The translations under genes and the position numbers were made by a program. The notes beneath the pieces were generated by a model. That model searched no databases, was not told the DNA's origin, and saw only the letters and a list, made by a program, of their open reading frames with translations. Positions 1-64,000 of a stretch of 64,000 bases of DNA are shown here, piece by piece. The stretch is from Desulfobacterales bacterium (lineage in GTDB: Bacteria; Desulfobacterota; Desulfobacteria; Desulfobacterales; JAHEIW01): positions 38,028-102,027 of the forward strand of contig JASJAN010000016.1 in the NCBI GenBank assembly GCA_030066985.1. Direction: 5' to 3'. The first letter of the stretch is position 1. The number at the start of each line of letters is the position of its first letter.

Positions 1-1
1 G

Positions 2-2143
2 GAACTGCATGCCGAAGAGGTGGCCTACGACCGGCAGCTGGACCAATATATGGCCAGCGGCAATGTGCAGATAGCCAGGGGCGATATCCGCTTGACAGCC
101 GATTTTATTCGGTATGATCACAAATCTCAACGCGCATTTGCCAGGGGAAACGTCCGGCTGGTCGTTGGCCAGGATATTCTGACCGGCAGCTATCTGGAGA
201 TCGATCTTGACAACCAGGTGGGGTTTATCGAAGATGCGTATTTGTATTTAAAAGAAAACAATTTCCATATCACAGCTGAAAAAATCGAAAAAACGGGTAA
301 AAAAACCTATCGGATGGATCAAGCCACCCTGACGACCTGCGATGGACCGCAACCCAGTTGGAAAATCAATGCCCGGGACGTTAAAGTTAAAGAGGATGGT
401 GCCGGCACTGCGAAACACGCCGTGCTGCGCGCCAGAAAGGTACCGGTTCTGTATACGCCTTTTTTCTATTATCCGGCAAGAAAAGACCGCCAGAGCGGCT
501 TTCTGATGCCCGAGTTTGGGCAGTCCGATCGCAGGGGATATCAATATAATCAGCCTTTTTTCTGGGCCATTTCAGAAAGCACAGATGCCACCTTTTACGG
601 CCATCACATGTCGAACCGCGGCATAAAGCCCGGCGCCGAATTTCGCTATTACTTGAGTGAGCAAACCAAAGGTACCTTCATGTTAGATGGCTTAAAAGAC
701 GACAAGACCGATACCGGCGGTCAATCCAGCAATGACTATGGATTTAGAGACGCCGGAGAAGAAGTCTTGCGCAGAAATGACAATCGCTATTGGTTTCGCA
801 TGAGTCATCATCAACCGGTTCCGCTGGGATTTTTTGCCAAGCTGGATTTAGACATTGTCAGAGACCAGGACTATCTGCGTGAATTTAGGGAAGGCTATAT
901 GGGGTATGATGACACCAACCAATATTTTCGCGCAAGATTCAATCGACAGCTTGACGACTATAACGATCCGATTCGAACCAACCGCTTGAATTTGAATCGG
1001 CTGTGGCCCTCGTTTAGTCTTAATTTTGAGCCGCGCTGGAACGATGATATCCGACGAAACGGCAACACCAGCGGTACCCTGCAGCGATTGCCCTTGATCT
1101 CATTTGACGGTAGCAAACAAAAAATTTCGACGTCACCTTTCTATTTTGATCTGGCTTCACAATATGACCATTTCTGGCGTGACACCGGTCAACGGGGGCA
1201 GCGTTTTGATATCCAGCCCCGACTTTATTTGCCTTTTCGCGTGCAAAATTATTTGACCATTGAACCCTCTGCAGGATACCGCCAAACCATCTATCGCCTG
1301 GATAAAACAAACTTTGATGACCAAATCAACGACGACCGCTGGTCCCATCGGGAAATATTTGACACCCGCTTGGAACTCTTTAGCGAAATTGAAAAAGTAT
1401 TCGATTTTGAAGGCCAATTATTTGAAAAAATTAAACATCGCATTCGACCTCAGATTACCCATGAGATCATAACCAACTCCAGACAAAGAGGTCTGCCCCG
1501 TTTTGATGCCGTCGACCGCATCGATGAGTCCAATAAATTTACCTATGGGATAATCAATACATTAACCTCCAAATCCAAAACTACCGCAGCACAAAGGTTA
1601 AAGCCATCGCTGGCTATCAATCGCGGTGCCCGGCGTCAATCTACCGCTGACTTTTTGTATAATGACCTGTTGCGTCTCCAGGTGCAGCATAGCTATGATT
1701 TTGAACAATCCACCCGGCCGTTTGCCCCCATATTTGCCAAACTGGATGTCCGGCCGGGAAGATACGTCTGGATCGATGCCGATGCGCAATATTCTGTTTA
1801 TGACAACACATTTCTGACACACAACGTAGCAGGTACCATCTGGGACAACCGCGGGGATGAGCTTTTTGTGGACTATCGGTATGAAAAAAAAGCAAAAGAA
1901 ACGCAGACCAAAGAAGATATCCAGTCCCTGACCGGGAAATTAAAGGTGCAGATCACAGATCGCTTTTCCGTCAATGGTGGTAATGAGTATAATTTTGAAT
2001 CTGAGCAAAGAATAAAAACGACTCTCGGATTCACTTATAAAACCCAATGTTGGGCTTTTGACTTTAACTATATTAATGAGCCCAATGACTGGAAGGTAGG
2101 TTTTAGAATCGAACTAGTTGGCTTGGGCGAATTTAAATATTAA
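2..2143 (+). CDS. lptD: LPS-assembly protein LptD, 5' partial
   Basis: The frame is already open at base 2, so the N-terminus lies outside the window; about 713 residues are visible. LptD is the outer-membrane beta-barrel that inserts lipopolysaccharide into the outer leaflet, receiving it from the periplasmic LptA bridge. The first ~115 visible residues have the repeating short-strand pattern of the OstA/LptA-type jellyroll (ASGNVQI, ARGNVRLV). The rest is a run of alternating polar/aromatic strands typical of the barrel. One Cys near the jellyroll (TTCDGP) and one near the C-terminus (TQCWAF) could form the interdomain disulfide known in the family. It marks the organism as a diderm. Confidence 0.9.
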   Translation, partial: ELHAEEVAYDRQLDQYMASGNVQIARGDIRLTADFIRYDHKSQRAFARGNVRLVVGQDILTGSYLEIDLDNQVGFIEDAYLYLKENNFHITAEKIEKTGKKTYRMDQATLTTCDGPQPSWKINARDVKVKEDGAGTAKHAVLRARKVPVLYTPFFYYPARKDRQSGFLMPEFGQSDRRGYQYNQPFFWAISESTDATFYGHHMSNRGIKPGAEFRYYLSEQTKGTFMLDGLKDDKTDTGGQSSNDYGFRDAGEEVLRRNDNRYWFRMSHHQPVPLGFFAKLDLDIVRDQDYLREFREGYMGYDDTNQYFRARFNRQLDDYNDPIRTNRLNLNRLWPSFSLNFEPRWNDDIRRNGNTSGTLQRLPLISFDGSKQKISTSPFYFDLASQYDHFWRDTGQRGQRFDIQPRLYLPFRVQNYLTIEPSAGYRQTIYRLDKTNFDDQINDDRWSHREIFDTRLELFSEIEKVFDFEGQLFEKIKHRIRPQITHEIITNSRQRGLPRFDAVDRIDESNKFTYGIINTLTSKSKTTAAQRLKPSLAINRGARRQSTADFLYNDLLRLQVQHSYDFEQSTRPFAPIFAKLDVRPGRYVWIDADAQYSVYDNTFLTHNVAGTIWDNRGDELFVDYRYEKKAKETQTKEDIQSLTGKLKVQITDRFSVNGGNEYNFESEQRIKTTLGFTYKTQCWAFDFNYINEPNDWKVGFRIELVGLGEFKY

Positions 2144-2230
2144 ACCGTACGTTTTGGTGGCGCCTGAGCCCAATCATTAACAGCGTCATTGTCTGGGTGC
2201 TGATAAAAAATCTGGATTGGATCACAATCA

Positions 2231-2758
2231 ATGGAAGATAAACGCTTGACACATTTGTGGTATGTGTTGCATACCAAAAGCCGATTTGAAAACGTTGTTT
2301 TTGATGGTCTAGGGAAAAAATCCATTGAGGTTTTTTTGCCGAAAGTGACCGTGCGGAGCAAACGTCGCGACCGTAAGGCCATGATACGCGTGCCGCTATT
2401 CCCCGGGTACCTGTTTGTCAAGACGGATTTGGCGCCCCAGTCCCATCTGGAGGTGGTTAAAACCGCCGGGGCAGTGCGACTGATTGGCAGCAAACAGGGA
2501 CCGGTGCACGTTCCGGAGGAAACCATTGAATCCTTAAAAATCATGGTCAGCGCAGATCATCCCATCACAACCGGCACCCGATTAAAAGCCGGAGACCGGG
2601 TCTTGGTGGTTCATGGTCCGTTTGTCGGCGTTAGCGGAACGTTTATCCGCTATGGGGGAAAGGGACGGGTGATTGTCAACATCGAGGCCCTTGGCCAATA
2701 CGCTGGCGTGGAAGTCAGTGAGGATGATATTGAAATCGTGCCGAAAATATTAACATAA
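2231..2758 (+). CDS. NusG-like transcription antiterminator (UpxY/RfaH type)
   Basis: 175 residues with the two-domain NusG plan: an N-terminal NGN domain starting WYVLHTKSRFE with the PLFPGYLFV core, and a C-terminal KOW domain (AGDRVLVVHGPFVGVSGTF). NusG-family proteins bind RNA polymerase and make it resistant to pausing or termination. The divergent N-terminus and the RSKRRDRK loop suggest a specialised paralogue (UpxY/RfaH class) rather than housekeeping NusG, which normally sits beside secE and rplK. No polysaccharide operon, the usual target of such factors, is visible here. It lies 87 bp after lptD, so an envelope-linked target is possible but is inference. Confidence 0.8.
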   Translation: MEDKRLTHLWYVLHTKSRFENVVFDGLGKKSIEVFLPKVTVRSKRRDRKAMIRVPLFPGYLFVKTDLAPQSHLEVVKTAGAVRLIGSKQGPVHVPEETIESLKIMVSADHPITTGTRLKAGDRVLVVHGPFVGVSGTFIRYGGKGRVIVNIEALGQYAGVEVSEDDIEIVPKILT

Positions 2759-2762
2759 CCGC

Positions 2763-2792
2763 TTGACATCCAATTGTGTCTTAGCATATACA
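2763..2792 (+). promoter_or_regulatory. sigma70-type promoter for the HU/IHF gene
   Basis: TTGACA at 2763-2768, an 18-bp spacer and TATACA at 2787-2792. It begins 4 bases after the antiterminator stop codon and predicts a leader of about 40 nt ahead of the HU/IHF start. Both hexamers are close to consensus; the call rests on sequence match only. Confidence 0.5.
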
Positions 2793-2837
2793 TTTCAAAA
2801 CGTTATTGCCGATCCGTATTTTGAACAAGGAGGTTCT

Positions 2838-3113
2838 ATGAATAAGTTGGAGCTCATCTCCGCCTTGAAAACCGAGGCCAATATATCGAAAGCCGAAGCG
2901 GCAAAGGTTGTACAGATATTTTTCGATAACATGGCGGATGCCATGGCGAGGGGAGAACGGGTTGAAATTCGGGGTCTGTGCAGCTTTTTTGTAAAAGACT
3001 ATAAGAGCTACACCGGCCGAAACCCAAAAACCGGCGAGCAAGTTACCATTAAGCCGAAAAAGCTGCCTTTTTTCAAATCAGGAAAAGAGCTGAAGGAACG
3101 GGTAGATTACTGA
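2838..3113 (+). CDS. HU/IHF-family DNA-binding protein
   Basis: A 91-residue protein of normal family length. These dimeric proteins bend DNA in nucleoid organisation, recombination and sigma54 promoter activation. Visible features are the helical N-terminus (NKLELISALK) and the DNA-binding arm with the G-R-N-P-K-T-G signature followed by basic KPKK. The start is fixed by a strong AAGGAGG site at 2827-2833, 4 bases before the ATG; an in-frame upstream extension lacks any such site. IHF subunits and HU cannot be told apart with certainty here, though the VEIRGLCSF segment is more IHF-like. Confidence 0.9.
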   Translation: MNKLELISALKTEANISKAEAAKVVQIFFDNMADAMARGERVEIRGLCSFFVKDYKSYTGRNPKTGEQVTIKPKKLPFFKSGKELKERVDY

Positions 3114-3117
3114 AGTT

Positions 3118-4140
3118 GTGTCCGGGTTTGAGTTGCTCATAAATCAAGAACGACCCATTAAAATAATAACCACCCTCCTTAAGAACCGGACTCTCCCACA
3201 CGCCCTTCTTTTCACAGGAATAGCAGGAGTGGGCAAACAGGCTGTTGCACTTGCGCTGGCAATGGCCTGCAACTGCCAGGGCCGGCCTTCCGGTTCCAAT
3301 GCGGATGATGGGTCCGGGCAGGATCCTGACCTTCCACAATTACCGGCATGCGGCGTTTGTAAATCCTGCAAAAAAATTAAAGCCGGCAACCACCCGGATA
3401 TCATCCGAATCCAACCGAGCGGCCCCTTCATCAAAATTGAACAAATTCGGGCATTATTGCAAACCCTGTCCCTGAAGCCATATGAAGCGAGAACCCGGGT
3501 GGTAATCATTTCCGAGGCACAAAGCATGAATGCGGCCGCTAGCAACGCACTGCTCAAAATACTCGAGGAGCCGCCTGATCGCTCGATGCTGGTGCTGCTG
3601 GCGACCCGAAGATCTGACTTGCTGCCGACGATTGCATCCCGCTGCCAGTTGGTTAAGTTTAATCGAATTTCGGATGAATATATCGCATCATGGGTTCAAA
3701 AGGAACATGGCCTCAAACCACAAGAGGCAAAACTGTTATCAGAAACGGCCAATGGAAGCCTTAACCGAGCACAGCAGTTGATTGCGGCCAACTGGGTGTT
3801 GAGCCGCAAATGGTTACTTGCTGAAGTGCAGGCCCTTTCTTTACAGAACATAGCCCATATATTGGCGCTGGCTGAAAAATTAGCCCGGGAAAAAGAATTG
3901 CTGAATGAACGTTTTGAATTGATAAAAACCTGGTTCAGGGATTTGATCATCAACCGGCACGTCAGCCATAAAATGATCAACCAGGATATGGCCGATCAGA
4001 TCACCAGCGCATCCTGTAAAACGGACATGGCAACGCTTTTGTCTAAAATGGAAACGATTGAAGATGCCCAGAACCGATTGACGGCAAATACCAATGTAAG
4101 ACTCTGCATGGAACGGCTATTGATGGAACTGGCAAAATAA
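3118..4140 (+). CDS. holB: DNA polymerase III delta' subunit
   Basis: 340 residues from a GTG start, 4 bases after the HU/IHF stop. Delta' is part of the clamp loader that places the beta sliding clamp on DNA. An AAA+ fold is visible: Walker A G-I-A-G-V-G-K at 34-40, a sensor region EEPPDRSMLVL, and the S-R-C motif in ASRCQLV. Zinc-type cysteines lie at C53, C77, C80 and C83. The first is separated from the rest by a Gly/Asp-rich insertion of about 24 residues, longer than usual. Placement upstream of PSP1 and metG matches a gene order common in bacteria. Confidence 0.88.
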   Translation: MSGFELLINQERPIKIITTLLKNRTLPHALLFTGIAGVGKQAVALALAMACNCQGRPSGSNADDGSGQDPDLPQLPACGVCKSCKKIKAGNHPDIIRIQPSGPFIKIEQIRALLQTLSLKPYEARTRVVIISEAQSMNAAASNALLKILEEPPDRSMLVLLATRRSDLLPTIASRCQLVKFNRISDEYIASWVQKEHGLKPQEAKLLSETANGSLNRAQQLIAANWVLSRKWLLAEVQALSLQNIAHILALAEKLAREKELLNERFELIKTWFRDLIINRHVSHKMINQDMADQITSASCKTDMATLLSKMETIEDAQNRLTANTNVRLCMERLLMELAK

Positions 4141-4271
4141 TGAGCCTTTAGCTCACCATAGGGATCACAGCGCACTCAGAGAAAAAATCACATGACCGCC
4201 TTAAAAATTCACGGCAAAAGAGCCCATCTCTGTGATCTCAGGGTTCTGCGTGGTAAAATATAAAAGGTAAC

Positions 4272-5075
4272 ATGAAAAAAATAGTTGGCATACGGTTTAA
4301 AACAGCAGGCAAAGTATATGATTTTGACTGCGGCGCATTCGTCCTGAATAAGGGTGACCATGTTATTGTTGAAACTGAACAGGGGCTGGGTTTCGGAACA
4401 GTGGTGGTGCCGCCGAGGCCCTATGAGAAATCGCCCGGCGATAGACCGCACAAAAAGGTATTTCGACTGGCAACCGGAAAAGATTTCAAACAGCGTCAAC
4501 AAAATCTGTCGGATGAAAATTCTGCCCATACCTATTGTCTGGACTGCATTCGCAAACTGGGCTTGAAAATGAACTTGTTTTCGGTTGAAAAATCATTCGA
4601 CGGAAACAAATATATCTTTTTTTTCACAGCCGAAGGCCGGGTCGATTTCCGACAATTGGTCAAAATGCTGGTCAAAAAATTGGGTGTCAGAATTGAAATG
4701 CGGCAGGTGGGAATCCGCAACCAAGCCAAAATGTGCGGCGGAATTGGCCGCTGCGGTCGTGAACTGTGCTGCTCAACGTTTTTAGACAAATTCGATCCGG
4801 TCTCGATTCGAATGGCCAAAGAACAGAGTCTTTCACTAAACCCAACCAAAATTTCGGGACAGTGTGGACGGTTGATGTGCTGTCTAACCTACGAATTTGA
4901 AACTTACAAGCATTTGAAGAAAGATTTGCCACGTTTGGGTAAAGTCGTCAGGACACCCGGTGGAAAAGGCAAGGTTATTCGTCATAATGCAATTTGCAAC
5001 CGGATCGCCGTCCGTCTGGAGGACAACATAGAAGTTGAATATAAAGCCGACCAAATCACCCTGCAAAAGGAATAG
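4272..5075 (+). CDS. PSP1 domain protein (RicT/YaaT-like)
   Basis: 267 residues with the PSP1 C-terminal domain, recognisable by a cysteine-rich core (MCGGIGRCGRELCCSTF) and the later CGRLMCCLTYE. In Bacillus the homologue RicT/YaaT forms a complex with RicA and RicF that carries iron-sulfur clusters and supports RNA processing by RNase Y. In other bacteria the role is less clear. It lies between holB and metG, as in many genomes, and its stop is 2 bases before the metG start, so the two are almost certainly co-transcribed. AAAGG lies 5 bases before the ATG. Confidence 0.85.
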   Translation: MKKIVGIRFKTAGKVYDFDCGAFVLNKGDHVIVETEQGLGFGTVVVPPRPYEKSPGDRPHKKVFRLATGKDFKQRQQNLSDENSAHTYCLDCIRKLGLKMNLFSVEKSFDGNKYIFFFTAEGRVDFRQLVKMLVKKLGVRIEMRQVGIRNQAKMCGGIGRCGRELCCSTFLDKFDPVSIRMAKEQSLSLNPTKISGQCGRLMCCLTYEFETYKHLKKDLPRLGKVVRTPGGKGKVIRHNAICNRIAVRLEDNIEVEYKADQITLQKE

Positions 5076-5077
5076 AA

Positions 5078-6994
5078 ATGCCTGAGCCGTTTTACATTAC
5101 AACACCGATCTATTACGTCAACGCCCGCCCGCATTTGGGACATGCTTACACCACCATTGTGGCCGATGTTATCAGCCGATTTCACCGAATGCGGGGCGCA
5201 GACGTGTTCTTTCTGACCGGAACTGACGAACATGGCGACAAAGTCGTCCGCGCTGCGCAGAAAGAAAACCTTAGCCCCAGGGAATATGTCGATAAAATCA
5301 GTCGCCTTTTCAGGGATCTCTGGCCCGAGCTCGACGTCAACAACAACTACTTTGTGCGTACAACCGATGCCGCTCATATGGATGTCGTCAGCCAAATTTT
5401 GCAAAAGATCTATGATGCCGGCGACATCTATTTTAGCGAATATGAGGGTCAATACTGCTTTGGATGTGAGCGCTTTTACACCGATCGCGAATTGGTCGAC
5501 GGCAAATGTCCGGATCATGAGGTTGCTCCGGAAATCATTAAAGAGTCCAACTATTTTTTTAAAATGAGCCGCTATCAGGACTGGCTTATCGATCACATCA
5601 AACAACACCCGGGCTTTATTCGACCCAAACGCTACCGCAACGAGGTGCTGGCTTTTCTGAAAGAACCGCTGGAGGATCTTTGCATCTCTCGACCCAAGAG
5701 TCGCTTGAAGTGGGGCATCACCCTGCCCTTTGACGAAAATTACGTCACCTACGTGTGGTTTGATGCGCTCGTCAATTATGTGTCCGCCCTCGGATACCCA
5801 GACGACGACCTGTTGGGCAAATTCTGGCCGGTCGCTCAACACATTGTTGCCAAAGACATTCTGAAACCCCACGGTATTTATTGGCCAACGATGCTCAAGG
5901 CCGCTGGAATTCCGGTTTACCAGCACCTGAATGTGCACGGATACTGGAATATCGAACAGAGCAAGATGTCCAAAAGCCTGGGCAATGTGGTCGATCCGCT
6001 CCAGCTGCGAAATATTTACGGCCTGGATGCTTTCCGGTACTTTTTGATACGAGAAATGAATTTTGGACTGGATTCAAGCTTTGGAGAGATGGCATTGGTT
6101 CAGCGCATCAATTCGGATCTGGCGAATGATCTCGGCAATCTGTTCTCCAGAATTTTATCCATGGCCCATAAGTATTTTAACGGCAAAGTTCCCCAGAGCG
6201 ATCCGCAGGCAGAGAAAGACTTGGGCTTCGACCTGCGTGCCGACGCCCTGCAAACCATTGATCATTTTGAAACCCACATGCAATCTTTTGAATTTCATCG
6301 AGCCTTGATGGCTGTGTGGGAATTTATCGGACAAATGAATAAAATGATCGATGTCACTGCCCCATGGGTGATGGCCAAAAAGAAATCCAGCCAGAAACAA
6401 TTGGCAACCGTGATCTACCAGCTGCTTGAAGGGCTGCGCATCATCTCAGGCCTGATCTATCCAGTGATGCCCGGCACCGCACAAAAAATGCAGCAATATC
6501 TCGGACTGGATCCAGCCAGCTCCTTTTATGATCTTGATCAGCTGCGGGCCTGGAAAACGCTGCCGGCGGAAACGCAGTTGCTCAAATCAATTGTTTTGTT
6601 TCCAAGAATTGACGTCAATGAAAAGACAAGCGTTGCAGCCGAACCGGAACCGGAGGCCCCGATGGAGATCAAACCTGAAATTACCCTTGATGAATTCAGT
6701 CGAGTCGATTTAAGGGTCGCCACCATTGTGCAGGCTGAACCGATTCCGAAGGCAAAGAAGCTGCTCAAACTGGAAGTCGATATGGGCCAAAAACGCACCC
6801 TGGTGGCCGGAATCGCAGAGAAATATACCCCTGATCAATTAATTGGCAAACAGGTGATTATCGTCGCGAATCTCAAACCCGCTAAACTCATGGGCGTGTT
6901 GTCCAATGGAATGGTCGTTGCAGCAGTAGATGACACCGGCCCCACTCTGGCCACCCTGGAAAAAGCGGTGGCACCCGGTACTCCGTTAAAGTAA
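5078..6994 (+). CDS. metG: Methionyl-tRNA synthetase
   Basis: 638 residues; charges tRNA-Met with methionine in the cytoplasm. The class I signatures are present: the HIGH-type motif as P-H-L-G-H near residue 18 and K-M-S-K-S at 296-300. The zinc knuckle begins with C127-F-G-C130. The C-terminal ~105 residues (from about 530) form the EMAPII/Arc1p-type tRNA-binding OB domain (SRVDLRVATIVQAE), joined by a Glu/Pro-rich linker. The length matches the long form of the enzyme. It is the last gene of the run before a 274-bp repeat-bearing gap. Confidence 0.97.
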   Translation: MPEPFYITTPIYYVNARPHLGHAYTTIVADVISRFHRMRGADVFFLTGTDEHGDKVVRAAQKENLSPREYVDKISRLFRDLWPELDVNNNYFVRTTDAAHMDVVSQILQKIYDAGDIYFSEYEGQYCFGCERFYTDRELVDGKCPDHEVAPEIIKESNYFFKMSRYQDWLIDHIKQHPGFIRPKRYRNEVLAFLKEPLEDLCISRPKSRLKWGITLPFDENYVTYVWFDALVNYVSALGYPDDDLLGKFWPVAQHIVAKDILKPHGIYWPTMLKAAGIPVYQHLNVHGYWNIEQSKMSKSLGNVVDPLQLRNIYGLDAFRYFLIREMNFGLDSSFGEMALVQRINSDLANDLGNLFSRILSMAHKYFNGKVPQSDPQAEKDLGFDLRADALQTIDHFETHMQSFEFHRALMAVWEFIGQMNKMIDVTAPWVMAKKKSSQKQLATVIYQLLEGLRIISGLIYPVMPGTAQKMQQYLGLDPASSFYDLDQLRAWKTLPAETQLLKSIVLFPRIDVNEKTSVAAEPEPEAPMEIKPEITLDEFSRVDLRVATIVQAEPIPKAKKLLKLEVDMGQKRTLVAGIAEKYTPDQLIGKQVIIVANLKPAKLMGVLSNGMVVAAVDDTGPTLATLEKAVAPGTPLK

Positions 6995-7051
6995 CAACCA
7001 TATGATCCAAATTCCAATCATCTAAATTTCAAATGTCTCATCTATAGTTTA

Positions 7052-7112
7052 GGTTTCAGGTGTCAGGTGTCAGGGTCGATTAGAAGGGCTGACACCTGAA
7101 ACCTGACACCTG
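7052..7112. repeat. Dispersed inverted repeat, GGTTTCAGGTGTCAG family
   Basis: A left arm (7052-7073) reads GGTTTCAGGTGTCAG followed by a second GTGTCAG. After a 15-base centre the complementary arm (7089-7112) follows. The same arms recur at 11129-11264, 32143-32209 and, as a single arm, 44395-44416. It lies in the 274-bp gap after metG; no gene or terminator with a T-run is seen there. Confidence 0.75.
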
Positions 7113-7268
7113 CTTGTGCCTTAATACCGATACCTTTGAGGTGACAATCTACCATTGTGTGTTGGGTCAGCCGCAACTGAGCACTTGACCCCCGACAGCC
7201 GATGAGAGATAATATTACTTTAACCCATGTAACCTGAGCTATCTGAATTTCAACCCTTCAGTAAAAAA

Positions 7269-10200
7269 ATGCATATGAAACCACTCCCTTTGATCCTGTT
7301 TGTCAGGCGGTTGCGATTCATCTTAAATTTTCTCCATCGCAGCATTGAATGGCTGCGCTTGCTTTTGGCGGCCGATGTTTATGTCGGGAAATATGTCGAG
7401 CGCGTTCCTGACGGCGCCATCGTGTTTTTTCCCTGTCGCCAAACCTTGCTGTGCTGCGGCATCGCCGGCATTGTTGCATTTAAAAACAAGAAGCCGACAT
7501 CCGGCAAGTTGGACCTGCAGGCGCTTGAAGATGTGATTGCGCAAATTGAAGCCAAGGGCTTTGAATCCTGTTCACAGGCGAATCATTGGCTTGACGCCTA
7601 TCTGGGCGGCAGCGGAAGAATCGCAGCGCTGGGGCAAGGCGTTCAGGGGTTAAAGACCGCTGCTCAGTTTTTTTTGATTTTTTCCGACGAAAAGGCCCAG
7701 CATCAACTTCAGCAGATGGCTGCACGTCTGGCGGATCTTGCGGCTTCTGAAAGCGAGCTGCTGGCTGCACAAATGGGTCATCTTTCCGCTGAGCAGGTTA
7801 ATCACATGACCCGCGCGATTGAAGAAGTTAAGGACATTCACTGGCGTCTTGAAAATGATATTCTGGCCAATACCGAGAAGATTCGCCGGCTTTTGATCCA
7901 CAGCCCGCAGAAGCCTTCACGGGAAAGTGTTGTCCTGCTAAAAAAGATCAATGCAGTATTGAACAGCATCGATCGTTTGGAGGTCAGGGGTAGAGATTCA
8001 GCGGGCATTTCGATCATGTTTATGTTTGAAGCGGCGGATTTTCAAAAAGGTCAAGCTGCCCTCGAAAAAGCCGGTCAGCTGGCCCAGTTTAAAGAACGCT
8101 GCGATCCAGACCCACTGGTCAATGGTGGCATCAACTGCCAGCCCTCCAAACAGGCCGATGGTAAGGATCAAATCGCTGTTGCGGTAACGTATAAAATCGC
8201 GCTTGAAATCGGAAGCCTCGGCGACAATGTGGCTTTTTTACGGCAGCAAATTGCCAATGATGCCGTATTTCAGATTTTGGCGACGATTCCTGCTGCTTGG
8301 GATACGGTTTCAGCTCACACCCGGTGGGCTTCAGTGGGCGCCATCACTGAAGCAAACTGCCACCCTGTCGACAATCACACGAGCGGCGCATCCGTCGCAA
8401 AATGCGGTATCATTCAAACCTGTCTGAATGGCGATATCGATAATTTTCAGCAGTTAAAAGCCGAATTGGAAGGTGCCGATACCCCAATCCACAGCGACAT
8501 CACCACCGACACCAAGATTATTCCGCTTAAAATTCAGCGGTACTTTCAGCAGGGTCATGCGATCGAGGAAGCTTTTCGTTTAGCCGTCAACGATTTCGAA
8601 GGATCGCATGCCATCTCCATGCATACAGATCTGGCGCCCGGAAAATTGTTCCTGGCGCAGCGCGGCAGCGGACAAGCCATTTTTATCGGAATTGCCGAGG
8701 AACATTATATGGCCAGCTCCGAGGTTTACGGCTTTGTGGAAGAAACGCCTCAATACCTTAAACTGGATGGTGAGAAAACGATCACCGGCAAGCAGGGCCG
8801 CACCCGGGGACAAATCTTTATTTTAGACCAGATAAGCAGCGGGGGATTGGATGGCATTCAGGCCCAGTTTTATGATGGCACACCGCTGGCGCTCGATGAG
8901 AAAGACATAAAATATACCGAGATAACCACCCGGGATATCGATCGCCAGCAGTATCCGCATTATTTTCTAAAAGAAATTGCAGAATCGCCGGTATCGGTTG
9001 ATAAAACACTACAGAACCGATGGAAATTCAAAGAAGACGATAAAACGCAATATACGATTGAATTGGATGAGAGCATTATCCCGCAATCCCTGCAGGAAGC
9101 GCTGGCAACAGACCAGATAAAGCGGATCTTTTTTATCGGGCAGGGCACCGCCGGGGTAGCGGCCTTGGTCTGTGCCAACATCCTGAATCATTATCTGGAT
9201 AACCCCGCCATACAAATCGGTGCCCTCAAAGCATCAGAATTCAGCGGTTTCCAATTAAATGAGACTGACAGCAAAGATGCCATGAGGGATGCGCTGGTGG
9301 TGGCCATCAGCCAATCCGGCACCACCACTGACACCAATCGTACCGTGGACATGGTCAAAGAGCGGGGCGCTTACACCCTGGCGATTGTCAATCGTCGGGA
9401 TTCAGATATCACATTTAAAGTCAATGGGGTCATGTACACCAGCAGTGGCCGCGATATTGAAATGTCGGTGGCTTCCACCAAAGCCTTTTATTCTCAGATT
9501 GTCGCCGGTGCTGTTTTGGGTCTGTTTATCGCACGTCTAAAAAAGTGCCGCGATGATGCATTCGTAGACGCAGAAACCCGGCGGCTGCTGGACTTGCCGC
9601 AGCACATGCGCAAAGTACTCGCCATGCGAGAGACCATCCGGCAATCCGCCGAGAAGCTGGCCGTGACCAAAACTTACTGGGCGGCAGTCGGCAGCGGACC
9701 CAACAAAGCCGCTGCCGATGAAATTCGGATTAAACTCAGTGAGCTTTGTTATAAGACAATATCTTCAGATTATGTTGAAGACAAAAAACACATCGATCTG
9801 TCTTCAGAGCCGTTGATCATCGTGTGTGCTGCCGGTTCAAGAAGCACTGTAATCGGTGACATCATCAAAGATACGGCCATATTCAAAGCCCATAAAGCAA
9901 CGCCGGTTGTCATTGCCAATCAAGGTGAGGATCGCTTTAATCCTTATGCTGCCGATGTGTTTCAGGTGCCGGCTGTCGAAGAGCATCTGGCGCCGATCTT
10001 AAACACCCTGGTGGGCCATATCTGGGGCTATTATGCTGCGCTATCCATCAATGAAGGCTCGCGGTTTTTATATCGATTCCAAAAAGACCTGCAAGACAGC
10101 ATCCAGACGCATACGGCAGCGGGCTTAGATATCTATGAAATCATTCTCGAAAAATCATTTCAGGAAAAAGTAGCCCATTTTGATAAAGCTTTCAGGGCCC

Positions 10201-11048
10201 AAAAGGCCGAACATCAGTTTCCGACGGCCGTAGGCTCCGATGTGACCTCGGATCTAACCCTGCTGCTCAAATATTTATCCGGCCGTTTACCGGTGTCGGA
10301 TTTTGAACTAGATTTCAGCCAAAAGGGCACTGCCGCCAATATGCTCAATTCCATATTCAACTGCCTGGGGCACGCCATCAATTATCTGGCGCGTCCGGTG
10401 GATGCCATCAAACACCAGGCCAAAACAGTCACCGTTGGAACCAGCCGGATCAGCGAGCGCCTGGAAGGTATTTTATTCGATGCTCTTGAAGCGGAAAAAC
10501 TCGGCGTCGCTCAACTCACGGCCAGCAATATTATTGTCCTGAAAAATCTGCAGGAAATTATCCACGATATCAGCGGATCGATTCTCTATCGAATTAACGG
10601 CTTAAACCTATTGGGACAGCCAGTCAAAGAAACCACTATTCGCGTGGTCGCCAAACGCGGCGCTGCCGAACAGATTTCCTCACGGGTTGAATCCGACGCC
10701 CAATTGAAAGGAACCAAGCGTATTATTGTCAGACAGGGCAACGTTTATATTGGCAAAGGCCTTAAAGATGAGCGCAGCATCGCCGTTATTCCGGTCCTCT
10801 CCAATTCAGCTTCTGCTCCGAATATCATTGAAAATCTGCTTTTGCTGCATATAGTATTTAAAGAAAACATTCCGCTGAGTTCTAAAATTAAAGCATTGGG
10901 CGGCAAATATGAACACATTCAGAATATTGTGCAGGAAAACAGCGTGGTTTGGGACGATCGGCTGCTTGACGGTATTGCGGTTGAGGAACTATTCGGAAGG
11001 TCCGCCGAGAAGGTGGGAGAGTTTATTATTTCCCTGGCCAGCACGTAG
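7269..11048 (+). CDS. Giant GlmS-like protein: glutamine amidotransferase plus double SIS domains with extra regions
   Basis: At 1259 residues it is about twice the length of GlmS, which makes glucosamine-6-phosphate from fructose-6-phosphate and glutamine. The class II amidotransferase core is recognisable but split. C63-G-I-A-G-I is the usual N-terminal nucleophile motif, here preceded by 62 residues. It is separated from R-G-R-D-S-A-G-I (about 240) by a ~170-residue helical insertion. H-T-R-W-A follows near 350. Two SIS sugar-phosphate isomerase modules come next (FFIGQGTAGVAAL near 620; AVGSGPNKAAADE near 805). About 280 C-terminal residues (VIPVLSNSAS, DERSIAV) match no domain I know. 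With Cys at 62-63, activity would need propeptide removal as in PurF, or the protein is not a canonical synthase. Confidence 0.8.
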   Translation: MHMKPLPLILFVRRLRFILNFLHRSIEWLRLLLAADVYVGKYVERVPDGAIVFFPCRQTLLCCGIAGIVAFKNKKPTSGKLDLQALEDVIAQIEAKGFESCSQANHWLDAYLGGSGRIAALGQGVQGLKTAAQFFLIFSDEKAQHQLQQMAARLADLAASESELLAAQMGHLSAEQVNHMTRAIEEVKDIHWRLENDILANTEKIRRLLIHSPQKPSRESVVLLKKINAVLNSIDRLEVRGRDSAGISIMFMFEAADFQKGQAALEKAGQLAQFKERCDPDPLVNGGINCQPSKQADGKDQIAVAVTYKIALEIGSLGDNVAFLRQQIANDAVFQILATIPAAWDTVSAHTRWASVGAITEANCHPVDNHTSGASVAKCGIIQTCLNGDIDNFQQLKAELEGADTPIHSDITTDTKIIPLKIQRYFQQGHAIEEAFRLAVNDFEGSHAISMHTDLAPGKLFLAQRGSGQAIFIGIAEEHYMASSEVYGFVEETPQYLKLDGEKTITGKQGRTRGQIFILDQISSGGLDGIQAQFYDGTPLALDEKDIKYTEITTRDIDRQQYPHYFLKEIAESPVSVDKTLQNRWKFKEDDKTQYTIELDESIIPQSLQEALATDQIKRIFFIGQGTAGVAALVCANILNHYLDNPAIQIGALKASEFSGFQLNETDSKDAMRDALVVAISQSGTTTDTNRTVDMVKERGAYTLAIVNRRDSDITFKVNGVMYTSSGRDIEMSVASTKAFYSQIVAGAVLGLFIARLKKCRDDAFVDAETRRLLDLPQHMRKVLAMRETIRQSAEKLAVTKTYWAAVGSGPNKAAADEIRIKLSELCYKTISSDYVEDKKHIDLSSEPLIIVCAAGSRSTVIGDIIKDTAIFKAHKATPVVIANQGEDRFNPYAADVFQVPAVEEHLAPILNTLVGHIWGYYAALSINEGSRFLYRFQKDLQDSIQTHTAAGLDIYEIILEKSFQEKVAHFDKAFRAQKAEHQFPTAVGSDVTSDLTLLLKYLSGRLPVSDFELDFSQKGTAANMLNSIFNCLGHAINYLARPVDAIKHQAKTVTVGTSRISERLEGILFDALEAEKLGVAQLTASNIIVLKNLQEIIHDISGSILYRINGLNLLGQPVKETTIRVVAKRGAAEQISSRVESDAQLKGTKRIIVRQGNVYIGKGLKDERSIAVIPVLSNSASAPNIIENLLLLHIVFKENIPLSSKIKALGGKYEHIQNIVQENSVVWDDRLLDGIAVEELFGRSAEKVGEFIISLAST

Positions 11049-11128
11049 TGCCAAGTCCCATAATTAAATTAAAAAGTAGTTGTGACGTGAGCGCCCCTCT
11101 GGAGCTTCAAAGCTTCGATCCCCAAACA

Positions 11129-11264
11129 GGTTTCAGTGGTCAGGTGTCAGCAAACAAGCGACAGAGCACAGAAAACAGAAGCATATTAGATAGCCTCGGC
11201 TTGCAGTGATTCATTAGTCGGCTAATTCTTATCATCTGAATACTGACACCTGACACCTGAAACC
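11129..11264. repeat. Dispersed inverted repeat, GGTTTCAGGTGTCAG family
   Basis: Arms at 11129-11150 and 11243-11264 are inverted copies of each other, about 92 bases apart, and match the arms at 7052-7112. This explains much of the 325-bp gap 11049-11373; the remainder shows no ORF, terminator or convincing promoter. Confidence 0.75.
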
Positions 11265-11373
11265 CCAAAATGACGAATCAAATTAGATATTGTACTCTTG
11301 AAATCTGGGTTTTGCTAAACACCTAAAACGGCTCGCACAACAAATCCACCATTTTACCGATCTGAGATAATCA

Positions 11374-12027
11374 ATGCGCACCCGTCTATTCCAGAGGTCC
11401 TTGATGGCCCCATTTTTCATTGCCTTGCTATTGGCGACGCAGCAGCTGCCGGCCGAGGAATCGGAGCAGGCGGCCCTGCTCGAGGGTAAAGCGTTGATTC
11501 AGAAGCTGCCGTCACAACAAAAAGACGGCAGTGGCAGCGGATATGAATTGATTTACGTCGTTGACGCGCCGCTTGAGGTTTACTGGAAGTTTAAAACAGA
11601 TTTCGAAAACGATTATATCGTCAGCAATAAATTTATTATCTCCCACCGACTGGTTAGCCAGCATGGAAATGTGGTAGTGACCGAGGATATTTTCAGCGAG
11701 GATTTATATACCCACAAGCCCAAGGCCAAATTTCTATGGCAAACGACCCTCTTCCTCCCCCAATATCGTCTGGATTTTGTGCTTTTAAATCCGGCGGAAT
11801 GCGGCCAAAAATTCCATTACGGCTCCATTCGGCTTGAGACATTTGGCGTTTCAAGCCAGAAAACCAAAATTACCCAGAGAGCCTATTTCGATTTCTTTGG
11901 AGTATCTTTTTGGGTAAATTACCCCTGGTACGGCGGCATGAAACACTTTTTAAGATACACTGCCCGCTGGGAACAAGACACCGTTTTGCGCTTAAAACCA
12001 AAATATATTCAAAAAAGTGCACAATAA
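11374..12027 (+). CDS. Exported SRPBCC/START-like hypothetical protein
   Basis: 217 residues with a Sec-type signal peptide (MRTRLFQRSLMAPFFIALLLA, probable cleavage after LPA). The mature part resembles a START/SRPBCC lipid-binding fold: YELIYVVDAPLEVYWKFKTDFE at the start is the usual first strand and helix, and the C-terminus carries aromatic-rich strands (WVNYPWYGGM). I recognise no specific family. It stands alone between two gaps and may bind a hydrophobic ligand in the periplasm, which is inference from fold impression only. Confidence 0.6.
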   Translation: MRTRLFQRSLMAPFFIALLLATQQLPAEESEQAALLEGKALIQKLPSQQKDGSGSGYELIYVVDAPLEVYWKFKTDFENDYIVSNKFIISHRLVSQHGNVVVTEDIFSEDLYTHKPKAKFLWQTTLFLPQYRLDFVLLNPAECGQKFHYGSIRLETFGVSSQKTKITQRAYFDFFGVSFWVNYPWYGGMKHFLRYTARWEQDTVLRLKPKYIQKSAQ

Positions 12028-12039
12028 CCGCGATAAAAA

Positions 12040-12067
12040 TTGACATGATACTGAAGTATGCTATAAT
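12040..12067 (+). promoter_or_regulatory. Consensus sigma70 promoter upstream of the sigma54 activator
   Basis: TTGACA at 12040-12045, a 16-bp spacer and TATAAT at 12062-12067. Both hexamers match consensus perfectly. It predicts a leader of about 185 nt before the GAF-sigma54 activator gene. Confidence 0.7.
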
Positions 12068-12092
12068 TCGTATACAAAAGTGAATAATTATT

Positions 12093-12192
12093 GCCCGATT
12101 TTCCTGGTGGCGCAACGCTCACTGATCTTTAGCTTTAATTATAAGTCATTGTAATTAATTTATAACTATATTAAAAGCATCTGAAATCGGGC
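12093..12192 (+). other. Long leader closed by a 10-bp inverted repeat
   Basis: GCCCGATTTTC at 12093-12103 can pair with GAAATCGGGC at 12183-12192, with one bulged T, enclosing about 80 AT-rich bases. It lies inside the predicted 5' leader of the sigma54 activator. No known riboswitch was recognised; a structured leader is the inference. Confidence 0.35.
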
Positions 12193-12259
12193 TCGATGAC
12201 GGCGCTAAAAGCATTTACGCATAATCAGATAAATACATTTTATAGCTGCGTCAAGGTGT

Positions 12260-13768
12260 ATGAAAATGGATAAAATAGCAAAAGATGCCGGCATTTCCAT
12301 TGATCGATTGAAAGAAATATCCACCTGGGTATCATCGGTACAAGATCTGGATCAGCTGCTGGAGCTGATCATCGAAACCGCCACGCGGATGATGGATGCC
12401 AAAGCCAGTTCGCTGTTGCTGCTAGACCCCAAAACCCAAAGGTTGTACTTTAAAGTCGCCACCGGTGAAAAAAAAGATGACGTCAAGCAGTTTGAGATCG
12501 AAATGGGACAAGGCATTGCTGGATATGTGGCCCAGACCGGTGAACCGTTGCTCATACCCAATGTATCCGAGGACCCGCGCTGGTACAAAGAAATCAGCGA
12601 AAGTATTGGATTTGAAACACGCTCCATTGCCTGTGTTCCCTTGAAGGTCAAAGGCGAAACCATCGGAGTGGTTGAAATCATCGATAAGGCCGACGGCAGC
12701 GCAATTACGGGCGAAGATTTAAAGATCTTATCGGTTTTTGCTGAACTTGCAGCCGTTGGGATCGGCAATGCCCGCAAAATCGAACATGATAAAAAGGAAA
12801 TCAGAGATCTCAAAGAAGAGCTGGATTTGAAATACGAACTGATCGGTGAAAGCACAGCCCTCAGAAAAGTCATCTCCGATGCCGTTAAGGTCGCAAATTC
12901 CAAGGCCAGCACTTTAATCTTGGGAGAAAGTGGTACGGGTAAAGAGCTACTGGCACGGCTGATTCACCGCGCGGGTGCTCGCAAAGATGAGCCCATGATC
13001 GTTCTCAATTGCGCAGCGCTGCCGGAGACGTTGCTTGAAGACGAGCTTTTTGGTCATGAAAAAGGCGCCTATACCGGTGCAACCGGTCGCAAAATTGGTA
13101 AATTCGAGCTTGCAGATAAAGGGACTATTTTTTTGGATGAAATCGGTGAAATGAGCCCCGGTATGCAATCCAAACTGCTTCGCATTTTGCAGGAAGGCGT
13201 TTTTTATCGGGTTGGCGGAAACAAATCCATACCCGTGGATGTGCGGGTCATCGCAGCCACGAATCGCAATATTGCCGAAGAAGTAGCAGAAAGCCGTTTT
13301 CGCGAAGACCTATACTACCGGCTCAATGTCGTTCAGATTCATATGCCGCCAATAAGGGAGCGCAAAGATGATATCCCCTTGCTGGCTGAATACTTTTTAG
13401 GCATCTTCAAGCGCGAACGGGGTGTGTCGAATTTGTCCATATCCAAAAGTGCCATGAATGCCATGGTTCAATATGACTGGCCCGGCAATGTGCGCGAGAT
13501 GAAAAATGCTATTGAAAGAGCGGTTGTCATGGGAAACGGTGGCGCAGTGATGCCTGAAGATCTGCCGCAATTTGCTGCCAAACCCAGCTATCCGGGCATG
13601 AAGGTTGGATTGACATTAAAAGAAGCCACCGACATGTTCAAAAAGGAGTTTATTGCGTTGAATCTCCGGCATACCGGTGGAAATAGAAGTGTGGCAGCCA
13701 AAACCATGAATATTCAAAGAACCTATCTGTCGCGCCTCATCAGCCGCTATGAACTGCTGGATAAATGA
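12260..13768 (+). CDS. GAF-domain sigma54-dependent transcriptional activator (NifA type)
   Basis: 502 residues in the NifA-like order GAF, AAA+, Fis-type HTH. The GAF domain (about 25-175) senses a ligand. The AAA+ domain has Walker A G-E-S-G-T-G-K-E at 222-229, the sigma54-contact loop as G-A-Y-T-G-A instead of GAFTGA, and F-L-D-E-I-G-E. The C-terminal HTH includes NRSVAAKTMNIQRTYLSRL. It opens sigma54 promoters bound by the holoenzyme. The ATG at 12266 (Met3) lies at a better distance from the AAGG at 12253-12256 than the ATG at 12260. A candidate target in the window is the sigma54-like promoter at 24676-24691, but no evidence links them. Confidence 0.92.
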   Translation: MKMDKIAKDAGISIDRLKEISTWVSSVQDLDQLLELIIETATRMMDAKASSLLLLDPKTQRLYFKVATGEKKDDVKQFEIEMGQGIAGYVAQTGEPLLIPNVSEDPRWYKEISESIGFETRSIACVPLKVKGETIGVVEIIDKADGSAITGEDLKILSVFAELAAVGIGNARKIEHDKKEIRDLKEELDLKYELIGESTALRKVISDAVKVANSKASTLILGESGTGKELLARLIHRAGARKDEPMIVLNCAALPETLLEDELFGHEKGAYTGATGRKIGKFELADKGTIFLDEIGEMSPGMQSKLLRILQEGVFYRVGGNKSIPVDVRVIAATNRNIAEEVAESRFREDLYYRLNVVQIHMPPIRERKDDIPLLAEYFLGIFKRERGVSNLSISKSAMNAMVQYDWPGNVREMKNAIERAVVMGNGGAVMPEDLPQFAAKPSYPGMKVGLTLKEATDMFKKEFIALNLRHTGGNRSVAAKTMNIQRTYLSRLISRYELLDK

Positions 13769-13889
13769 AACTGTTTTGCAAACGCGGAATTCGTGCTATG
13801 CTGTGCTCAGATCTGAACTTATAATCGCTGATATGAAACCCGCCCTTTTATCAAACAAGCCCCCCATCGCCTGATAAAGGCAGGACCAG

Positions 13890-14486
13890 ATGGAAAAATA
13901 CAACATTTTACTGGTAGATGATGACCCCTTTATTCTGGAAGGCATCGGTGCGGACCTTGAAAACCAGGGCTTTAATTTGACAGAAGCCAGCAGCGGTGAC
14001 CTTGCGCTGGAATTGCTGAGCCAAACCCAATTTGATTTGGTGATTACCGATTTGGTCATGGAAAATGTCGATGGCATTCAGGTGCTGAAAAAAGCCAAAG
14101 CGGTCAATCCGGAAACAATGGTCATCATCTTGACCGGCTATGGCAATATGACATCGGCCATTGAAGCCTTGCGCCACGAGGCCGATGATTATCTGCTGAA
14201 ACCCTGTGAATCGGCTGTTATGCTGCACCGCATCCATCAATGCCAGGAAAAAGCCGCACTGCGCCAACGATTAAAAATATATCAAAAATTGTTGCCCATG
14301 TGCTGCGTATGTAAAAAAATCAGAGACGACCGCCAGACGGCGCCCGGTAAGGGGCAATGGGTTGCGGTCGAACAATTTATTCATGATAAAGCCAAGCTGG
14401 ATATCACATCAAGCTATTGCCCCGATTGCGCCCAGCAGACCATGGATGCCTTCACCCACCACACGGCAAACCCGTCTAAAAAATAG
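13890..14486 (+). CDS. Response regulator with Cys-rich C-terminal domain
   Basis: 198 residues. The N-terminal receiver (about 1-120) has the acidic pocket D-D-D-P near residue 10, the phospho-acceptor Asp in DLVITDLVMENVDG near 53, and Lys in YLLKPC. A short coiled linker leads to a C-terminal module with CCVCKKIRDD, GQWVAVEQFI and YCPDC, whose cysteines suggest a metal or redox site. This tail is seen on other Desulfobacterota receivers, but I know no assigned function. No DNA-binding output is present. It lies 121 bp after the sigma54 activator; the cognate kinase is not adjacent. Confidence 0.85.
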   Translation: MEKYNILLVDDDPFILEGIGADLENQGFNLTEASSGDLALELLSQTQFDLVITDLVMENVDGIQVLKKAKAVNPETMVIILTGYGNMTSAIEALRHEADDYLLKPCESAVMLHRIHQCQEKAALRQRLKIYQKLLPMCCVCKKIRDDRQTAPGKGQWVAVEQFIHDKAKLDITSSYCPDCAQQTMDAFTHHTANPSKK

Positions 14487-14651
14487 ACACCCGTAATAAA
14501 TTCGGTTAAGCCCGTTACCCGGATGTCCGCCTTAAGTAGGCTGTCCCGTTGGCCGGTTATTGAGAAATAACATTTGATATTATTCCATTTCAAACAGGCG
14601 CAATCCCTTTTTACGTGAAAACGGGCAAACCAGATAGCAGACGGGTTAATC

Positions 14652-16313
<1,662 letters not shown>

Positions 16314-16381
16314 TCATTCGGTTTCATCGGTCAAAACAGTTGACTGTTACAACCACTTTAAACAATGCATCTCCCGGTAAA

Positions 16382-16418
16382 AAAAGAGAAAAAGCCCTTT
16401 GTGCGACGCCCAAAGGGC
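16382..16418 (-). terminator. Rho-independent terminator on the minus strand
   Basis: GCCCTTTG (16394-16401) and CAAAGGGC (16411-16418) form an 8-bp stem with a 9-base loop. Read on the minus strand the stem is followed by a long T-rich run (16381-16393), ending transcription from the eno side before pyrG. In the 353-bp gap 16305-16657 there is also a 10-bp stem with a 24-base loop (CCCTGTGGTG pairing with CACCGCAGGG, minus strand, about 16563-16606) and a short palindromic hairpin near 16498-16514. No ORF is seen there. Confidence 0.8.
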
Positions 16419-16657
16419 CTTTTCATCCGTGCTAACTTTAAATTTTGACATAAAGCAGATTTTTAAAATGTTCGCTGCCTTTCACGTAAGGTAGGAATCG
16501 CAAATGCGATCTGTTTTTAATTTAGTAGTGTCTCAAATGAGCGATCAAATTGCAATATAAAATTTGCCCTGCGGTGCCGCTCAGATGCAGAAAGGTTTGA
16601 CACCACAGGGCCTGAGCCCGGATTTAGATATGGCAAACGCCGCTGTGGCTGTGGTTT

Positions 16658-17617
16658 TTATTCGAATATTCTTTTAAAGTCCTGGATCGTTTTTTCAACC
16701 TCACTTAAACCTTCCTGGTTACCGGAATATTCTGGTACTTGATCCGATTGGCGGTATTCAGACATCAGGCGAGAAATGTCAAATATTTCTGCTGAAAAAG
16801 CGGTATGGATTTGATACTGTTGAACTTCAATCGCCCGCACGCGGATGCCATCCTGAATAAATTCAATTTGCATCGGATACAATGTGTTTTCGATTTTTTG
16901 CCAGTCCGTGTATCGAATTTCCAGCATACCGGTGCGGTTGTCGTGGACAGAGGGAATCACCATGCGCAGAGGGTAAAAGGTTTCTTTATCGATCCAAACC
17001 TGAGGAACGGTCTCATCGGGGAATTCTGCCCCAATCACCAGCGCAAGCTGTTCATCGTATTTTCCCAGGCTGGAGACGGTGACATCAATGCCCAGGGTCA
17101 TCAATCGGGCTTCAAGCGTTTCGCGGGAGCGATACAGCAACAGATCCTTGTAGAGGTCAAAGCGCGACTCTGTAAAATTGGCAATAACGCCGTCAATCAC
17201 CGTAATGGACTGCCCCTGATTATAAACATAAATGCGCTGGTTTGTATCAGAGACAATATCCGATCGAAACGCCTTTGAAAAAACATATCGAATGGACTCT
17301 TCCAGTTGGATGGGTTGGGGTTCGACAGATGTTGGGGCAGTGTCGGATAACTCCGTTGCCAGCCCGCTGGGCTGTCCGGCGGTATCGAGCTCAGCATCGG
17401 GATAGTCTTGTTGTTCCATGGCGTCAGGTTGCGGCGCAAAAGGGTAAAAGATAACGCGCTGTGAAATGAAAAGGCTCTCAGCCGGTCCCAGTTTATCGGT
17501 CATCAGCTGGATGATATGAGGTCCTTGCAGGACGTATGAATGCGCATTGAATAGCAAAAACGCCGTGAGCGTTAAGCTGATGATCGTCGCGACCATAATT
17601 TTTGGATAGGCTGTCAT
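16658..17617 (-). CDS. Membrane-anchored or exported hypothetical protein
   Basis: 319 residues. An N-terminal hydrophobic segment (about 8-27) acts as signal or anchor. A low-complexity Pro/Thr/Glu linker (about 65-100) follows, then a beta-rich domain (about 105-290) with repeated strand patterns such as IWVDKETFYPLRM and LEIRYTDWQKIENTLYPMQIEF. This resembles the lipoprotein-carrier (LolA/LolB-like) fold, in which residues describe substrate dependence on a slope term. I do not recognise a named family. It begins 5 bases after the eno stop and is surely co-transcribed with it. Confidence 0.65.
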   Translation of the reverse strand: MTAYPKIMVATIISLTLTAFLLFNAHSYVLQGPHIIQLMTDKLGPAESLFISQRVIFYPFAPQPDAMEQQDYPDAELDTAGQPSGLATELSDTAPTSVEPQPIQLEESIRYVFSKAFRSDIVSDTNQRIYVYNQGQSITVIDGVIANFTESRFDLYKDLLLYRSRETLEARLMTLGIDVTVSSLGKYDEQLALVIGAEFPDETVPQVWIDKETFYPLRMVIPSVHDNRTGMLEIRYTDWQKIENTLYPMQIEFIQDGIRVRAIEVQQYQIHTAFSAEIFDISRLMSEYRQSDQVPEYSGNQEGLSEVEKTIQDFKRIFE

Positions 17618-17622
17618 AGGTG

Positions 17623-18915
<1,293 letters not shown>

Positions 18916-19124
18916 TCAACCAGCCTCTAGACAATTCAATCCATGGGCGAAAGCTGCGGGAACCCGCCAGCAGAGTATGGATGTTGCCGCCCAACCCCTG
19001 GCAAGCATCGGATGCCAGATCTGGCATGTGGTGAACGGGTTTTGTTAAGGTGCGCTTAGGTCGACTCGGCCCCATGGTGAAATTCAAAAGGACCTTGCCA
19101 TGTTGCTTGACAAATACAAATGAA

Positions 19125-19153
19125 ATGTTACTCTGCAACAGCGTTGATGTCAA
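19125..19153 (-). promoter_or_regulatory. sigma70-type promoter for eno
   Basis: On the minus strand, TTGACA (19153-19148), a 17-bp spacer and TAACAT (19130-19125). It predicts an eno leader of about 230 nt. A second TTGACA (19107-19112) faces the other way with a poor -10 (TACTCT), perhaps serving the divergent gene at 19208. The remaining bases of the 316-bp gap 18892-19207 show nothing else. Confidence 0.5.
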
Positions 19154-19207
19154 GTCAGGCCGAATTGAATACAAGGCGCTTTATATTGTCTAAAAGATCC
19201 GTGCGCT

Positions 19208-19624
19208 ATGGAAGAAAAAGGTAAAGATTTATATGTAACAGCCCACCTTTTTGTCGCTGCTGTACGGGTGTGCGAACATCAAATGGGCACACCGCCGACA
19301 ATTGGAGATATATCTCAACTTCTGACCATGTCGATGGAGCGCAGTAATTATGTTTGCAGAAAACTGAAAGAACTGGGCGTTATCGACAGCGTTGAGGGCT
19401 CATTTGGCAACCGCTTGTTCGTGTGCGATCATTTAAAAATTGAGGAAATTCCACGTGATGCGGATGGAAAGCAATTAGAAGCGGAGCTGAATAAATTTAA
19501 GGAATCCCAAAAGGCGCTATCCGATAAAATTGAAACCATTCAGGCAAAGCAGGCCCAAAAGAAAAAAGACCTCTTTGCCGAAATGGAAAAAAAGCTTAAA
19601 CAGGAGCTGGATAAAAAAACTTAG
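19208..19624 (+). CDS. Small winged-helix protein with coiled-coil tail
   Basis: 138 residues. The first ~80 fit a winged-helix DNA-binding fold (PTIGDISQLLTMSMERSNYVCRKLKELGVI, then a wing GSFGNRLFVCD). The last ~45 are a charged coiled coil (KFKESQKALSDKIETIQAKQAQ) that likely mediates dimerisation. I recognise no named regulator family; MarR-like or ScpB-like folds are possible. It is divergent from eno. Confidence 0.65.
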   Translation: MEEKGKDLYVTAHLFVAAVRVCEHQMGTPPTIGDISQLLTMSMERSNYVCRKLKELGVIDSVEGSFGNRLFVCDHLKIEEIPRDADGKQLEAELNKFKESQKALSDKIETIQAKQAQKKKDLFAEMEKKLKQELDKKT

Positions 19625-19951
19625 TGTTTAATGCTCTCCTCGCGTATCGTCAGCTGTACCCTTTCAGGGTTGTCGGTTTGCTGTTGCAAGGCACCATACC
19701 GAGTTCTGGGCTAAGGGAATGTTTCTTCTTTCGGACATGGCAAGCCAAGCCAACTATCAAATATCATGATGATTTTTTGCTTGACATAAAATTGCCTTTA
19801 TCATTAAGCTTATTGCAATAGCCATCCCATTTGTATTATTTTCAAATACATAAAATAATCTATACAAGCGAAATGCAATGACCCATCACCGTTGACCATG
19901 TGCGGCAACGAAATGTGCGGTCAAACGAATTAGCCTTATACACAGCTATGA
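19625..19951 (+). other. Intergenic region, no gene supported
   Basis: 327 bp. A TTGACA at 19781-19786 with AT-rich sequence around 19804-19812 could be a weak promoter for the following pair of genes. A 65-codon open frame starting at 19624 has no ribosome site and low-complexity composition, and I do not call it. No hairpin terminator is seen. Confidence 0.5.
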
Positions 19952-20455
19952 ATGGAACGCCATATGGATATTGGTAGACCTGAGCAACCAGAGATTTTTT
20001 ATCGCAAAACCCATCGCAAGGATCATGACCAAGTTGCCCTTGATGCGGATATGATACGCTTGTTGATCGCTATCGATGATAAGAAGACACTATCTCAGAT
20101 CGCTGCGGAAGTTCAGATGGAACCAGCAGCCCTCAAAAAGAACCTGGGAAAGCTGATTCAATTGGGGCTGGTTGAACCGATCAAAAAAGACCTGCCCGTA
20201 TTGGATAAAATCTTTTTGCAGGCATTGAATATTAATTTGTCCAAAGCCATCGGTCCGATGGCTGAATTTTTGATTGAAGAGGTCGCATCGGAAATGGAAA
20301 TAACCGACCCCGGCATACCCGTACATCAGGCAGCTGAAATGATTACCACCCTTTCTCATGAAATACCGGACCCTGAAAAACGGATTGAATTTAAAAAATC
20401 CATGATGGATATTCTCAATAAAAAGCGAATCTATACGGAGGTGCCCAAACCATGA
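19952..20455 (+). CDS. Winged-helix-like hypothetical protein paired with a Cache sensor
   Basis: 167 residues (start 19952; an ATG at 19964 with GGA 8 bases upstream is equally likely). Residues ~35-85 look like a small helix-turn-helix (KKTLSQIAAEVQMEPAALKKNLGKLIQLGLVEPI). The C-terminal helical domain (AIGPMAEFLIEEVASEM, then a PDPEKRIEFKKSM element) resembles a small domain found in many Desulfobacterota regulators whose function is unknown to me. It overlaps the next gene by 4 bases (ATGA), so the two are translationally coupled and likely function together. Confidence 0.65.
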   Translation: MERHMDIGRPEQPEIFYRKTHRKDHDQVALDADMIRLLIAIDDKKTLSQIAAEVQMEPAALKKNLGKLIQLGLVEPIKKDLPVLDKIFLQALNINLSKAIGPMAEFLIEEVASEMEITDPGIPVHQAAEMITTLSHEIPDPEKRIEFKKSMMDILNKKRIYTEVPKP

Positions 20456-21810
20456 TGGACATTATTTGTGATGAATGCGGGAAAAAATATCGCGTTGATG
20501 ATACGAAGATGAAAGGCCAAAAAGCCAAGGTTAAGTGCAAGGCCTGTAATAACATCATGGTTGTCACCAAACCCGCACCTGAAGTCCCTGCAGAACCGCC
20601 TGTGGCGCCTGAAATACCCGAGGAACAACCTCCTCCGGTGCCCCCGCCGACACCTGAGCAGGCCGCTGAACGACCCGCATCGCTGCGCCCGGATGCCGAA
20701 AATTTGCAGCGCGAAACAGCGCCGATTTATGGCGGGCAAAAAGTGCGTTTTGGACTATTCGGTAAAATTATTACCGTTATGCTGATCGTCAGCTTATTGC
20801 CTTTTGTTATATTTTGGGGAATCACCCTGCGGGAGACCAACGAACGGATTCGCACCGATACGGAAGCCTTGATGGCGCAAACCGCCTCGGGTTTGGAAAA
20901 TCAAATTAACGGATGGATTAATAACAACGTTGCTATCTTGCGGACGGCAGCAAAGCTGCCCGAAATCAAATCCATGGATGGCATATTGCAAAAGCCCATT
21001 TTGGAGACCATCCAAAAGCAATACCCGTGGATGTATCTGGTGTTTACCGTAGGAACCGACGGGTTCAATGTGGCCCGCAGTGACGACGTGCCCCTTAAAG
21101 ATTATTCTGACCGACAATATTACAAAGATGTCATAAGAGGTAAGGGCCTCAGCTGGCAGACGTTGATTGGCAAAACATCTAAAAAACCGGCCTTGGTATT
21201 GTCAGTACCCATTCAAATGGCCGACCAGACCGTTGGTGTTATGGCGGCCGCTATGACCATAGATGACATTTCCAAAAGTATCGCCACCTGGAAAAAAGGA
21301 AAAACCGGCTACGCATTTTTAGTGGATGAAAAAGGATACGTGGTCGCTCACCCCAACAGACAATATGTGGCCAAGCGCAAAAACCTCAACAGCCATCCAT
21401 TAATCGCCAACTATCGTAAAAAAGGCTGGACGACCATCACCACACGATTTAACAACGCCAATGGCAAGCCGGCCCTGGGACATGTCCGCAGTAATAATTA
21501 TGGTTGGGCACTGGCCATGCAGCAAGAAGATGGTGAGGTGTTTGCGGCGTTAGACCGGATGCAGAAGTTTGCGCTCACGCTTCTGGGGTGCACCATTTTG
21601 CTGGTATCAGTTATTGCATGGTTTTCAGCCCGGGCAATTGTCACACCGGTTATGAAGCTAACCGATGCCGCCGAGCGCATGAGCCTGGGTGAACTGAATG
21701 TCAAAATCGATATCAAATCCAAAGATGAGATCGGTTTGCTGGCCCAGGCGATTGGCCGCATGCAGACCAGTTTGAGGTTGGCTATGAATCGCCTTCGCCG
21801 AAAACGCTAA
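20452..21810 (+). CDS. Zinc-ribbon / dCache / HAMP membrane sensor without output domain
   Basis: 452 residues. The N-terminal MJ0042-type zinc ribbon has two CxxC pairs (CDECGKKY, CKAC) in the first 40 residues. A Pro-rich linker and a first membrane helix (about 100-125) follow. The extracytoplasmic double-Cache region (about 130-350) contains the ligand-pocket strand DGFNVARSDDVPLKDYSDRQYY. A second membrane helix (about 365-390) and a HAMP domain (TDAAERMSLGELNVKI) end the protein 15 residues later. It has the sensor half of a chemoreceptor or kinase but no kinase, GGDEF or MCP domain. Signal output may pass through its coupled neighbour at 19952-20455; this is inference. Confidence 0.85.
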   Translation: MMDIICDECGKKYRVDDTKMKGQKAKVKCKACNNIMVVTKPAPEVPAEPPVAPEIPEEQPPPVPPPTPEQAAERPASLRPDAENLQRETAPIYGGQKVRFGLFGKIITVMLIVSLLPFVIFWGITLRETNERIRTDTEALMAQTASGLENQINGWINNNVAILRTAAKLPEIKSMDGILQKPILETIQKQYPWMYLVFTVGTDGFNVARSDDVPLKDYSDRQYYKDVIRGKGLSWQTLIGKTSKKPALVLSVPIQMADQTVGVMAAAMTIDDISKSIATWKKGKTGYAFLVDEKGYVVAHPNRQYVAKRKNLNSHPLIANYRKKGWTTITTRFNNANGKPALGHVRSNNYGWALAMQQEDGEVFAALDRMQKFALTLLGCTILLVSVIAWFSARAIVTPVMKLTDAAERMSLGELNVKIDIKSKDEIGLLAQAIGRMQTSLRLAMNRLRRKR

Positions 21811-21954
21811 AACGGGCTCCAGAGCGCTTATCTCTTGTCCGATGGCTGTGTTGTGATCCGATTTATAATGCTCACGTACTACCGTGTACGCTCCTCTTAT
21901 AAATCGAATCACGCCTTGCCCTCGAACAATATCTAACCGCTCTGAAACCCGTTT
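21810..21954. repeat. Long nested hairpin element
   Basis: Outer arms at about 21810-21827 (AAACGGGCTCCAGAGCG) and 21938-21954 pair over most of their length. Inner arms, 21853-21870 (GTGATCCGATTTATAATG) and 21894-21912, pair almost perfectly around ACGTAC/GTGTAC. It begins at the last bases of the sensor stop codon and fills much of the gap between convergent genes. It looks like a mobile or structural intergenic repeat; no second copy is in this window. Confidence 0.6.
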
Positions 21955-22032
21955 ACATTCTTAAAAAATCGTTTTACGACTTACCTTGCCTGATTCTATT
22001 AAACCGCACTAACAAACTCAACTAATCGTAAT

Positions 22033-22479
22033 TCAAACCTGATGTTCGGCCGTAGTGCCGATGATGGTGACTTCGATGCTGCGCTGACGTGAGTGGTTAT
22101 CATGGTTGATGGCCACCACCTGTTGCCAGGTCCCTAATCTCAGCCGCCTATTTCGAATCGGCAAAACAATTGAGGGGCCCATCAGCGCTGCCTGGACATG
22201 GCTGTGCCCGTTGCCGTCGTGCCAGGCTTCTTCATGGGCATATTCCAATTCCGGGGGCGCCAATCGGTTGATGGCGGCAATTAAATCACTTACCACACCG
22301 GGTTCATATTCTATGGTCGTCAACGAACCGGTCGAGCCCACCATAGTGGCATTTAGACTGCCCCTTTCGACCTGCGAATCGTCAATCAACCGTTCAAGAG
22401 CCGGTGTTATGTCCCGCATATCCGGGCCCGTTTTGAGGCTGATTTCAATCGAATGACAAAAAAAGGTTAAAGATGACAT
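22033..22479 (-). CDS. YjbQ/UPF0047 family protein
   Basis: 148 residues of the YjbQ family, trimeric beta-rich proteins with a conserved His cluster. The E. coli member has weak thiamine-phosphate synthase activity but an unproven true role. Motifs: GSLNATMVGSTGSLTTIEYE and HEEAWHDGNGHSHVQAALMGPS. The start at 22479 is chosen because GGAGG lies 8 bases upstream; an in-frame ATG five codons earlier overlaps that GGAGG itself. It is divergent from the PEGA gene. A role in thiamine supply alongside the thi operon at 31-35 kb is possible but not shown. Confidence 0.88.
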   Translation of the reverse strand: MSSLTFFCHSIEISLKTGPDMRDITPALERLIDDSQVERGSLNATMVGSTGSLTTIEYEPGVVSDLIAAINRLAPPELEYAHEEAWHDGNGHSHVQAALMGPSIVLPIRNRRLRLGTWQQVVAINHDNHSRQRSIEVTIIGTTAEHQV

Positions 22480-22562
22480 GGTGTTTTCCTCCATAAAGGG
22501 TGTTACATATTTTCCTGCAGGTCATTATAATGAATGTAAAAATCGGAAACAAAAGAGATGCC

Positions 22563-23066
22563 ATGAAAAGGCATCCCAAGATTAAAAAAATTGCCTTTAT
22601 CGTGATTTCTTTGTGCATTTTTGGATTCCTTTGGATCAGCGCACACGCAGAATTGATCAAGCCGAGCCGATCATTGAAATCCACATCCGGCGGACCCGGC
22701 AGCTTGACAGTATTTAGCGAGCCACCGGGGCAAGACGTCAAATTAGATGGGTCATCGGTGGGATCGACGCCCATTCGAGTAAAAACCCTCGATCCCGGCA
22801 TTCACCGCTTGCAGGTCGGCGGCGCGGCTACGGAAATTTATATCGAACCAGGCCATACCTTTCACATTAGCCTGTTTCGGGACCGCTTTATCAAATTGGA
22901 CGTTACCCAAAATCAAGCCGCAGCGTCAACCGATAACGGCGGGAGGTCAGCGGTTGACCGCCGAGCCTCTCAAGAGCCGCCGCAACAATTCAGCACCAAT
23001 GAAGAAAATCGCAAAGCCTGGAAGCGCTGGATGCAATTTGTTGATGGCACATCCAAGCATTTTTGA
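22563..23066 (+). CDS. Exported PEGA-domain protein
   Basis: 167 residues from the ATG at 22563, which places a clean Sec signal peptide (KRHPKIKK then a hydrophobic core, cleavage after AHA) at the N-terminus. An ATG at 22530 is the alternative start. Residues ~45-95 form a PEGA-type domain (GSLTVFSEPPGQDVKLDGSSVGSTPIRV, split as strand-turn-strand), a small surface or periplasmic fold often found on cell-envelope proteins. The C-terminal third is Gln/Arg-rich and probably disordered. Function is unknown. Confidence 0.7.
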   Translation: MKRHPKIKKIAFIVISLCIFGFLWISAHAELIKPSRSLKSTSGGPGSLTVFSEPPGQDVKLDGSSVGSTPIRVKTLDPGIHRLQVGGAATEIYIEPGHTFHISLFRDRFIKLDVTQNQAAASTDNGGRSAVDRRASQEPPQQFSTNEENRKAWKRWMQFVDGTSKHF

Positions 23067-23608
23067 AAAACTTCCCTGTCCAACGACACCAACACCAGCT
23101 GGAGCGTTAACGCATCCGCAGCTTTTGTTGACAAATCGGCTAAATGCCTGTCAGCCCGGCGCTTATTGTTACTTCGTTACCAGCGCAGCTGCAGTCGTCT
23201 GACTGATCTGATCACAAACGCTGCAAAATGGAGCCCCTCTCTTCCATCGGTTTTCCCTAAGATTAACGCAAATGTCAAATTTTATAGGTGGTTATATCTT
23301 TTTCTATACAGTCGGTGTACGCAGGGACCCGCTAAAAAGCGTATTAAATCAGTATATTGCCGGCCATGGCAACCTGTGCGTGCACAAAAACACACAAAAC
23401 TCTTGCCCATTAACTTCTTTTTTATCAAAAAATGAATGTGCTTTCATTTTTTTATAACATCATAACCATACGAAATTTATATATAAATATGTATTCAACA
23501 TTCATTGGCCTGCCTCGCAACGGTAGTTTGGCAAGAAAATTGCTGCATTATTCGTCTGTGGTATTCCAATCTGTATGTGATAAATGCCAATCCAAAGAGG
23601 ATAGTATG
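23067..23608. other. Intergenic region, no gene supported
   Basis: About 540 bp, AT-rich toward the 3' end. Several short overlapping open frames run through it without ribosome sites or recognisable protein character. No terminator hairpin or repeat was recognised. The ATG upstream at 23432 is in frame with the following PilZ gene but has no ribosome site and adds a segment unlike a PilZ protein. Confidence 0.5.
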
Positions 23609-24118
23609 ATGGAGCGTCGCAACCACCAGCGCTATGGGGTTCAGCCCGGTACTTTTGCCGTGTTGAGATCCACATCCATTGAATTAAGCAAAATAAAAGA
23701 TATGAGCATGGGGGAAATCGCCTTTGCGGTGATCAAGTCCAAACCGATTAAAATGGGCCAAATTATCAATATCTCCACCGAAGGGCTGGCTTTTCATTAT
23801 CTTGACCGCCAGGGGGGATCCAATGGCCTGTATAAGATGGACATCCTATTTGCCAAAGACGCCTTTTTTCTGGATCGGCTGCTTTTCAAACCGGTTTTCG
23901 ATATTGAAATTAAAACCGATATCCCGCTCAACTCATTTGCGGTACGCAAATGTGGCGTGAAATTTGGAGAATTGAATCAACGCCAACGCGCCCAACTTGA
24001 ATATTATATTTGTCACCACACGCTGGATTCAGATGAATTTAAAACGACATCTCAACCCTGGTATGATGAGCGATTGATGCTGTGCAACCCGAGTGAAATG
24101 GTCGAATCGCTGGCCTAA
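23609..24118 (+). CDS. PilZ-domain protein
   Basis: 169 residues; PilZ domains bind cyclic di-GMP and control motility, pili or secretion. The binding signature is present as an Arg-rich start (ERRNHQRY, for RxxxR) and NISTEGLAF for D/NxSxxG. The start is set by AGAGG at 23596-23600, 8 bases before this ATG; another ATG lies one codon upstream. It precedes a second PilZ gene by 31 bp, and the pair lies before a pseudopilin gene, so a pilus-related role is reasonable inference. Confidence 0.75.
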   Translation: MERRNHQRYGVQPGTFAVLRSTSIELSKIKDMSMGEIAFAVIKSKPIKMGQIINISTEGLAFHYLDRQGGSNGLYKMDILFAKDAFFLDRLLFKPVFDIEIKTDIPLNSFAVRKCGVKFGELNQRQRAQLEYYICHHTLDSDEFKTTSQPWYDERLMLCNPSEMVESLA

Positions 24119-24149
24119 AAGCTTTAAGGCGTGATCCTTTAATCCATCG

Positions 24150-24416
24150 ATGATAAATAAACGAAAATATCCCAGACGGTTTTGTTCAGAGTCCTCATTT
24201 TTTGCAACGCGATATGGCGTCCATGAGTGTTTCATCAAAAATTTAGGCACCAAAGGTGCGTTTATCGAGACGGATTTGTTTTTGCCGGAAGGCAAAGTTG
24301 TCACGATCGCCGTACCCACACATGGCAGGGTCAGCAGTCTTAAACTAAAAGGCAAGGTTGTCTGGACGGATCAATATGGATTTGGCGTCGAATTTGGCGA
24401 GCCAATTCTAATTTAG
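24150..24416 (+). CDS. Short PilZ-domain protein
   Basis: An 88-residue single PilZ domain. Cyclic di-GMP contact motifs are visible as RKYPRR at residues 5-10 and NLGTKGAFIET in place of NxSxxG. The strand KLKGKVVWTDQYGFGVEF is the usual PilZ end. It is likely co-transcribed with the PilZ gene upstream. Such stand-alone PilZ proteins act as adaptors; the target is unknown. Confidence 0.8.
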   Translation: MINKRKYPRRFCSESSFFATRYGVHECFIKNLGTKGAFIETDLFLPEGKVVTIAVPTHGRVSSLKLKGKVVWTDQYGFGVEFGEPILI

Positions 24417-24675
24417 AGTGTTTAAAGCCGCAGTTTACCAACTTCTCCCCGTTTAAACTTCATTCTCCGTAACATCGCCCCGAACATGATATTCGGCTGC
24501 AAAAGTACTGCAGCTGAGACAAAACTTGTTCATTTTCACACCTGTGGAATTGTGCAAAAAACTTCACAAAGCCTGTCACATTTTTTACAGAACCCCATTT
24601 GACGGCAATTTAGAAGCATGTATAACTGTTTGTAATTTATTACAATGCAATACAAATCAAGATAATCCATTGTAT

Positions 24676-24691
24676 TTGCACGCTTTTTGCA
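24676..24691 (+). promoter_or_regulatory. sigma54-type promoter upstream of the pseudopilin gene
   Basis: TTGCACG (24676-24682), CTTT, TTGCA (24687-24691), against the consensus TGGCACG-N4-TTGCA with one mismatch and the correct GG/GC-type spacing. It predicts a start near 24702 and a leader of about 130 nt. Type IV pilin genes are often sigma54 dependent. The rest of the 415-bp gap 24417-24831 is AT-rich and shows nothing else. Confidence 0.55.
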
Positions 24692-24831
24692 TAAAAAAGG
24701 ATCGAGACTTGTTTTTTCCCAATCACAGCTGTGGCGCTGTTTATTGTTCCAAACATTGAGGCACAACATTTACCCGATGAACCCTTAACGCTTAAACCGA
24801 AGACGACTTTAAAAGAAGAGGACTACAAAGC

Positions 24832-25218
24832 ATGCGCAAAGAATTATATCGCTTAAACCAGAAAGGCTTTACCTTAATTGAAATGGTTTCTGTGATGATT
24901 ATCATGGGCGTTGTCGCATCGGTATCGATTCAAAAATTTGATATCGTATCCGATACCGCCAATCAAAGAGCTTTGACGGCGGGAATTAAGGAACTCAATG
25001 TCAGAGAGTCGCTGGAGTGGTCAAACGTCAAGATATCCGGTAATGGATATACGACTGATGAGGATTTATGGACTTTGGTCGTAACCAATTTGGGATCCGA
25101 TTATCAGTGGACTGCTGGGCCGGATCGCGTGTCAGGCGGAACATTGACATTTAAAACGGCATCGAGAGTCCTTAGCCGGCAACCATCAACTGAAACATCA
25201 GCGGGTAGGTGGAATTAG
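24832..25218 (+). CDS. Type IV pilin / type II pseudopilin-like protein
   Basis: 128 residues with a class III leader: short basic peptide, G|FTLIE with Glu at +5 after the prepilin peptidase site, then a ~20-residue hydrophobic helix (MVSVMIIMGVVASVSI). The globular part is small and Thr/Ser-rich, and no disulfide Cys pair is seen, so it resembles minor pseudopilins rather than a typical major pilin. It stands alone between a sigma54-like promoter and a strong terminator, so it is a single-gene unit. Confidence 0.85.
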   Translation: MRKELYRLNQKGFTLIEMVSVMIIMGVVASVSIQKFDIVSDTANQRALTAGIKELNVRESLEWSNVKISGNGYTTDEDLWTLVVTNLGSDYQWTAGPDRVSGGTLTFKTASRVLSRQPSTETSAGRWN

Positions 25219-25256
25219 CTGGCCAGATCCTCTTTTTAACCTTTGATAAGACAAAA

Positions 25257-25287
25257 AGCAGCGCCTTTAAAGCGCTGCTTTTTTTTA
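25257..25287 (+). terminator. Rho-independent terminator after the pseudopilin gene
   Basis: AGCAGCGC (25257-25264) and GCGCTGCT (25272-25279) form a perfect 8-bp stem with a 7-base loop, followed by a run of T to 25286. It also has A residues upstream and may act on both strands between the convergent genes. Confidence 0.93.
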
Positions 25288-25436
25288 ACCCGATCTCAAA
25301 GAGCGGGACACGTTAACGGTTGGCCCCTTCAGCAATCAGCAATTACTTTGGCTTCAACGACCAAACCCCGCTTAGCGAGGACCTTCAGTCAGCTGAATTG
25401 GACTTTATGAATTTTCGAATTTCAGACCCTCCATGT

Positions 25437-26819
25437 TTACAAAACCAGCGACTCGATAAAATCCAGCAGCTGATTTAGGTTCTGGCAGGGACGCACCTCG
25501 TCACAACATTCCATGTAAGTTCGCATCTCGCTGTCGCCCGTGTACCAGAAATAGGGTGTCTCGGGATTGAGCCAGATGACCCGGCGGCTTCGATCGCGCA
25601 TTTCATCCAAGATGCCTTCTTCCGGGTTGCCGTAATTGGACCGGCCGTCTCCGATAATAATCAGGGTTGTTTTTTTGTTGAGCATATCCATATGCCGGTT
25701 TTTAAACTGGCGAAATGTCAAACCGTAGTCAGTTGCCGCATTGTATTCAATGTCAGCTTCTTTTAAAATTTTTTCGATGGCCTGGTTGATCTCAAAATTT
25801 TCAAAGACATGGGTGACTTCAGCCAGACCGGCCACAAACACAAAACTGCGCACCTGAGTGAAGCATTCCTGTAACGAATAGAGCATATTGAGCATGAAAC
25901 GCGCCGCTGACCAGACGGATCCGGAAACATCGCACAAGGCCACGATTTTGCTTTTGCGCAGCGGACGATTGCGATAAAACAATTCCACCGGAATACCCTG
26001 ATAGCCCGCTGCGCGCCGTAATGTTTTTTTGATATCCAGAACCCCGCGGTTTTGGCGCGCATAGCGCCGACTGATGGAATCTTTCAGTTTGCGCACCAGT
26101 TGCTCGATCACCTCCCGCATGGTCGCCACTTCTTTTTGGGTCAACGATGCAAAATGGATTTCTCCCAGATGATCCAGCCGCTGTCGATAGGAAGCATTTT
26201 TATCAGCGCTAGGGGTGGTTGTGCCCTCATCTTGGGTTAATAGCCGCCGCGCGCTGTCCAAACGGTCTTTAAAATGCGCATTTAAATCGCGGCGAATTTC
26301 CCAGTCTATCTCGTCACGATGATCGGCGCTAAACTGCGCCAACGCCTTTTCGACCGCATTGAGCGCCAACATTATTTCAAGGCGTTGCGTCACCGCTCCC
26401 AGATTGGCGCCCGGCCCCTGATTGTGATCATCGGCACCGGATCCAATCTGACCTAATTGCTCAAAATAAGGCTGGGGATTAGCGTCCAAGAAATCCAGCA
26501 CCGCTTGCCAGTCCTTATTTTCCCCTGCTGCCGGTGCCAGTGCTTGCAGGATATCTTGAATTTGTTGCCCCAGGGGTTCGGAGCCGGCAATGGAGGTATC
26601 CTGACGCAATTCGTGGAAATACATGTGATAGAGGCGATCAAAGTGATGCTGTTCCCGGTGGCTTTTGGCAAAATTTGCGCGCAATACCGCCGCAAATTGC
26701 GGCTCTTCGGCGATGTCGACCATTTGCATTTGGGTCAGGCAATCCAGCACCTCGGAGGTTGAAATACGCAAACCGGCCGACCGGGCGATACCCACAAATC
26801 TTAGGACAAGATTGACCAT
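25437..26819 (-). CDS. VWA-domain protein (CoxE-like), partner of MoxR ATPase
   Basis: 460 residues. A helical N-terminal two-thirds leads to a C-terminal von Willebrand A domain with the MIDAS metal motif in CDVSGSVWSAARFML (D-x-S-x-S) and a later GDGRSNYG. CoxE-type VWA proteins work with MoxR AAA+ ATPases in inserting metal cofactors or remodelling protein complexes. The MoxR partner lies directly upstream (26932-27855) on the same strand, 112 bp away. The client protein is unknown; no CO dehydrogenase or other metalloenzyme gene is adjacent. Confidence 0.85.
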   Translation of the reverse strand: MVNLVLRFVGIARSAGLRISTSEVLDCLTQMQMVDIAEEPQFAAVLRANFAKSHREQHHFDRLYHMYFHELRQDTSIAGSEPLGQQIQDILQALAPAAGENKDWQAVLDFLDANPQPYFEQLGQIGSGADDHNQGPGANLGAVTQRLEIMLALNAVEKALAQFSADHRDEIDWEIRRDLNAHFKDRLDSARRLLTQDEGTTTPSADKNASYRQRLDHLGEIHFASLTQKEVATMREVIEQLVRKLKDSISRRYARQNRGVLDIKKTLRRAAGYQGIPVELFYRNRPLRKSKIVALCDVSGSVWSAARFMLNMLYSLQECFTQVRSFVFVAGLAEVTHVFENFEINQAIEKILKEADIEYNAATDYGLTFRQFKNRHMDMLNKKTTLIIIGDGRSNYGNPEEGILDEMRDRSRRVIWLNPETPYFWYTGDSEMRTYMECCDEVRPCQNLNQLLDFIESLVL

Positions 26820-26889
26820 GAAGAATAATGCCTAAAGTTTGGAATGCCCAAAATGACTAAAATTTAAGAACATGCTGATAATTAAAAGA

Positions 26890-26933
26890 TTTTAGGCATT
26901 TTAGATCATTTTAGACATTTTAGATCATTTGCT
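26890..26933. repeat. Short tandem-like intergenic repeat (TTTAGGCATTTTAGATCA)
   Basis: A run of degenerate ~18-base units of the form CATTTTAGAT/CATTTTAGAC starts with TTTAGGCATTTTAGATCA. A related copy with the same start occurs at 58916-58958. Both lie beside minus-strand genes, here between moxR and the VWA gene. Confidence 0.6.
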
Positions 26934-27855
26934 AGTTGATTAACTGAGGTAGCTTCCCTTTTATCAGATCTACATCGGCCTGGTATTTAAGGATCACATT
27001 TAAGGTGTCCCTGACCACCTCCACGCTCAAGTCTTCGACTTGCAATACAAGCAGCGATTGCGCCCAGTCCAGTGTCTCAGAAACGCAGGGTTTCTTTTTG
27101 AGGTCCAGGTTGCGCATTTTGTGGATCGCGTCGATCAGCTGGCCAGCCAGCGCGGTTTTAATCCCCGGAATTTTCAGCCGCACAATCTGCATCTCCAGTT
27201 CACGATCCGGATAATCAATGTACAGGTGAATGCAGCGCCTTTTGAGCGCATCGCTCATATCACGCGAATCGTTGGAAGTTAAAAATACAAAGGGAATGTT
27301 AAGGGCCGTGCGGGTGCCCAGTTCAGGAATGGATATTTGGAAATCACTTAAGACTTCCAGCAGAAAGGCTTCGAATTCCGGATCAGATTTATCGACTTCA
27401 TCCACCAGCAAGACCACCGGCTGTTCGGATGAAATGGCCTGCAGCAGGGGCCGCGGTTGAATAAATCGTTCGGAAAAAAATGCATCCTCCTGGTCTGCAA
27501 TTCGATCCACCGCTTCGGTCAGACTGCGCGCGCCTGAAACCACATCATCAATTTTTTCTTTGACCATCTGGGTATACAGCAGCTGTTTGGCATATTCCCA
27601 TTCATAGAGGGCTTTGGTTTCATCCAGCCCTTCGTAGCACTGCAGGCGAATCAGCTCGCGCCCCAGGCTGCGGGCAACAGCTTTTGACAGTTCGGTTTTC
27701 CCCACCCCGGCAGGGCCTTCCACCAGCACCGGTTTCAAGGTTGCCTGGGCTAAAAAAACAACCGTGGCGATTGTTTTCGAACAGATATACTCAGCAGACG
27801 CCAGGGCCGCAACCACGTGATCAACATCCTTGAATTTTTTAAATGCTTTGCCCAT
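26932..27855 (-). CDS. MoxR-family AAA+ ATPase
   Basis: 307 residues. Walker A G-P-A-G-V-G-K-T near 46-53, Walker B VVLLVDEVDKSD, sensor I FVFLTSND and an arginine finger region DALKRRCIHLY are all visible. MoxR ATPases act as chaperones with a VWA partner, often in cofactor insertion or maturation of metalloenzymes. The partner gene at 25437-26819 follows on the same strand, so the pair is a probable operon. Confidence 0.9.
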   Translation of the reverse strand: MGKAFKKFKDVDHVVAALASAEYICSKTIATVVFLAQATLKPVLVEGPAGVGKTELSKAVARSLGRELIRLQCYEGLDETKALYEWEYAKQLLYTQMVKEKIDDVVSGARSLTEAVDRIADQEDAFFSERFIQPRPLLQAISSEQPVVLLVDEVDKSDPEFEAFLLEVLSDFQISIPELGTRTALNIPFVFLTSNDSRDMSDALKRRCIHLYIDYPDRELEMQIVRLKIPGIKTALAGQLIDAIHKMRNLDLKKKPCVSETLDWAQSLLVLQVEDLSVEVVRDTLNVILKYQADVDLIKGKLPQLIN

Positions 27856-28178
27856 TGGGATTCACCCTGATCAAAGGATTAACAGGTCACCATTTTTAAC
27901 GCACAATAACACACCGAAGATGCAGATTAAAGCTTATATGCAGAAGAATATACGGACGCTTAAGACACTTTTAAAGGGGGCTGCGATAAAAGCATCGCAA
28001 AAGAGGTCTTCGATAATCGATGCGCTTTTCATCGAATTTGATTTCTACTGGATATTGTAGTACGTCAACATATCTATAACTTTAGCCTTTCAGATCCGTA
28101 AAGCCACTCGCTGGCCGTATCTTGGCCAGCGGGAAAAATCCAAATAGATCAGATCCTTTGTCCCGGGAGTCCTCCACC
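27856..28178. other. Divergent intergenic region, no gene supported
   Basis: 323 bp between moxR (-) and the phosphatase gene (+). It holds AT-rich stretches but no convincing promoter pair, hairpin or ORF. A TTG-initiated extension of the downstream frame from 28122 is less likely than the ATG at 28179. Confidence 0.5.
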
Positions 28179-29825
28179 ATGACCAAACTAAAACGCTTCC
28201 ACCTTAAAAATGAAATGCTGCTGGCCAACTTTTTGGCCAATTTAATAGCCGTATCCTTTTTCCAGGTATTGATGTTTCGGGCAGAGCCCGAACCACCGGA
28301 TCATATTTGGCAAAATCCGGCGGTTGAAATGATTGACATCCTGTTTACGCCAGCGGCATTCATCTTTGTTATTACAATGACACTGCGCTATGAGCGGCCG
28401 ATTCGAAAATATTTAGAGGCAAAGTTTAGCGACAAACCCGTATCGAAGGATTTGGAAGAAACAGCCCGCCGCAAAGTCCTCAATGAACCTTATGTTCTGA
28501 TCTGCCTGAGTCTAAGCATGTGGCTGCTGTCGGCCGTCGTCTATTCGTTGATGTGGTGGTCTCTCGATGTCGGTGCCTATTGGGTCCATCGCTCGTTGTT
28601 TATGAGTTTAAGTACCGGTTTCATTACGGTTACCCTGGCCTTTTTTTTACTGGAGCATGTGTTGCAGAAGCGCTTGGCACCCTATTTCTTCCCAGAAGGA
28701 AAGATATCAAGTATCCCCAAAACTCTGCGCATTCGAATACGAACTCGATTGGTCGCACTTCTTTTTGCCTGTAACTTGATACCCCTGTTTTCGATACTGC
28801 ATATCTTTTACCGAATCACAAGCACCGAATACGACCCGATGGAGCAGCTTGAAATATTGCGGTCTACCATATTTGTGAACACATCCATTTTTATCATTGC
28901 CGGTCTATGCCTGACAATTCTCGTCAGCCGCAACCTGACCTTACCATTTGCAGAAATTATTCAAACGCTGCGAAGTGTCAAAAACGGCAGCTATGACCAA
29001 AAGGTGCGGGTGACGACCAACGATGAGATTGGATATACCGGTGATGCCATCAATGAAATGACCGAAGGGCTCATGGAACGGGAACGCTTGCAGCGGTCTT
29101 TGGATATCGCCAAGGAAGTCCAGCAGAACCTGCTGCCCAGCCAGGATCCGCAAGTTGACGGTCTTGATATTGCGGGCATAAGCATCTATTGTGAAGAAAC
29201 CGGAGGGGATTACTACGATTATATCGTGACTGCAGAAAGCGACCGGAACAAACTTTGCGTGGTGGTCGGCGATGTCGCCGATCACGGTATCCCATCCGCA
29301 TTGCTCATGACCACTGCCAGGGCTTTCCTGCGCCAGCGGGCATCACGTTCAGGCGAACTCGATCAGGTCGTTGCCGATGTCAATCTCCAGCTGACCCGGG
29401 ATGTCGAAGAATCCGGGCGTTTCATGACGCTGTTTATCTGCGAAATCGACCGCGCCAACCAGGCCCTTCAGTGGGTCAACGCCGGTCATGACCCGGCCAT
29501 CATTTATGGATTAGAAAGTGAAGCGTTTGAAGAATTAGGCGGCAATGCGTTGCCGTTGGGTGTATCCGAGGTGGCGGCTTATCAGAAATTTGACAGGAAA
29601 ATTGAGCGCGGCCAGATCGTCGTGATGGCAACCGACGGCATTTGGGAAGCGCGCAGCCCCGACGGCGAAATGTTCGGCAAAGAACGTTTTCAGGATCTGA
29701 TTCGCGAAAATGCCGACCGGCCGGCCAAAGAAATGATTCAAGCGGTCATCAAAGCGGTGGCCCGCTTTTGCCATCCGCTGCAAATAACCGATGATCTTAC
29801 ATTGGTCATCACAAAAATAACATAG
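28179..29825 (+). CDS. Membrane PP2C-type (SpoIIE/RsbU) serine phosphatase with HAMP
   Basis: 548 residues from the ATG at 28179, behind GGGAG. The N-terminal ~260 residues hold about six hydrophobic segments (for example LLANFLANLIAVSFFQVLMF, LSLSMWLLSAVVYSLMWW). A HAMP domain follows (TLRSVKNGSYDQKVRVTTNDEIG). The C-terminal PP2C-like domain (from about 310) has the SpoIIE/RsbU start (VQQNLLPSQDPQVDGLDIAG), the metal Asp in GGDYYDY and GDVADHG, and AGHDPAI. Such enzymes dephosphorylate anti-anti-sigma factors in partner-switching pathways. No anti-sigma partner is seen nearby. The next gene follows after 47 bp. Confidence 0.9.
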   Translation: MTKLKRFHLKNEMLLANFLANLIAVSFFQVLMFRAEPEPPDHIWQNPAVEMIDILFTPAAFIFVITMTLRYERPIRKYLEAKFSDKPVSKDLEETARRKVLNEPYVLICLSLSMWLLSAVVYSLMWWSLDVGAYWVHRSLFMSLSTGFITVTLAFFLLEHVLQKRLAPYFFPEGKISSIPKTLRIRIRTRLVALLFACNLIPLFSILHIFYRITSTEYDPMEQLEILRSTIFVNTSIFIIAGLCLTILVSRNLTLPFAEIIQTLRSVKNGSYDQKVRVTTNDEIGYTGDAINEMTEGLMERERLQRSLDIAKEVQQNLLPSQDPQVDGLDIAGISIYCEETGGDYYDYIVTAESDRNKLCVVVGDVADHGIPSALLMTTARAFLRQRASRSGELDQVVADVNLQLTRDVEESGRFMTLFICEIDRANQALQWVNAGHDPAIIYGLESEAFEELGGNALPLGVSEVAAYQKFDRKIERGQIVVMATDGIWEARSPDGEMFGKERFQDLIRENADRPAKEMIQAVIKAVARFCHPLQITDDLTLVITKIT

Positions 29826-29872
29826 AAGCTGTTTTATAGGGTTTGCCCGTTGCCGGTTAATAGGAGGAACAA

Positions 29873-30526
29873 ATGGATAAACCGATTGAAAACTTTTGGC
29901 AAATACGACTGGCTGAGATGAAGACCACACTGGAGGCCAACAATTTTGACGTTTTTATCGCCGAAAACAAAGCAGATGCCCATAAAATTGTTTTGGAGGA
30001 TCTTGTGCCCCGCTTAAAGCCCCAAACGGTATCCTGGGGCGGCTCCATGACGTTTATCGGCTCAGGACTCTATAAATCCTTGCAGGCAGAATCGAATTTG
30101 GAGATCTGGGACACCTTTGACAAAAAGGTATCCAAAGAAGAAGCCTATCAAAGACGCCGGCAGGCATTGCATGCCGATTTGTTTATCACCGGCACCAATG
30201 CTGTGACCGAATCCGGACAACTGGTGAACCTCGATGCCCAGGGAAATCGGGTCGGCGCGTTGACTTTCGGCCCCCATTGGGTGATTCTGCTGGTCGGGCG
30301 TAATAAAATTGTACCGGATCTGGAAGAAGCCATGTTTCGCATCAAAAATTATGTTGCCCCGGCCAACGCTATGCGTCTGGATAAAAAAACACCATGTGTC
30401 AAAACATCGTATTGCGAAGAGTGCAATAGCCCTGATCGAATCTGCAGCACCTGGACCATAACTGAAAAATCCTTGCCCAAAGGCAGGATAAAAGTCATAC
30501 TCATTAACGAGGATTTAGGATTATAG
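29873..30526 (+). CDS. LUD-domain (lactate utilisation LutC/YkgG-like) protein
   Basis: 217 residues of the LUD family, with TVSWGGSMTFIGSGLYKSL, DLFITGTNAVTESGQLVNLD and GRNKIVPDLEEAM, typical of the fold. A C-terminal Cys-rich stretch (TPCVKTSYCEECNSPDRIC) could hold a metal or cluster. LutC works with LutA and LutB to oxidise lactate; LutA/B are not here, so the activity of this stand-alone form is uncertain. GGAGG lies 6 bases before the ATG. It precedes the Usp gene by 13 bp and is likely co-transcribed with it. Confidence 0.85.
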   Translation: MDKPIENFWQIRLAEMKTTLEANNFDVFIAENKADAHKIVLEDLVPRLKPQTVSWGGSMTFIGSGLYKSLQAESNLEIWDTFDKKVSKEEAYQRRRQALHADLFITGTNAVTESGQLVNLDAQGNRVGALTFGPHWVILLVGRNKIVPDLEEAMFRIKNYVAPANAMRLDKKTPCVKTSYCEECNSPDRICSTWTITEKSLPKGRIKVILINEDLGL

Positions 30527-30539
30527 AAAGGAGGGCAAA

Positions 30540-30932
30540 ATGAAAATAATGGTGGGTTTCGACGGATCCAAAGTGTCTGAAGCGGCAATAGAGCTGGCTG
30601 CCAAGCATGCGCAGACATTTGGGGCCCAGATTTTTCTGGTGCAATCGATGGTCGGCGGCCCGGAGGTTCCCAAAAGAGATTTTCAAAACAATGAGCGCGA
30701 GCTGAAATATCACCAAAATGAATTCAAGAAAAAAGACATTGAATGTGAATCGTTGTTATCGGTCAGGGGCTTGGAAGCCGGTGAAGATTTAACCCGCTTG
30801 GCCGAAGAACACAAAGTGGACGAAATCATTGTCGGGGTGAGACGCCGGTCAAAAGTCGGCAAACTGGTATTTGGCTCAACTGCACAATACGTGATCCTAA
30901 ATGCGCCTTGTCCGGTTGTGACGGTCAAGTAA
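30540..30932 (+). CDS. Universal stress protein (UspA family)
   Basis: 130 residues. It starts with KIMVGFDGSKVSEAA, the family's ATP-binding strand and loop, and ends with the nucleotide-contact motif G-V-R-R-R-S-K-V-G-K-L-V-F-G-S and the final strand PCPVVTVK. Usp proteins are small stress-response ATP-binding dimers. An AAGGAGG site precedes the ATG. It follows the LUD gene closely. Confidence 0.92.
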   Translation: MKIMVGFDGSKVSEAAIELAAKHAQTFGAQIFLVQSMVGGPEVPKRDFQNNERELKYHQNEFKKKDIECESLLSVRGLEAGEDLTRLAEEHKVDEIIVGVRRRSKVGKLVFGSTAQYVILNAPCPVVTVK

Positions 30933-30964
30933 AGTCTTTGCAAAACCGCAAGTGGCTGCGGGGT

Positions 30965-30990
30965 CTGTTGTGCAAAGCACAGCTTCTTTT
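30965..30990 (+). terminator. Probable terminator after the Usp gene
   Basis: CTGTTGTGC (30965-30973) pairs with GCACAG (30977-30982), with one bulged T and a 3-base loop, followed by CTTCTTTT. The T-run is short, so efficiency is uncertain. Confidence 0.45.
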
Positions 30991-31101
30991 GTACCGCACG
31001 GGTTAGTAATCAAATGAATTTGCATCGCTAGAGGTGGACGCCAGAAGAATTTCTACTTGACACGAATTTGATGGGGATTTAAGTTTTTTGACATATTGAT
31101 A

Positions 31102-31170
31102 TGGGGTGGCTTTATGAGCCTGAGATTATACCCTTGGAACCTGATCTGGGTAATACCAGCGAAGGGAACG
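31102..31170 (+). promoter_or_regulatory. TPP riboswitch (THI box) aptamer
   Basis: The conserved aptamer core is present: CTGAGATTATACCC near 31119, TTGGAACCTGATCTGG, TAATACCAGCG and AAGGGAA. A 5' closing strand GGGGTGGC lies at 31103-31110. It binds thiamine pyrophosphate. A terminator follows 31 bases later and thiM starts at 31312, so the expected action is transcription termination of the thi operon when TPP is plentiful. A TTGACA at 31057-31062 may be the -35 of its promoter. Confidence 0.95.
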
Positions 31171-31200
31171 ATACGCAGATCCGCATTTCTCCGATGATTT

Positions 31201-31231
31201 AGCCGTTTCCTGCTGGAATCGGCTTTTTTAT
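31201..31231 (+). terminator. Riboswitch expression-platform terminator
   Basis: AGCCGTTTCC (31201-31210) and GGAATCGGCT (31215-31224) form a 10-bp stem with one mismatch and a TGCT loop, followed by a T-run. It lies between the TPP aptamer and thiM, as expected for an attenuator that forms when TPP is bound. Confidence 0.88.
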
Positions 31232-31311
31232 TGAACTGCAGCACATGGATCCGGTCAAGCCCATCCACCCCAAAGAGAACCCGACACATTTGCAAGCAAA
31301 AGAGGGACATA

Positions 31312-32121
31312 ATGACACATTTAAACGAACAGGCCGCCCATAACCTGACGGCAGTACGCGAGCAAAAACCGCTCATTCATAACATCACCAATTTTGTGGT
31401 CATGAATTATACAGCTAATGCCCTGCTGGCCATGGGGGCATCACCGGTAATGGCCCACGCCCAGAATGAAGTCGAAGACATGGTCTCCTTTGCCGGAGCG
31501 TTGGTGCTCAATATCGGTACGCTGACCGATGACTGGATCGGGTCAATGATCAAGGCCGGCAAAAAAGCCGCCGAACAGCACACACCGATAATCCTGGATC
31601 CGGTCGGCTCCGGTGCCACCGCCCTGCGCACAGCATCGGCTAAAAACATCATCAATGCTGCCCGGATGACGGTCATCCGGGGAAATGCTTCGGAAGTGCT
31701 GTCGCTACGCGATGAGACATCCAAAACCAAAGGGGTGGATGCCATTCACTCGGTCGAAGATGCCGCAGCAGCCGCCACGGTTTTGGCTGAGGAGCTGAAA
31801 ACCACCCTGGCCATCACCGGTGAGGTGGATCTGGTAACCGACGGCAGCCGCGTGCTGCGGGTGGCAAACGGGCACCCGCTGATGGGCTATGTTACCGGTA
31901 CCGGCTGCACGGCCACGACCATCATTGGCGCTTTTTTAGCGGTCGATGATGATCCGCTGCGGGCAACAGCCACGGCCCTGGCCTATTTTGGCCTGGCCGG
32001 TGAAGTTGCCAGCCAAACTGCCAGCGCCCCGGGAAGCTTTATGATTCAGATGATCGATGCGCTTTATTCCATTACGCCCGAAACGCTTAAGGCTTGCTGT
32101 AAAATAGAAGCACATAGCTAG
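31312..32121 (+). CDS. thiM: Hydroxyethylthiazole kinase
   Basis: 269 residues. Phosphorylates the thiazole alcohol for thiamine salvage. Motifs: PLIHNITNFVVMNYTANALLAMGASPVMAHA at the substrate site, the DPVGSGATALRT loop, and the catalytic G-T-G-C-T near residue 200. The start at 31312 follows AGAGGGA; an in-frame frame opening at 31231 overlaps the riboswitch terminator and is rejected. First gene of the TPP-controlled operon thiM-thiE-thiL-thiD. Confidence 0.96.
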   Translation: MTHLNEQAAHNLTAVREQKPLIHNITNFVVMNYTANALLAMGASPVMAHAQNEVEDMVSFAGALVLNIGTLTDDWIGSMIKAGKKAAEQHTPIILDPVGSGATALRTASAKNIINAARMTVIRGNASEVLSLRDETSKTKGVDAIHSVEDAAAAATVLAEELKTTLAITGEVDLVTDGSRVLRVANGHPLMGYVTGTGCTATTIIGAFLAVDDDPLRATATALAYFGLAGEVASQTASAPGSFMIQMIDALYSITPETLKACCKIEAHS

Positions 32122-32142
32122 ATCCGCAGGCAGAAATTTAAT

Positions 32143-32209
32143 GTTTCGGGTGTCAGGGCCGATCAGATGGCTGACACCAGAATCCGCCTGCGGCGAAACA
32201 CCTGAAACC
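32143..32209. repeat. Dispersed inverted repeat inside the thi operon, GGTTTCAGGTGTCAG family
   Basis: GTTTCGGGTGTCAG (32143-32156) and CTGACACC (32171-32178), then CACCTGAAACC (32199-32209). This is a degenerate copy of the element at 7052-7112, with an extra segment in the second half. It lies between thiM and thiE and would be transcribed with them. Confidence 0.65.
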
Positions 32210-32249
32210 TAAAAAACGGCCAGAGACCAGCAAACCGAAGACAAGCTTT

Positions 32250-32894
32250 ATGACATTAACCAACATCGACTATTCCCTGTACCTGGTCACCGACCGGGGT
32301 TTGGCCCGCGGTCGCGCGACCCTTGACATTGTCACCGCAGCCGTCAACGGTGGTGCCACCGTCGTGCAATTGCGTGAAAAAGAGTGCTCCACTCTGGAGT
32401 TCATTGAACAGGCCCTGAGCATTAAAGCGTTTCTTCAGACCCGCAACATTCCCTTGATTATCAATGACCGCGTCGATGTGGCCCAGGCCGTCAAAGCCGA
32501 TGGGGTGCATTTGGGGCAAACCGATATGCCGCTTGAGATGGCCAAAGGCATCTTGGGTGATTCAATGACGATCGGCATATCGGCCGAATGTCTTGAAGAT
32601 GCCATCAAGGCTGAAAAAGGTGGCGCCGATTATTTGGGGATCAGCCCCATTTACGCCACCCCCACAAAAACCGATACGGCTCCGGCGCTGGGATTAGCCG
32701 GGCTGCGGGAAATTCGTCAGGCCGTAAGCCTGCCACTGGTGGGTATCGGTGGTTTAAACAAAGAAAATGCGACTGACGTCATTCGCAATGGCGCTGATGG
32801 TGTAGCAGTGGTTTCAGCAATTGTGGCTGCCGATGACCCTGAAGGCGCAGCCCGCGGATTAAGGCAAGTAATAAACGAGGCCCAAAAGATATGA
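32250..32894 (+). CDS. thiE: Thiamine-phosphate synthase
   Basis: 214 residues, a TIM barrel that joins HMP pyrophosphate with thiazole phosphate to give thiamine phosphate. Motifs: YLVTDRGLARGRATLD at the start, VVQLREKECSTLEF, INDRVDVAQAVKADGVHLGQTD, ISAECLED and GISPIYATPTK. It ends inside the start of thiL with a 4-base overlap (ATGA), showing translational coupling. Confidence 0.96.
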   Translation: MTLTNIDYSLYLVTDRGLARGRATLDIVTAAVNGGATVVQLREKECSTLEFIEQALSIKAFLQTRNIPLIINDRVDVAQAVKADGVHLGQTDMPLEMAKGILGDSMTIGISAECLEDAIKAEKGGADYLGISPIYATPTKTDTAPALGLAGLREIRQAVSLPLVGIGGLNKENATDVIRNGADGVAVVSAIVAADDPEGAARGLRQVINEAQKI

Positions 32895-33910
32895 GCCTGA
32901 AAGACATCGGTGAATTTGGTTTTATTAAAAAAATCAGCCGCGGCTGCCTGATTCGGCCGGACAATATTGTCAAGGCCATCGGCGATGATGCCGCTGCTTT
33001 CAGAAGCGACCCCGAACAGCTGGCGCTGATCACAACCGATTTACTGGTGGAGCGTATTCACTTTTTACGCGATGCCATCGCGGGATTTGATCTGGGTTTC
33101 AAGTCACTAGCCGTCAACCTGAGCGATATCGCCGCCATGGGCGGCACCGCCCGGGAGGCTTTCATCAGTATTGCCATTCCCGATGATTGCCGGTTGGATT
33201 ACCTGGATGAAATTTATAACGGAATCAAAAAACTGGCCGCCGAATTCGATGTCAATCTGCTGGGGGGCGATACCACCCGCTCAAAGATCGATCTGATTAT
33301 CAATATTGTGGTGCAGGGCATGGTTCCGCAGGCGGAGCTTTTATGCCGTAATGCCGCCCGGCCTTCGGATATTATTTGTTCGACTGGTTTTTTAGGCGAC
33401 AGCAAGGCCGGTCTGCATCTCGTACTCAATAAAATTACCGCCGACACGCATGGGCTCAAATCATTGCTTAAGGCCCACAATCTGCCGCAGCCGCATCTGC
33501 GGGAAGGCCGTTTTCTTGCCCAGCAGTCCGGGGTTCACGCCGCCATCGACACCAGCGACGGCTTGAGCTCTGATCTGGGCCATATCGCTGAAGACAGCCA
33601 GGTCGGCGCCCTTCTGTATGCCGATAAAATTCCGCTTTCAGTGAACCTGAAAGATTTTTGCGCACGCTTTGGCTTTGACCCGGTCGAATACGCCCTTTCC
33701 GGCGGCGAAGATTATACCCTGTTGTGCACAATTGCGCCGGACCACGCACAGGAAATTGCGCGTGGATTTGAGAATAAATTTAAGCGCCCGCTGTTTGCCA
33801 TTGGCAAAATCACAGCGGACAAAGATATGGTGCTGATCAATCCGGATGGCACCACCCAACCCATCATCCCCTCAGGCTGGGATCATTTTAGGATTAAAGA
33901 AAATGAATGA
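32891..33910 (+). CDS. thiL: Thiamine-monophosphate kinase
   Basis: 339 residues. Phosphorylates thiamine phosphate to the active cofactor TPP. Family motifs: AIGDDAAAFR (Mg/ATP site), TTDLLVERIHF, LAVNLSDIAAMGG, LLGGDTTRS, IDTSDGLSSDLGHI and ALSGGEDYTLL. It overlaps thiE by 4 bases and thiD by 8 bases, so all three are coupled. Confidence 0.96.
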   Translation: MSLKDIGEFGFIKKISRGCLIRPDNIVKAIGDDAAAFRSDPEQLALITTDLLVERIHFLRDAIAGFDLGFKSLAVNLSDIAAMGGTAREAFISIAIPDDCRLDYLDEIYNGIKKLAAEFDVNLLGGDTTRSKIDLIINIVVQGMVPQAELLCRNAARPSDIICSTGFLGDSKAGLHLVLNKITADTHGLKSLLKAHNLPQPHLREGRFLAQQSGVHAAIDTSDGLSSDLGHIAEDSQVGALLYADKIPLSVNLKDFCARFGFDPVEYALSGGEDYTLLCTIAPDHAQEIARGFENKFKRPLFAIGKITADKDMVLINPDGTTQPIIPSGWDHFRIKENE

Positions 33911-34742
33911 AGCTGCCCAAAATCAGAAAAGCCCTAAACAATATCATAAAGTGCTGACGATCGCCGGCTCCGATAGCGGCGGCGGCGCCGGCATTCAGGC
34001 CGATCTGAAAACCATTTCCGCCATTGGCTGCTATGGCATGTCGGTCATTACCGCCCTGACGGCCCAGAATACACGCGGTGTTTTTGGCATTCACGCTGTT
34101 CCACCCGCTTTTGCCGTGGAACAAATTGATGCGGTCATAAGCGATATCGGCGCCGATGCCATTAAAATTGGAATGCTGTACTCAGCCGAGCTGATCGAGG
34201 CCGTGGCCGCAGCGCTCAAAAAACACAACGCCGCCCGAATCGTGCTGGATCCGGTCATGGTGGCCCAGAGCGGGGATAAACTGCTGCAGGATGATGCCGT
34301 TGAAGCCATCAAGACCCATTTGATGCCATTGGCTCAGGTGGTCACCCCGAATATACCGGAGGCTGAGGTCCTCAACGGCCAGCACATCCAAACTCAGAAA
34401 GATGTTGAAAGTGCTGCCAAATTGCTGGCCGCGCACCGCAGCCGCAGCATTTTAATTAAGGGCGGGCACGGGGATGATCAGCATAGTAGCGACCTTTTGT
34501 ACCTGACCGACGGGGACCGCCTGATGTGGTTGCCGGCGGAGCGTATTGCGACCCAAAACAACCATGGCACCGGCTGCACGCTTTCATCTGCGATCGCCAG
34601 TTATCTTGCCCGGGGTCACGACACCCAGGCGGCGGTTCAAAAAGCCAAAAGCTTTATGAACAGCGCCATTGCGGCCGGCGCCGCTTTTAAAATCGGCCAC
34701 GGCCACGGACCGGTGCACCATTTCTTTAATTGGTGGGATTAG
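33903..34742 (+). CDS. thiD: Hydroxymethylpyrimidine (phospho)kinase
   Basis: 279 residues; phosphorylates HMP and HMP phosphate for thiamine synthesis. Ribokinase-fold motifs: TIAGSDSGGGAGIQADLK, GMSVITALTAQNT, VLDPVMVAQSG, VTPNIPEAEVL, ILIKGGHG and the catalytic GTGCTLSSAIA. The ATG at 33903 overlaps the thiL stop (ATGAATGA). Last clear member of the TPP-riboswitch operon; the next gene on the strand starts 132 bp later without a visible terminator between them. Confidence 0.96.
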   Translation: MNEAAQNQKSPKQYHKVLTIAGSDSGGGAGIQADLKTISAIGCYGMSVITALTAQNTRGVFGIHAVPPAFAVEQIDAVISDIGADAIKIGMLYSAELIEAVAAALKKHNAARIVLDPVMVAQSGDKLLQDDAVEAIKTHLMPLAQVVTPNIPEAEVLNGQHIQTQKDVESAAKLLAAHRSRSILIKGGHGDDQHSSDLLYLTDGDRLMWLPAERIATQNNHGTGCTLSSAIASYLARGHDTQAAVQKAKSFMNSAIAAGAAFKIGHGHGPVHHFFNWWD

Positions 34743-34874
34743 ATATGCAACTGCGGCAGGGATGAGATGAAACACATATGAACACCGGCCAGTGGTCAAT
34801 TTCCGGTCAGCGCCGGCACGATACGCAATGCGGCCGATATTAACGAAAATGCGATTCTTTGAAAGGTCAACCCC

Positions 34875-35573
34875 ATGGCACCACCACAGGAGGGCACAAT
34901 TCTCGATCGCGATATTCGCCACTTCATTTATCGGTCTTTTGCCACAACCGGCCGGCCGCCGACCACAGCCGAAGCAGCGGATCATTTTAAAACTTCAATT
35001 GCCGCAGTTGAGTATGCCTATGAAAATCTAGCCAACGCACACCACATTGCGCTTGCCCCGGGATCTTATTCAATCTGGATGGCACACCCTTTTTCAGCCC
35101 TGCCAACAAATTATGTGGCTGAGGTAGAAGGCAAACGGTTTTGGGGCAATTGAGTTTGGGATATCTTCGGCATTGCGGCCATATTGGGCAAAAATGCCAG
35201 AGGACATGCTCCGTGTGGGTGTGGAGAGTGTGACGAAAAATTGAATTTAGAGATTCGCCACGGGCTGCCGGTGGCATCAGATTGGCTGGTTCATTTTGTT
35301 GTACCAGCCGTCAAGTTTTGGGAAAACATCGGCTTTACCTGAGCAACGATACTGGCTTTCAGTTTGGAAGACCATCTTAAACTTTGGTTATCCAGGCGAA
35401 AATTAAAGGCCGGATATTCGATGATGATTCAAAAATGTTGGGAGCTTGCGCAAAGCTGGTATACCGGCCGCCTGGATGTTGACTGGCAGCGCCTAAACCC
35501 GCAAGAAATGCAGCAGCTATTTGACCGCTTAGGGCTCAAAGGATCGTTTTGGGATCTGGGTCATACGCACTGA
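34875..35573 (+). CDS. MerB-like (organomercurial lyase family) selenoprotein, two in-frame TGA codons read as Sec
   Basis: 232 codons in one frame, interrupted only by TGA at 35151-35153 (codon 93) and 35340-35342 (codon 156). The pieces align as one alkylmercury-lyase-family protein: a winged-helix N-terminus (DRDIRHFIYRSFATTGRPPT), the conserved MAHPFSALPT, the core FWGN-U-VWDIFGIAAILG and a C-terminal WENIGFT-U-ATILAFSLEDH. In MerB the C-Hg bond is cleaved by Cys96, Asp99 and Cys159. Here TGA93, Asp96 and TGA156 hold those places with the same 63-residue spacing. Selenocysteine at both is the best reading; a pseudogene with two nonsense mutations at exactly these sites is unlikely. AAAGG lies 8 bases before the ATG. 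An extra CGCGEC motif at about 113-118 may bind metal. It follows the thi operon; its true substrate is unknown. Confidence 0.8.
35169..35198 (+). promoter_or_regulatory. Candidate SECIS-like hairpin after the first TGA
   Basis: GGCATT (35169-35174) pairs with AATGCC (35193-35198), with an inner GCC/GGC pairing and a small loop centred near 35183. An alternative smaller hairpin is GGC-ATTGCG-GCC at 35169-35180. The loop lies about 18-30 bases after TGA 35151-35153, inside the range for bacterial SECIS elements. The fold is less convincing than the one after the second TGA. Confidence 0.4.
35353..35374 (+). promoter_or_regulatory. SECIS-like hairpin after the second TGA
   Basis: TGGCTTTC (35353-35360) pairs with GGAAG-A-CCA (35366-35374), with one U-G pair and one bulged A, closing a 5-base loop AGTTT (35361-35365). 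The loop starts 18 bases after TGA 35340-35342 and has G at its second position, both as expected for a bacterial SECIS element recognised by SelB. Confidence 0.6.
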
Positions 35574-35600
35574 GTCGGATGCGCATACCTGACTTTTTAA
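35574..35600 (+). terminator. Weak terminator-like hairpin after the MerB-like gene
   Basis: GTCGG (35574-35578) pairs with CCTGAC (35589-35594) via G-U, followed by TTTTT. The stem is only about 5 bp, so this is tentative. It supports the third TGA (35571-35573) being a real stop. Confidence 0.3.
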
Positions 35601-35611
35601 ACCACGCCATT

Positions 35612-36457
35612 TTAGACCATAAAACGAATATATATTCCCGATAAAACCGCCCAGCCCAGAATGAGAAGCGTTAAAACCGCCAGCCCGCCGGCCAGTAGTT
35701 TGTGTACGATATTCTCCCTTTTGCGTTCCTGATACCCCAGCAAAAACCCGAGACCGATACCGGCCGCAAGCCCACCGGCGTGTCCCCAGTTGTTGATGAT
35801 CGGTACCAGAAAACCGAACACAAACAGCAGCAGCATCCAGATGCCGATTTGTTTATAGAGCGCCCGTCCGTATACACCTCCCCGGCTTTTGCCGTAATAC
35901 AGCAAGGCGCCGGCCAGGCTGCAGACCGAGGCGGAGGCACCGATCGTCCATGGCACGGCCGCTATAACCGATACCCCAAAGCCCATCACGCCGCCCAGGG
36001 TGTAAATGATAAACATGCGATACACACCGAATTCCCGCGCCACCAGCAACCCCAGCTGGCGGAAAGCCACCATGTTGAAGAAAATATGCAAAATTCCGCC
36101 ATGCAGATAATTGGCGGAAATCAGGGTCCAGTATCGCTGGTCGGCATCGATGGGTTCGCTTCCGGTTGCCCCCAGTAATTCAAGGATTTGCCCTGAGGGT
36201 GATAAGAATGTCAGCGGATTCATACCCAGGCCAAATCCTCTGGGATTCAACAACAAACAAATTGCGTAAATGCCGATATTGATCCCGATCATCACTTTGA
36301 CCAGCCGATAGGGGTCGTTAAAACCGCGGGTCCAGATGTTGTTTTTCCACCAGGCCGCCGGGTGCGCTGTACCGCAATATGGACAGTGCTTTTCAGACGT
36401 GCTGATCAGTTTTTTACAGTTGGGGCAAAGCAGAGATTGTCTTTTTTGAGCAGGCAT
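35612..36457 (-). CDS. Rhomboid intramembrane serine protease with N-terminal zinc ribbon
   Basis: 281 residues from the ATG at 36457. An N-terminal zinc ribbon (LCPNCKKL, HCPYCG) precedes about six to seven membrane helices. The rhomboid catalytic Ser lies in TIGASASVCSLAGALL, with the GxSx motif as GASA, and the catalytic His in NWGHAGGLAAG. The HGGILHIFFNMVAF motif is the conserved H...N element of helix 2. Rhomboids cleave membrane proteins within the bilayer. A longer TTG-initiated frame up to 36526 exists but looks less protein-like. Convergent with the MerB-like gene. Confidence 0.9.
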   Translation of the reverse strand: MPAQKRQSLLCPNCKKLISTSEKHCPYCGTAHPAAWWKNNIWTRGFNDPYRLVKVMIGINIGIYAICLLLNPRGFGLGMNPLTFLSPSGQILELLGATGSEPIDADQRYWTLISANYLHGGILHIFFNMVAFRQLGLLVAREFGVYRMFIIYTLGGVMGFGVSVIAAVPWTIGASASVCSLAGALLYYGKSRGGVYGRALYKQIGIWMLLLFVFGFLVPIINNWGHAGGLAAGIGLGFLLGYQERKRENIVHKLLAGGLAVLTLLILGWAVLSGIYIRFMV

Positions 36458-36570
36458 AAGTTGAAAGGGGTATAAATGTTTTGAGATTTTATAATGTGGG
36501 TTTCCATTCAGAAGTGAGTCCGCCAAAGGCGCACTGAGCCGGAAAGAAAACCAGAGTTGATTGCTTTTTA

Positions 36571-36605
36571 ACCGGCAAACGGGAAAACGGGTAACGGGCT
36601 CAACC
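36571..36605. repeat. Dispersed repeat ACCGGCAAACGGG
   Basis: ACCGGCAAACGGG followed by AACGGGCTCAACC. The same start and end occur at 44026-44053, and related pieces in reverse at 29840-29860 and 43967-43988. It lies between the rhomboid gene and the small protein gene. Confidence 0.55.
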
Positions 36606-36627
36606 TTTGTCCATTTCTGAGCGAAAC

Positions 36628-36951
36628 CTACTTTGATACCCAGGCTAACGAATCCGGAATCACCGGTCCGCCGACATTCTCAGACAAATTTTTCAGGGAC
36701 TGCTGCAATTGCGCCATTTTGGCATCAAGATTTTGCCGGTTGGGTGACCAGTCGGCCGGGCATGCGGATCGCAGCTGTTCGACTTCGGCGTCGATTTGAT
36801 CCACAATCGAATACAGCCCTCGGATTGATGGAAACGCCGTTTCCTTTTCTGCTTCCGGCAGGCGGTCGACAATTCGGATGGCATCGTACAGTTTGGCTTT
36901 CCATTTTGTCAGATGTTCTTCCAGTGTATCACAATATGCAGTCGCATCCAT
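36628..36951 (-). CDS. Small helical hypothetical protein
   Basis: 107 residues, nearly all predicted helix with heptad-like charge pattern (EEHLTKWKAKLYDAIRIVDRL, split by EAEKE). The C-terminal part (LDAKMAQLQQSLKNLSENV) is a coiled coil. I know no function for it; similar small helical proteins with one Cys near the N-terminus occur in sulfate reducers. The start is secure: GGAGG lies 5 bases before the ATG, and a good promoter lies at 37041-37069 on the same strand. Confidence 0.7.
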   Translation of the reverse strand: MDATAYCDTLEEHLTKWKAKLYDAIRIVDRLPEAEKETAFPSIRGLYSIVDQIDAEVEQLRSACPADWSPNRQNLDAKMAQLQQSLKNLSENVGGPVIPDSLAWVSK

Positions 36952-37040
36952 GGCATCCTCCTAACTGACAAGGAATTGACAAAGGCAAACCGGTATTGTC
37001 AATCGGTTACGATACCTTTATCAGCTACTTCGGTATTATT

Positions 37041-37069
37041 TATATTAAGACGCCAGCCCCGCGGGTCAA
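37041..37069 (-). promoter_or_regulatory. sigma70-type promoter for the small helical protein
   Basis: On the minus strand: TTGACC (37069-37064), a 17-bp spacer and AATATA (37046-37041), with TAATAT one base earlier. It predicts a leader of about 85 nt ahead of the ATG at 36951. Lies in the 369-bp divergent gap 36952-37320. Confidence 0.45.
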
Positions 37070-37146
37070 GTTTCGTTTCACAGGAAAACCGGCCACCTAC
37101 TTGCTCGGACCCGATCAAGGTATCACAGCGTGACACGGCTTTCCAA

Positions 37147-37175
37147 TTGACACATTGCCTGCTTTTTTTTATGAT
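37147..37175 (+). promoter_or_regulatory. sigma70-type promoter for the redox operon
   Basis: TTGACA (37147-37152), a 17-bp spacer and TATGAT (37170-37175). This is one mismatch from a perfect promoter, with a predicted leader of about 140 nt before the gene at 37321. Confidence 0.6.
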
Positions 37176-37320
37176 GGCAGCGATTCATGAATTGTCTGTA
37201 AATTCCCATCCACAATTCTGCAACCGTCATCGGGAACAGACACACTTCTCAGCCATTGGTTTTCTCTTGATCATTTCAACCATTAAACACTTGCATACGG
37301 TGTGATGATTCGAGGATTGC

Positions 37321-38337
37321 GTGGAGCAGGACATCAAAACCAAAGCAGCTTCAAAACAAACCCTTGTGAGCCTGATCATACTGGGTGTCCTTGCAGTAGT
37401 CGCCGGCGGCGTCTATATGGCGCAGTTTAACTACTATCCGGCGGTTGAGCAGTTGGCTTCAAGTTTGCCGGCCGCTGGCCAACGTGAACCGACGCCCGCA
37501 GGTAATGCTGAGCCGTCACTGATCACACCGCCAGCCGGTCAGACGCCAATGACACCCATGGAGGCCTTTGATGCCGCCACGCTTTCAGATAAAATTAACG
37601 GTAAAGCCGAGCTGTATCTGGCATCCGGCTTCAAGCGCCTCCACAGCCAGCGGCTGCAGGTGGAAACGATCGATGGAATATGGATGGAAGTTTTTGTTTA
37701 TGACATGCAGACACCGCAAAATGCATTTGCGGTTTTCAGCGCGCAGCGCCGATCCGATGCCGCAAAAGTCGATATCGGGCAATATGGCTACCAGACCGCC
37801 AATGCGCTGTTTTTTGTACATGGCCCCTTTTATGTTGAAATTGTCGCCTCCGATAGGTCTGAGACCATCACAGCGCCCATGCGCACCCTGGCCGAAACAT
37901 TTATCAAAGACCACCCTGTTGAGACCCAGACCATTGACGAGAAAGCGCTTTTCCCTGCGCAGGGGCTAATGGCAGACAGCATTGCATTGGTGTCTGCCGA
38001 TGCTTTCGGATATGAGCGTTTTGATCAAATATTCACCGCTACCTATCAGCTGGAGGGCACAGAGCTGATGGCATATGTATCACGTCGCCAGTCACCCGCT
38101 GAAGCGCAGGAACTGACCTCTGGTTATGCCGATTTTCTGATGGCATTTGGCGGCTCGGCGGTTAAATCGGATCTTTCCATCCCTGAGGCCAGGATGGTTC
38201 ATATCCTGGATACCTATGAAGTCGTGTTTTCCCAGGGTCCCTATCTTATCGGTGTGCGCGAAGCCGCTGATCAGCAGTCAGCACAGGATTTGGCCTTGCA
38301 AATGTTTGATCGCATCAAAGAGGTTGCCCGTGAATAA
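37321..38337 (+). CDS. DUF6599-type periplasmic protein
   Basis: 338 residues from a GTG start. One N-terminal membrane anchor (about 15-34) is followed by a Pro/Ala-rich linker and two similar beta-rich halves (FDAATLSDKINGKAELYLASGFKRL..., then a second around ALVSADAFGYERFDQIFTATY). The pattern matches what I recall as DUF6599, a protein found beside a DUF362 gene and a polyferredoxin in anaerobes. Biochemical role unknown. It overlaps the next gene by 8 bases. Confidence 0.7.
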   Translation: MEQDIKTKAASKQTLVSLIILGVLAVVAGGVYMAQFNYYPAVEQLASSLPAAGQREPTPAGNAEPSLITPPAGQTPMTPMEAFDAATLSDKINGKAELYLASGFKRLHSQRLQVETIDGIWMEVFVYDMQTPQNAFAVFSAQRRSDAAKVDIGQYGYQTANALFFVHGPFYVEIVASDRSETITAPMRTLAETFIKDHPVETQTIDEKALFPAQGLMADSIALVSADAFGYERFDQIFTATYQLEGTELMAYVSRRQSPAEAQELTSGYADFLMAFGGSAVKSDLSIPEARMVHILDTYEVVFSQGPYLIGVREAADQQSAQDLALQMFDRIKEVARE

Positions 38338-39319
38338 CCCAGCAGATCATCACATAAGCCGGCGTCAATTTATGGTGCGCTCCGCCAAAGCCGGTGCCTC
38401 GGTTGTGGCCGCCGGCGCTATCGGTTTCTGGTTTTATGACAGCGTTGGGCCCGGCCGGCCGTCAACGGATGCAACCGCACTTCAGATACCCGATTTTTCG
38501 ATGCCTGAACTGGACGCGCGCATGGGTATCGTTCGCGGCAGCAACCGATCCGAGACGCTTGAGCTGGCTTTGAAATCCATTGGGGGGCTGGAAGCGTTTA
38601 TCAAAAAAGGGGACCGGGTGCTGCTGAAAGTCAATGCCGCCTTCGCATCGGCCCCCATGCTTTCTGCTACCACCCACCCGGAAATGGTTACAGCGCTAAC
38701 CCGTTTATGTTTTAAGGCCGGCGCCGCATCGGTTGCGGTCACCGACAATCCGATCAATGATCCGGCCAGTTGTTTTCGATTGACCGGCATCGAACAGGCC
38801 GCCCGCTCTGCCGGCGCTGCTGTTTTAATGCCGCAGGAAAAATTATTTAGACCTTTTACGCTGCCGCAGGCAAATCTGATTCGCAGCTGGCCGGTTTTAT
38901 ACGAGCCGTTGAGCCGGGTTGATAAGATCATTGGGACCGCCCCGGTAAAGGACCATCATCGCAGCGGGGCCTCGATGATCATGAAAAACTGGTACGGATT
39001 GCTGGGCGGGCGGCGCAATATTTTTCACCAGGATATTCATACGATCATCAAGGAGCTGGCTATGATGATCAGACCGACCCTGGTGGTTTTGGACGGCACC
39101 ACCACCATGATGCACAACGGCCCGACGGGCGGCTCGCTCTCAGACCTGAAAGAAACCAACACCGTAATCGTCAGTACCGATCAGGTTGCCGCCGATGCCT
39201 TTGGCGCCACTTTGCTCAATAAAACCGTCGCCGACCTGGCGTTCATTAAAAAAGCGGAAGCCGTCGGACTCGGAACCGCCGATTTCAGGTCCCTGAATCC
39301 GGTGATGGCGTCTATATGA
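38330..39319 (+). CDS. Tat-exported DUF362 protein
   Basis: 329 residues from the GTG at 38330, which overlaps the previous stop. A twin-arginine signal (SRRQFMVRSAKAGASVVAAG) near the N-terminus implies export folded, probably with a cofactor. The rest fits DUF362 (KKGDRVLLKVNAAFASAPMLSATTHPEMV, AVTDNPINDPASCFRLTG), a family common in anaerobes and often fused to ferredoxin domains. There are few cysteines here, so a cluster, if any, is not of the ferredoxin type. Likely works with the Fe-S membrane protein encoded downstream. Confidence 0.85.
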   Translation: MNNPADHHISRRQFMVRSAKAGASVVAAGAIGFWFYDSVGPGRPSTDATALQIPDFSMPELDARMGIVRGSNRSETLELALKSIGGLEAFIKKGDRVLLKVNAAFASAPMLSATTHPEMVTALTRLCFKAGAASVAVTDNPINDPASCFRLTGIEQAARSAGAAVLMPQEKLFRPFTLPQANLIRSWPVLYEPLSRVDKIIGTAPVKDHHRSGASMIMKNWYGLLGGRRNIFHQDIHTIIKELAMMIRPTLVVLDGTTTMMHNGPTGGSLSDLKETNTVIVSTDQVAADAFGATLLNKTVADLAFIKKAEAVGLGTADFRSLNPVMASI

Positions 39320-39323
39320 TGGA

Positions 39324-39386
39324 GGTTCTGGGTTCAGCGTTCCGGGTTCAGAGTTGTAACCCTTGAACCCCTGAACCTTTGAACCT
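39324..39386. repeat. Inverted repeat GGGTTCAG / CTGAACC
   Basis: GGTTCTGGGTTCAG (39324-39336 region) with GGGTTCAGAG further on, followed by CCCTTGAACCC and CTGAACCTTTGAACC. Similar in style, but not sequence, to the GGTTTCAGGTGTCAG family. It lies in the gap between the DUF362 gene and the polyferredoxin gene. Confidence 0.55.
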
Positions 39387-39437
39387 GTTGAAGATTTGAA
39401 CGGATTTCAAACTACCAATACGTAAAAATAGCCAAAT

Positions 39438-41384
39438 ATGAATATCCTGACAACCAGACGAATTAGCCAGGTATTTTTCCTCATACTGTTTCTTTGGTTT
39501 TGCCTGGCAACGACCCTGGGGCAGCGCTGGTTTCAGCTGCGCGGGTGGCCGGTGAACTGGATCATACAACTTGACCCGCTGGTGGGTTTGGGCACTCTTC
39601 TGACCACCCGCACGCTATTTGCCGGTCTCCTGTGGGGTCTGGCCACGGTTGTTTTGACGATCCTGCTCGGCCGGTTTTTCTGCGGTTGGTTGTGCCCGTT
39701 TGGAACGATTCATCAATTTGTGGGTTATCTGGCCCGGCGCAAGCGCAAAATTAAAGTCAAAATGGCCCTCAATCGCTATCAGCCGGCGCAATCCATTAAA
39801 TACTGGATACTGGTTTTCCTGCTTGTCATGGCGGTCGCCGCACTGGCTGCCGACCTGACCCGCTTGCCGCGCACCACTCCGGCGGGATTTGTGATCTTGT
39901 TGATCCTGGGCCTGATCGCTGTCATTGTAATGGCCGTACGACAGGCACGGTTAAATACCGCCAGGGCCACTTTGGCGGTTGGTATCATTGGCAGCGCCTG
40001 GCTGTTGACCAGCTTTTTGTTTTATGGCGACTGGCGCCCGGCGGCATCACTTCAAATCGGGTTATTGGACCCCATTCCGTTGCTATACCGCTCGATTAAT
40101 TTAACACTGTTGCCGCTGTTGGATCACACTGCGCTCGCAACCGCAGGCAGCCCGCGACTGTATGCGGGCACCTGGCTGATTGCCTCATTATTTGTGGCCG
40201 CGGTGCTGCTTAACCTGATTCGGCCGCGTTTTTATTGCCGATTTGTGTGCCCCCTGGGGGCGCTGTTCGGCGTGCTGGGCCGCTTTGCCATCTGGCGCAT
40301 CGGCAAATCCAGAGACGAATGTATTGATTGCCATTTGTGTGAAAAAAACTGTGAGGGGGCCTGCCAGCCGACCGGTCAGATCCGGCTGGCGGAATGTGTG
40401 CTGTGCCTGAATTGCATTGCCGACTGCCATCATGGCCTGATGGGTTACCATACCGCACCGTCTGCCGGCGGCGAAATGGTATCACCGGATCTAACGCGCC
40501 GTGAACTTTTGACGGCCGCCGTCTCCGGTGCCGCTGCCATACCGCTGTTGCGAATTGGCGGCCAACCTGGGCCCAACTGGAACCCCCATCTGGTGCGCCC
40601 ACCGGGCAGCCTGCCTGAAGACCAGTTTCTTTCCCGCTGTATCAAATGCGGGCAATGTATGCGTATCTGCCCGACGAATGTCATCCATCCAGCCGGGCTG
40701 ACAGCCGGACTCGAAGGTCTGTGGACGCCGGTGCTCAATTTTAGAATCGGCACCAGCGGGTGTCAGCACAATTGCATTGCCTGCGGCAATCTGTGTCCGA
40801 CCGCAGCGATCCGGCCGATCAGCCTAACGGAGCGCCGGGGTCTGGGTCCATATGCTAAGCAGGGACCCATAAAGATCGGCACCGCCTTTATCGATCGCGG
40901 CCGCTGCCTGCCCTGGGCCATGGATCGTCCCTGTATTGTCTGCCAGGAGAATTGTCCGGTCAGCCCCAAGGCGATCTTTACCCGGGAAGTGTTCAATGAT
41001 GTACGCATCCTGCAGCCGCTGGTCGTCAAATCGGCCGATAACACTCGAATCGAATTTCAAACCGATGTGCTTATCGCACAGCAGTTTGCTACCGGTGATT
41101 ATTATTGTGCTGTGCCGGGACGTTCGGACCTGCAGAGACATCAAATTATTGCCAATACAAGCCACAGCTTAACCATTGACGCCAAACATCCGTTTGATCA
41201 GCCGCCGGCGGCCCAAAAGAGGGTATCGATTCTAATTCGGCTGCAACAGCCTTATGTCGATCCCGCTTTATGCATTGGCTGCGGTGTCTGTGAGCATGAA
41301 TGCCCGGTGCAGGGTAAAAGGGCTATCCGAGTGACCGCTGAAAACGAGTCGCGATCCCGCAAACATGCGTTAATTCTTTCTTAG
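39438..41384 (+). CDS. NapH/NosR-like membrane polyferredoxin
   Basis: 648 residues. Several membrane helices in the first ~270 residues carry the NapH-type motifs CGWLCPFGTIHQFVG and CRFVCPLGALFGVLG. Cytoplasmic or periplasmic ferredoxin motifs follow: CIDCHLCEKNC, CVLCLNCIADC, CIKCGQCMRICP, CQHNCIACGNLCP, CIVCQENCP and CIGCGVCEHECP, enough for about five or six 4Fe-4S clusters. An internal RRELLTAAVSGAAAI segment resembles a Tat signal and precedes the second half, as if two proteins were fused. Such proteins pass electrons between the quinone pool and periplasmic enzymes. Third gene of the redox operon. Confidence 0.9.
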   Translation: MNILTTRRISQVFFLILFLWFCLATTLGQRWFQLRGWPVNWIIQLDPLVGLGTLLTTRTLFAGLLWGLATVVLTILLGRFFCGWLCPFGTIHQFVGYLARRKRKIKVKMALNRYQPAQSIKYWILVFLLVMAVAALAADLTRLPRTTPAGFVILLILGLIAVIVMAVRQARLNTARATLAVGIIGSAWLLTSFLFYGDWRPAASLQIGLLDPIPLLYRSINLTLLPLLDHTALATAGSPRLYAGTWLIASLFVAAVLLNLIRPRFYCRFVCPLGALFGVLGRFAIWRIGKSRDECIDCHLCEKNCEGACQPTGQIRLAECVLCLNCIADCHHGLMGYHTAPSAGGEMVSPDLTRRELLTAAVSGAAAIPLLRIGGQPGPNWNPHLVRPPGSLPEDQFLSRCIKCGQCMRICPTNVIHPAGLTAGLEGLWTPVLNFRIGTSGCQHNCIACGNLCPTAAIRPISLTERRGLGPYAKQGPIKIGTAFIDRGRCLPWAMDRPCIVCQENCPVSPKAIFTREVFNDVRILQPLVVKSADNTRIEFQTDVLIAQQFATGDYYCAVPGRSDLQRHQIIANTSHSLTIDAKHPFDQPPAAQKRVSILIRLQQPYVDPALCIGCGVCEHECPVQGKRAIRVTAENESRSRKHALILS

Positions 41385-41417
41385 AAGACAAAACATAAAA
41401 CAAAGGAGTATATGATC

Positions 41418-42626
41418 ATGAAAAAAAAGAAATCCAATTATACGCGCAGAGATTTTTTAAAGACCGCCGGCATAGCCGGCATGGGCTCGGTTGTAGCCCC
41501 GGTGGCGGGGCGGCTAAACGCTGCAGAAACCAATGGCACCATTGCCACCCGCCCTTTTGGCAAGACCGGTCAGGAAGTCTCGATTCTGTCTCTGGGGGGA
41601 ATGTTTGATATCGAATCCAATCATCTGATGCTCAAACAGGCCATCAATTGGGGCGTAACATACTGGGATACCGCCCATAGTTACGGCGGCGGCAGAAGCG
41701 AAATAGGCATCGGCAAGTATTTCGCCAAATACCCACAGGATCGTCAGAAAATCTTTCTGGTGACCAAATCCGGTGCCTGGAGCATCAAAGGCATGACCCG
41801 TGAGCTGGATGAATCCCTTGAGCGCATGCAGACCGATTATGTGGATCTTTTCTTTGTTCACGCTATCAGCAGCATCAGCGAAATGGACGCGGATACCAGA
41901 GCCTGGGCTGAAAAAGCCAAGGCCGCCGGCAAGATCCGGCTGTTTGGATTCAGCACCCACAGCAATATGGAAGGCTGTCTGCAGGGTGCCCCCAAATTGG
42001 GCTGGATAGACGGCATCATGATGACCTACAATTATCGGCTGATGCATTCAACTGACATGCGGCGCGCAGTCGATGCCTGTGTCGAGGCGGGTATTGGCCT
42101 GACGGCCATGAAAACCCAGGGCGGCGGACAGATTCGAACAAACTCGGAAACCGAGCTTAAACTGGCCGGGCGCTTTTTGCAAAAAGGGTTCAGCGACGCC
42201 CAGGCCAAACTCAAGGCCGTGTGGCAAAATCCTCAAATCGCCAGTATTTGCTCGCAAATGCCGAATATGAGCATCCTGATGGCCAATGTGGCCGCGGCCC
42301 TGGATAAGACCCAGCTGTCTGTCCGGGATAACGAATTGATGCAGCGATATGCCCGGGAGACCCGCTCGGCCTACTGTGCCGGTTGCACGGATATTTGCGA
42401 ATCGTGCGTGGATGGAGAAGCCCCCATCGGGGATGTGATGCGCTACCTGATGTACGCCAACAGCTACGATGACGATGCCCGGGCGATAGCGGAATTTAAA
42501 AAATTGGCGCCCGGCGTTGCAGCACGCCTGGACCGTCTGGATTATTCAAAGGCAGAGCGCAGGTGTCCCCAGGGGTTGTCGATTGCCAAACTGATGCGTG
42601 AAGCCAAAAAGAGGTGGATTGCATAA
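41418..42626 (+). CDS. Tat-exported aldo/keto reductase with Cys-rich C-terminus
   Basis: 402 residues from the ATG at 41418, 9 bases after GGAG; an earlier ATG at 41412 is too near. A Tat signal (TRRDFLKTAGIAGMG) is followed by an aldo/keto reductase barrel with the catalytic Asp/Tyr region in WDTAHSYGGGRSEIG and Lys in LVTKSGAW. The NADPH-site end is altered, and the C-terminal part carries CAGCTDICESC, a possible Fe-S site seen in the ferredoxin-linked AKR subgroup. An exported AKR cannot easily use NADPH, so electrons may come from the Fe-S protein encoded just upstream; this is inference. Confidence 0.9.
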   Translation: MKKKKSNYTRRDFLKTAGIAGMGSVVAPVAGRLNAAETNGTIATRPFGKTGQEVSILSLGGMFDIESNHLMLKQAINWGVTYWDTAHSYGGGRSEIGIGKYFAKYPQDRQKIFLVTKSGAWSIKGMTRELDESLERMQTDYVDLFFVHAISSISEMDADTRAWAEKAKAAGKIRLFGFSTHSNMEGCLQGAPKLGWIDGIMMTYNYRLMHSTDMRRAVDACVEAGIGLTAMKTQGGGQIRTNSETELKLAGRFLQKGFSDAQAKLKAVWQNPQIASICSQMPNMSILMANVAAALDKTQLSVRDNELMQRYARETRSAYCAGCTDICESCVDGEAPIGDVMRYLMYANSYDDDARAIAEFKKLAPGVAARLDRLDYSKAERRCPQGLSIAKLMREAKKRWIA

Positions 42627-42720
42627 AACGGGGTGAGGCCCACTTTAGTTCAAAAGCCGCTATATTGGCAAATCGATATTAGGATATTGAATTTCAAAAA
42701 CTATTACCTGAATCTTGCAC

Positions 42721-42898
42721 GAGTCGGAGGCTTCCATAGACAAGGCACTTAAGGGCAAAGCCATAGTGGGACTATGCTTTGGCCTTAATAACGCAGCATA
42801 TGGGAGCCTCCGACTCGCCCGAAGGGTGAAAATAGATGAGAAATAAAAAGGTTATTATCCGATTTACCTTTTAAGTGAATGATTCTCATCTATTTTCA
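42721..42898. repeat. Double-hairpin dispersed element, copy A
   Basis: The first hairpin spans 42721-42816: outer arms GAGTCGGAGGCTTCCATA and its complement, and inner arms AAGGGCAAAGCCATAGT and ACTATGCTTTGGCCTT. The second has arms GAAAATAGATGAGAA (42829-42843) and TTCTCATCTATTTTC (42884-42898). Copy B at 54631-54861 has the same two-hairpin plan with diverged sequence, including compensating changes in the arms. It lies in the gap after the aldo/keto reductase gene, and its end reaches the terminus of the WYL gene. Confidence 0.8.
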
Positions 42899-42906
42899 TG
42901 TAAAAT

Positions 42907-43887
42907 TCAGGGATGATAACATTGCAGCATGCTTTGCGCTTCGGAAATCATTTCATCCCGCAAGCTTACGGGTCGCAGAACTTCAGCCTTGCCCCCCCAG
43001 CTCATCAGCCAGTATTTGATTTCATCGGTTCCGGCCACGCGGGCTTCAAAAATAATGGACCCGTCTTTTTGCGGTGTAATTTTTTGAGTTTGGTGCCAGG
43101 TTTTTTCTTTAATATATCCGGCAATGTCAGCCGCAAACCGGATTTTCACATCCTCAGGTTTGCCATGAAAAACCCCAAAACTGGTCTGCATAAAATCCTC
43201 GACCTTAAAATCTGTGGGCATCTCAAACGCTTCATCGGTCACCTGCAGCGATTTAATCCGATCCAGGGCAAAAATACGGATATTTTCACGTAGGCCGCAA
43301 TTACCAACCAGGTAAAAAGCACCGTCAAAAAACCAAATTTTATATGGCGCTACTTTGCGACGGGTCTTTTTTTTACGGCTCATGGTGTAATAGTCAATCT
43401 CAATGATCTGGCGATCAACGGTTGCTTGGCTGATTTGCTCGACCGCATCTCGCAGGTGATCATAGCGTTTATAGGGCTTTGAGCCGATCTCAAGACTTTG
43501 CTCGATCTTTTCCAGATATTTAATGGTTTCGGACGGCAGCGTGGCTTTGATCTTTTGAAAAAATGACTCCAAAGATGCATAAAAAACCGTATCCTTTAAA
43601 ACCCGCATCAACCCCCGGCTAAAATACAGCGCCATCACTTCTGTGAGGTCCAGGGGAATCGGGATATGCTGCCGGGCACTTTCCAGAATCGACCAGCGGT
43701 TTTTGCCGTCCACCCGATCGGTAAATAACGGAAAGCCGGCCAGCTGTAAGGCTTCCAGATCCCGGTATACGGTGCGCCAATGGTAGTCGAGTTCCTCGGC
43801 CAGATCGGCAGCCGTCTTTCCTCTGCGTGATGCGATCAAACTTTGCAAAATCCGCCACTGCCGGGCCAGTTGATCTCCGCGAGCCAT
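42907..43887 (-). CDS. WYL-domain transcriptional regulator
   Basis: 326 residues. An N-terminal DeoR-type helix-turn-helix (TAADLAEELDYHWRTVYRDLEALQLAGF) leads to a WYL domain (about 150-220, DRQIIEIDYYTM, then VAPYKIWFFDGAFYLVGNC) and a C-terminal extension. WYL proteins are ligand-responsive regulators, often sensing nucleic-acid-related or nucleotide signals in DNA-damage or defence contexts. The first codons follow GGAGGGT. It stands alone; no defence genes are next to it. Confidence 0.9.
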   Translation of the reverse strand: MARGDQLARQWRILQSLIASRRGKTAADLAEELDYHWRTVYRDLEALQLAGFPLFTDRVDGKNRWSILESARQHIPIPLDLTEVMALYFSRGLMRVLKDTVFYASLESFFQKIKATLPSETIKYLEKIEQSLEIGSKPYKRYDHLRDAVEQISQATVDRQIIEIDYYTMSRKKKTRRKVAPYKIWFFDGAFYLVGNCGLRENIRIFALDRIKSLQVTDEAFEMPTDFKVEDFMQTSFGVFHGKPEDVKIRFAADIAGYIKEKTWHQTQKITPQKDGSIIFEARVAGTDEIKYWLMSWGGKAEVLRPVSLRDEMISEAQSMLQCYHP

Positions 43888-44215
43888 TCATACCCTCCAA
43901 TTGATTAAATGGTTGACAAAACTATCGTCTTTCTCAAAAAAGGCAAGTCACGTCATCAGGTTAGCCGGTTGCCGGTTTAGCCCGTTGAGACCGTTAAAAA
44001 TGAATGCAATCAAATTTTATCTGTTACCGGCAAACGGGCCAACGGGCTCAACCTGTACCAGTTAAACCTGCTTTCAGCTAAATGGTCAAGCGTCTGAAAA
44101 AATTATATAGCCTGCGTTTTGTCCGTATCTGACAAACCACCATGCTAACGTGGTCTTAAAATGAAAGCGTTTTTAGCTGCAAACCGCGGACAAAACCCTA
44201 AAGGAGGATCAAAAA
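43888..44215. other. Divergent intergenic region with ACCGGCAAACGGG repeat
   Basis: 328 bp. It holds GGTTGCCGGTTTAG (43967-43980) continuing CCCGTTGAG, and the partly inverted ACCGGCAAACGGG...AACGGGCTCAACC (44026-44053), the same family as 36571-36605. No clear promoter or terminator was found beyond a weak TTGTCC-type box before the small gene at 44216. Confidence 0.55.
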
Positions 44216-44395
44216 ATGACCAAGCACAATTTCAGTCCGGACTATGATGATTGCTACGAATACCATGGCAATACGACGATCGAACTGACGCGCAGACAGG
44301 GCGATATCACCGTATGGCGGGACTGGATCACCTTCGATACGGTCCAGGAAGCTGCTGAATACTTTAATGAGCACTGTAGCACCGTATACGATTAG
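44216..44395 (+). CDS. 59-residue hypothetical protein
   Basis: A small frame with a strong AAGGAGG at 44201-44207 before the ATG. The product is acidic and aromatic-rich (SPDYDDCYEYHGNTTIELT, WRDWITFDTVQEAAEYFNEH), reads as a real small folded protein, and has no membrane segment. The stop codon overlaps the first base of a GGTTTCAGGTGTCAG repeat arm. Function unknown; similar small acidic proteins occur in Desulfobacterota. Confidence 0.6.
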   Translation: MTKHNFSPDYDDCYEYHGNTTIELTRRQGDITVWRDWITFDTVQEAAEYFNEHCSTVYD

Positions 44396-44416
44396 GTTTC
44401 AGGTGTCAGGTGTCAG
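44395..44416. repeat. Single arm of the GGTTTCAGGTGTCAG family
   Basis: The direct arm as at 7052-7073, without a clear inverted partner nearby. It begins at the last base of the 59-residue gene's stop codon. The following bases to 44586 contain short imperfect repeats (GGCTGCTGGCTG, AGCGAGAAGCCAGAAGC) and no gene. Confidence 0.65.
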
Positions 44417-44586
44417 TATCTGGCTGCTGGCTGAAAGCAGTTGATTCTCTGCATCAAGCCAGCCTGCGACGAGCTCAGCCGAGTCGAAGCAAGAAGCGAG
44501 AAGCCAGAAGCTTAAGAAAGGGACATCTTAAACCATAGTCACTATAGTTTATATGACATTAACACTGTCTAAAAACGGGGGTAACA

Positions 44587-44967
44587 ATGAACGATACGAC
44601 CTATAGGGTGGGTATGGGTTGCTTTGCCAAAAGCCAGACCCTGCAGCAGCGGTTTAAAAGAGCGCTCAAGGATCTGACCTGGCTCAAATATGAAGATTTA
44701 TGCCCTGCGGTGGAACGGATGTTTACCGGTGAGAGTGGTAAGCGTTTTTTTAGAGCGGTGATTCGGTCCGGAACAGAAAAGCCCGATCAAATCGATCGGG
44801 CTTCAAAATTGGTTTCGGCTGCTACCAAAATCAATGGCTTTTATCTGGGCATGGACGAGGTATCCTTGCACTTAATTGTGTTTTATCAGGATGCGGATTG
44901 TCAACCAGCAAATGTGACCATTCGGCTTGAAAAATTCAGTCGGCTAAAACGAATTCGCCTGCACTGA
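44587..44967 (+). CDS. Hypothetical protein
   Basis: 126 residues, no signal peptide or membrane segment. Helical N-terminus (QTLQQRFKRALKDLTWLKYEDLCPAVERMF) and a beta-rich end (VSLHLIVFYQDADCQPANVTIRLE). I do not recognise a family. AACGGGGGTAAC precedes the ATG, a weak ribosome site. It lies between the 59-residue gene and the convergent cytochrome gene, after a repeat, and probably has its own promoter. Confidence 0.55.
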   Translation: MNDTTYRVGMGCFAKSQTLQQRFKRALKDLTWLKYEDLCPAVERMFTGESGKRFFRAVIRSGTEKPDQIDRASKLVSAATKINGFYLGMDEVSLHLIVFYQDADCQPANVTIRLEKFSRLKRIRLH

Positions 44968-45012
44968 GGTTTACAGATACAGATGGATATGATGAATGGT
45001 TTTATGCGCCCC

Positions 45013-45495
45013 TTATTCTTCTTTCGGATGGCACCCGATACAGCTGGTAGGCCCGGGGTTGGGCAATGGACCGTCAAGCTTTTGGCCGGACATCTCAATT
45101 TTTCTGTTTTTAAGCTTCATGACCTTGTGGCATCCGATGCATGATTCATGATAGGCTTTTTTGAAGTATCGGATTTCATCAGCTCTCAACGGCGTCCCTT
45201 GTTTGGTTTTGGTTGCCGCTTCCTTGACATCGTGACAACCCGAGGTCATGCACCCCTGAATCTGAGAGGTATTGTCCCATTTATGATGACAGGTCTGGCA
45301 TTCAAAACCAAAATGCTGAGCATGCGGAAAGCCCACCGACGCCCTCTTCTGCTCCACGCCATCGGGGGCGCTGAGCTCGATGGTTCCCATCGGAACGCAC
45401 ATATCTTCAGCATCTTCCTCACCGGATACGATCATCACCGATCCCAAAATTAGCGCCATCACCAAACTCAATAGTAAAAAACCCACCTTCTGCAT
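45013..45495 (-). CDS. Class III cytochrome c3 (tetraheme, periplasmic)
   Basis: 160 residues from the ATG at 45495, behind GGGGAG. An export signal (residues ~1-24, hydrophobic LLLSLVMALILG) is followed by four heme attachment motifs: CQTCH, CMTSGCH (the CX4CH spacing typical of cytochrome c3), CIGCH and CIGCH. Further His residues (FPHAQHFG) are fitting distal ligands. Cytochrome c3 shuttles electrons between periplasmic hydrogenases or formate dehydrogenases and membrane complexes in sulfate reducers. Convergent with the gene at 44587. Confidence 0.93.
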   Translation of the reverse strand: MQKVGFLLLSLVMALILGSVMIVSGEEDAEDMCVPMGTIELSAPDGVEQKRASVGFPHAQHFGFECQTCHHKWDNTSQIQGCMTSGCHDVKEAATKTKQGTPLRADEIRYFKKAYHESCIGCHKVMKLKNRKIEMSGQKLDGPLPNPGPTSCIGCHPKEE

Positions 45496-45875
45496 TTTGA
45501 ACTCCCCTTTTAGATTAACATACAGGCTTTGACTCAAACTGTCGCAAGGCAGAAACAACATACCCCTATCGTCAGATCAATGATTTAGAATTAAGGGGAA
45601 ATTAATGCGCTATAAATCAAAAAATTTCAACCCTTAATTTTAATTTTTAGCTAAAGATGGCCAAATTTATCATTTTCGCGCGAAAACCAGTACGTGACAT
45701 CCAGATGGTACGATTTTGTCAATTCAGACACACTGGGGTAAAGGGGCTTGATTTAAACGGTGTATTTGGCTGACGGCGCTCGCCCACCTGCATCATCGGC
45801 ATGCGGCACCATAATACTTGCAGTGAAACATCTTCTGATTTTCGAATAGGGCATCTTAAAAATAGCAGGAAAAAT

Positions 45876-45905
45876 TTGACAATTGACAATGAATTGCGTT
45901 ATAAA
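45876..45905 (+). promoter_or_regulatory. sigma70 promoter upstream of the hybrid kinase leader
   Basis: TTGACA (45876-45881), a 17- or 18-bp spacer and TTATAA/TATAAA (45899-45905). It predicts a start near 45911, ahead of the hairpin at 45972-46010. Within the 573-bp divergent gap 45496-46068, the stretch before this promoter shows no gene. Confidence 0.6.
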
Positions 45906-45971
45906 CTAATTAGAATTATTACAAATTTTTAACCCAACCATTTAGGAGCATTGGGGTGAAACCGTAAAAAG

Positions 45972-46010
45972 CGCATACATTGGCACTGTGGGGATGTATG
46001 CGTTTTCTTT
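45972..46010 (+). terminator. Terminator or attenuator in the leader before the hybrid kinase
   Basis: CGCATACAT (45972-45980) and ATGTATGCG (45994-46002) form a perfect 9-bp stem with a 13-base loop, followed by TTTTCTTT. It lies about 60 bases downstream of a strong promoter and 59 bases before the kinase ATG. It would yield an RNA of about 100 nt unless read through. Confidence 0.7.
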
Positions 46011-46068
46011 GGGGCGCCACAGCAGCATAGCGAGCAAGTTTATCTGAGATGTTGATGCAGGAGATTGA

Positions 46069-48597
46069 ATGTCAAAACCCACCCGCGATGAATTGATCGA
46101 ACGCAACCGCACCCTGGAAAAAGAACTTAAATCCAGGAACACCGATGCGGCTGCCCCCAAAATGAGTACAGCCTTTCAAATCATTACCGAGCAATCCCCC
46201 AACATGATTTTCATCAACAAAGGGGGGCGGGTGGTATATGTCAACCGCCGCTGCACCCAGATAATGGGGTACAGCAAAGAAGAATTAGGCGCCCCGGATT
46301 TTGATTTTTTAACCTTGATTGCTCCGGAATCCGTTGATTTGGTCAAATCCAATTTTGCCAAACACATGCAAGGGCAGGAGGTGTCCCCCTATGAGTATTT
46401 TCTGGTCACCAAAGCGGGCAAAAAGATTGCGGCCATTATCACGACCAAATTGATCCGCTATCAGGGTGAGGTGGCCATTTTGGGCATTATCACCGACATC
46501 AGCGAGCGCAAACGCGCCGAAGATGAGCTGCAATATCGGCTCGAATTCCAAAACCTGATCACCAAGATTTCCAGCCAGTTTATCAACCTGCATCCGGCCC
46601 AAATTGATGACGAAATTGACCACACCCTGCAGCAAATCGGTCAATTTGCCGATGCGGATCGCAGCTACGTGTTTCAATTCTCAGCGGATCAAAAAATGGT
46701 TTCCTGCACCCACGAATGGTGCGCCGATCAAATTGAAGCGACCATTGATCGCATCCAGAACGCACCTGTAGAGCATTTTGCCTGGGCGATGAAACGCTTT
46801 TTAGACGGCGATATGGTATCCATCCCGCGGGTTTCAGAGTTGCCTGCTGAAGCCAACTCCGTCAAAGAGGAGCTTGAGCAGCAGGGTATACGATCATTGT
46901 TGTGCGTGCCGATGGTCATCAGCGGCAAGGTGCTTGGATTTATCGGTCTGGACTCGGTTCGTGAGGGAAAAATGTGGGCCGAAGACACCAGTTCGCTGCT
47001 CAATATTGTCGGCCAGGTATTTGCCAACGCCCTGGAAAATAAAAAAACCCGCCAGGCCCTGCAGGAAAGCGAAGAACGCCTGCGGACGGTCTATGAGACC
47101 TTTCCGGATCCGGTCACCATTATTCAGGCCGATGACGGACGCTGCATTGACGTCAACAGTGCCTTTTCGCGGGTGACAGGCTGGTCCGCCACCGAGGTCA
47201 TCGGAAAAACCGCTGCCGAGCTTGATATTTGGGAAGACCCCGGCGAGCGACAAAAACTGGTGGAAGGGATTTCTGAATACGGCAAAGTTGAGAACCTGGA
47301 AGCCCGATTTCGCCTGAAAGATTGCAGCATCATAACGGCCCTGATGTCTGCGATTTTGATCCAGCTTCATGGCCGTCCCCACATTTTGACCATCACCCGG
47401 GATATCAGCGAACTGAAATCCGCCCAGGAAGAAAGCGAGCAGCTCAAAACCCAGCTGATCCAGGCACAAAAAATGGAGGCCATCGGCACCCTGGCCGGCG
47501 GTATAGCGCATGATTTCAACAACATTTTGGGGGCTATCATTGGCTATGCGGAAATGGCCCTTTACGATACCCGTCAGGATTCTATGGAGCATTACAACAT
47601 TGATCAGGTGCTCAAGGCAGGCCATCGGGCCAAGGATCTGGTCAAACAAATTTTGGCTTTCAGCCGCAAAAGCGAACAAAACAAGCAAGTCATTTCTTTA
47701 GCGCCCATTATCAAGGAAGCCTTGAATCTATTGCGGGCTTCATTGCCAACTACCATTGAAATCAAGCAGCACATCGAATCCAACCTGGATGCCATTTATG
47801 CCGATCCCACCCAAATCCATCAGGTCATGATGAATTTGTGCACCAATGCCGCCCATGCGATGGCCGATACAGCTGGAATTTTGAACGTCAGTCTGAAAAA
47901 TGTCGATTTGAAAACCGAGGCTGCCGCTCTGCATCCGGATCTCACAGCCGGGCCGTATGTGAAGCTCAGCATCAGCGATACCGGCCACGGCATGGACAAT
48001 GGCACCATGGATCGTATATTTGATCCGTATTTTACCACCAAAACGCAGGATAAGGGTACCGGGATGGGTTTGGCCGTCGTGCATGGCATCGTCAAGGGAC
48101 ACGGTGGGACTATTCAGGTGGAAAGTGCCCCTGGCAAAGGCAGCTGTTTTGACATTTTTTTCCCTATTATGGAAAGGCAGACGGTCTCAGAAACCGAAGA
48201 GATAAAATCATTGCCGACCGGCAGCGAATGCATTCTGCTGGTTGATGATGAAGACAGCCTGATTGACCTGGGCAGAAACATGCTTAAAAAGCTGGGCTAT
48301 CAGGTCAAGACCTGGACCCGGCCGATTAAAGCCCTTGAGGCCTTTCAGGCGGATCCGCATCAATTTGATCTAGTCATTTCAGACATGACCATGCCCAACA
48401 TGACCGGTGATATCCTCACAGAGGAATTGCGGCAAATCCGTCCCGACATCCCCATTATCATCTGCACCGGCTACAGTGAACGAATAAATGAGCAGCGCGC
48501 CGAAGAATTGAACATCCAGGGATTGATCATGAAACCCTTTACCATCCGCAGACTGGCCAAAGCGGTGCACGAGGCATTGGGTCAAAAGGTTGATTAA
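46069..48597 (+). CDS. Hybrid sensor histidine kinase: PAS-GAF-PAS-HisKA-HATPase-REC
   Basis: 842 residues, cytoplasmic, with no membrane segment. A short coiled coil precedes a PAS domain (about 35-150), then GAF (about 180-330, DADRSYVFQF) and a second PAS (about 345-460). HisKA follows with the phospho-His in GGIAHDFNNILGAI, then an HATPase domain with DTGHGMD and GTGMGLAVVHGIV. The C-terminal receiver has DDEDS and the acceptor in DLVISDMTMPNMTGD. It carries its own phosphorelay domain; no HPt or regulator is adjacent. GGAGA lies 6 bases before the ATG. The signal bound by the PAS/GAF domains is unknown. Confidence 0.95.
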   Translation: MSKPTRDELIERNRTLEKELKSRNTDAAAPKMSTAFQIITEQSPNMIFINKGGRVVYVNRRCTQIMGYSKEELGAPDFDFLTLIAPESVDLVKSNFAKHMQGQEVSPYEYFLVTKAGKKIAAIITTKLIRYQGEVAILGIITDISERKRAEDELQYRLEFQNLITKISSQFINLHPAQIDDEIDHTLQQIGQFADADRSYVFQFSADQKMVSCTHEWCADQIEATIDRIQNAPVEHFAWAMKRFLDGDMVSIPRVSELPAEANSVKEELEQQGIRSLLCVPMVISGKVLGFIGLDSVREGKMWAEDTSSLLNIVGQVFANALENKKTRQALQESEERLRTVYETFPDPVTIIQADDGRCIDVNSAFSRVTGWSATEVIGKTAAELDIWEDPGERQKLVEGISEYGKVENLEARFRLKDCSIITALMSAILIQLHGRPHILTITRDISELKSAQEESEQLKTQLIQAQKMEAIGTLAGGIAHDFNNILGAIIGYAEMALYDTRQDSMEHYNIDQVLKAGHRAKDLVKQILAFSRKSEQNKQVISLAPIIKEALNLLRASLPTTIEIKQHIESNLDAIYADPTQIHQVMMNLCTNAAHAMADTAGILNVSLKNVDLKTEAAALHPDLTAGPYVKLSISDTGHGMDNGTMDRIFDPYFTTKTQDKGTGMGLAVVHGIVKGHGGTIQVESAPGKGSCFDIFFPIMERQTVSETEEIKSLPTGSECILLVDDEDSLIDLGRNMLKKLGYQVKTWTRPIKALEAFQADPHQFDLVISDMTMPNMTGDILTEELRQIRPDIPIIICTGYSERINEQRAEELNIQGLIMKPFTIRRLAKAVHEALGQKVD

Positions 48598-48611
48598 TAA
48601 TCAACCTTTTT
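48584..48611 (+). terminator. Terminator overlapping the hybrid kinase stop codon
   Basis: AAAAGGTTGATT (48584-48595) and AATCAACCTTTT (48599-48610) form a 12-bp stem with a 3-base loop and end in T. The left arm encodes the last codons and the stop of the kinase gene. Confidence 0.85.
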
Positions 48612-48700
48612 CGTTATTGGTTATTTGTTATTCGCTATTTTTCAATATATTCATTAATTTTCTTCACCAATAACCAATAACAAATAACCATTAACGATTT
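48612..48700. repeat. Inverted repeat GTTATTGGTTATTTGTTATT
   Basis: Left arm about 48614-48634, right arm about 48669-48691 (AATAACCAATAACAAATAACC broken by single mismatches), enclosing about 35 AT-rich bases. Between the convergent kinase genes. A known style of intergenic dispersed repeat. Confidence 0.55.
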
Positions 48701-48761
48701 CCTGGTATTAATATTTCAAATATTTGTATAGTCTCCGCACCCAAACTACCCGCCCTTACAA

Positions 48762-50714
48762 TTATTCAGCCATAGGTAAGGAAATCATTATGGTACAGCC
48801 CGCCTCCGGATTGTTTGCGGCAGTGACCTGCCCCCCCATCAGATGGATAAACTTTTTCACCAGGGCCAGACCAATACCGGTGCCGCGGGTCGTCTGTGTA
48901 AGTGAATTGTCCACCCGGTAAAAATCATCAAATATTTTCTTGAGCGCCCGCCGCGGAATGCCGGGTCCGCAATCGGATACTGCAATTTTCACCCAGCGGC
49001 CATCCTCGTATGTTCGGATCAAAATTTCTTTGCGTATTGCTGCCCGGCCAAATTTCAGGCTGTTTTCAATCAAATTGATCAACACCTGGATCATGGCCTC
49101 CCGATCGTAGTTAAACGGCCGAATGCCCTCATTTTCAGATGTCAGGGTATAGCCTTCCTGCTGCAGCTTGGCCTGCATCACCGTTTGCACCTCGGCCACC
49201 ACCTCCTCAAATGTACCCGGCTTGAGGTCAAGGACACGTTGCTTTTTCTCAAGTTTGGCCAAATCCAGCACGTTGTTGATCAGACGGGTTAGACGCGAAC
49301 CTTCGGAATCGATAATTTGAAAATATTCCTGTTCCCGCTCCGTATCTTTGGCAATTCCCTGTGCGAGCATCTCGATGTACATGCGGATATTGGTCAACGG
49401 GGTTTTTAATTCGTGGGTGACCGATGACACAAATTGGGCCCGGCGCTCGGAAAGGTCTACAAGGGTTTGCGCACTTTTATAGATCGCAAACAAACCCAGC
49501 AAAAATATGGCCGCCAAAACCCCCATCATCACCATCAGGGTCTGGCGCCCGGCAGAACGTGGAATTTCAGCGCTGCTCAATGTCGCGTTTAAAAAAGCAA
49601 AGGGTGGCGGAAAGGCGCGTTGTATGACCAGTTTAGGATCTTGCGCAGCTACGCCGGCTTCAGCCATATTAATCACCTGGCCCTGATCCAGCACCTGAAG
49701 TCGCAGATTGGCAAAACCGGCCATTGGCTGCTGGTGAAAGTAATCTTGGACAAGGTGCTCTAAAAACGAACGAATTTTGAGGACAAAGCCCTGCCGGTAG
49801 ATTTTCTGGTTGATCATGATGCGGCGAAAAATAAAAATTTGATCGCCACCAATCAAAACCGATTGCAGAGGCGCCACTTCCACCTGAAAACTTTCCGCTT
49901 CCCGGGACACGGCTGCTGCCTGGCCGGTGGCATCGGCCTCGCTGGCCGCCATTTCCGATGACAATTCTTCGGCGGGCTTGCCGGCGAAACCGCGGTCGGC
50001 AAACGGTGCTCGCGCGGACGGGCGACGACTGTATCGTTTTTTGGGCACAACCGTGGTTGAGGTCTCGGGGCTGCGGCCCCCTTCGCCGGCTTGCTGCCTG
50101 GCCACATTTTGGGCTTGCGCCGCTGTTACCGACTCCAATCGCTTTTCTTTTTGACCTAAAGCGGCCTTGGATTTCTTTGCGCGGCTTAAATCCAGATACT
50201 TTTCCGCAAATACGTCTCCTTTCTTTTGCTCGCTGGTTACAGTCACTTTCGTCGGTGCAGGGGCTATTTTATCGGTCACCGTTGTCCGGATACGGTTAAA
50301 TTCACGATTGGCCGTTTCCAGCTGAGCGACAGCATCTTTGCGATCGGCAGCCACAGTCTGCCCTTCCTGTGCCAGCGGCGTTTGAAACGAGCCATCCGGA
50401 TTGTTCTGAAAATATCCCATAATATAATTTTCAGCCGGCAGGCGCGAAAGCGGCGAGCGATTCGTATCTGTGCCGTCCCGCAAACGACTGGAAGGGCTCA
50501 TAAAATAATTATATTCGTCTATGACCCGCCCCTCCTCGCGCCGCACAAGGGTCTCGAGGGCTTGCTCGATCTCGTCAAACAGGGTATTGGCAAAAAACCT
50601 CAGGGTAGCGGCCTCCTCCTGCGCCAGACCGCGATAGGTCTGCCATACGAAATACCCCAGCGGCACCGAGACGCACACACAAAAGATAGCGATGAGTATT
50701 TTTAAGCGTTTCAT
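48762..50714 (-). CDS. Sensor histidine kinase with large periplasmic domain
   Basis: 650 residues. N-terminal membrane helix (about 6-24), then a long extracytoplasmic region (about 30-390). That region contains a low-complexity, Ala/Glu/Ser-rich stretch (about 150-270) and a beta-rich segment (VLIGGDQIFIFRRIMI). A second membrane helix (about 393-415, TLMVMMGVLAAIFLLGLFAI) follows, then HisKA with phospho-His in SSVTHELKTPLTN and HATPase with SDCGPGIPRR and GTGIGLALVKKFI. No HAMP domain is visible. It starts 4 bases inside the end of the regulator gene, so the two form a coupled pair. Confidence 0.92.
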   Translation of the reverse strand: MKRLKILIAIFCVCVSVPLGYFVWQTYRGLAQEEAATLRFFANTLFDEIEQALETLVRREEGRVIDEYNYFMSPSSRLRDGTDTNRSPLSRLPAENYIMGYFQNNPDGSFQTPLAQEGQTVAADRKDAVAQLETANREFNRIRTTVTDKIAPAPTKVTVTSEQKKGDVFAEKYLDLSRAKKSKAALGQKEKRLESVTAAQAQNVARQQAGEGGRSPETSTTVVPKKRYSRRPSARAPFADRGFAGKPAEELSSEMAASEADATGQAAAVSREAESFQVEVAPLQSVLIGGDQIFIFRRIMINQKIYRQGFVLKIRSFLEHLVQDYFHQQPMAGFANLRLQVLDQGQVINMAEAGVAAQDPKLVIQRAFPPPFAFLNATLSSAEIPRSAGRQTLMVMMGVLAAIFLLGLFAIYKSAQTLVDLSERRAQFVSSVTHELKTPLTNIRMYIEMLAQGIAKDTEREQEYFQIIDSEGSRLTRLINNVLDLAKLEKKQRVLDLKPGTFEEVVAEVQTVMQAKLQQEGYTLTSENEGIRPFNYDREAMIQVLINLIENSLKFGRAAIRKEILIRTYEDGRWVKIAVSDCGPGIPRRALKKIFDDFYRVDNSLTQTTRGTGIGLALVKKFIHLMGGQVTAANNPEAGCTIMISLPMAE

Positions 50715-51409
50715 TTTTCAGGCTCCAAGCGGTAACCTTCACCCCGGATGGTGTTGATCAAAGGCGCATCGCCCATCAGCTGCGACATCTTTTTACGCAG
50801 CTTCAACATATGGATGTCAACTGTTCGGGTTTCAATATCGGCATCGGCATAATGCCACACCTCGGTCAGCAACTCCTTTTTCGAGACGATGCGGTCCCGA
50901 TGACGATGCAAGTAGGCCATGATATCCATTTCTTTGCGCGTCAGTTCGATGCTTTGGTTTTCCGCTTGAGCAATCAGATTCTTGCCATTAAAAAAGATAT
51001 TGTGAAATTTAAATTCAACATCACCTGGATCTTTACCGGTCCGCCTCAAAACCGCTTCGATCCGCACCATAACTTCTCTGAGGGAGAAAGGTTTGCTGAT
51101 ATAGTCATCAGCACCGGCATTGAATCCGGTGACAATATCATCTTCGGCGCCTTTGGCGGTAATCATGATGACGCCCTGGGCGGGCTTTTTTTTGCGGATT
51201 TCTTTGCAGATGGAAAACCCATCCAGGGTCGGCAACATCACATCCAGCAAAAGCAGATCAAAGGCCTCGTGCAAACCGGCCTTCAGGCCTTGTCCGCCGT
51301 CCTCGACACCTTTAACCTCGTAGCCATTGTAGACCAGGACATCCAGAAGCCCGCGCAACAGCGCAGGATCATCTTCAACGACAAGAATGCGTGCTTTCGG
51401 TCTTTCCAT
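50711..51409 (-). CDS. OmpR-family response regulator
   Basis: 232 residues: receiver (about 1-120) with acidic VEDDPALL and the acceptor Asp in LLLLDVMLPTLDG, and a winged-helix DNA-binding C-terminal domain (about 135-230, RKEMDIMAYLHRHRDRIVSKKELL, TVDIHMLKLRKKM, IRGEGYRL). It pairs with the overlapping kinase gene. Divergent from the VWA-PspA operon 324 bp away, which is a plausible target, though no repeat operator was identified. Confidence 0.95.
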   Translation of the reverse strand: MERPKARILVVEDDPALLRGLLDVLVYNGYEVKGVEDGGQGLKAGLHEAFDLLLLDVMLPTLDGFSICKEIRKKKPAQGVIMITAKGAEDDIVTGFNAGADDYISKPFSLREVMVRIEAVLRRTGKDPGDVEFKFHNIFFNGKNLIAQAENQSIELTRKEMDIMAYLHRHRDRIVSKKELLTEVWHYADADIETRTVDIHMLKLRKKMSQLMGDAPLINTIRGEGYRLEPEK

Positions 51410-51444
51410 CTAGTATTCCCCCCGCTTCTAACTGAGCTTCTATT

Positions 51445-51520
51445 GGCCACAAAGGCACAAAGGTCACAAAGAATACAAACTATTATTCCTAAAAGTAGTA
51501 ATACTTGGTGTCTTCGTGGC
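51445..51520. repeat. Dispersed repeat CCACAAAGGCACAAAGG / CTTCGTGG
   Basis: CCACAAAGGCACAAAGG (51447-51463) continuing TCACAAAG, with a partly inverted TTGGTGTCTTCGTGG (51505-51519). It accounts for part of the 323-bp divergent gap 51410-51732. Elsewhere in the gap a TACAAT near 51668 is a possible -10 for the VWA gene, without a matching -35. Confidence 0.55.
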
Positions 51521-51732
51521 GACATCGAGGTGAATGTTCGTCTGCAAAAGAACAATCTCTTTGTAATGACAGTATATCAGATCCTGCCAATTTCAAAGTA
51601 AAAGTTATGTAAAAAAATGGCCATTCCTTTTTACATTTCTTTGAATTGTGTTTCGGTCGCCTTGGATTACAATGGTAGACATAAAGCAATTAAATTTTAT
51701 GATGAAGTCCTAAAAACTGAAAGGAGTATCCC

Positions 51733-53163
51733 ATGAATCCAACGCGTCTAAAATCTTTGATTTTAATTGTGGTCCTGATCGCTGCAACCGGAGGCGCTCT
51801 GGCCTATTCAACCGGAATTGCAAAAACATGGCTATCGGACCAGTTCAGGCCGGTACCACGCGGGTCTCAATCTGTTTCCGCTCTGGTGAGCCTTGGCGGC
51901 CATCTGGTGCAGCATAAGGTCCTGCAGGGATCTTCCGGCCGCGTCAACTTGTCCTTAACCCTGGTTGCTGCCGACGGCCTCTATGCGGAGACCGCCGTTG
52001 AGCGCAATGTCGATATGGTCATCGTCCTGGACCGCAGCGGTTCTATGAAAGGCCGCAAGCTCATTGATGCCCGACAGGCGGTGTCGCAGCTTTTAGCGAT
52101 GCTGACTGCCAAAGACCGGTTTGCGTTGGTTACTTACTCGGACAGGGTTCAGCGGGTTTCAGCGTTGACACCCGTCAGCGCCGCTAAAAAACAGCAGCTG
52201 GCAAGCGCCATCGCCGGTGTGACCGCCGGTGGCGGCACCAATCTGGGCGCCGGTCTACAGGCCGGAATCGATGTTCTGCTGGCCGGCCAAGAAATAGGGA
52301 ATGCCCGCAAGCTGGTGCTCATATCCGATGGCTTGGCCAATAAAGGCATCACCGATACTGCCCGCCTGGGCGCTATGGCCAACATCGCCGTTGAAAAAGA
52401 GTTTGCCGTCAGCACCGTGGGGGTGGGCCATGATTTCAATGAACACCTGATGACCGCCATTGCCGACCGTGGTGCCGGCAACTACTATTATCTGGAAAAT
52501 CCGATGGCGTTTTCAGAAGTATTTCAAAAGGAGTTTTTCTACGCGCAGGCAACCCTGGCGTCAAATGTGTCCATCTGGATTCCCAAAGCTGACGGCCTGA
52601 CGGTGGTTGATGCAGCCGGTTACCCGATTACCCGGAAAAAAGATTATGCCGTCTTTTATCCGGGAAATTTGCGCATCGGGCAAACCCGCAAACTGTTTCT
52701 GACCCTGCAGGTGCCCACCGCTACGACAACAAGTTTTGAAATCGGCAGCATTAAAGCCCGCTATCGTTTTAACGGGCAGTCAATGGAAACGGTACTGGAC
52801 CAGTCTTTTAAAATTGCCTGTGTGGAGAATAAAAAAGATGTGCAGGCGTCGATTGATAAAGCTGCCTGGACGGAAAAGGTTATTCAGGAAGACTACAACC
52901 GTCTCAAACAGGAAGTGGCCGCAGATGTAAAAGCCGGTAAAAAAGAAAACGCCCTGAAGAAAATTCAGCGCTATTACCGGGAGCAGGAGTCGATCAATGC
53001 AACTGTGGGCTCGGCTGAAGTCCGTCAAAACCTGGATCGGGACCTCACAAATCTGCGCCAACGCGTGGAAGATACCTTTACCGGGGAGCCGGCAACGGTT
53101 ATGCGAAAGCAAAAAGCCAGTTCAAAAGCCCTGCAGTATGAAGGCTACAGGGGCAGGCGTTAA
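51733..53163 (+). CDS. Membrane-anchored VWA-domain protein
   Basis: 476 residues. An N-terminal membrane segment (about 7-27) anchors a periplasmic VWA domain (about 90-270) with the MIDAS motif D-R-S-G-S-M and later GGGTNLGAGL and SDGLANKGITD. A beta-rich domain (about 280-375) and a C-terminal coiled coil (ADVKAGKKENALKKIQRYYRE) follow. Resembles Bat/YfbK-type VWA proteins that take part in envelope stress or surface assembly. AAGGAG lies 6 bases before the ATG. First gene of a VWA-PspA-membrane protein operon divergent from a two-component pair. Confidence 0.88.
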   Translation: MNPTRLKSLILIVVLIAATGGALAYSTGIAKTWLSDQFRPVPRGSQSVSALVSLGGHLVQHKVLQGSSGRVNLSLTLVAADGLYAETAVERNVDMVIVLDRSGSMKGRKLIDARQAVSQLLAMLTAKDRFALVTYSDRVQRVSALTPVSAAKKQQLASAIAGVTAGGGTNLGAGLQAGIDVLLAGQEIGNARKLVLISDGLANKGITDTARLGAMANIAVEKEFAVSTVGVGHDFNEHLMTAIADRGAGNYYYLENPMAFSEVFQKEFFYAQATLASNVSIWIPKADGLTVVDAAGYPITRKKDYAVFYPGNLRIGQTRKLFLTLQVPTATTTSFEIGSIKARYRFNGQSMETVLDQSFKIACVENKKDVQASIDKAAWTEKVIQEDYNRLKQEVAADVKAGKKENALKKIQRYYREQESINATVGSAEVRQNLDRDLTNLRQRVEDTFTGEPATVMRKQKASSKALQYEGYRGRR

Positions 53164-53221
53164 CACTGCTGTTGGTCATTTTCCAATTCATCAATAGAGT
53201 TAATATCTGGAGGAAATAACA

Positions 53222-53782
53222 ATGGGACTTTTAACACGCATGATCAGACTATGTAAGGCAGATCTGCATGGCGTCATGGATCAGATTGAAAGCCAGGAAC
53301 TGCTGCTCAAACAACACCTCAGAGATATGCAAACATCGCTGATGCAAAAAGAGGCCCAACTTAAACACATATGCCGGGCCCGCGATCAGGCCCGCCAGGA
53401 TTATGAAAAGGCCGAGCGAAAGCGCATTGGTCTGGAGACCGATCTGGAAATCGCTCTAAAAAATGATAAAGATGATATCGGCCGTATGCTGATTAAAAAA
53501 CTCAAACCCTTAACCGCCATTCAATCCGATCGCCACCAGTATATCGACCGTCTCTCACAAGACATCAAACAGCTGCGGGAGCATATCGGTCAGCAGCGAT
53601 TGCAGCATGAAACCCTGCAGCAAAAAGCCACAGAATATTTTCACCGCGCCGAACAACAGCGTTGGGAGGAATCGGCGCCGATAACACCATCCGGTTTTGG
53701 GGGGCACGATGTCAGCGCAGAAGAAATTGAACTTGAGCTTTTGCAAAGAAAAGAGGCCATCAAAGGAGGGGCAACATCATGA
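53222..53782 (+). CDS. PspA/IM30-like protein
   Basis: 186 residues, almost wholly helical coiled coil, starting with an amphipathic MGLLTRMIRLCKADLHGVMDQIE as in PspA/Vipp1. PspA coats and protects the inner membrane under stress. The GHDVSAEEIELELLQRK near the C-terminus is a shortened tail. GGAGGAAATAACA precedes the ATG. It overlaps the next gene by 4 bases, indicating coupling. The PspF activator or PspBC are not seen; control here probably passes through the divergent two-component system. Confidence 0.82.
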   Translation: MGLLTRMIRLCKADLHGVMDQIESQELLLKQHLRDMQTSLMQKEAQLKHICRARDQARQDYEKAERKRIGLETDLEIALKNDKDDIGRMLIKKLKPLTAIQSDRHQYIDRLSQDIKQLREHIGQQRLQHETLQQKATEYFHRAEQQRWEESAPITPSGFGGHDVSAEEIELELLQRKEAIKGGATS

Positions 53783-54327
53783 AAAGCAAAGCCAAACCCA
53801 TACGGTCGACTATCGTTTGGGGTTTACTCAGCGGGCTTTTTTATTTACTTTTGAGTATATCCGTAAACGCTATCATAACCTGGCCGCTGGGTGATCATCT
53901 GTTGATCGGTGCCTTGCTGGCCGGATACGGCATCTTGCTGTCCCGCTGGGCATGCAGACCGCTTTCAGCGGTTGCCTGGCCGATCATACTGCTGCTCACT
54001 GCTGCACTTTTAATCCAATCCACCGTGGCATTTATATGGGTGGGCCTGGGAATCTTAAGCTGGATACGCAGCGGCGCCTGCTTTAACCGGACGCCAGCCT
54101 TAAAGCGCTGGGCTGTCGAAATCGGATTGGGGCTGGGTACAGGTCTGACGCTTTCGGCTGTTCTGCCTGCCGCAATGGTTTCTGAGGCGCTGGGCATATG
54201 GCTGCTTTTTCTAATTCAGGCGCTATATTTTGTAGTATTTGAACACCGCAAAGATTCAACCGACCGGGTTGAAGTGGACCCCTTTGAGTGCGCTCGCATG
54301 GCAGCCGAGCAGATACTGAATAGCTGA
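53779..54327 (+). CDS. Multi-pass membrane hypothetical protein
   Basis: 182 residues with about four to six hydrophobic segments (LLSGLFYLLLSISVNAII, LLIGALLAGYGILL, AWPIILLLTAALLI, AFIWVGLGILSW, and later ones), and a short acidic C-terminus. I do not recognise a family. The start overlaps the PspA-like stop (ATGA). Likely the third part of the envelope module, perhaps a membrane partner for PspA. Confidence 0.65.
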   Translation: MKSKAKPIRSTIVWGLLSGLFYLLLSISVNAIITWPLGDHLLIGALLAGYGILLSRWACRPLSAVAWPIILLLTAALLIQSTVAFIWVGLGILSWIRSGACFNRTPALKRWAVEIGLGLGTGLTLSAVLPAAMVSEALGIWLLFLIQALYFVVFEHRKDSTDRVEVDPFECARMAAEQILNS

Positions 54328-54356
54328 CAGAGCAAATCATTTCAGGACGAGGCTAT

Positions 54357-54607
54357 CTGCCTCAGGCGGACCGATGGAAGCCTGCGGCCCGCCCTGTTGA
54401 ATGCCGCTTCGCGGCCCCCGCAGGGGATTCAACAGGGCCCGCCCGTCTTGTTGGGGCGTAGCTGAAAGCGAAGCCCAAAGGGTGAAAATGAATGAGATAA
54501 AATGATTTTTATCCTTTAATTTTGAGATTCTTAGAATTGATAAAATCAATATTGGTAAACATCGCCATAGGTAAATAGAGCTTAAATCTCTCATTCATTT
54601 TCATGCA
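54357..54607. repeat. Double-hairpin dispersed element, copy B0 (diverged first hairpin)
   Basis: The first part (54357-54477) is GC-rich with its own inverted arms (CCCTGTTGAATGCC... and GGGGATTCAACAGGG near 54391-54438). The second is the hairpin GTGAAAATGAATGAGA (54482-54497) with TCTCATTCATTTTCA (54589-54603), the same plan as copies A and B. It directly follows the membrane gene and runs into copy B. The two copies account for most of the 680-bp gap 54328-55007. Confidence 0.7.
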
Positions 54608-54630
54608 AAACGCAGAAGCCAATCTTGTTT

Positions 54631-54861
54631 TGCACGAGTTGGAGGTTTTCATCTGCAAGGCTTTAAGGGCGAAGCTATAGTCAACTATGCTTCGCCCTTT
54701 ATAACGAAGCAGATGGAAACCTCCGGCTCGCCCATCGGGTAAAAATTAATGAAATAAAATGATATTTATCCTTTATCCTTCAAACGCGAGTTTAGACCAT
54801 AATGTGATGATTAATAAACGCGTAGTCAATTATTGGAGCTACGGCTTTTCATTAATTTTTA
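54631..54861. repeat. Double-hairpin dispersed element, copy B
   Basis: First hairpin: outer arms 54635-54655 and 54708-54728, inner AAGGGCGAAGCTATAGT and ACTATGCTTCGCCCTT (54665-54699). Second: TAAAAATTAATGAAA (54740-54754) and TTTCATTAATTTTTA (54847-54861). It matches copy A (42721-42898) in length of arms and order, with changes on both sides of the stems. Sequence from 54870 to the next gene shows no further structure. Confidence 0.8.
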
Positions 54862-55007
54862 TGCAAAACAAGATTTAATTGTCTTCCCCCCTGGACTCTG
54901 CTAAAAAAGAAATTATTATTTAGGTGCCGTTCGGTAAAAGAGAAACGTGATGACAAAGAGAAGTTATCGCTAAATCATTAATTCTTTGGGCGAAATAATA
55001 TAAAGCA

Positions 55008-55709
55008 ATGACCCGTAAGAAAAAACAGCAAAAATTATCCACTGAGTCTGAGCTTGATCAGAAATTGGAAATTGTTCTCAAATGCGATGTGGCCGGCACA
55101 GCAGAAGCAATTAACGCCAGTCTGGCTGAAATTGATGTGCCCGGTGTTCAGATTAAAGTTATCCAATCCGGTGTCGGGAACGTGTCAAAATCGGATGTGC
55201 TAATGGCGCGAACCGGAAGCAAGCTGGTGGTTGGATTCAGCGTGGATACGATGCCGAAACTGGAGCAGGAAATCAAAGAATTTGGCGTTGAGGTGCGCCT
55301 GTATGACACGATTTATAAATTGACAGAAGACATTCGTAAAATTGCACAAAGCTTTAAAAGCGCCGAACCCAAAGAGAAGGTTACCGGTAAAGCCAAAGTC
55401 ATTGCCACTTTTAACATTAGCTCAAAAGGAATGGTGATCGGATGCGAGGTGCTTGAGGGTGTCATTGAGACGGGCAAAGATTTCCGGGTGATTACGGCAA
55501 TGGGGCCCGCCTATTTCGGGAAAATAGCCTCCCTGCAGATCGAAAGGCAAAATGTCAAGTCTGCCAAACCGGGCAACCAGATTGGTATCCAGCTGGACGG
55601 CTGGAACAAGGCCAAGGTCGATGATCTGGTGGAATGTTTTGAAACCTTGCCGGTCAAAAGCGGAAGCCGTTGGAAGGCTGGTAGTGGCATTGTTCGCTCT
55701 ATTTCATAA
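55008..55709 (+). CDS. Stand-alone C-terminal half of translation initiation factor IF-2
   Basis: 233 residues matching IF-2 domain III (LEIVLKCDVAGTAEAINASLAEI, IQSGVGNVSKSDVLMA, VEVRLYDTIYKLTEDI) and domain IV (GKAKVIATFNISSKGMVIGCEVLEG). The G-domain and domain II are absent: no GxxxxGK or DxPG motif is seen. The start is proper (MTRKKKQQ, basic), and upstream sequence to the hairpin element has no continuation, so it is a designed short protein and not a frame-broken infB. Domain IV in IF-2 binds fMet-tRNA. A regulatory or ribosome-binding role is possible but unknown. True infB should be elsewhere in the genome. Confidence 0.8.
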   Translation: MTRKKKQQKLSTESELDQKLEIVLKCDVAGTAEAINASLAEIDVPGVQIKVIQSGVGNVSKSDVLMARTGSKLVVGFSVDTMPKLEQEIKEFGVEVRLYDTIYKLTEDIRKIAQSFKSAEPKEKVTGKAKVIATFNISSKGMVIGCEVLEGVIETGKDFRVITAMGPAYFGKIASLQIERQNVKSAKPGNQIGIQLDGWNKAKVDDLVECFETLPVKSGSRWKAGSGIVRSIS

Positions 55710-55841
55710 CCCATCATAAAAATGCATCTAATCCGCCGGAGGCGGACCCTTGGACGTAATCTACTATTTTTAAGATGGGTTATAGTTTCAAATTAAACGA
55801 AAATTTACCTTACAAAATTCATTGAAAAAGGTAATATTCCA
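55710..55841. other. Intergenic inverted repeat
   Basis: ATAACCCATC near 55706 pairs with GATGGGTTAT near 55780, and CGCCGGAGGCGG in the centre is itself palindromic. No T-run follows, so a terminator is doubtful. Confidence 0.4.
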
Positions 55842-56159
55842 ATGGTAGTGAACTTTATCTATATGACCGCCGGCAGCAAAGCCGAAGCTGAAAAAATCGG
55901 CAACGCGCTGGTGGAATCGCACCTGGCTGCGTGTGTCAATGTCCTGGATGGCATGCAGTCCATATATCGCTGGGAGGGCAAGATTCAGCAGGACTCAGAA
56001 GTGGTCCTAATTGCCAAAACCACAGAGGCATTAGTTTCACAACTCATCGAAAAAGTTAAATCCCTCCACAGCTACGATTGCCCCTGTATCGTCAGCCTCC
56101 CCATCTCGGACGGTTATCCGCCCTTTCTCGACTGGATCCAATCAGAAGTCAAAAAATAA
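55842..56159 (+). CDS. cutA: CutA1 family divalent-cation tolerance protein
   Basis: 105 residues, normal family length. Motifs: ALVESHLAACVNVL, YRWEGKIQQDSEVVLIAKTT and HSYDCPCIVSLPISDGYPPFLDWI. CutA1 forms very stable trimers; its link to copper tolerance in E. coli is indirect. Four bases separate its stop from the end of the convergent gene at 56163. Cysteines in YDCPC are more numerous than usual. Confidence 0.93.
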   Translation: MVVNFIYMTAGSKAEAEKIGNALVESHLAACVNVLDGMQSIYRWEGKIQQDSEVVLIAKTTEALVSQLIEKVKSLHSYDCPCIVSLPISDGYPPFLDWIQSEVKK

Positions 56160-56162
56160 CTT

Positions 56163-57290
56163 TTAAGGTGACATAGCGGAAAGCTTTAGAAACCTCGGCC
56201 GATACAAGCGCGTATCATTGACGATGCGATCAAATTCAACCGAATTGGCAACATAGGTGACAATCAGCTGGTCGGGGCGTCCGGACAGCGCGCTGTGGGC
56301 CTTGGCGGCGTAACAAAAAATGGATTCATCCCACTCGGCTTCCGGACACTCAAATATCGGAATCGGTTCGCCCCAGGGGCCCTGGGGGTTGGGTGACAGA
56401 CGCAGCATAATGCGCTTCGACAATCCATCTTGTGAGTAAACAGCAGCAAACTGATTCAAAGCCGGCAGATAGGTGACGGAATATTCATGGGGCATGTTCG
56501 GGCTCAAACGACTGGCGCGTTGTTGATCCGCCACCCAGTGGTCTTCGGCAAAAAAGCGCCACTGCGAAAAATCCGCCAGCGAAGAGGTGGGTACCCGTGC
56601 TAAAATCATATGTTTCTGCGATTTATCTTCACGGATTTTTTCAGCCGTTCCGTAGATATAGTAAAAATGATCGACCAGCAGTATGGCCGACCCCCACAGC
56701 ATTCCGCCGGCAGGCGAAAAGGCCGACCACGGGACTTTTGATTGGGTGATCTGCCAGCGTAACGGCGATTCGTCCGGGTTGACAACGTGTCCCAACCAGT
56801 TTCCCACCACCTTAAAATCAAAGATCATCTGGCCGGTTGTGCGCTCTATTTGGGCCAGAAAAACGTAAAGCCCCTGCGGAGTCATCACGCCATCAAAAAT
56901 CCAAAACCATCCCCGCCCATCATCGGGTTGGATCAGGGCCGCCGGTTGGTTGTCGGCAGTGTGCCCATAATAAAAGCGCATGCTGGCGGTGGCCGCATCT
57001 TTGCCCTGCTGAATGGCCACTGAGTTATTAACCAGTGTCGCGTTTGGATGTTGCTGGTTTTTGATTCGTTCAATCCGCGTGTCGCCAAAAAACCAGGCAA
57101 TGGTGCTGGTATTCAATGCCGCCGAATAAACGCCGTCACCACCGGTCCAGCCTTCGGAGTTTGAAAATAGCGCATCATATTGCGGCATTGGTTCAACGGC
57201 AAACCGCGGCGTCGTGCTGCAGGCCAAAACCGACAGCACCACCAATATAAATAGGGGCCAGATGGATATCTTTTTATTTAAAATCGCCAT
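56163..57290 (-). CDS. DUF4185-like lipoprotein
   Basis: 375 residues. A lipobox (VLSVLAC, cleavage before C24) marks an outer- or inner-membrane lipoprotein. The rest is a repeated-strand, propeller-like fold with Trp/Gly-rich blades (WTGGDGVYSA, WFFGDTRIERI, GWFWIFDGV, WGSAILLVDHFYYIYGTA), fitting the DUF4185 family, which is related to five-bladed glycosidase-like folds. Catalytic residues cannot be assigned. It probably acts on or binds a surface polysaccharide; that is inference. Confidence 0.65.
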   Translation of the reverse strand: MAILNKKISIWPLFILVVLSVLACSTTPRFAVEPMPQYDALFSNSEGWTGGDGVYSAALNTSTIAWFFGDTRIERIKNQQHPNATLVNNSVAIQQGKDAATASMRFYYGHTADNQPAALIQPDDGRGWFWIFDGVMTPQGLYVFLAQIERTTGQMIFDFKVVGNWLGHVVNPDESPLRWQITQSKVPWSAFSPAGGMLWGSAILLVDHFYYIYGTAEKIREDKSQKHMILARVPTSSLADFSQWRFFAEDHWVADQQRASRLSPNMPHEYSVTYLPALNQFAAVYSQDGLSKRIMLRLSPNPQGPWGEPIPIFECPEAEWDESIFCYAAKAHSALSGRPDQLIVTYVANSVEFDRIVNDTRLYRPRFLKLSAMSP

Positions 57291-57350
57291 GGTCCGCCTG
57301 CTGGGGAAAACGTGTTGAGGGGCTGGTGCGCCAGTTTATTACAGCATCAA

Positions 57351-58763
57351 CTACCCTTCAGATAGTGTCGTTTGACCGTCGTACAGGGTGACGCCCTTGG
57401 GGGTTTTATCCAGGTCAAGTCCAATGGGTTTGGTGAAGAACTGATCTTCATAAACATAGCGCGTCAAATCCTCGCTGAAGCGCGGATGGGCAATCCGGGC
57501 AATGGCCATGGCTTTTTCGCCGGTGGTCAAGCCGCGCAAATCGGCAATTCCGTATTCGGTCACGATCACAAGGCCGTCATAGGCGCTGGCGGTCAAGCTG
57601 ATTCCGCCCGGATGCATCTTGGTGATCTTTGATTTACCCCTGTGGGTTCGGCTTTTGATGGCAATGATGGGCGCCCCGTAAGCATGATCGTTTAAGGCCC
57701 GGATAAAATCCGGCTGCCCGCCCACCCCGCTGTAGTAGCGCCGGGGATCAATGAAATCGGCCCACACATTTCCCTGCAGATCAACTCCGATAGCGGTGTT
57801 CACCGATATAAAGGGGCTGTTTTTCCGAACCGTTTCCGCCGAATTGGTATAGGCCGAGGGCCGCATTTGAACCCCGGCCCGCATGTGCACAAAATCGTAG
57901 AGCTCTCGCGATCCCATAATTATGCTGGTGGTGCTGTAGCCCATATTGGCCTTTTTCTTGCGATTGGTGACGATGCCCTCTTTTTCCAGCAGCATGAGCC
58001 CGTCACCATATAATTCGGTTTGAACCCCGAGATCTTTGTATTGCGCATCCCGGATGGTGCCGATCACCGCATCCGGGATTTTGCCGATGCCCACCTGCAG
58101 GGTAATCCCGTCCTGGATAAAATATTCGGTGATCAACTCTCCAATGCGTCTTTCTTCGGGCGTTAGGTTTTCAAAATCCGGTGCCGCAAAATCATAAACC
58201 GGCTTAACCCCTTCCTCGATGATGTAATCAATTGAGCTGGCGTCCACCACGCTCTGTCCCTGGGTAAAGGGCATTGAGGGGTCCAGCTCGGCGATTACAA
58301 TTGTGGCATGGTCAATGGCCGTGTGAAGGGCTTCCACTGTTAAACCCAGACTGAATTCTCCGGTGAACTCATTCTGGCATACTTTCATCAGGACCACATC
58401 GGGTTCATAGGCGTGCCCTTCGCCGATCAAACTCTCCAGGTTTGCCAGCGTGCAGGGCAGGTAATAAGCGCGCCCCTCATTAGCCGCCTGTCGCACCTCA
58501 CCCCCTGAAAAAATGGAATAGGTCATGACGCGATCCTGCAATCCCTTTTCGACATACGGAACCGGGCCCTGCAACAGCAGATGAACCATCTTGATAAACG
58601 GCAGACGCGGCTTTTGAGATTTGATCGAGCGCGTCAGGGCTTCAATCGAGGCTGTGGGCGTGGCGGCATTCGATCCCAGGTAGCATACAATGTCGTTTTG
58701 GTCCTTGTAGGAATCGGCAATAAGGGTGGCAATTTGTTCTGCTTTAATTTTTGTGGGCTGCAT
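57351..58763 (-). CDS. Acetyl-CoA hydrolase / 4-hydroxybutyrate CoA-transferase family
   Basis: 470 residues from the ATG at 58763 (AAAGGAATCC upstream); an in-frame extension to 58838 is less likely. Family features: an N-terminal GSNAATPTASIEAL substrate loop, QVGIGKIPDAVIG, GLQVGIG-type loops and the C-terminal LRGLTTGEKAMAIARIAHPRF. These enzymes move CoA between carboxylic acids, with a catalytic Glu forming an acyl-glutamate anhydride; several Glu candidates near ELYGDGLMLLEKEG are seen. Substrate not identifiable. Usually linked to fatty-acid or butyrate catabolism in anaerobes. Divergent from the pilin operon across a 424-bp gap. Confidence 0.85.
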   Translation of the reverse strand: MQPTKIKAEQIATLIADSYKDQNDIVCYLGSNAATPTASIEALTRSIKSQKPRLPFIKMVHLLLQGPVPYVEKGLQDRVMTYSIFSGGEVRQAANEGRAYYLPCTLANLESLIGEGHAYEPDVVLMKVCQNEFTGEFSLGLTVEALHTAIDHATIVIAELDPSMPFTQGQSVVDASSIDYIIEEGVKPVYDFAAPDFENLTPEERRIGELITEYFIQDGITLQVGIGKIPDAVIGTIRDAQYKDLGVQTELYGDGLMLLEKEGIVTNRKKKANMGYSTTSIIMGSRELYDFVHMRAGVQMRPSAYTNSAETVRKNSPFISVNTAIGVDLQGNVWADFIDPRRYYSGVGGQPDFIRALNDHAYGAPIIAIKSRTHRGKSKITKMHPGGISLTASAYDGLVIVTEYGIADLRGLTTGEKAMAIARIAHPRFSEDLTRYVYEDQFFTKPIGLDLDKTPKGVTLYDGQTTLSEG

Positions 58764-58915
58764 TTGGATTCCTTTTGTCAGTTGGCAAGCAATTGGAAGG
58801 TGTGTAAAAAGTATAGGCCGAAACCATTGTCTTTTCAAGTGCGGGCGACATGACGCGCCGTCAATCTGTCCGCCGGGCTAAAAAACTTACCAATTCCGAA
58901 ACTGCATACCTGAAC

Positions 58916-58958
58916 TTTAGGCATTTTAGATCACTTCAGTCACTTTAGCTCACTTGCT
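58916..58958. repeat. Short intergenic repeat TTTAGGCATTTTAGATCA, second copy
   Basis: The same start as 26890-26933, with CACTTTAG units following. It lies 150 bp upstream of the CoA-transferase start. The rest of the gap 58764-59187 contains an AT-rich, partly palindromic run (ATATATCTATATAT near 59026) and a TATAAT at 59101-59106 with no good -35; this may be the pilin operon promoter. Confidence 0.55.
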
Positions 58959-59187
58959 TTTACACCCCCCTCTATCGCAAAAGCCCCTGAATGCGTTAAA
59001 CATTTACAGAGAATATATATGGAACTCTCTATATATCTATATATGTAGCGTCCCGCAACTGCCTAAAACAACGGCTTTTTCTTGACGTGTCACCCTAAAA
59101 TATAATACCATTAAATCAGATTTTTCTGTGCCGGCGACGGCCGGCACAACCCTATGTACCGAACCCCAAAATTGCCAAAAATTAAGG

Positions 59188-59757
59188 ATGCTTACAAAAG
59201 CTTGTCCCCCACAGCGCTATCAAAACGGTTTCACGCTGGTTGAAATCACCGCTGTTTTGGTGATGATTGCCATCATTGCCGCTTATGTTATCGGTCGCTC
59301 GGCAACCACCGATCAGGTCGATGTGGTCGGCCAGACCGACCGGATCCGCAATCAGATTCGCTATGCCCAGGCCTCTGCAATGAGACAGAGCAATCGGGTC
59401 TGGGGCGTTAAATTCGATACCAGCACAAATCAGTACTGGTTGTTCTCCATAACGCCTGATACTGAGGGCGGCGAGATAGAGCCGGATATAGAAGCCGGAG
59501 AAGAAGATCTGGCCGCAAATCGCAGAGAATTTCCCGGTGAAAACACTGACATCATCAGTTTTGCCGACCTTGATCTGGATGATATTACACCGTCATTTAC
59601 CCTGTTTTTTAATCGAATTGGAAAACCGTACACCGCCTATTTTAAGGAAAATGATCCCGGCAATGTCGCACTCGCCAATAATCTGGTTATTACCGTTTCG
59701 GCCAAAGGAGAGAGCCGAACGATCACCGTTATTCCGGAAACCGGTTTACTGCAATGA
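59188..59757 (+). CDS. GspH-like minor pseudopilin
   Basis: 189 residues from the ATG at 59188 (a GTG at 59128 is possible). Prepilin leader with G|FTLVE and Glu at +5, then a 20-residue hydrophobic helix (ITAVLVMIAIIAAYVIG). The body has the GspH-type LRNQIRYAQASAM and a Glu-rich acidic loop (DTEGGEIEPDIEAGEEDL). Minor pseudopilins prime pilus or pseudopilus assembly. The stop overlaps the next start (ATGA). Confidence 0.85.
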   Translation: MLTKACPPQRYQNGFTLVEITAVLVMIAIIAAYVIGRSATTDQVDVVGQTDRIRNQIRYAQASAMRQSNRVWGVKFDTSTNQYWLFSITPDTEGGEIEPDIEAGEEDLAANRREFPGENTDIISFADLDLDDITPSFTLFFNRIGKPYTAYFKENDPGNVALANNLVITVSAKGESRTITVIPETGLLQ

Positions 59758-60221
59758 CGTTTTTCAAGACCATACATAGCGGCTCAAAAGGCTTTACCCT
59801 GGTGGAAGTCATTGTCACCATCATTGCGGCCGGCATTTTGGGCGCCATTTTTGTTAATTTTATGGGCACCGCCTTAAGCTCCGGCTGGAATGCCATCGAG
59901 ACCACCCGGGACGAGGCCAACGCCGAGGCGCTGCTGGAACAAATTGTGGCTGAGTATGTCGCCGCCATCAACAGCAACCCGGATACCGCCCTGGTCAACA
60001 TCGCCGCCACTTACGGGGGCCAGACCATCAATGGCGTCAGCATCACAACCGAATATATTTACTTTAACAGCAGCGGCGACGAAACGTCCGGCGGCTCAGA
60101 CTACCTAAAAATCGTGCTGCAGCCGACAGGTCTGAGTGCACCGGCCATTGCCGGACGCCACAGGCTTACGGCCATTTTAGCCAAAAACAGGGAGACCGAT
60201 GACCACTTTGTCACTTTTTAA
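59754..60221 (+). CDS. GspI/PilV-like minor pseudopilin
   Basis: 155 residues. Leader SKGFTLVE with Glu at +5, then hydrophobic VIVTIIAAGILGAIFVNFMG. The body is small, without Cys. It overlaps GspH by 4 bases and the next gene by 23 bases, a tight operon. GspI- or PilV-type identity is by gene order and size; the sequence alone does not decide. Confidence 0.8.
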   Translation: MTFFKTIHSGSKGFTLVEVIVTIIAAGILGAIFVNFMGTALSSGWNAIETTRDEANAEALLEQIVAEYVAAINSNPDTALVNIAATYGGQTINGVSITTEYIYFNSSGDETSGGSDYLKIVLQPTGLSAPAIAGRHRLTAILAKNRETDDHFVTF

Positions 60222-60732
60222 ATTCCGCTTTGCATGTGGATCACAAAAAGGCTTTACCCTGGTAGAGCTGATCGTCACCATTGTTTTGGTGGGGATTATC
60301 GGTGTGTTTACCACCCTGTTTGTCTATACCGGTTTGAATGGTTACTTGACCGCCAGAGATACGACCGAAGGGGCCCTAAGGGCCCAAATCGCCCTCGACC
60401 GTCTTAGCGAAGAACTGCGGGACATCGATATCATCGATACCGGCACCTATGCGGCCAACAGCCGCATGGATTATACCAGCCGCACCTTAACCGGCAATCG
60501 ACAGATTCTTTTCAGCAACGGTATCATATCCGTGAACGGCGGCAATGGACCGCAACCGTTGTTGGATGATGTAAATACCTTTACCATGGCCATCACAAAA
60601 TCAGACCTGAATGGTGACGGCAATGATGATGTTGAGGCCATTGATATCAGCTTTGATTTCATAGCGGAACGTAGTGTCACGCGGCAGTTCAGTGCCCGCA
60701 TTTTTCCGCGAAATCTGGTGCCGGCGCCATAA
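60199..60732 (+). CDS. PilW/GspJ-like minor pseudopilin
   Basis: 177 residues. Leader QKGFTLVE and a hydrophobic LIVTIVLVGIIGVFTTLFVY helix. The body has the GspJ/PilW-type element RAQIALDRLSEELRDIDII. Third of three pseudopilin genes in a row, overlapping the previous by 23 bases. These are likely the tip complex of a type IV pilus or type II pseudopilus. Confidence 0.8.
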   Translation: MTTLSLFKFRFACGSQKGFTLVELIVTIVLVGIIGVFTTLFVYTGLNGYLTARDTTEGALRAQIALDRLSEELRDIDIIDTGTYAANSRMDYTSRTLTGNRQILFSNGIISVNGGNGPQPLLDDVNTFTMAITKSDLNGDGNDDVEAIDISFDFIAERSVTRQFSARIFPRNLVPAP

Positions 60733-60806
60733 AACGAGCGCTGCAGCATTGCTTCGATTTGTTTGAATCTCCAACAAAACCGGGGATAAAAAATAAACGG
60801 CAGCAT

Positions 60807-63800
60807 ATGGCCATAAAAAAAGATATGAAACGGCTTATACACCCGAATTCCAAATGCACTTTTTCGTTGTTGCCGAAACAGCAGCACCTCGGCCCGGCGG
60901 GCAATGTGCTCGTCTATGTGGTGGTCCTGATGCTAATCTTCGGCGTTCTGGGTGTTGCCATGGTTTCCCTGTTTTCAACCTCTATGGCCAGCACTGCTAA
61001 CCGCAATGATAGCCGCCGGGCCCGCTATCTGTCTGAATCCGGTGTACGTTACGCCATCCTCGAGATGCGTGCAGCGGATTTCGACGAAGACAATATCATC
61101 GATCCCCTCAATACGCTCACCTACACGGTCACTGATGCGGGCACCTTCAAACCCAATATTTTCACCCCCTGGTTTGATTCAGACGCTGATGTCGATGCGC
61201 CGGATGTGGTCTATGCAACTCCGCGCCTCGGAGAGATACCGGTTGACTTTACCACCGATCCTGCCAGCCCGCTAAACGATGTTTGGCTGATCAATTACGA
61301 TTATATTACCGGTACCGGACCGGACATCCTTACCATGCGCGATGAAGCCTATAGCTTGGCCATAAGCGGCACCAGCCAGGAGATCGATATTGCCGGATCC
61401 AGTTTTCTGGCCCTAACAGGCGAGCAGCTCGTGCTTGGGGTTGAGCCCACCGAGGATCGGACCATCAATGAAGGCGGGAGCCTGTATGTTGCCCGGGATG
61501 CCAGGCATTTTTTTCCTAAATTTAATGGAGCAATTAATATCAACCGGGTGGATTACGCCTATGCGCGCCTGGTCGACGACGGCAGCAAGGTGATCCTTGA
61601 AAATGTGACCGCTTCCCAGTTTCCACCCCCAACACCGCCTCTGAGCGCATTTCCGCTAACAGTTGACGCGGATTCTGGCGGTACCTACGACGGCGATTTT
61701 GTCATCCTCTCACCACGCAACTACATGGTCATGGCCGAAGGCGAATCAGATGGGGTCGCTGTGGGCGATTCCTATGCCCTGGGCATGAACGTGTACAACG
61801 ACTCTTTGATCCCACCCGAATCCCGTAAACCGGACATAACCTCTGAAGATTTTGTCTCCAATTTGCGCCAGCAGGAAACCGACAGCCGTTTTTTTGACCC
61901 CAATCTGACTGATTTCGAGCTAGATATCGGCGGTGGGGGTACAGATGAGTTCGGATCGGCCTTTTACGACGCCACCCGGGATTTTGGTGGTGAGCGCGAT
62001 TACTGTGAGCAGGGCGCCTGCCTGTTTGCGATAGGGATACGGACCTATTTTCTGCTGGATTTTAGCTCACAGGGCGACGGCATTACCTTTACCCTGCTCA
62101 ATGCCGCCGACAATACCGCCAGCTCGGCGGGCGGGGATGTCGACCTCAGCGAATTAATCGGCTATGCCGGAGACAGCCGCACCAACTCTGCCGGAACCGC
62201 TTTTTTGGCCACCGATGCCGCAGACCGCGGTCTGGATCCGCCTAAAATTGCCGTTGAATTCGACACCCGCACCAATAACGACACCCTGGCTTACTGCAAC
62301 GGGGGCAGCGTCAACCAGAACACCCGCGATGACCCCCTGGATAGCAACCAGGATGCCGTCCAGTATGTCTTCTGGGGCCGCGAGGCCAATGTTGCCCAGC
62401 CGTGCCGCGATGATCCTTCCTACGACGACAACCGTCATGGGCCGGGACTGTGGCAATTTGACGCGCCTTCCGGCAGGATCGACTCTTCAGCCGGGGTGGA
62501 TCCCAGCACCGGCACGATTTATATTGGGTCCAACGATAACAATGTGTATGCCATCAATCCGGACGGCACCCAAAAATGGGTATTTACAGGTGCATCGGGT
62601 GATATCATCTCGTCTCCGGCAGTGGATCCCAACGACGGCACAGTTTATGTGGGCTCCAATGATAACAATGTCTATGCCATCAATCCTGCCACCGGTAACC
62701 AGAAGTGGGTGTTTGCAACCGGTGGAGATGTCCGATCTTCACCGGCTATTGCCTCCGATGGAACCATCTATGTGGCCTCAAATGACGGAGTTCTTTACGC
62801 GCTAAATTCAGCTCAGCGTCAGTCAGGGGCACCCTTCCCGGCAGCAGGCGAATGGCAAAGACCCAATCCCGTGAATCCGGGCGCCGAATATTCCCTCGGA
62901 CGCCCGGCTATTGGCCCTGCACCGAACCGCACCATCTATGTCTCGGATCGCGTCAATACGTTATTTGCCGTCAGACCATCGGACGGAGCGGTCCTATGGA
63001 CATTTAATACGGTTGATGCCAGTGAATATATGCCGGGCGTTGATTCAAGTTCAGGCGTAATTTATACGGACGTTTTCGGCAACTCACTGGTGGCCGTCAA
63101 TACCGGCGGTTCGGAAAGATGGCGTCTGGGAGTTGGATCTGATATTGACTCAACGCCGGTTGTTGGCTCGGACGGTACCGTATATATCGGCACCGACGCC
63201 AGAGACGCGCTTCTGGCCATCAGGGAAATCAATCCAAGTCTAGGACAGATCATATGGGAGTTTCCCGCCGGAGGTGACGTCAATATCATACCGGCCCTCT
63301 CACTGGACGAAAGTGTTGTCTATGCGATTTCCAACGGAATTGACAACGCGGATGGTTTTGTGTATGCCGTCGATGCAGCCACCGGAACCGAGAACTGGAG
63401 TTTTGAGCTTGTCACTGAAACCGGTCAGCCGCCGGGGAATGTCACCTCCTCCCCGGTTGTGGATCCAACCACGGGCAACATTTATGTGGGCTCAGACGAC
63501 ACCAACGTCTATGCCTTAACGCCTTTTGACGAGGAGCCGCGCAATGAGCAGAGCCTCCTGCTGACCTCGGCCGATTTGGGGGGCACGGTTGACAGTGCCG
63601 TCAACTGGTTAAATGGCGCCAGCACCAAAGGCCCCTGGGCCGTGCGGCTGGAAGTTGATCGCACGACGCAGGTGGGCGGAGAAGGTGATTATGAGCTGCG
63701 CCTGTGGATGAAACAATGTGACAATCCGGCCTGCGATACGCTCAATGGCGCTGATGATCCCTTTTTCAGTGACACCCGCATTATTTATGAGGTGAGCCCG

Positions 63801-63965
63801 CCGGATTTGGAACAAATTTTTCAACTGGACGCCTTGAACAATGCCAAATTTGACCGCTTTCTGTTCGGATTTACCGCTGCTGCCGGCGCCCAGGCGCAAA
63901 ACGTGAGCATCGCCAATTTTACCCAAAGTTTTAGCCGCCCTGGAGATTCGGTCATCACCCCCTGA
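60807..63965 (+). CDS. PilX-like N-terminus fused to a large PQQ-type beta-propeller protein
   Basis: 1052 residues from the ATG at 60807 (a TTG at 60759 is in frame). The N-terminal ~90 residues are PilX-like: a hydrophobic segment (GNVLVYVVVLMLIFGVLG) with SVLSTS-type Ser-rich continuation and RRARYLSESGVRYAI, but no clear prepilin GFTLVE. A long beta-rich middle (about 100-540) is unlike known pilins. From about 560 on, PQQ-type repeats occur (IYIGSNDNNVYAINP, VYVGSNDNNVYAINP, IYVASNDGVLYAL, and later IYVGSDDTNVYAL), as in a beta-propeller. The last ~130 residues are a lectin- or jellyroll-like end. In Pseudomonas and Neisseria, PilX and PilY1 are separate; here they appear joined. Confidence 0.75.
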   Translation: MAIKKDMKRLIHPNSKCTFSLLPKQQHLGPAGNVLVYVVVLMLIFGVLGVAMVSLFSTSMASTANRNDSRRARYLSESGVRYAILEMRAADFDEDNIIDPLNTLTYTVTDAGTFKPNIFTPWFDSDADVDAPDVVYATPRLGEIPVDFTTDPASPLNDVWLINYDYITGTGPDILTMRDEAYSLAISGTSQEIDIAGSSFLALTGEQLVLGVEPTEDRTINEGGSLYVARDARHFFPKFNGAININRVDYAYARLVDDGSKVILENVTASQFPPPTPPLSAFPLTVDADSGGTYDGDFVILSPRNYMVMAEGESDGVAVGDSYALGMNVYNDSLIPPESRKPDITSEDFVSNLRQQETDSRFFDPNLTDFELDIGGGGTDEFGSAFYDATRDFGGERDYCEQGACLFAIGIRTYFLLDFSSQGDGITFTLLNAADNTASSAGGDVDLSELIGYAGDSRTNSAGTAFLATDAADRGLDPPKIAVEFDTRTNNDTLAYCNGGSVNQNTRDDPLDSNQDAVQYVFWGREANVAQPCRDDPSYDDNRHGPGLWQFDAPSGRIDSSAGVDPSTGTIYIGSNDNNVYAINPDGTQKWVFTGASGDIISSPAVDPNDGTVYVGSNDNNVYAINPATGNQKWVFATGGDVRSSPAIASDGTIYVASNDGVLYALNSAQRQSGAPFPAAGEWQRPNPVNPGAEYSLGRPAIGPAPNRTIYVSDRVNTLFAVRPSDGAVLWTFNTVDASEYMPGVDSSSGVIYTDVFGNSLVAVNTGGSERWRLGVGSDIDSTPVVGSDGTVYIGTDARDALLAIREINPSLGQIIWEFPAGGDVNIIPALSLDESVVYAISNGIDNADGFVYAVDAATGTENWSFELVTETGQPPGNVTSSPVVDPTTGNIYVGSDDTNVYALTPFDEEPRNEQSLLLTSADLGGTVDSAVNWLNGASTKGPWAVRLEVDRTTQVGGEGDYELRLWMKQCDNPACDTLNGADDPFFSDTRIIYEVSPPDLEQIFQLDALNNAKFDRFLFGFTAAAGAQAQNVSIANFTQSFSRPGDSVITP

Positions 63966-64000
63966 TGTCACACCTTCCGGTGCCTTAAGACCCCTATGGG

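What the first reader, a model, noticed from the sequence alone, without database searches (positions are those of the whole stretch)
34875..35573. MerB homologue with both catalytic cysteines replaced by in-frame TGA: candidate double-selenocysteine organomercurial-lyase-like protein
A single frame of 232 codons runs from the ATG to the TGA at 35571. It is broken only at codons 93 and 156, both TGA. Reading these as Sec gives a continuous alkylmercury-lyase-family protein. Established knowledge: MerB cleaves carbon-mercury bonds with Cys96, Asp99 and Cys159. Here the residues at the same places are TGA93, Asp96 and TGA156, and the spacing of 63 is exact. Two random nonsense mutations, both TGA, both at catalytic Cys positions, with no other damage, would be very unlikely. 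Selenols bind mercury and other soft metals more tightly than thiols, so such an enzyme could act on organometals, or on other carbon-metal or carbon-metalloid bonds. I have an unverified memory that MerB-like selenoproteins (named SaoL) were proposed in a selenium-dependent organometal system of anaerobes. This copy stands alone beside a thi operon and may be a distinct, undescribed branch.
Basis: partly seen in the sequence, partly recalled or inferred. Interest (0 to 1): 0.97.

Follow-up and report, generated by a model that had tools for sequence, protein, structure and literature searches.

The report
Double-selenium cousin of mercury enzyme MerB
A bacterial gene related to the mercury-detoxifying enzyme MerB carries UGA codons exactly where MerB has its two key cysteines; they are very likely read as the rare amino acid selenocysteine, which would give a two-selenium enzyme predicted to break carbon-metal bonds such as those in methylmercury.

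The parts
34875..35573 (+). Double-TGA MerB-family gene, 232 codons plus final TGA stop
   Evidence: Pfam MerB PF03243 67.2 bits (cut-off 27) over residues 73-196
34890..35081 (+). N-terminal winged-helix part (residues 6-69) that precedes the MerB domain (predicted)
35151..35153 (+). TGA codon 93, predicted selenocysteine, column of MerB Cys96
   Evidence: ungapped alignment with MerB 1s6l at offset 3 (weak by itself, E 0.21); alignment A1
35160..35162 (+). Asp96 codon, column of MerB Asp99 (proposed proton donor; role recalled)
35220..35222 (+). Cys116 codon, invariant Cys in alignment A1 (aligns with the Cys of SHC in the true MerB L082)
35340..35342 (+). TGA codon 156, predicted selenocysteine, column of MerB Cys159
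   Evidence: spacing 63 in the five TGA/TGA loci L113-L117
35356..35370 (+). SECIS-like hairpin after TGA156: 5 bp in this copy, 5-nt apical loop AGUUU at 35361-35365, 18 nt after the UGA
   Evidence: RNAalifold on six relatives: 6 consensus pairs, 3 with changes on both sides; the outermost pair (16-32) is broken in the window. Loop and spacing fit the published bacterial model; energy of the 42-nt stretch -7.3 against the model's -7.5
35169..35180 (+). Weak candidate stem after TGA93 (3 bp), not convincing as SECIS
   Evidence: z +0.46 against synonymous shuffles

Best explanation
This gene encodes a MerB-family protein in which the codons aligning with both catalytic cysteines of MerB are UGA, very likely read as selenocysteine, so that two selenols and an aspartate would hold and cleave a carbon-mercury or other carbon-metal bond. 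Shown here: the frame, the two TGAs, their alignment with Cys in relatives, the conserved Asp, selA, selB, selC and selD in the genome, and purifying selection past both TGAs. Predicted: the MerB fold, and a conserved RNA hairpin after the second TGA acting as SECIS. Inferred: SelB inserts Sec at both codons; Sec93 and Sec156, deprotonated at neutral pH, attack and chelate the metal of R-M+; Asp96 protonates the leaving carbon (R-H released); the metal then leaves by exchange with cell thiols or selenols. Untested: the true substrate. Estimated likelihoods: Sec at both sites 0.9; organometal lyase chemistry 0.6; organomercury as the main substrate 0.4.
Against: No clear SECIS after TGA93 in the window copy: z +0.46, 3-pair consensus without both-sided changes. 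After TGA156 the window loop is AGUUU, not GGUC; the looser test (GU in the loop) is met by 7 of 7 group-A TGA/TGA but also by 4 of 11 Cys/Cys. No protein or 75Se evidence. By sequence alone the match to solved MerB is weak (E 0.21). Genes are solitary: no neighbour family in three or more group-A loci of 37 loci compared, nor in more than 4 of 80 (many loci are cut by contig ends). MerA over its cut-off is in 6 of 242 order genomes and in none of the 35 with TGA-bearing MerB, so a classical mer pathway is not supported. Co-occurrence with hgcA (22 of 35 against 74 of 207) vanishes when genomes are compared within families (p 0.27). The MerB Tyr93 column holds Trp. Six of 39 TGA-form hosts lacked selB over the cut-off, three of them with partial matches below it.
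Confidence: 0.7

Rival explanations
1. A selenoprotein with the MerB fold that is not a lyase: a selenol-based metal(loid) binder, sensor or redox protein, perhaps using its winged helix to bind nucleic acid.
For: Winged-helix N terminus matches LexA-type DNA binders; no mer context found, no MerA over cut-off in any of the 35 TGA-bearing hosts; most of group B has Glu in place of Asp99. Two selenols bound to Hg would release it slowly (general chemistry, recalled).
Against: Asp99 is kept in groups A and C, and Cys/Sec alternate at exactly the two metal-binding columns. True MerB carries a similar N-terminal part: alignment with MerB2 runs over residues 7-205.
Confidence: 0.27
2. TGA is decoded as another residue (Trp, Cys or Gly) through a changed genetic code.
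For: Three database relatives, P0002-P0004, were translated with Trp at both places.
Against: TGA ends thiE at its 4-base overlap with thiL; selA, selB, selC and selD are present; the GGUC hairpin follows TGA but not Cys. The Trp translations look like a gene caller reading TGA as Trp.
Confidence: 0.02
3. A decaying pseudogene with two nonsense mutations.
For: The interruptions themselves. One relative in the phylum carries a TAA (L097) and two loci (L056, L059) look truncated.
Against: Same two codons are TGA in a clade of six sequences with 99* support and in groups B and C; no TAA or TAG in 47 matches of the order; purifying selection after both TGAs.
Confidence: 0.01
4. A member of SaoL, the MerB-like selenoprotein of the proposed selenocysteine-assisted organometal system.
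For: MerB relative with Sec at the Cys159 column, as in SaoL-type L085.
Against: 24.7 bits against a cut-off of 140, while L085 in the same phylum scores 175; two Sec instead of one; none of eight flanking proteins tested matches a Sao model.
Confidence: 0.02

Closest known systems
MerB, organomercurial lyase (PF03243; NF009710, NF033555)
   Same: Fold (predicted), winged-helix plus MerB domain order, the Asp99 column, both metal-binding columns
   Different: Both catalytic Cys codons are UGA; Trp at the Tyr93 column; far below both NCBI cut-offs; no MerA over cut-off in 35 hosts
SaoL, MerB-like organometallic lyase selenoprotein (NF040728)
   Same: MerB relative with Sec at the Cys159 column (seen in L085)
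   Different: SaoL has one Sec (motif CU) and, in L085, Cys at the Cys96 column; this gene has UGA at both and scores 24.7 of 140 bits
Cys/TGA MerB relatives in Acidobacteria, Gemmatimonadetes, Chloroflexi, Actinobacteria, Marinimicrobia and others (this work, within L118-L192)
   Same: About 33-43% identity to the window protein, TGA at the Cys159 column, GGUC hairpin after it in 54 of 64
   Different: Cys at the Cys96 column; no name seen calls a relative a selenoprotein (most have none; others hypothetical protein, Alkylmercury lyase, organomercurial lyase)
Metal-binding double selenoprotein MbdU (NF045648; listed in PMC13188914)
   Same: Two Sec in one protein, described as metal-binding
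   Different: Listed as a separate family with motif CU; known here only from its line in the review table

Membership tests
MerB family (Pfam PF03243) | Score over the gathering cut-off of 27 bits | tested here: met
   67.2 bits
MerB family (Pfam PF03243) | MerB fold | tested here: met
MerB organomercurial lyase (equivalog) | NF009710 (193 bits) or NF033555 (200 bits) | tested here: not met
   22.8 bits for NF009710, NF033555 not listed; the true MerB L082 scores 250 and 217
MerB organomercurial lyase (equivalog) | Cys96, Asp99, Cys159 | tested here: inconclusive
   Asp present; both Cys columns hold TGA, predicted Sec
MerB organomercurial lyase (equivalog) | mer operon or MerA partner | tested here: not met
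   No MerA over cut-off in any of 35 hosts with TGA-bearing MerB; no mer gene among eight tested flanking proteins
SaoL (NF040728) | Equivalog cut-off 140 bits | tested here: not met
   24.7 bits; four group B and C sequences 36.5-48.2 bits, group-A L045 no match
SaoL (NF040728) | One Sec, motif CU | tested here: not met
   Two TGAs; residue before TGA156 is Thr
Bacterial selenoprotein | In-frame UGA aligned with Cys in relatives | tested here: met
   64 Cys/TGA and 11 Cys/Cys relatives
Bacterial selenoprotein | SECIS after UGA156 (G in first two loop places followed by G or U, 16-37 nt away, energy -7.5 or lower) | tested here: inconclusive
   Loop AGUUU, 18 nt away, covariation in 3 of 6 consensus pairs: met; energy -7.3 just misses -7.5
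Bacterial selenoprotein | SECIS after UGA93 | tested here: inconclusive
   3-pair consensus only, z +0.46 in the window; mean z of the 7 group-A TGA/TGA genes -0.82 +/- 0.26
Bacterial selenoprotein | selA, selB, selC, selD in the genome | tested here: met
Bacterial selenoprotein | Selenium in the native protein | not testable with these tools
   Needs 75Se labelling or mass spectrometry

The most novel reading that the evidence does not exclude
A diselenol enzyme class: Desulfobacterota make MerB-like lyases whose whole metal-binding pair is selenocysteine, and use them for selenium-dependent, MerA-independent demethylation of methylmercury (or another methylated metal). Some of the same bacteria carry the methylation gene hgcA, including the window's own genome, so one cell could both make and unmake the carbon-metal bond.
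Probability: 0.3. Interest if true: 0.95.

Novelty: new variant of a known kind. Interest (0 to 1): 0.8.

Why it matters
If Sec is confirmed, this is an enzyme whose complete metal-binding pair is selenium, a case that a 2026 inventory of prokaryotic selenoproteins does not list. It points to a wide family of MerB relatives that databases cut off at, or misread through, the UGA. A recent ocean survey screened merB by Tyr93 and Cys159 (PMC11308531, passages seen); these proteins would fail such a screen. It would make testable the open question (recalled) of how anaerobes without mer operons break down methylmercury.

Tried and rejected
Pseudogene, changed genetic code and SaoL membership were tested and rejected (see rivals). 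Gene context was tried twice and gave no functional lead. One search compared 37 loci, many cut by contig ends and read with the standard code, so selenoprotein neighbours would be missed; its largest shared families are common kinds (one response-regulator-like in 7 loci, one ABC-ATPase-like in 5, by eye) and a radical-SAM-like protein lies just upstream of three group-B loci. One search found no neighbour family in more than 4 of 80 loci. An hgcA link looked significant raw (odds ratio 3.0, p 0.0045), weakened with genome size (p 0.028) and vanished within families (p 0.27), so it is not used as evidence; G075, with two hgcA fragments below the cut-off, was counted as lacking it. A MerA link was tested and is absent. 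Rfam gave no match at E 1 or better in 33500-36600 but one sub-threshold glmS hit; I did not check whether it holds a bacterial SECIS model.

Weaker SECIS results. Position 1, GU in the loop: 28 of 32 group B (GGUC in 6), 9 of 11 group C (GGUC in 0), 1 of 7 group-A TGA/TGA (GGUC in 0), against 4 of 64 for Cys in Cys/TGA genes. Position 2 of Cys/Cys genes: a hairpin of five or more pairs in 9 of 11, GU in the loop in 4. Folding z of Cys/Cys controls: -0.52 +/- 0.25 and -0.26 +/- 0.19; group C after its second TGA only -0.33 +/- 0.13.

Rows dropped before counts: one search left out L044, L057 and L100 (no start codon in range) and its patterns did not catch L048, L056 or L059; of its 47 sequences L028 and L055 show a third TGA within the stretch as I trimmed it. 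One search was given 50 of the 80 loci: all 5 TGA/TGA of that set, all 11 Cys/Cys and 34 Cys/TGA. In one search, 8 of 80 loci were missed and 14 left unread at position 2 by a narrow pattern; one search used a wider one that read all.

Papers: PMC13188914, section 5, parts 1 and 2 of 3 of section 7, outline and passages; PMC9312934, PMC10418091 and PMC11308531, passages only; PMC12013277 (deep-Sep), listing only. Haft papers PMC9879109 and PMC12013261 are not held and were not seen. Literature searches: (listings).

Full report
OBSERVATION. The frame 34875-35573 reads as 232 codons with TGA at codons 93 and 156 and ends at TGA 35571-35573. Read through, it is a MerB-family protein: PF03243, 67.2 bits against a cut-off of 27. 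The alignment with solved MerB (1s6l) is ungapped from residue 75 to 125 at an offset of three, which puts TGA93 on MerB residue 96 and Asp96 on residue 99; its E-value of 0.21 is weak by itself. In alignment A1, TGA156 falls on the Cys of the FCSQVHF stretch of a true MerB, L082, which passes both NCBI MerB cut-offs. The catalytic roles of Cys96, Asp99 and Cys159 are recalled knowledge; PMC11308531 (passages only) names Tyr93 and Cys159 as essential. The Tyr93 column holds Trp here.

NOT A LONE ODDITY. A search of 242 genomes of the same order found PF03243 matches in 39 of them, 47 matches in all: 39 with exactly two in-frame TGAs, three with one, five with none, no TAA or TAG. In 395 genomes of the phylum there were 61 matches in 50 genomes: 37 with two TGAs, seven with one, one with a TAA, 16 with none (both own matches and G105 appear in both lists). 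Three subgroups differ in sequence and in the distance between the TGAs: group A (window type, 63 codons; 62 in the divergent L016), group B (mostly 65; Glu instead of Asp99 in most, Asp in L040) and group C (75). One search collected 47 distinct sequences (4 A, 32 B, 11 C). The window's own genome has one A copy and one C copy. Three contigs of the A group (L113-L115) are titled Desulfobacterales or Deltaproteobacteria MAGs and have the lengths of the contigs of G127, G056 and G145 of the window's order, so the window very likely comes from Desulfobacterales.

WIDER FAMILY. A scan of named genomes with a group-A alignment confirmed 355 relatives and kept the best 80. Together with the window and the group-A loci, 82 distinct sequences were read at both positions: 64 Cys/TGA, 11 Cys/Cys, 7 TGA/TGA. 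The other 275 relatives were not examined. The Cys/TGA forms come from Acidobacteria, Gemmatimonadetes, Chloroflexi, Actinobacteria, Marinimicrobia and others; the Cys/Cys forms from Actinobacteria such as Amycolatopsis. On a tree built with both columns masked, the window and five other TGA/TGA sequences form one clade (support 99*), the seventh (L016) stands apart, and the Cys/Cys set is one side of a branch. In the protein database, P0002-P0004 carry Trp at both positions (TGA evidently read as Trp), and of the 13 proteins whose sequences I looked at, seven (P0005-P0008, P0010, P0020, P0050) have Cys at position 1 and end exactly before position 2, presumably at the TGA.

RECODING EVIDENCE. 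The genome has tRNA-Sec (75.2 bits), selB (376 bits), selA (614 bits) and a selD that itself contains one TGA (356 bits). TGA also serves as an ordinary stop: thiE ends inside an ATGA overlap. Of 50 hosts tested, selB over the cut-off is found in 33 of 39 with TGA forms and 3 of 11 with Cys/Cys (p 0.0006, relatedness not corrected for). After position 2 a hairpin of five or more pairs with GGUC in its loop is present in 54 of 64 Cys/TGA, 32 of 32 group B, 10 of 11 group C, 2 of 7 group-A TGA/TGA, 0 of 11 Cys/Cys, and 0.45% of 19,964 random windows. The looser test, GU in the loop, is met by 7 of 7 group-A TGA/TGA but also by 4 of 11 Cys/Cys. Where Arg-Ser follows, the codons are CGG TCG in 55 of 57 Cys/TGA and 32 of 32 group-B genes. 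Against synonymous shuffles, folding is stronger after TGA (z -0.99 +/- 0.13) than after the Cys of the same 64 genes (-0.02 +/- 0.12); Cys/Cys genes give -0.52 +/- 0.25 and -0.26 +/- 0.19. In the window's clade the hairpin after TGA156 has six consensus pairs, three with changes on both sides; five form in the window copy. Its loop AGUUU and its distance of 18 nt fit the published bacterial SECIS model, while the energy of -7.3 is just short of that model's -7.5. After TGA93 only a three-pair stem is seen and the window's z is +0.46: this is the weakest point. Yet codon 93 is TGA in all six members of the clade, and pN/pS stays below 0.57 in every segment of every pair.

KNOWN OR NEW. SaoL is a known MerB-like selenoprotein with one Sec. 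The window protein scores 24.7 bits against its cut-off of 140; four group B and C sequences score 36.5-48.2 bits. A SaoL-like gene in the phylum, L085, scores 175 and carries Cys at the first column and TGA at the second. The table of 119 families in PMC13188914 lists MerB only as SaoL. The listings showed no paper on a double-Sec MerB; two likely Haft papers could not be read. I therefore call it a new variant of a known kind.

Noticed in passing
L118-L192 (genome contigs): Cys/TGA MerB relatives in many phyla appear to be unrecognised single-Sec selenoproteins; database relatives of this kind are about 146-155 residues long and end just before the second column.
   Followed up: partly
G000:C45:12722-13108 (L012:9408-10151): Second double-TGA MerB paralogue of the same genome (group C), downstream of a Cys-rich protein.
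   Followed up: partly
L085, L019, L090: MerB relatives with Cys at column 96 and the motif CU at column 159; L085, the one tested, passes the SaoL cut-off (175 of 140 bits).
   Followed up: partly
G196:C89:1854-2240: HgcA-family match below the cut-off with two in-frame TGAs, seen in the hgcA scan.
   Followed up: no
G045:C36:8806-10179: MerA-like match below the cut-off with one in-frame TGA.
   Followed up: no
L062, L063, L070: Radical-SAM-like protein (by eye) on the same strand, 3-80 bases upstream of the group-B gene in three loci.
   Followed up: no
L056: Shortened group-A-like copy in G145 that lacks the stretch with the first TGA; looks like a deletion derivative.
   Followed up: no
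L018: Cys/Cys relative of group B with Glu at the Asp99 column lies beside a 384-residue protein that resembles uroporphyrinogen decarboxylase/methyltransferase proteins (by eye, untested).
   Followed up: no
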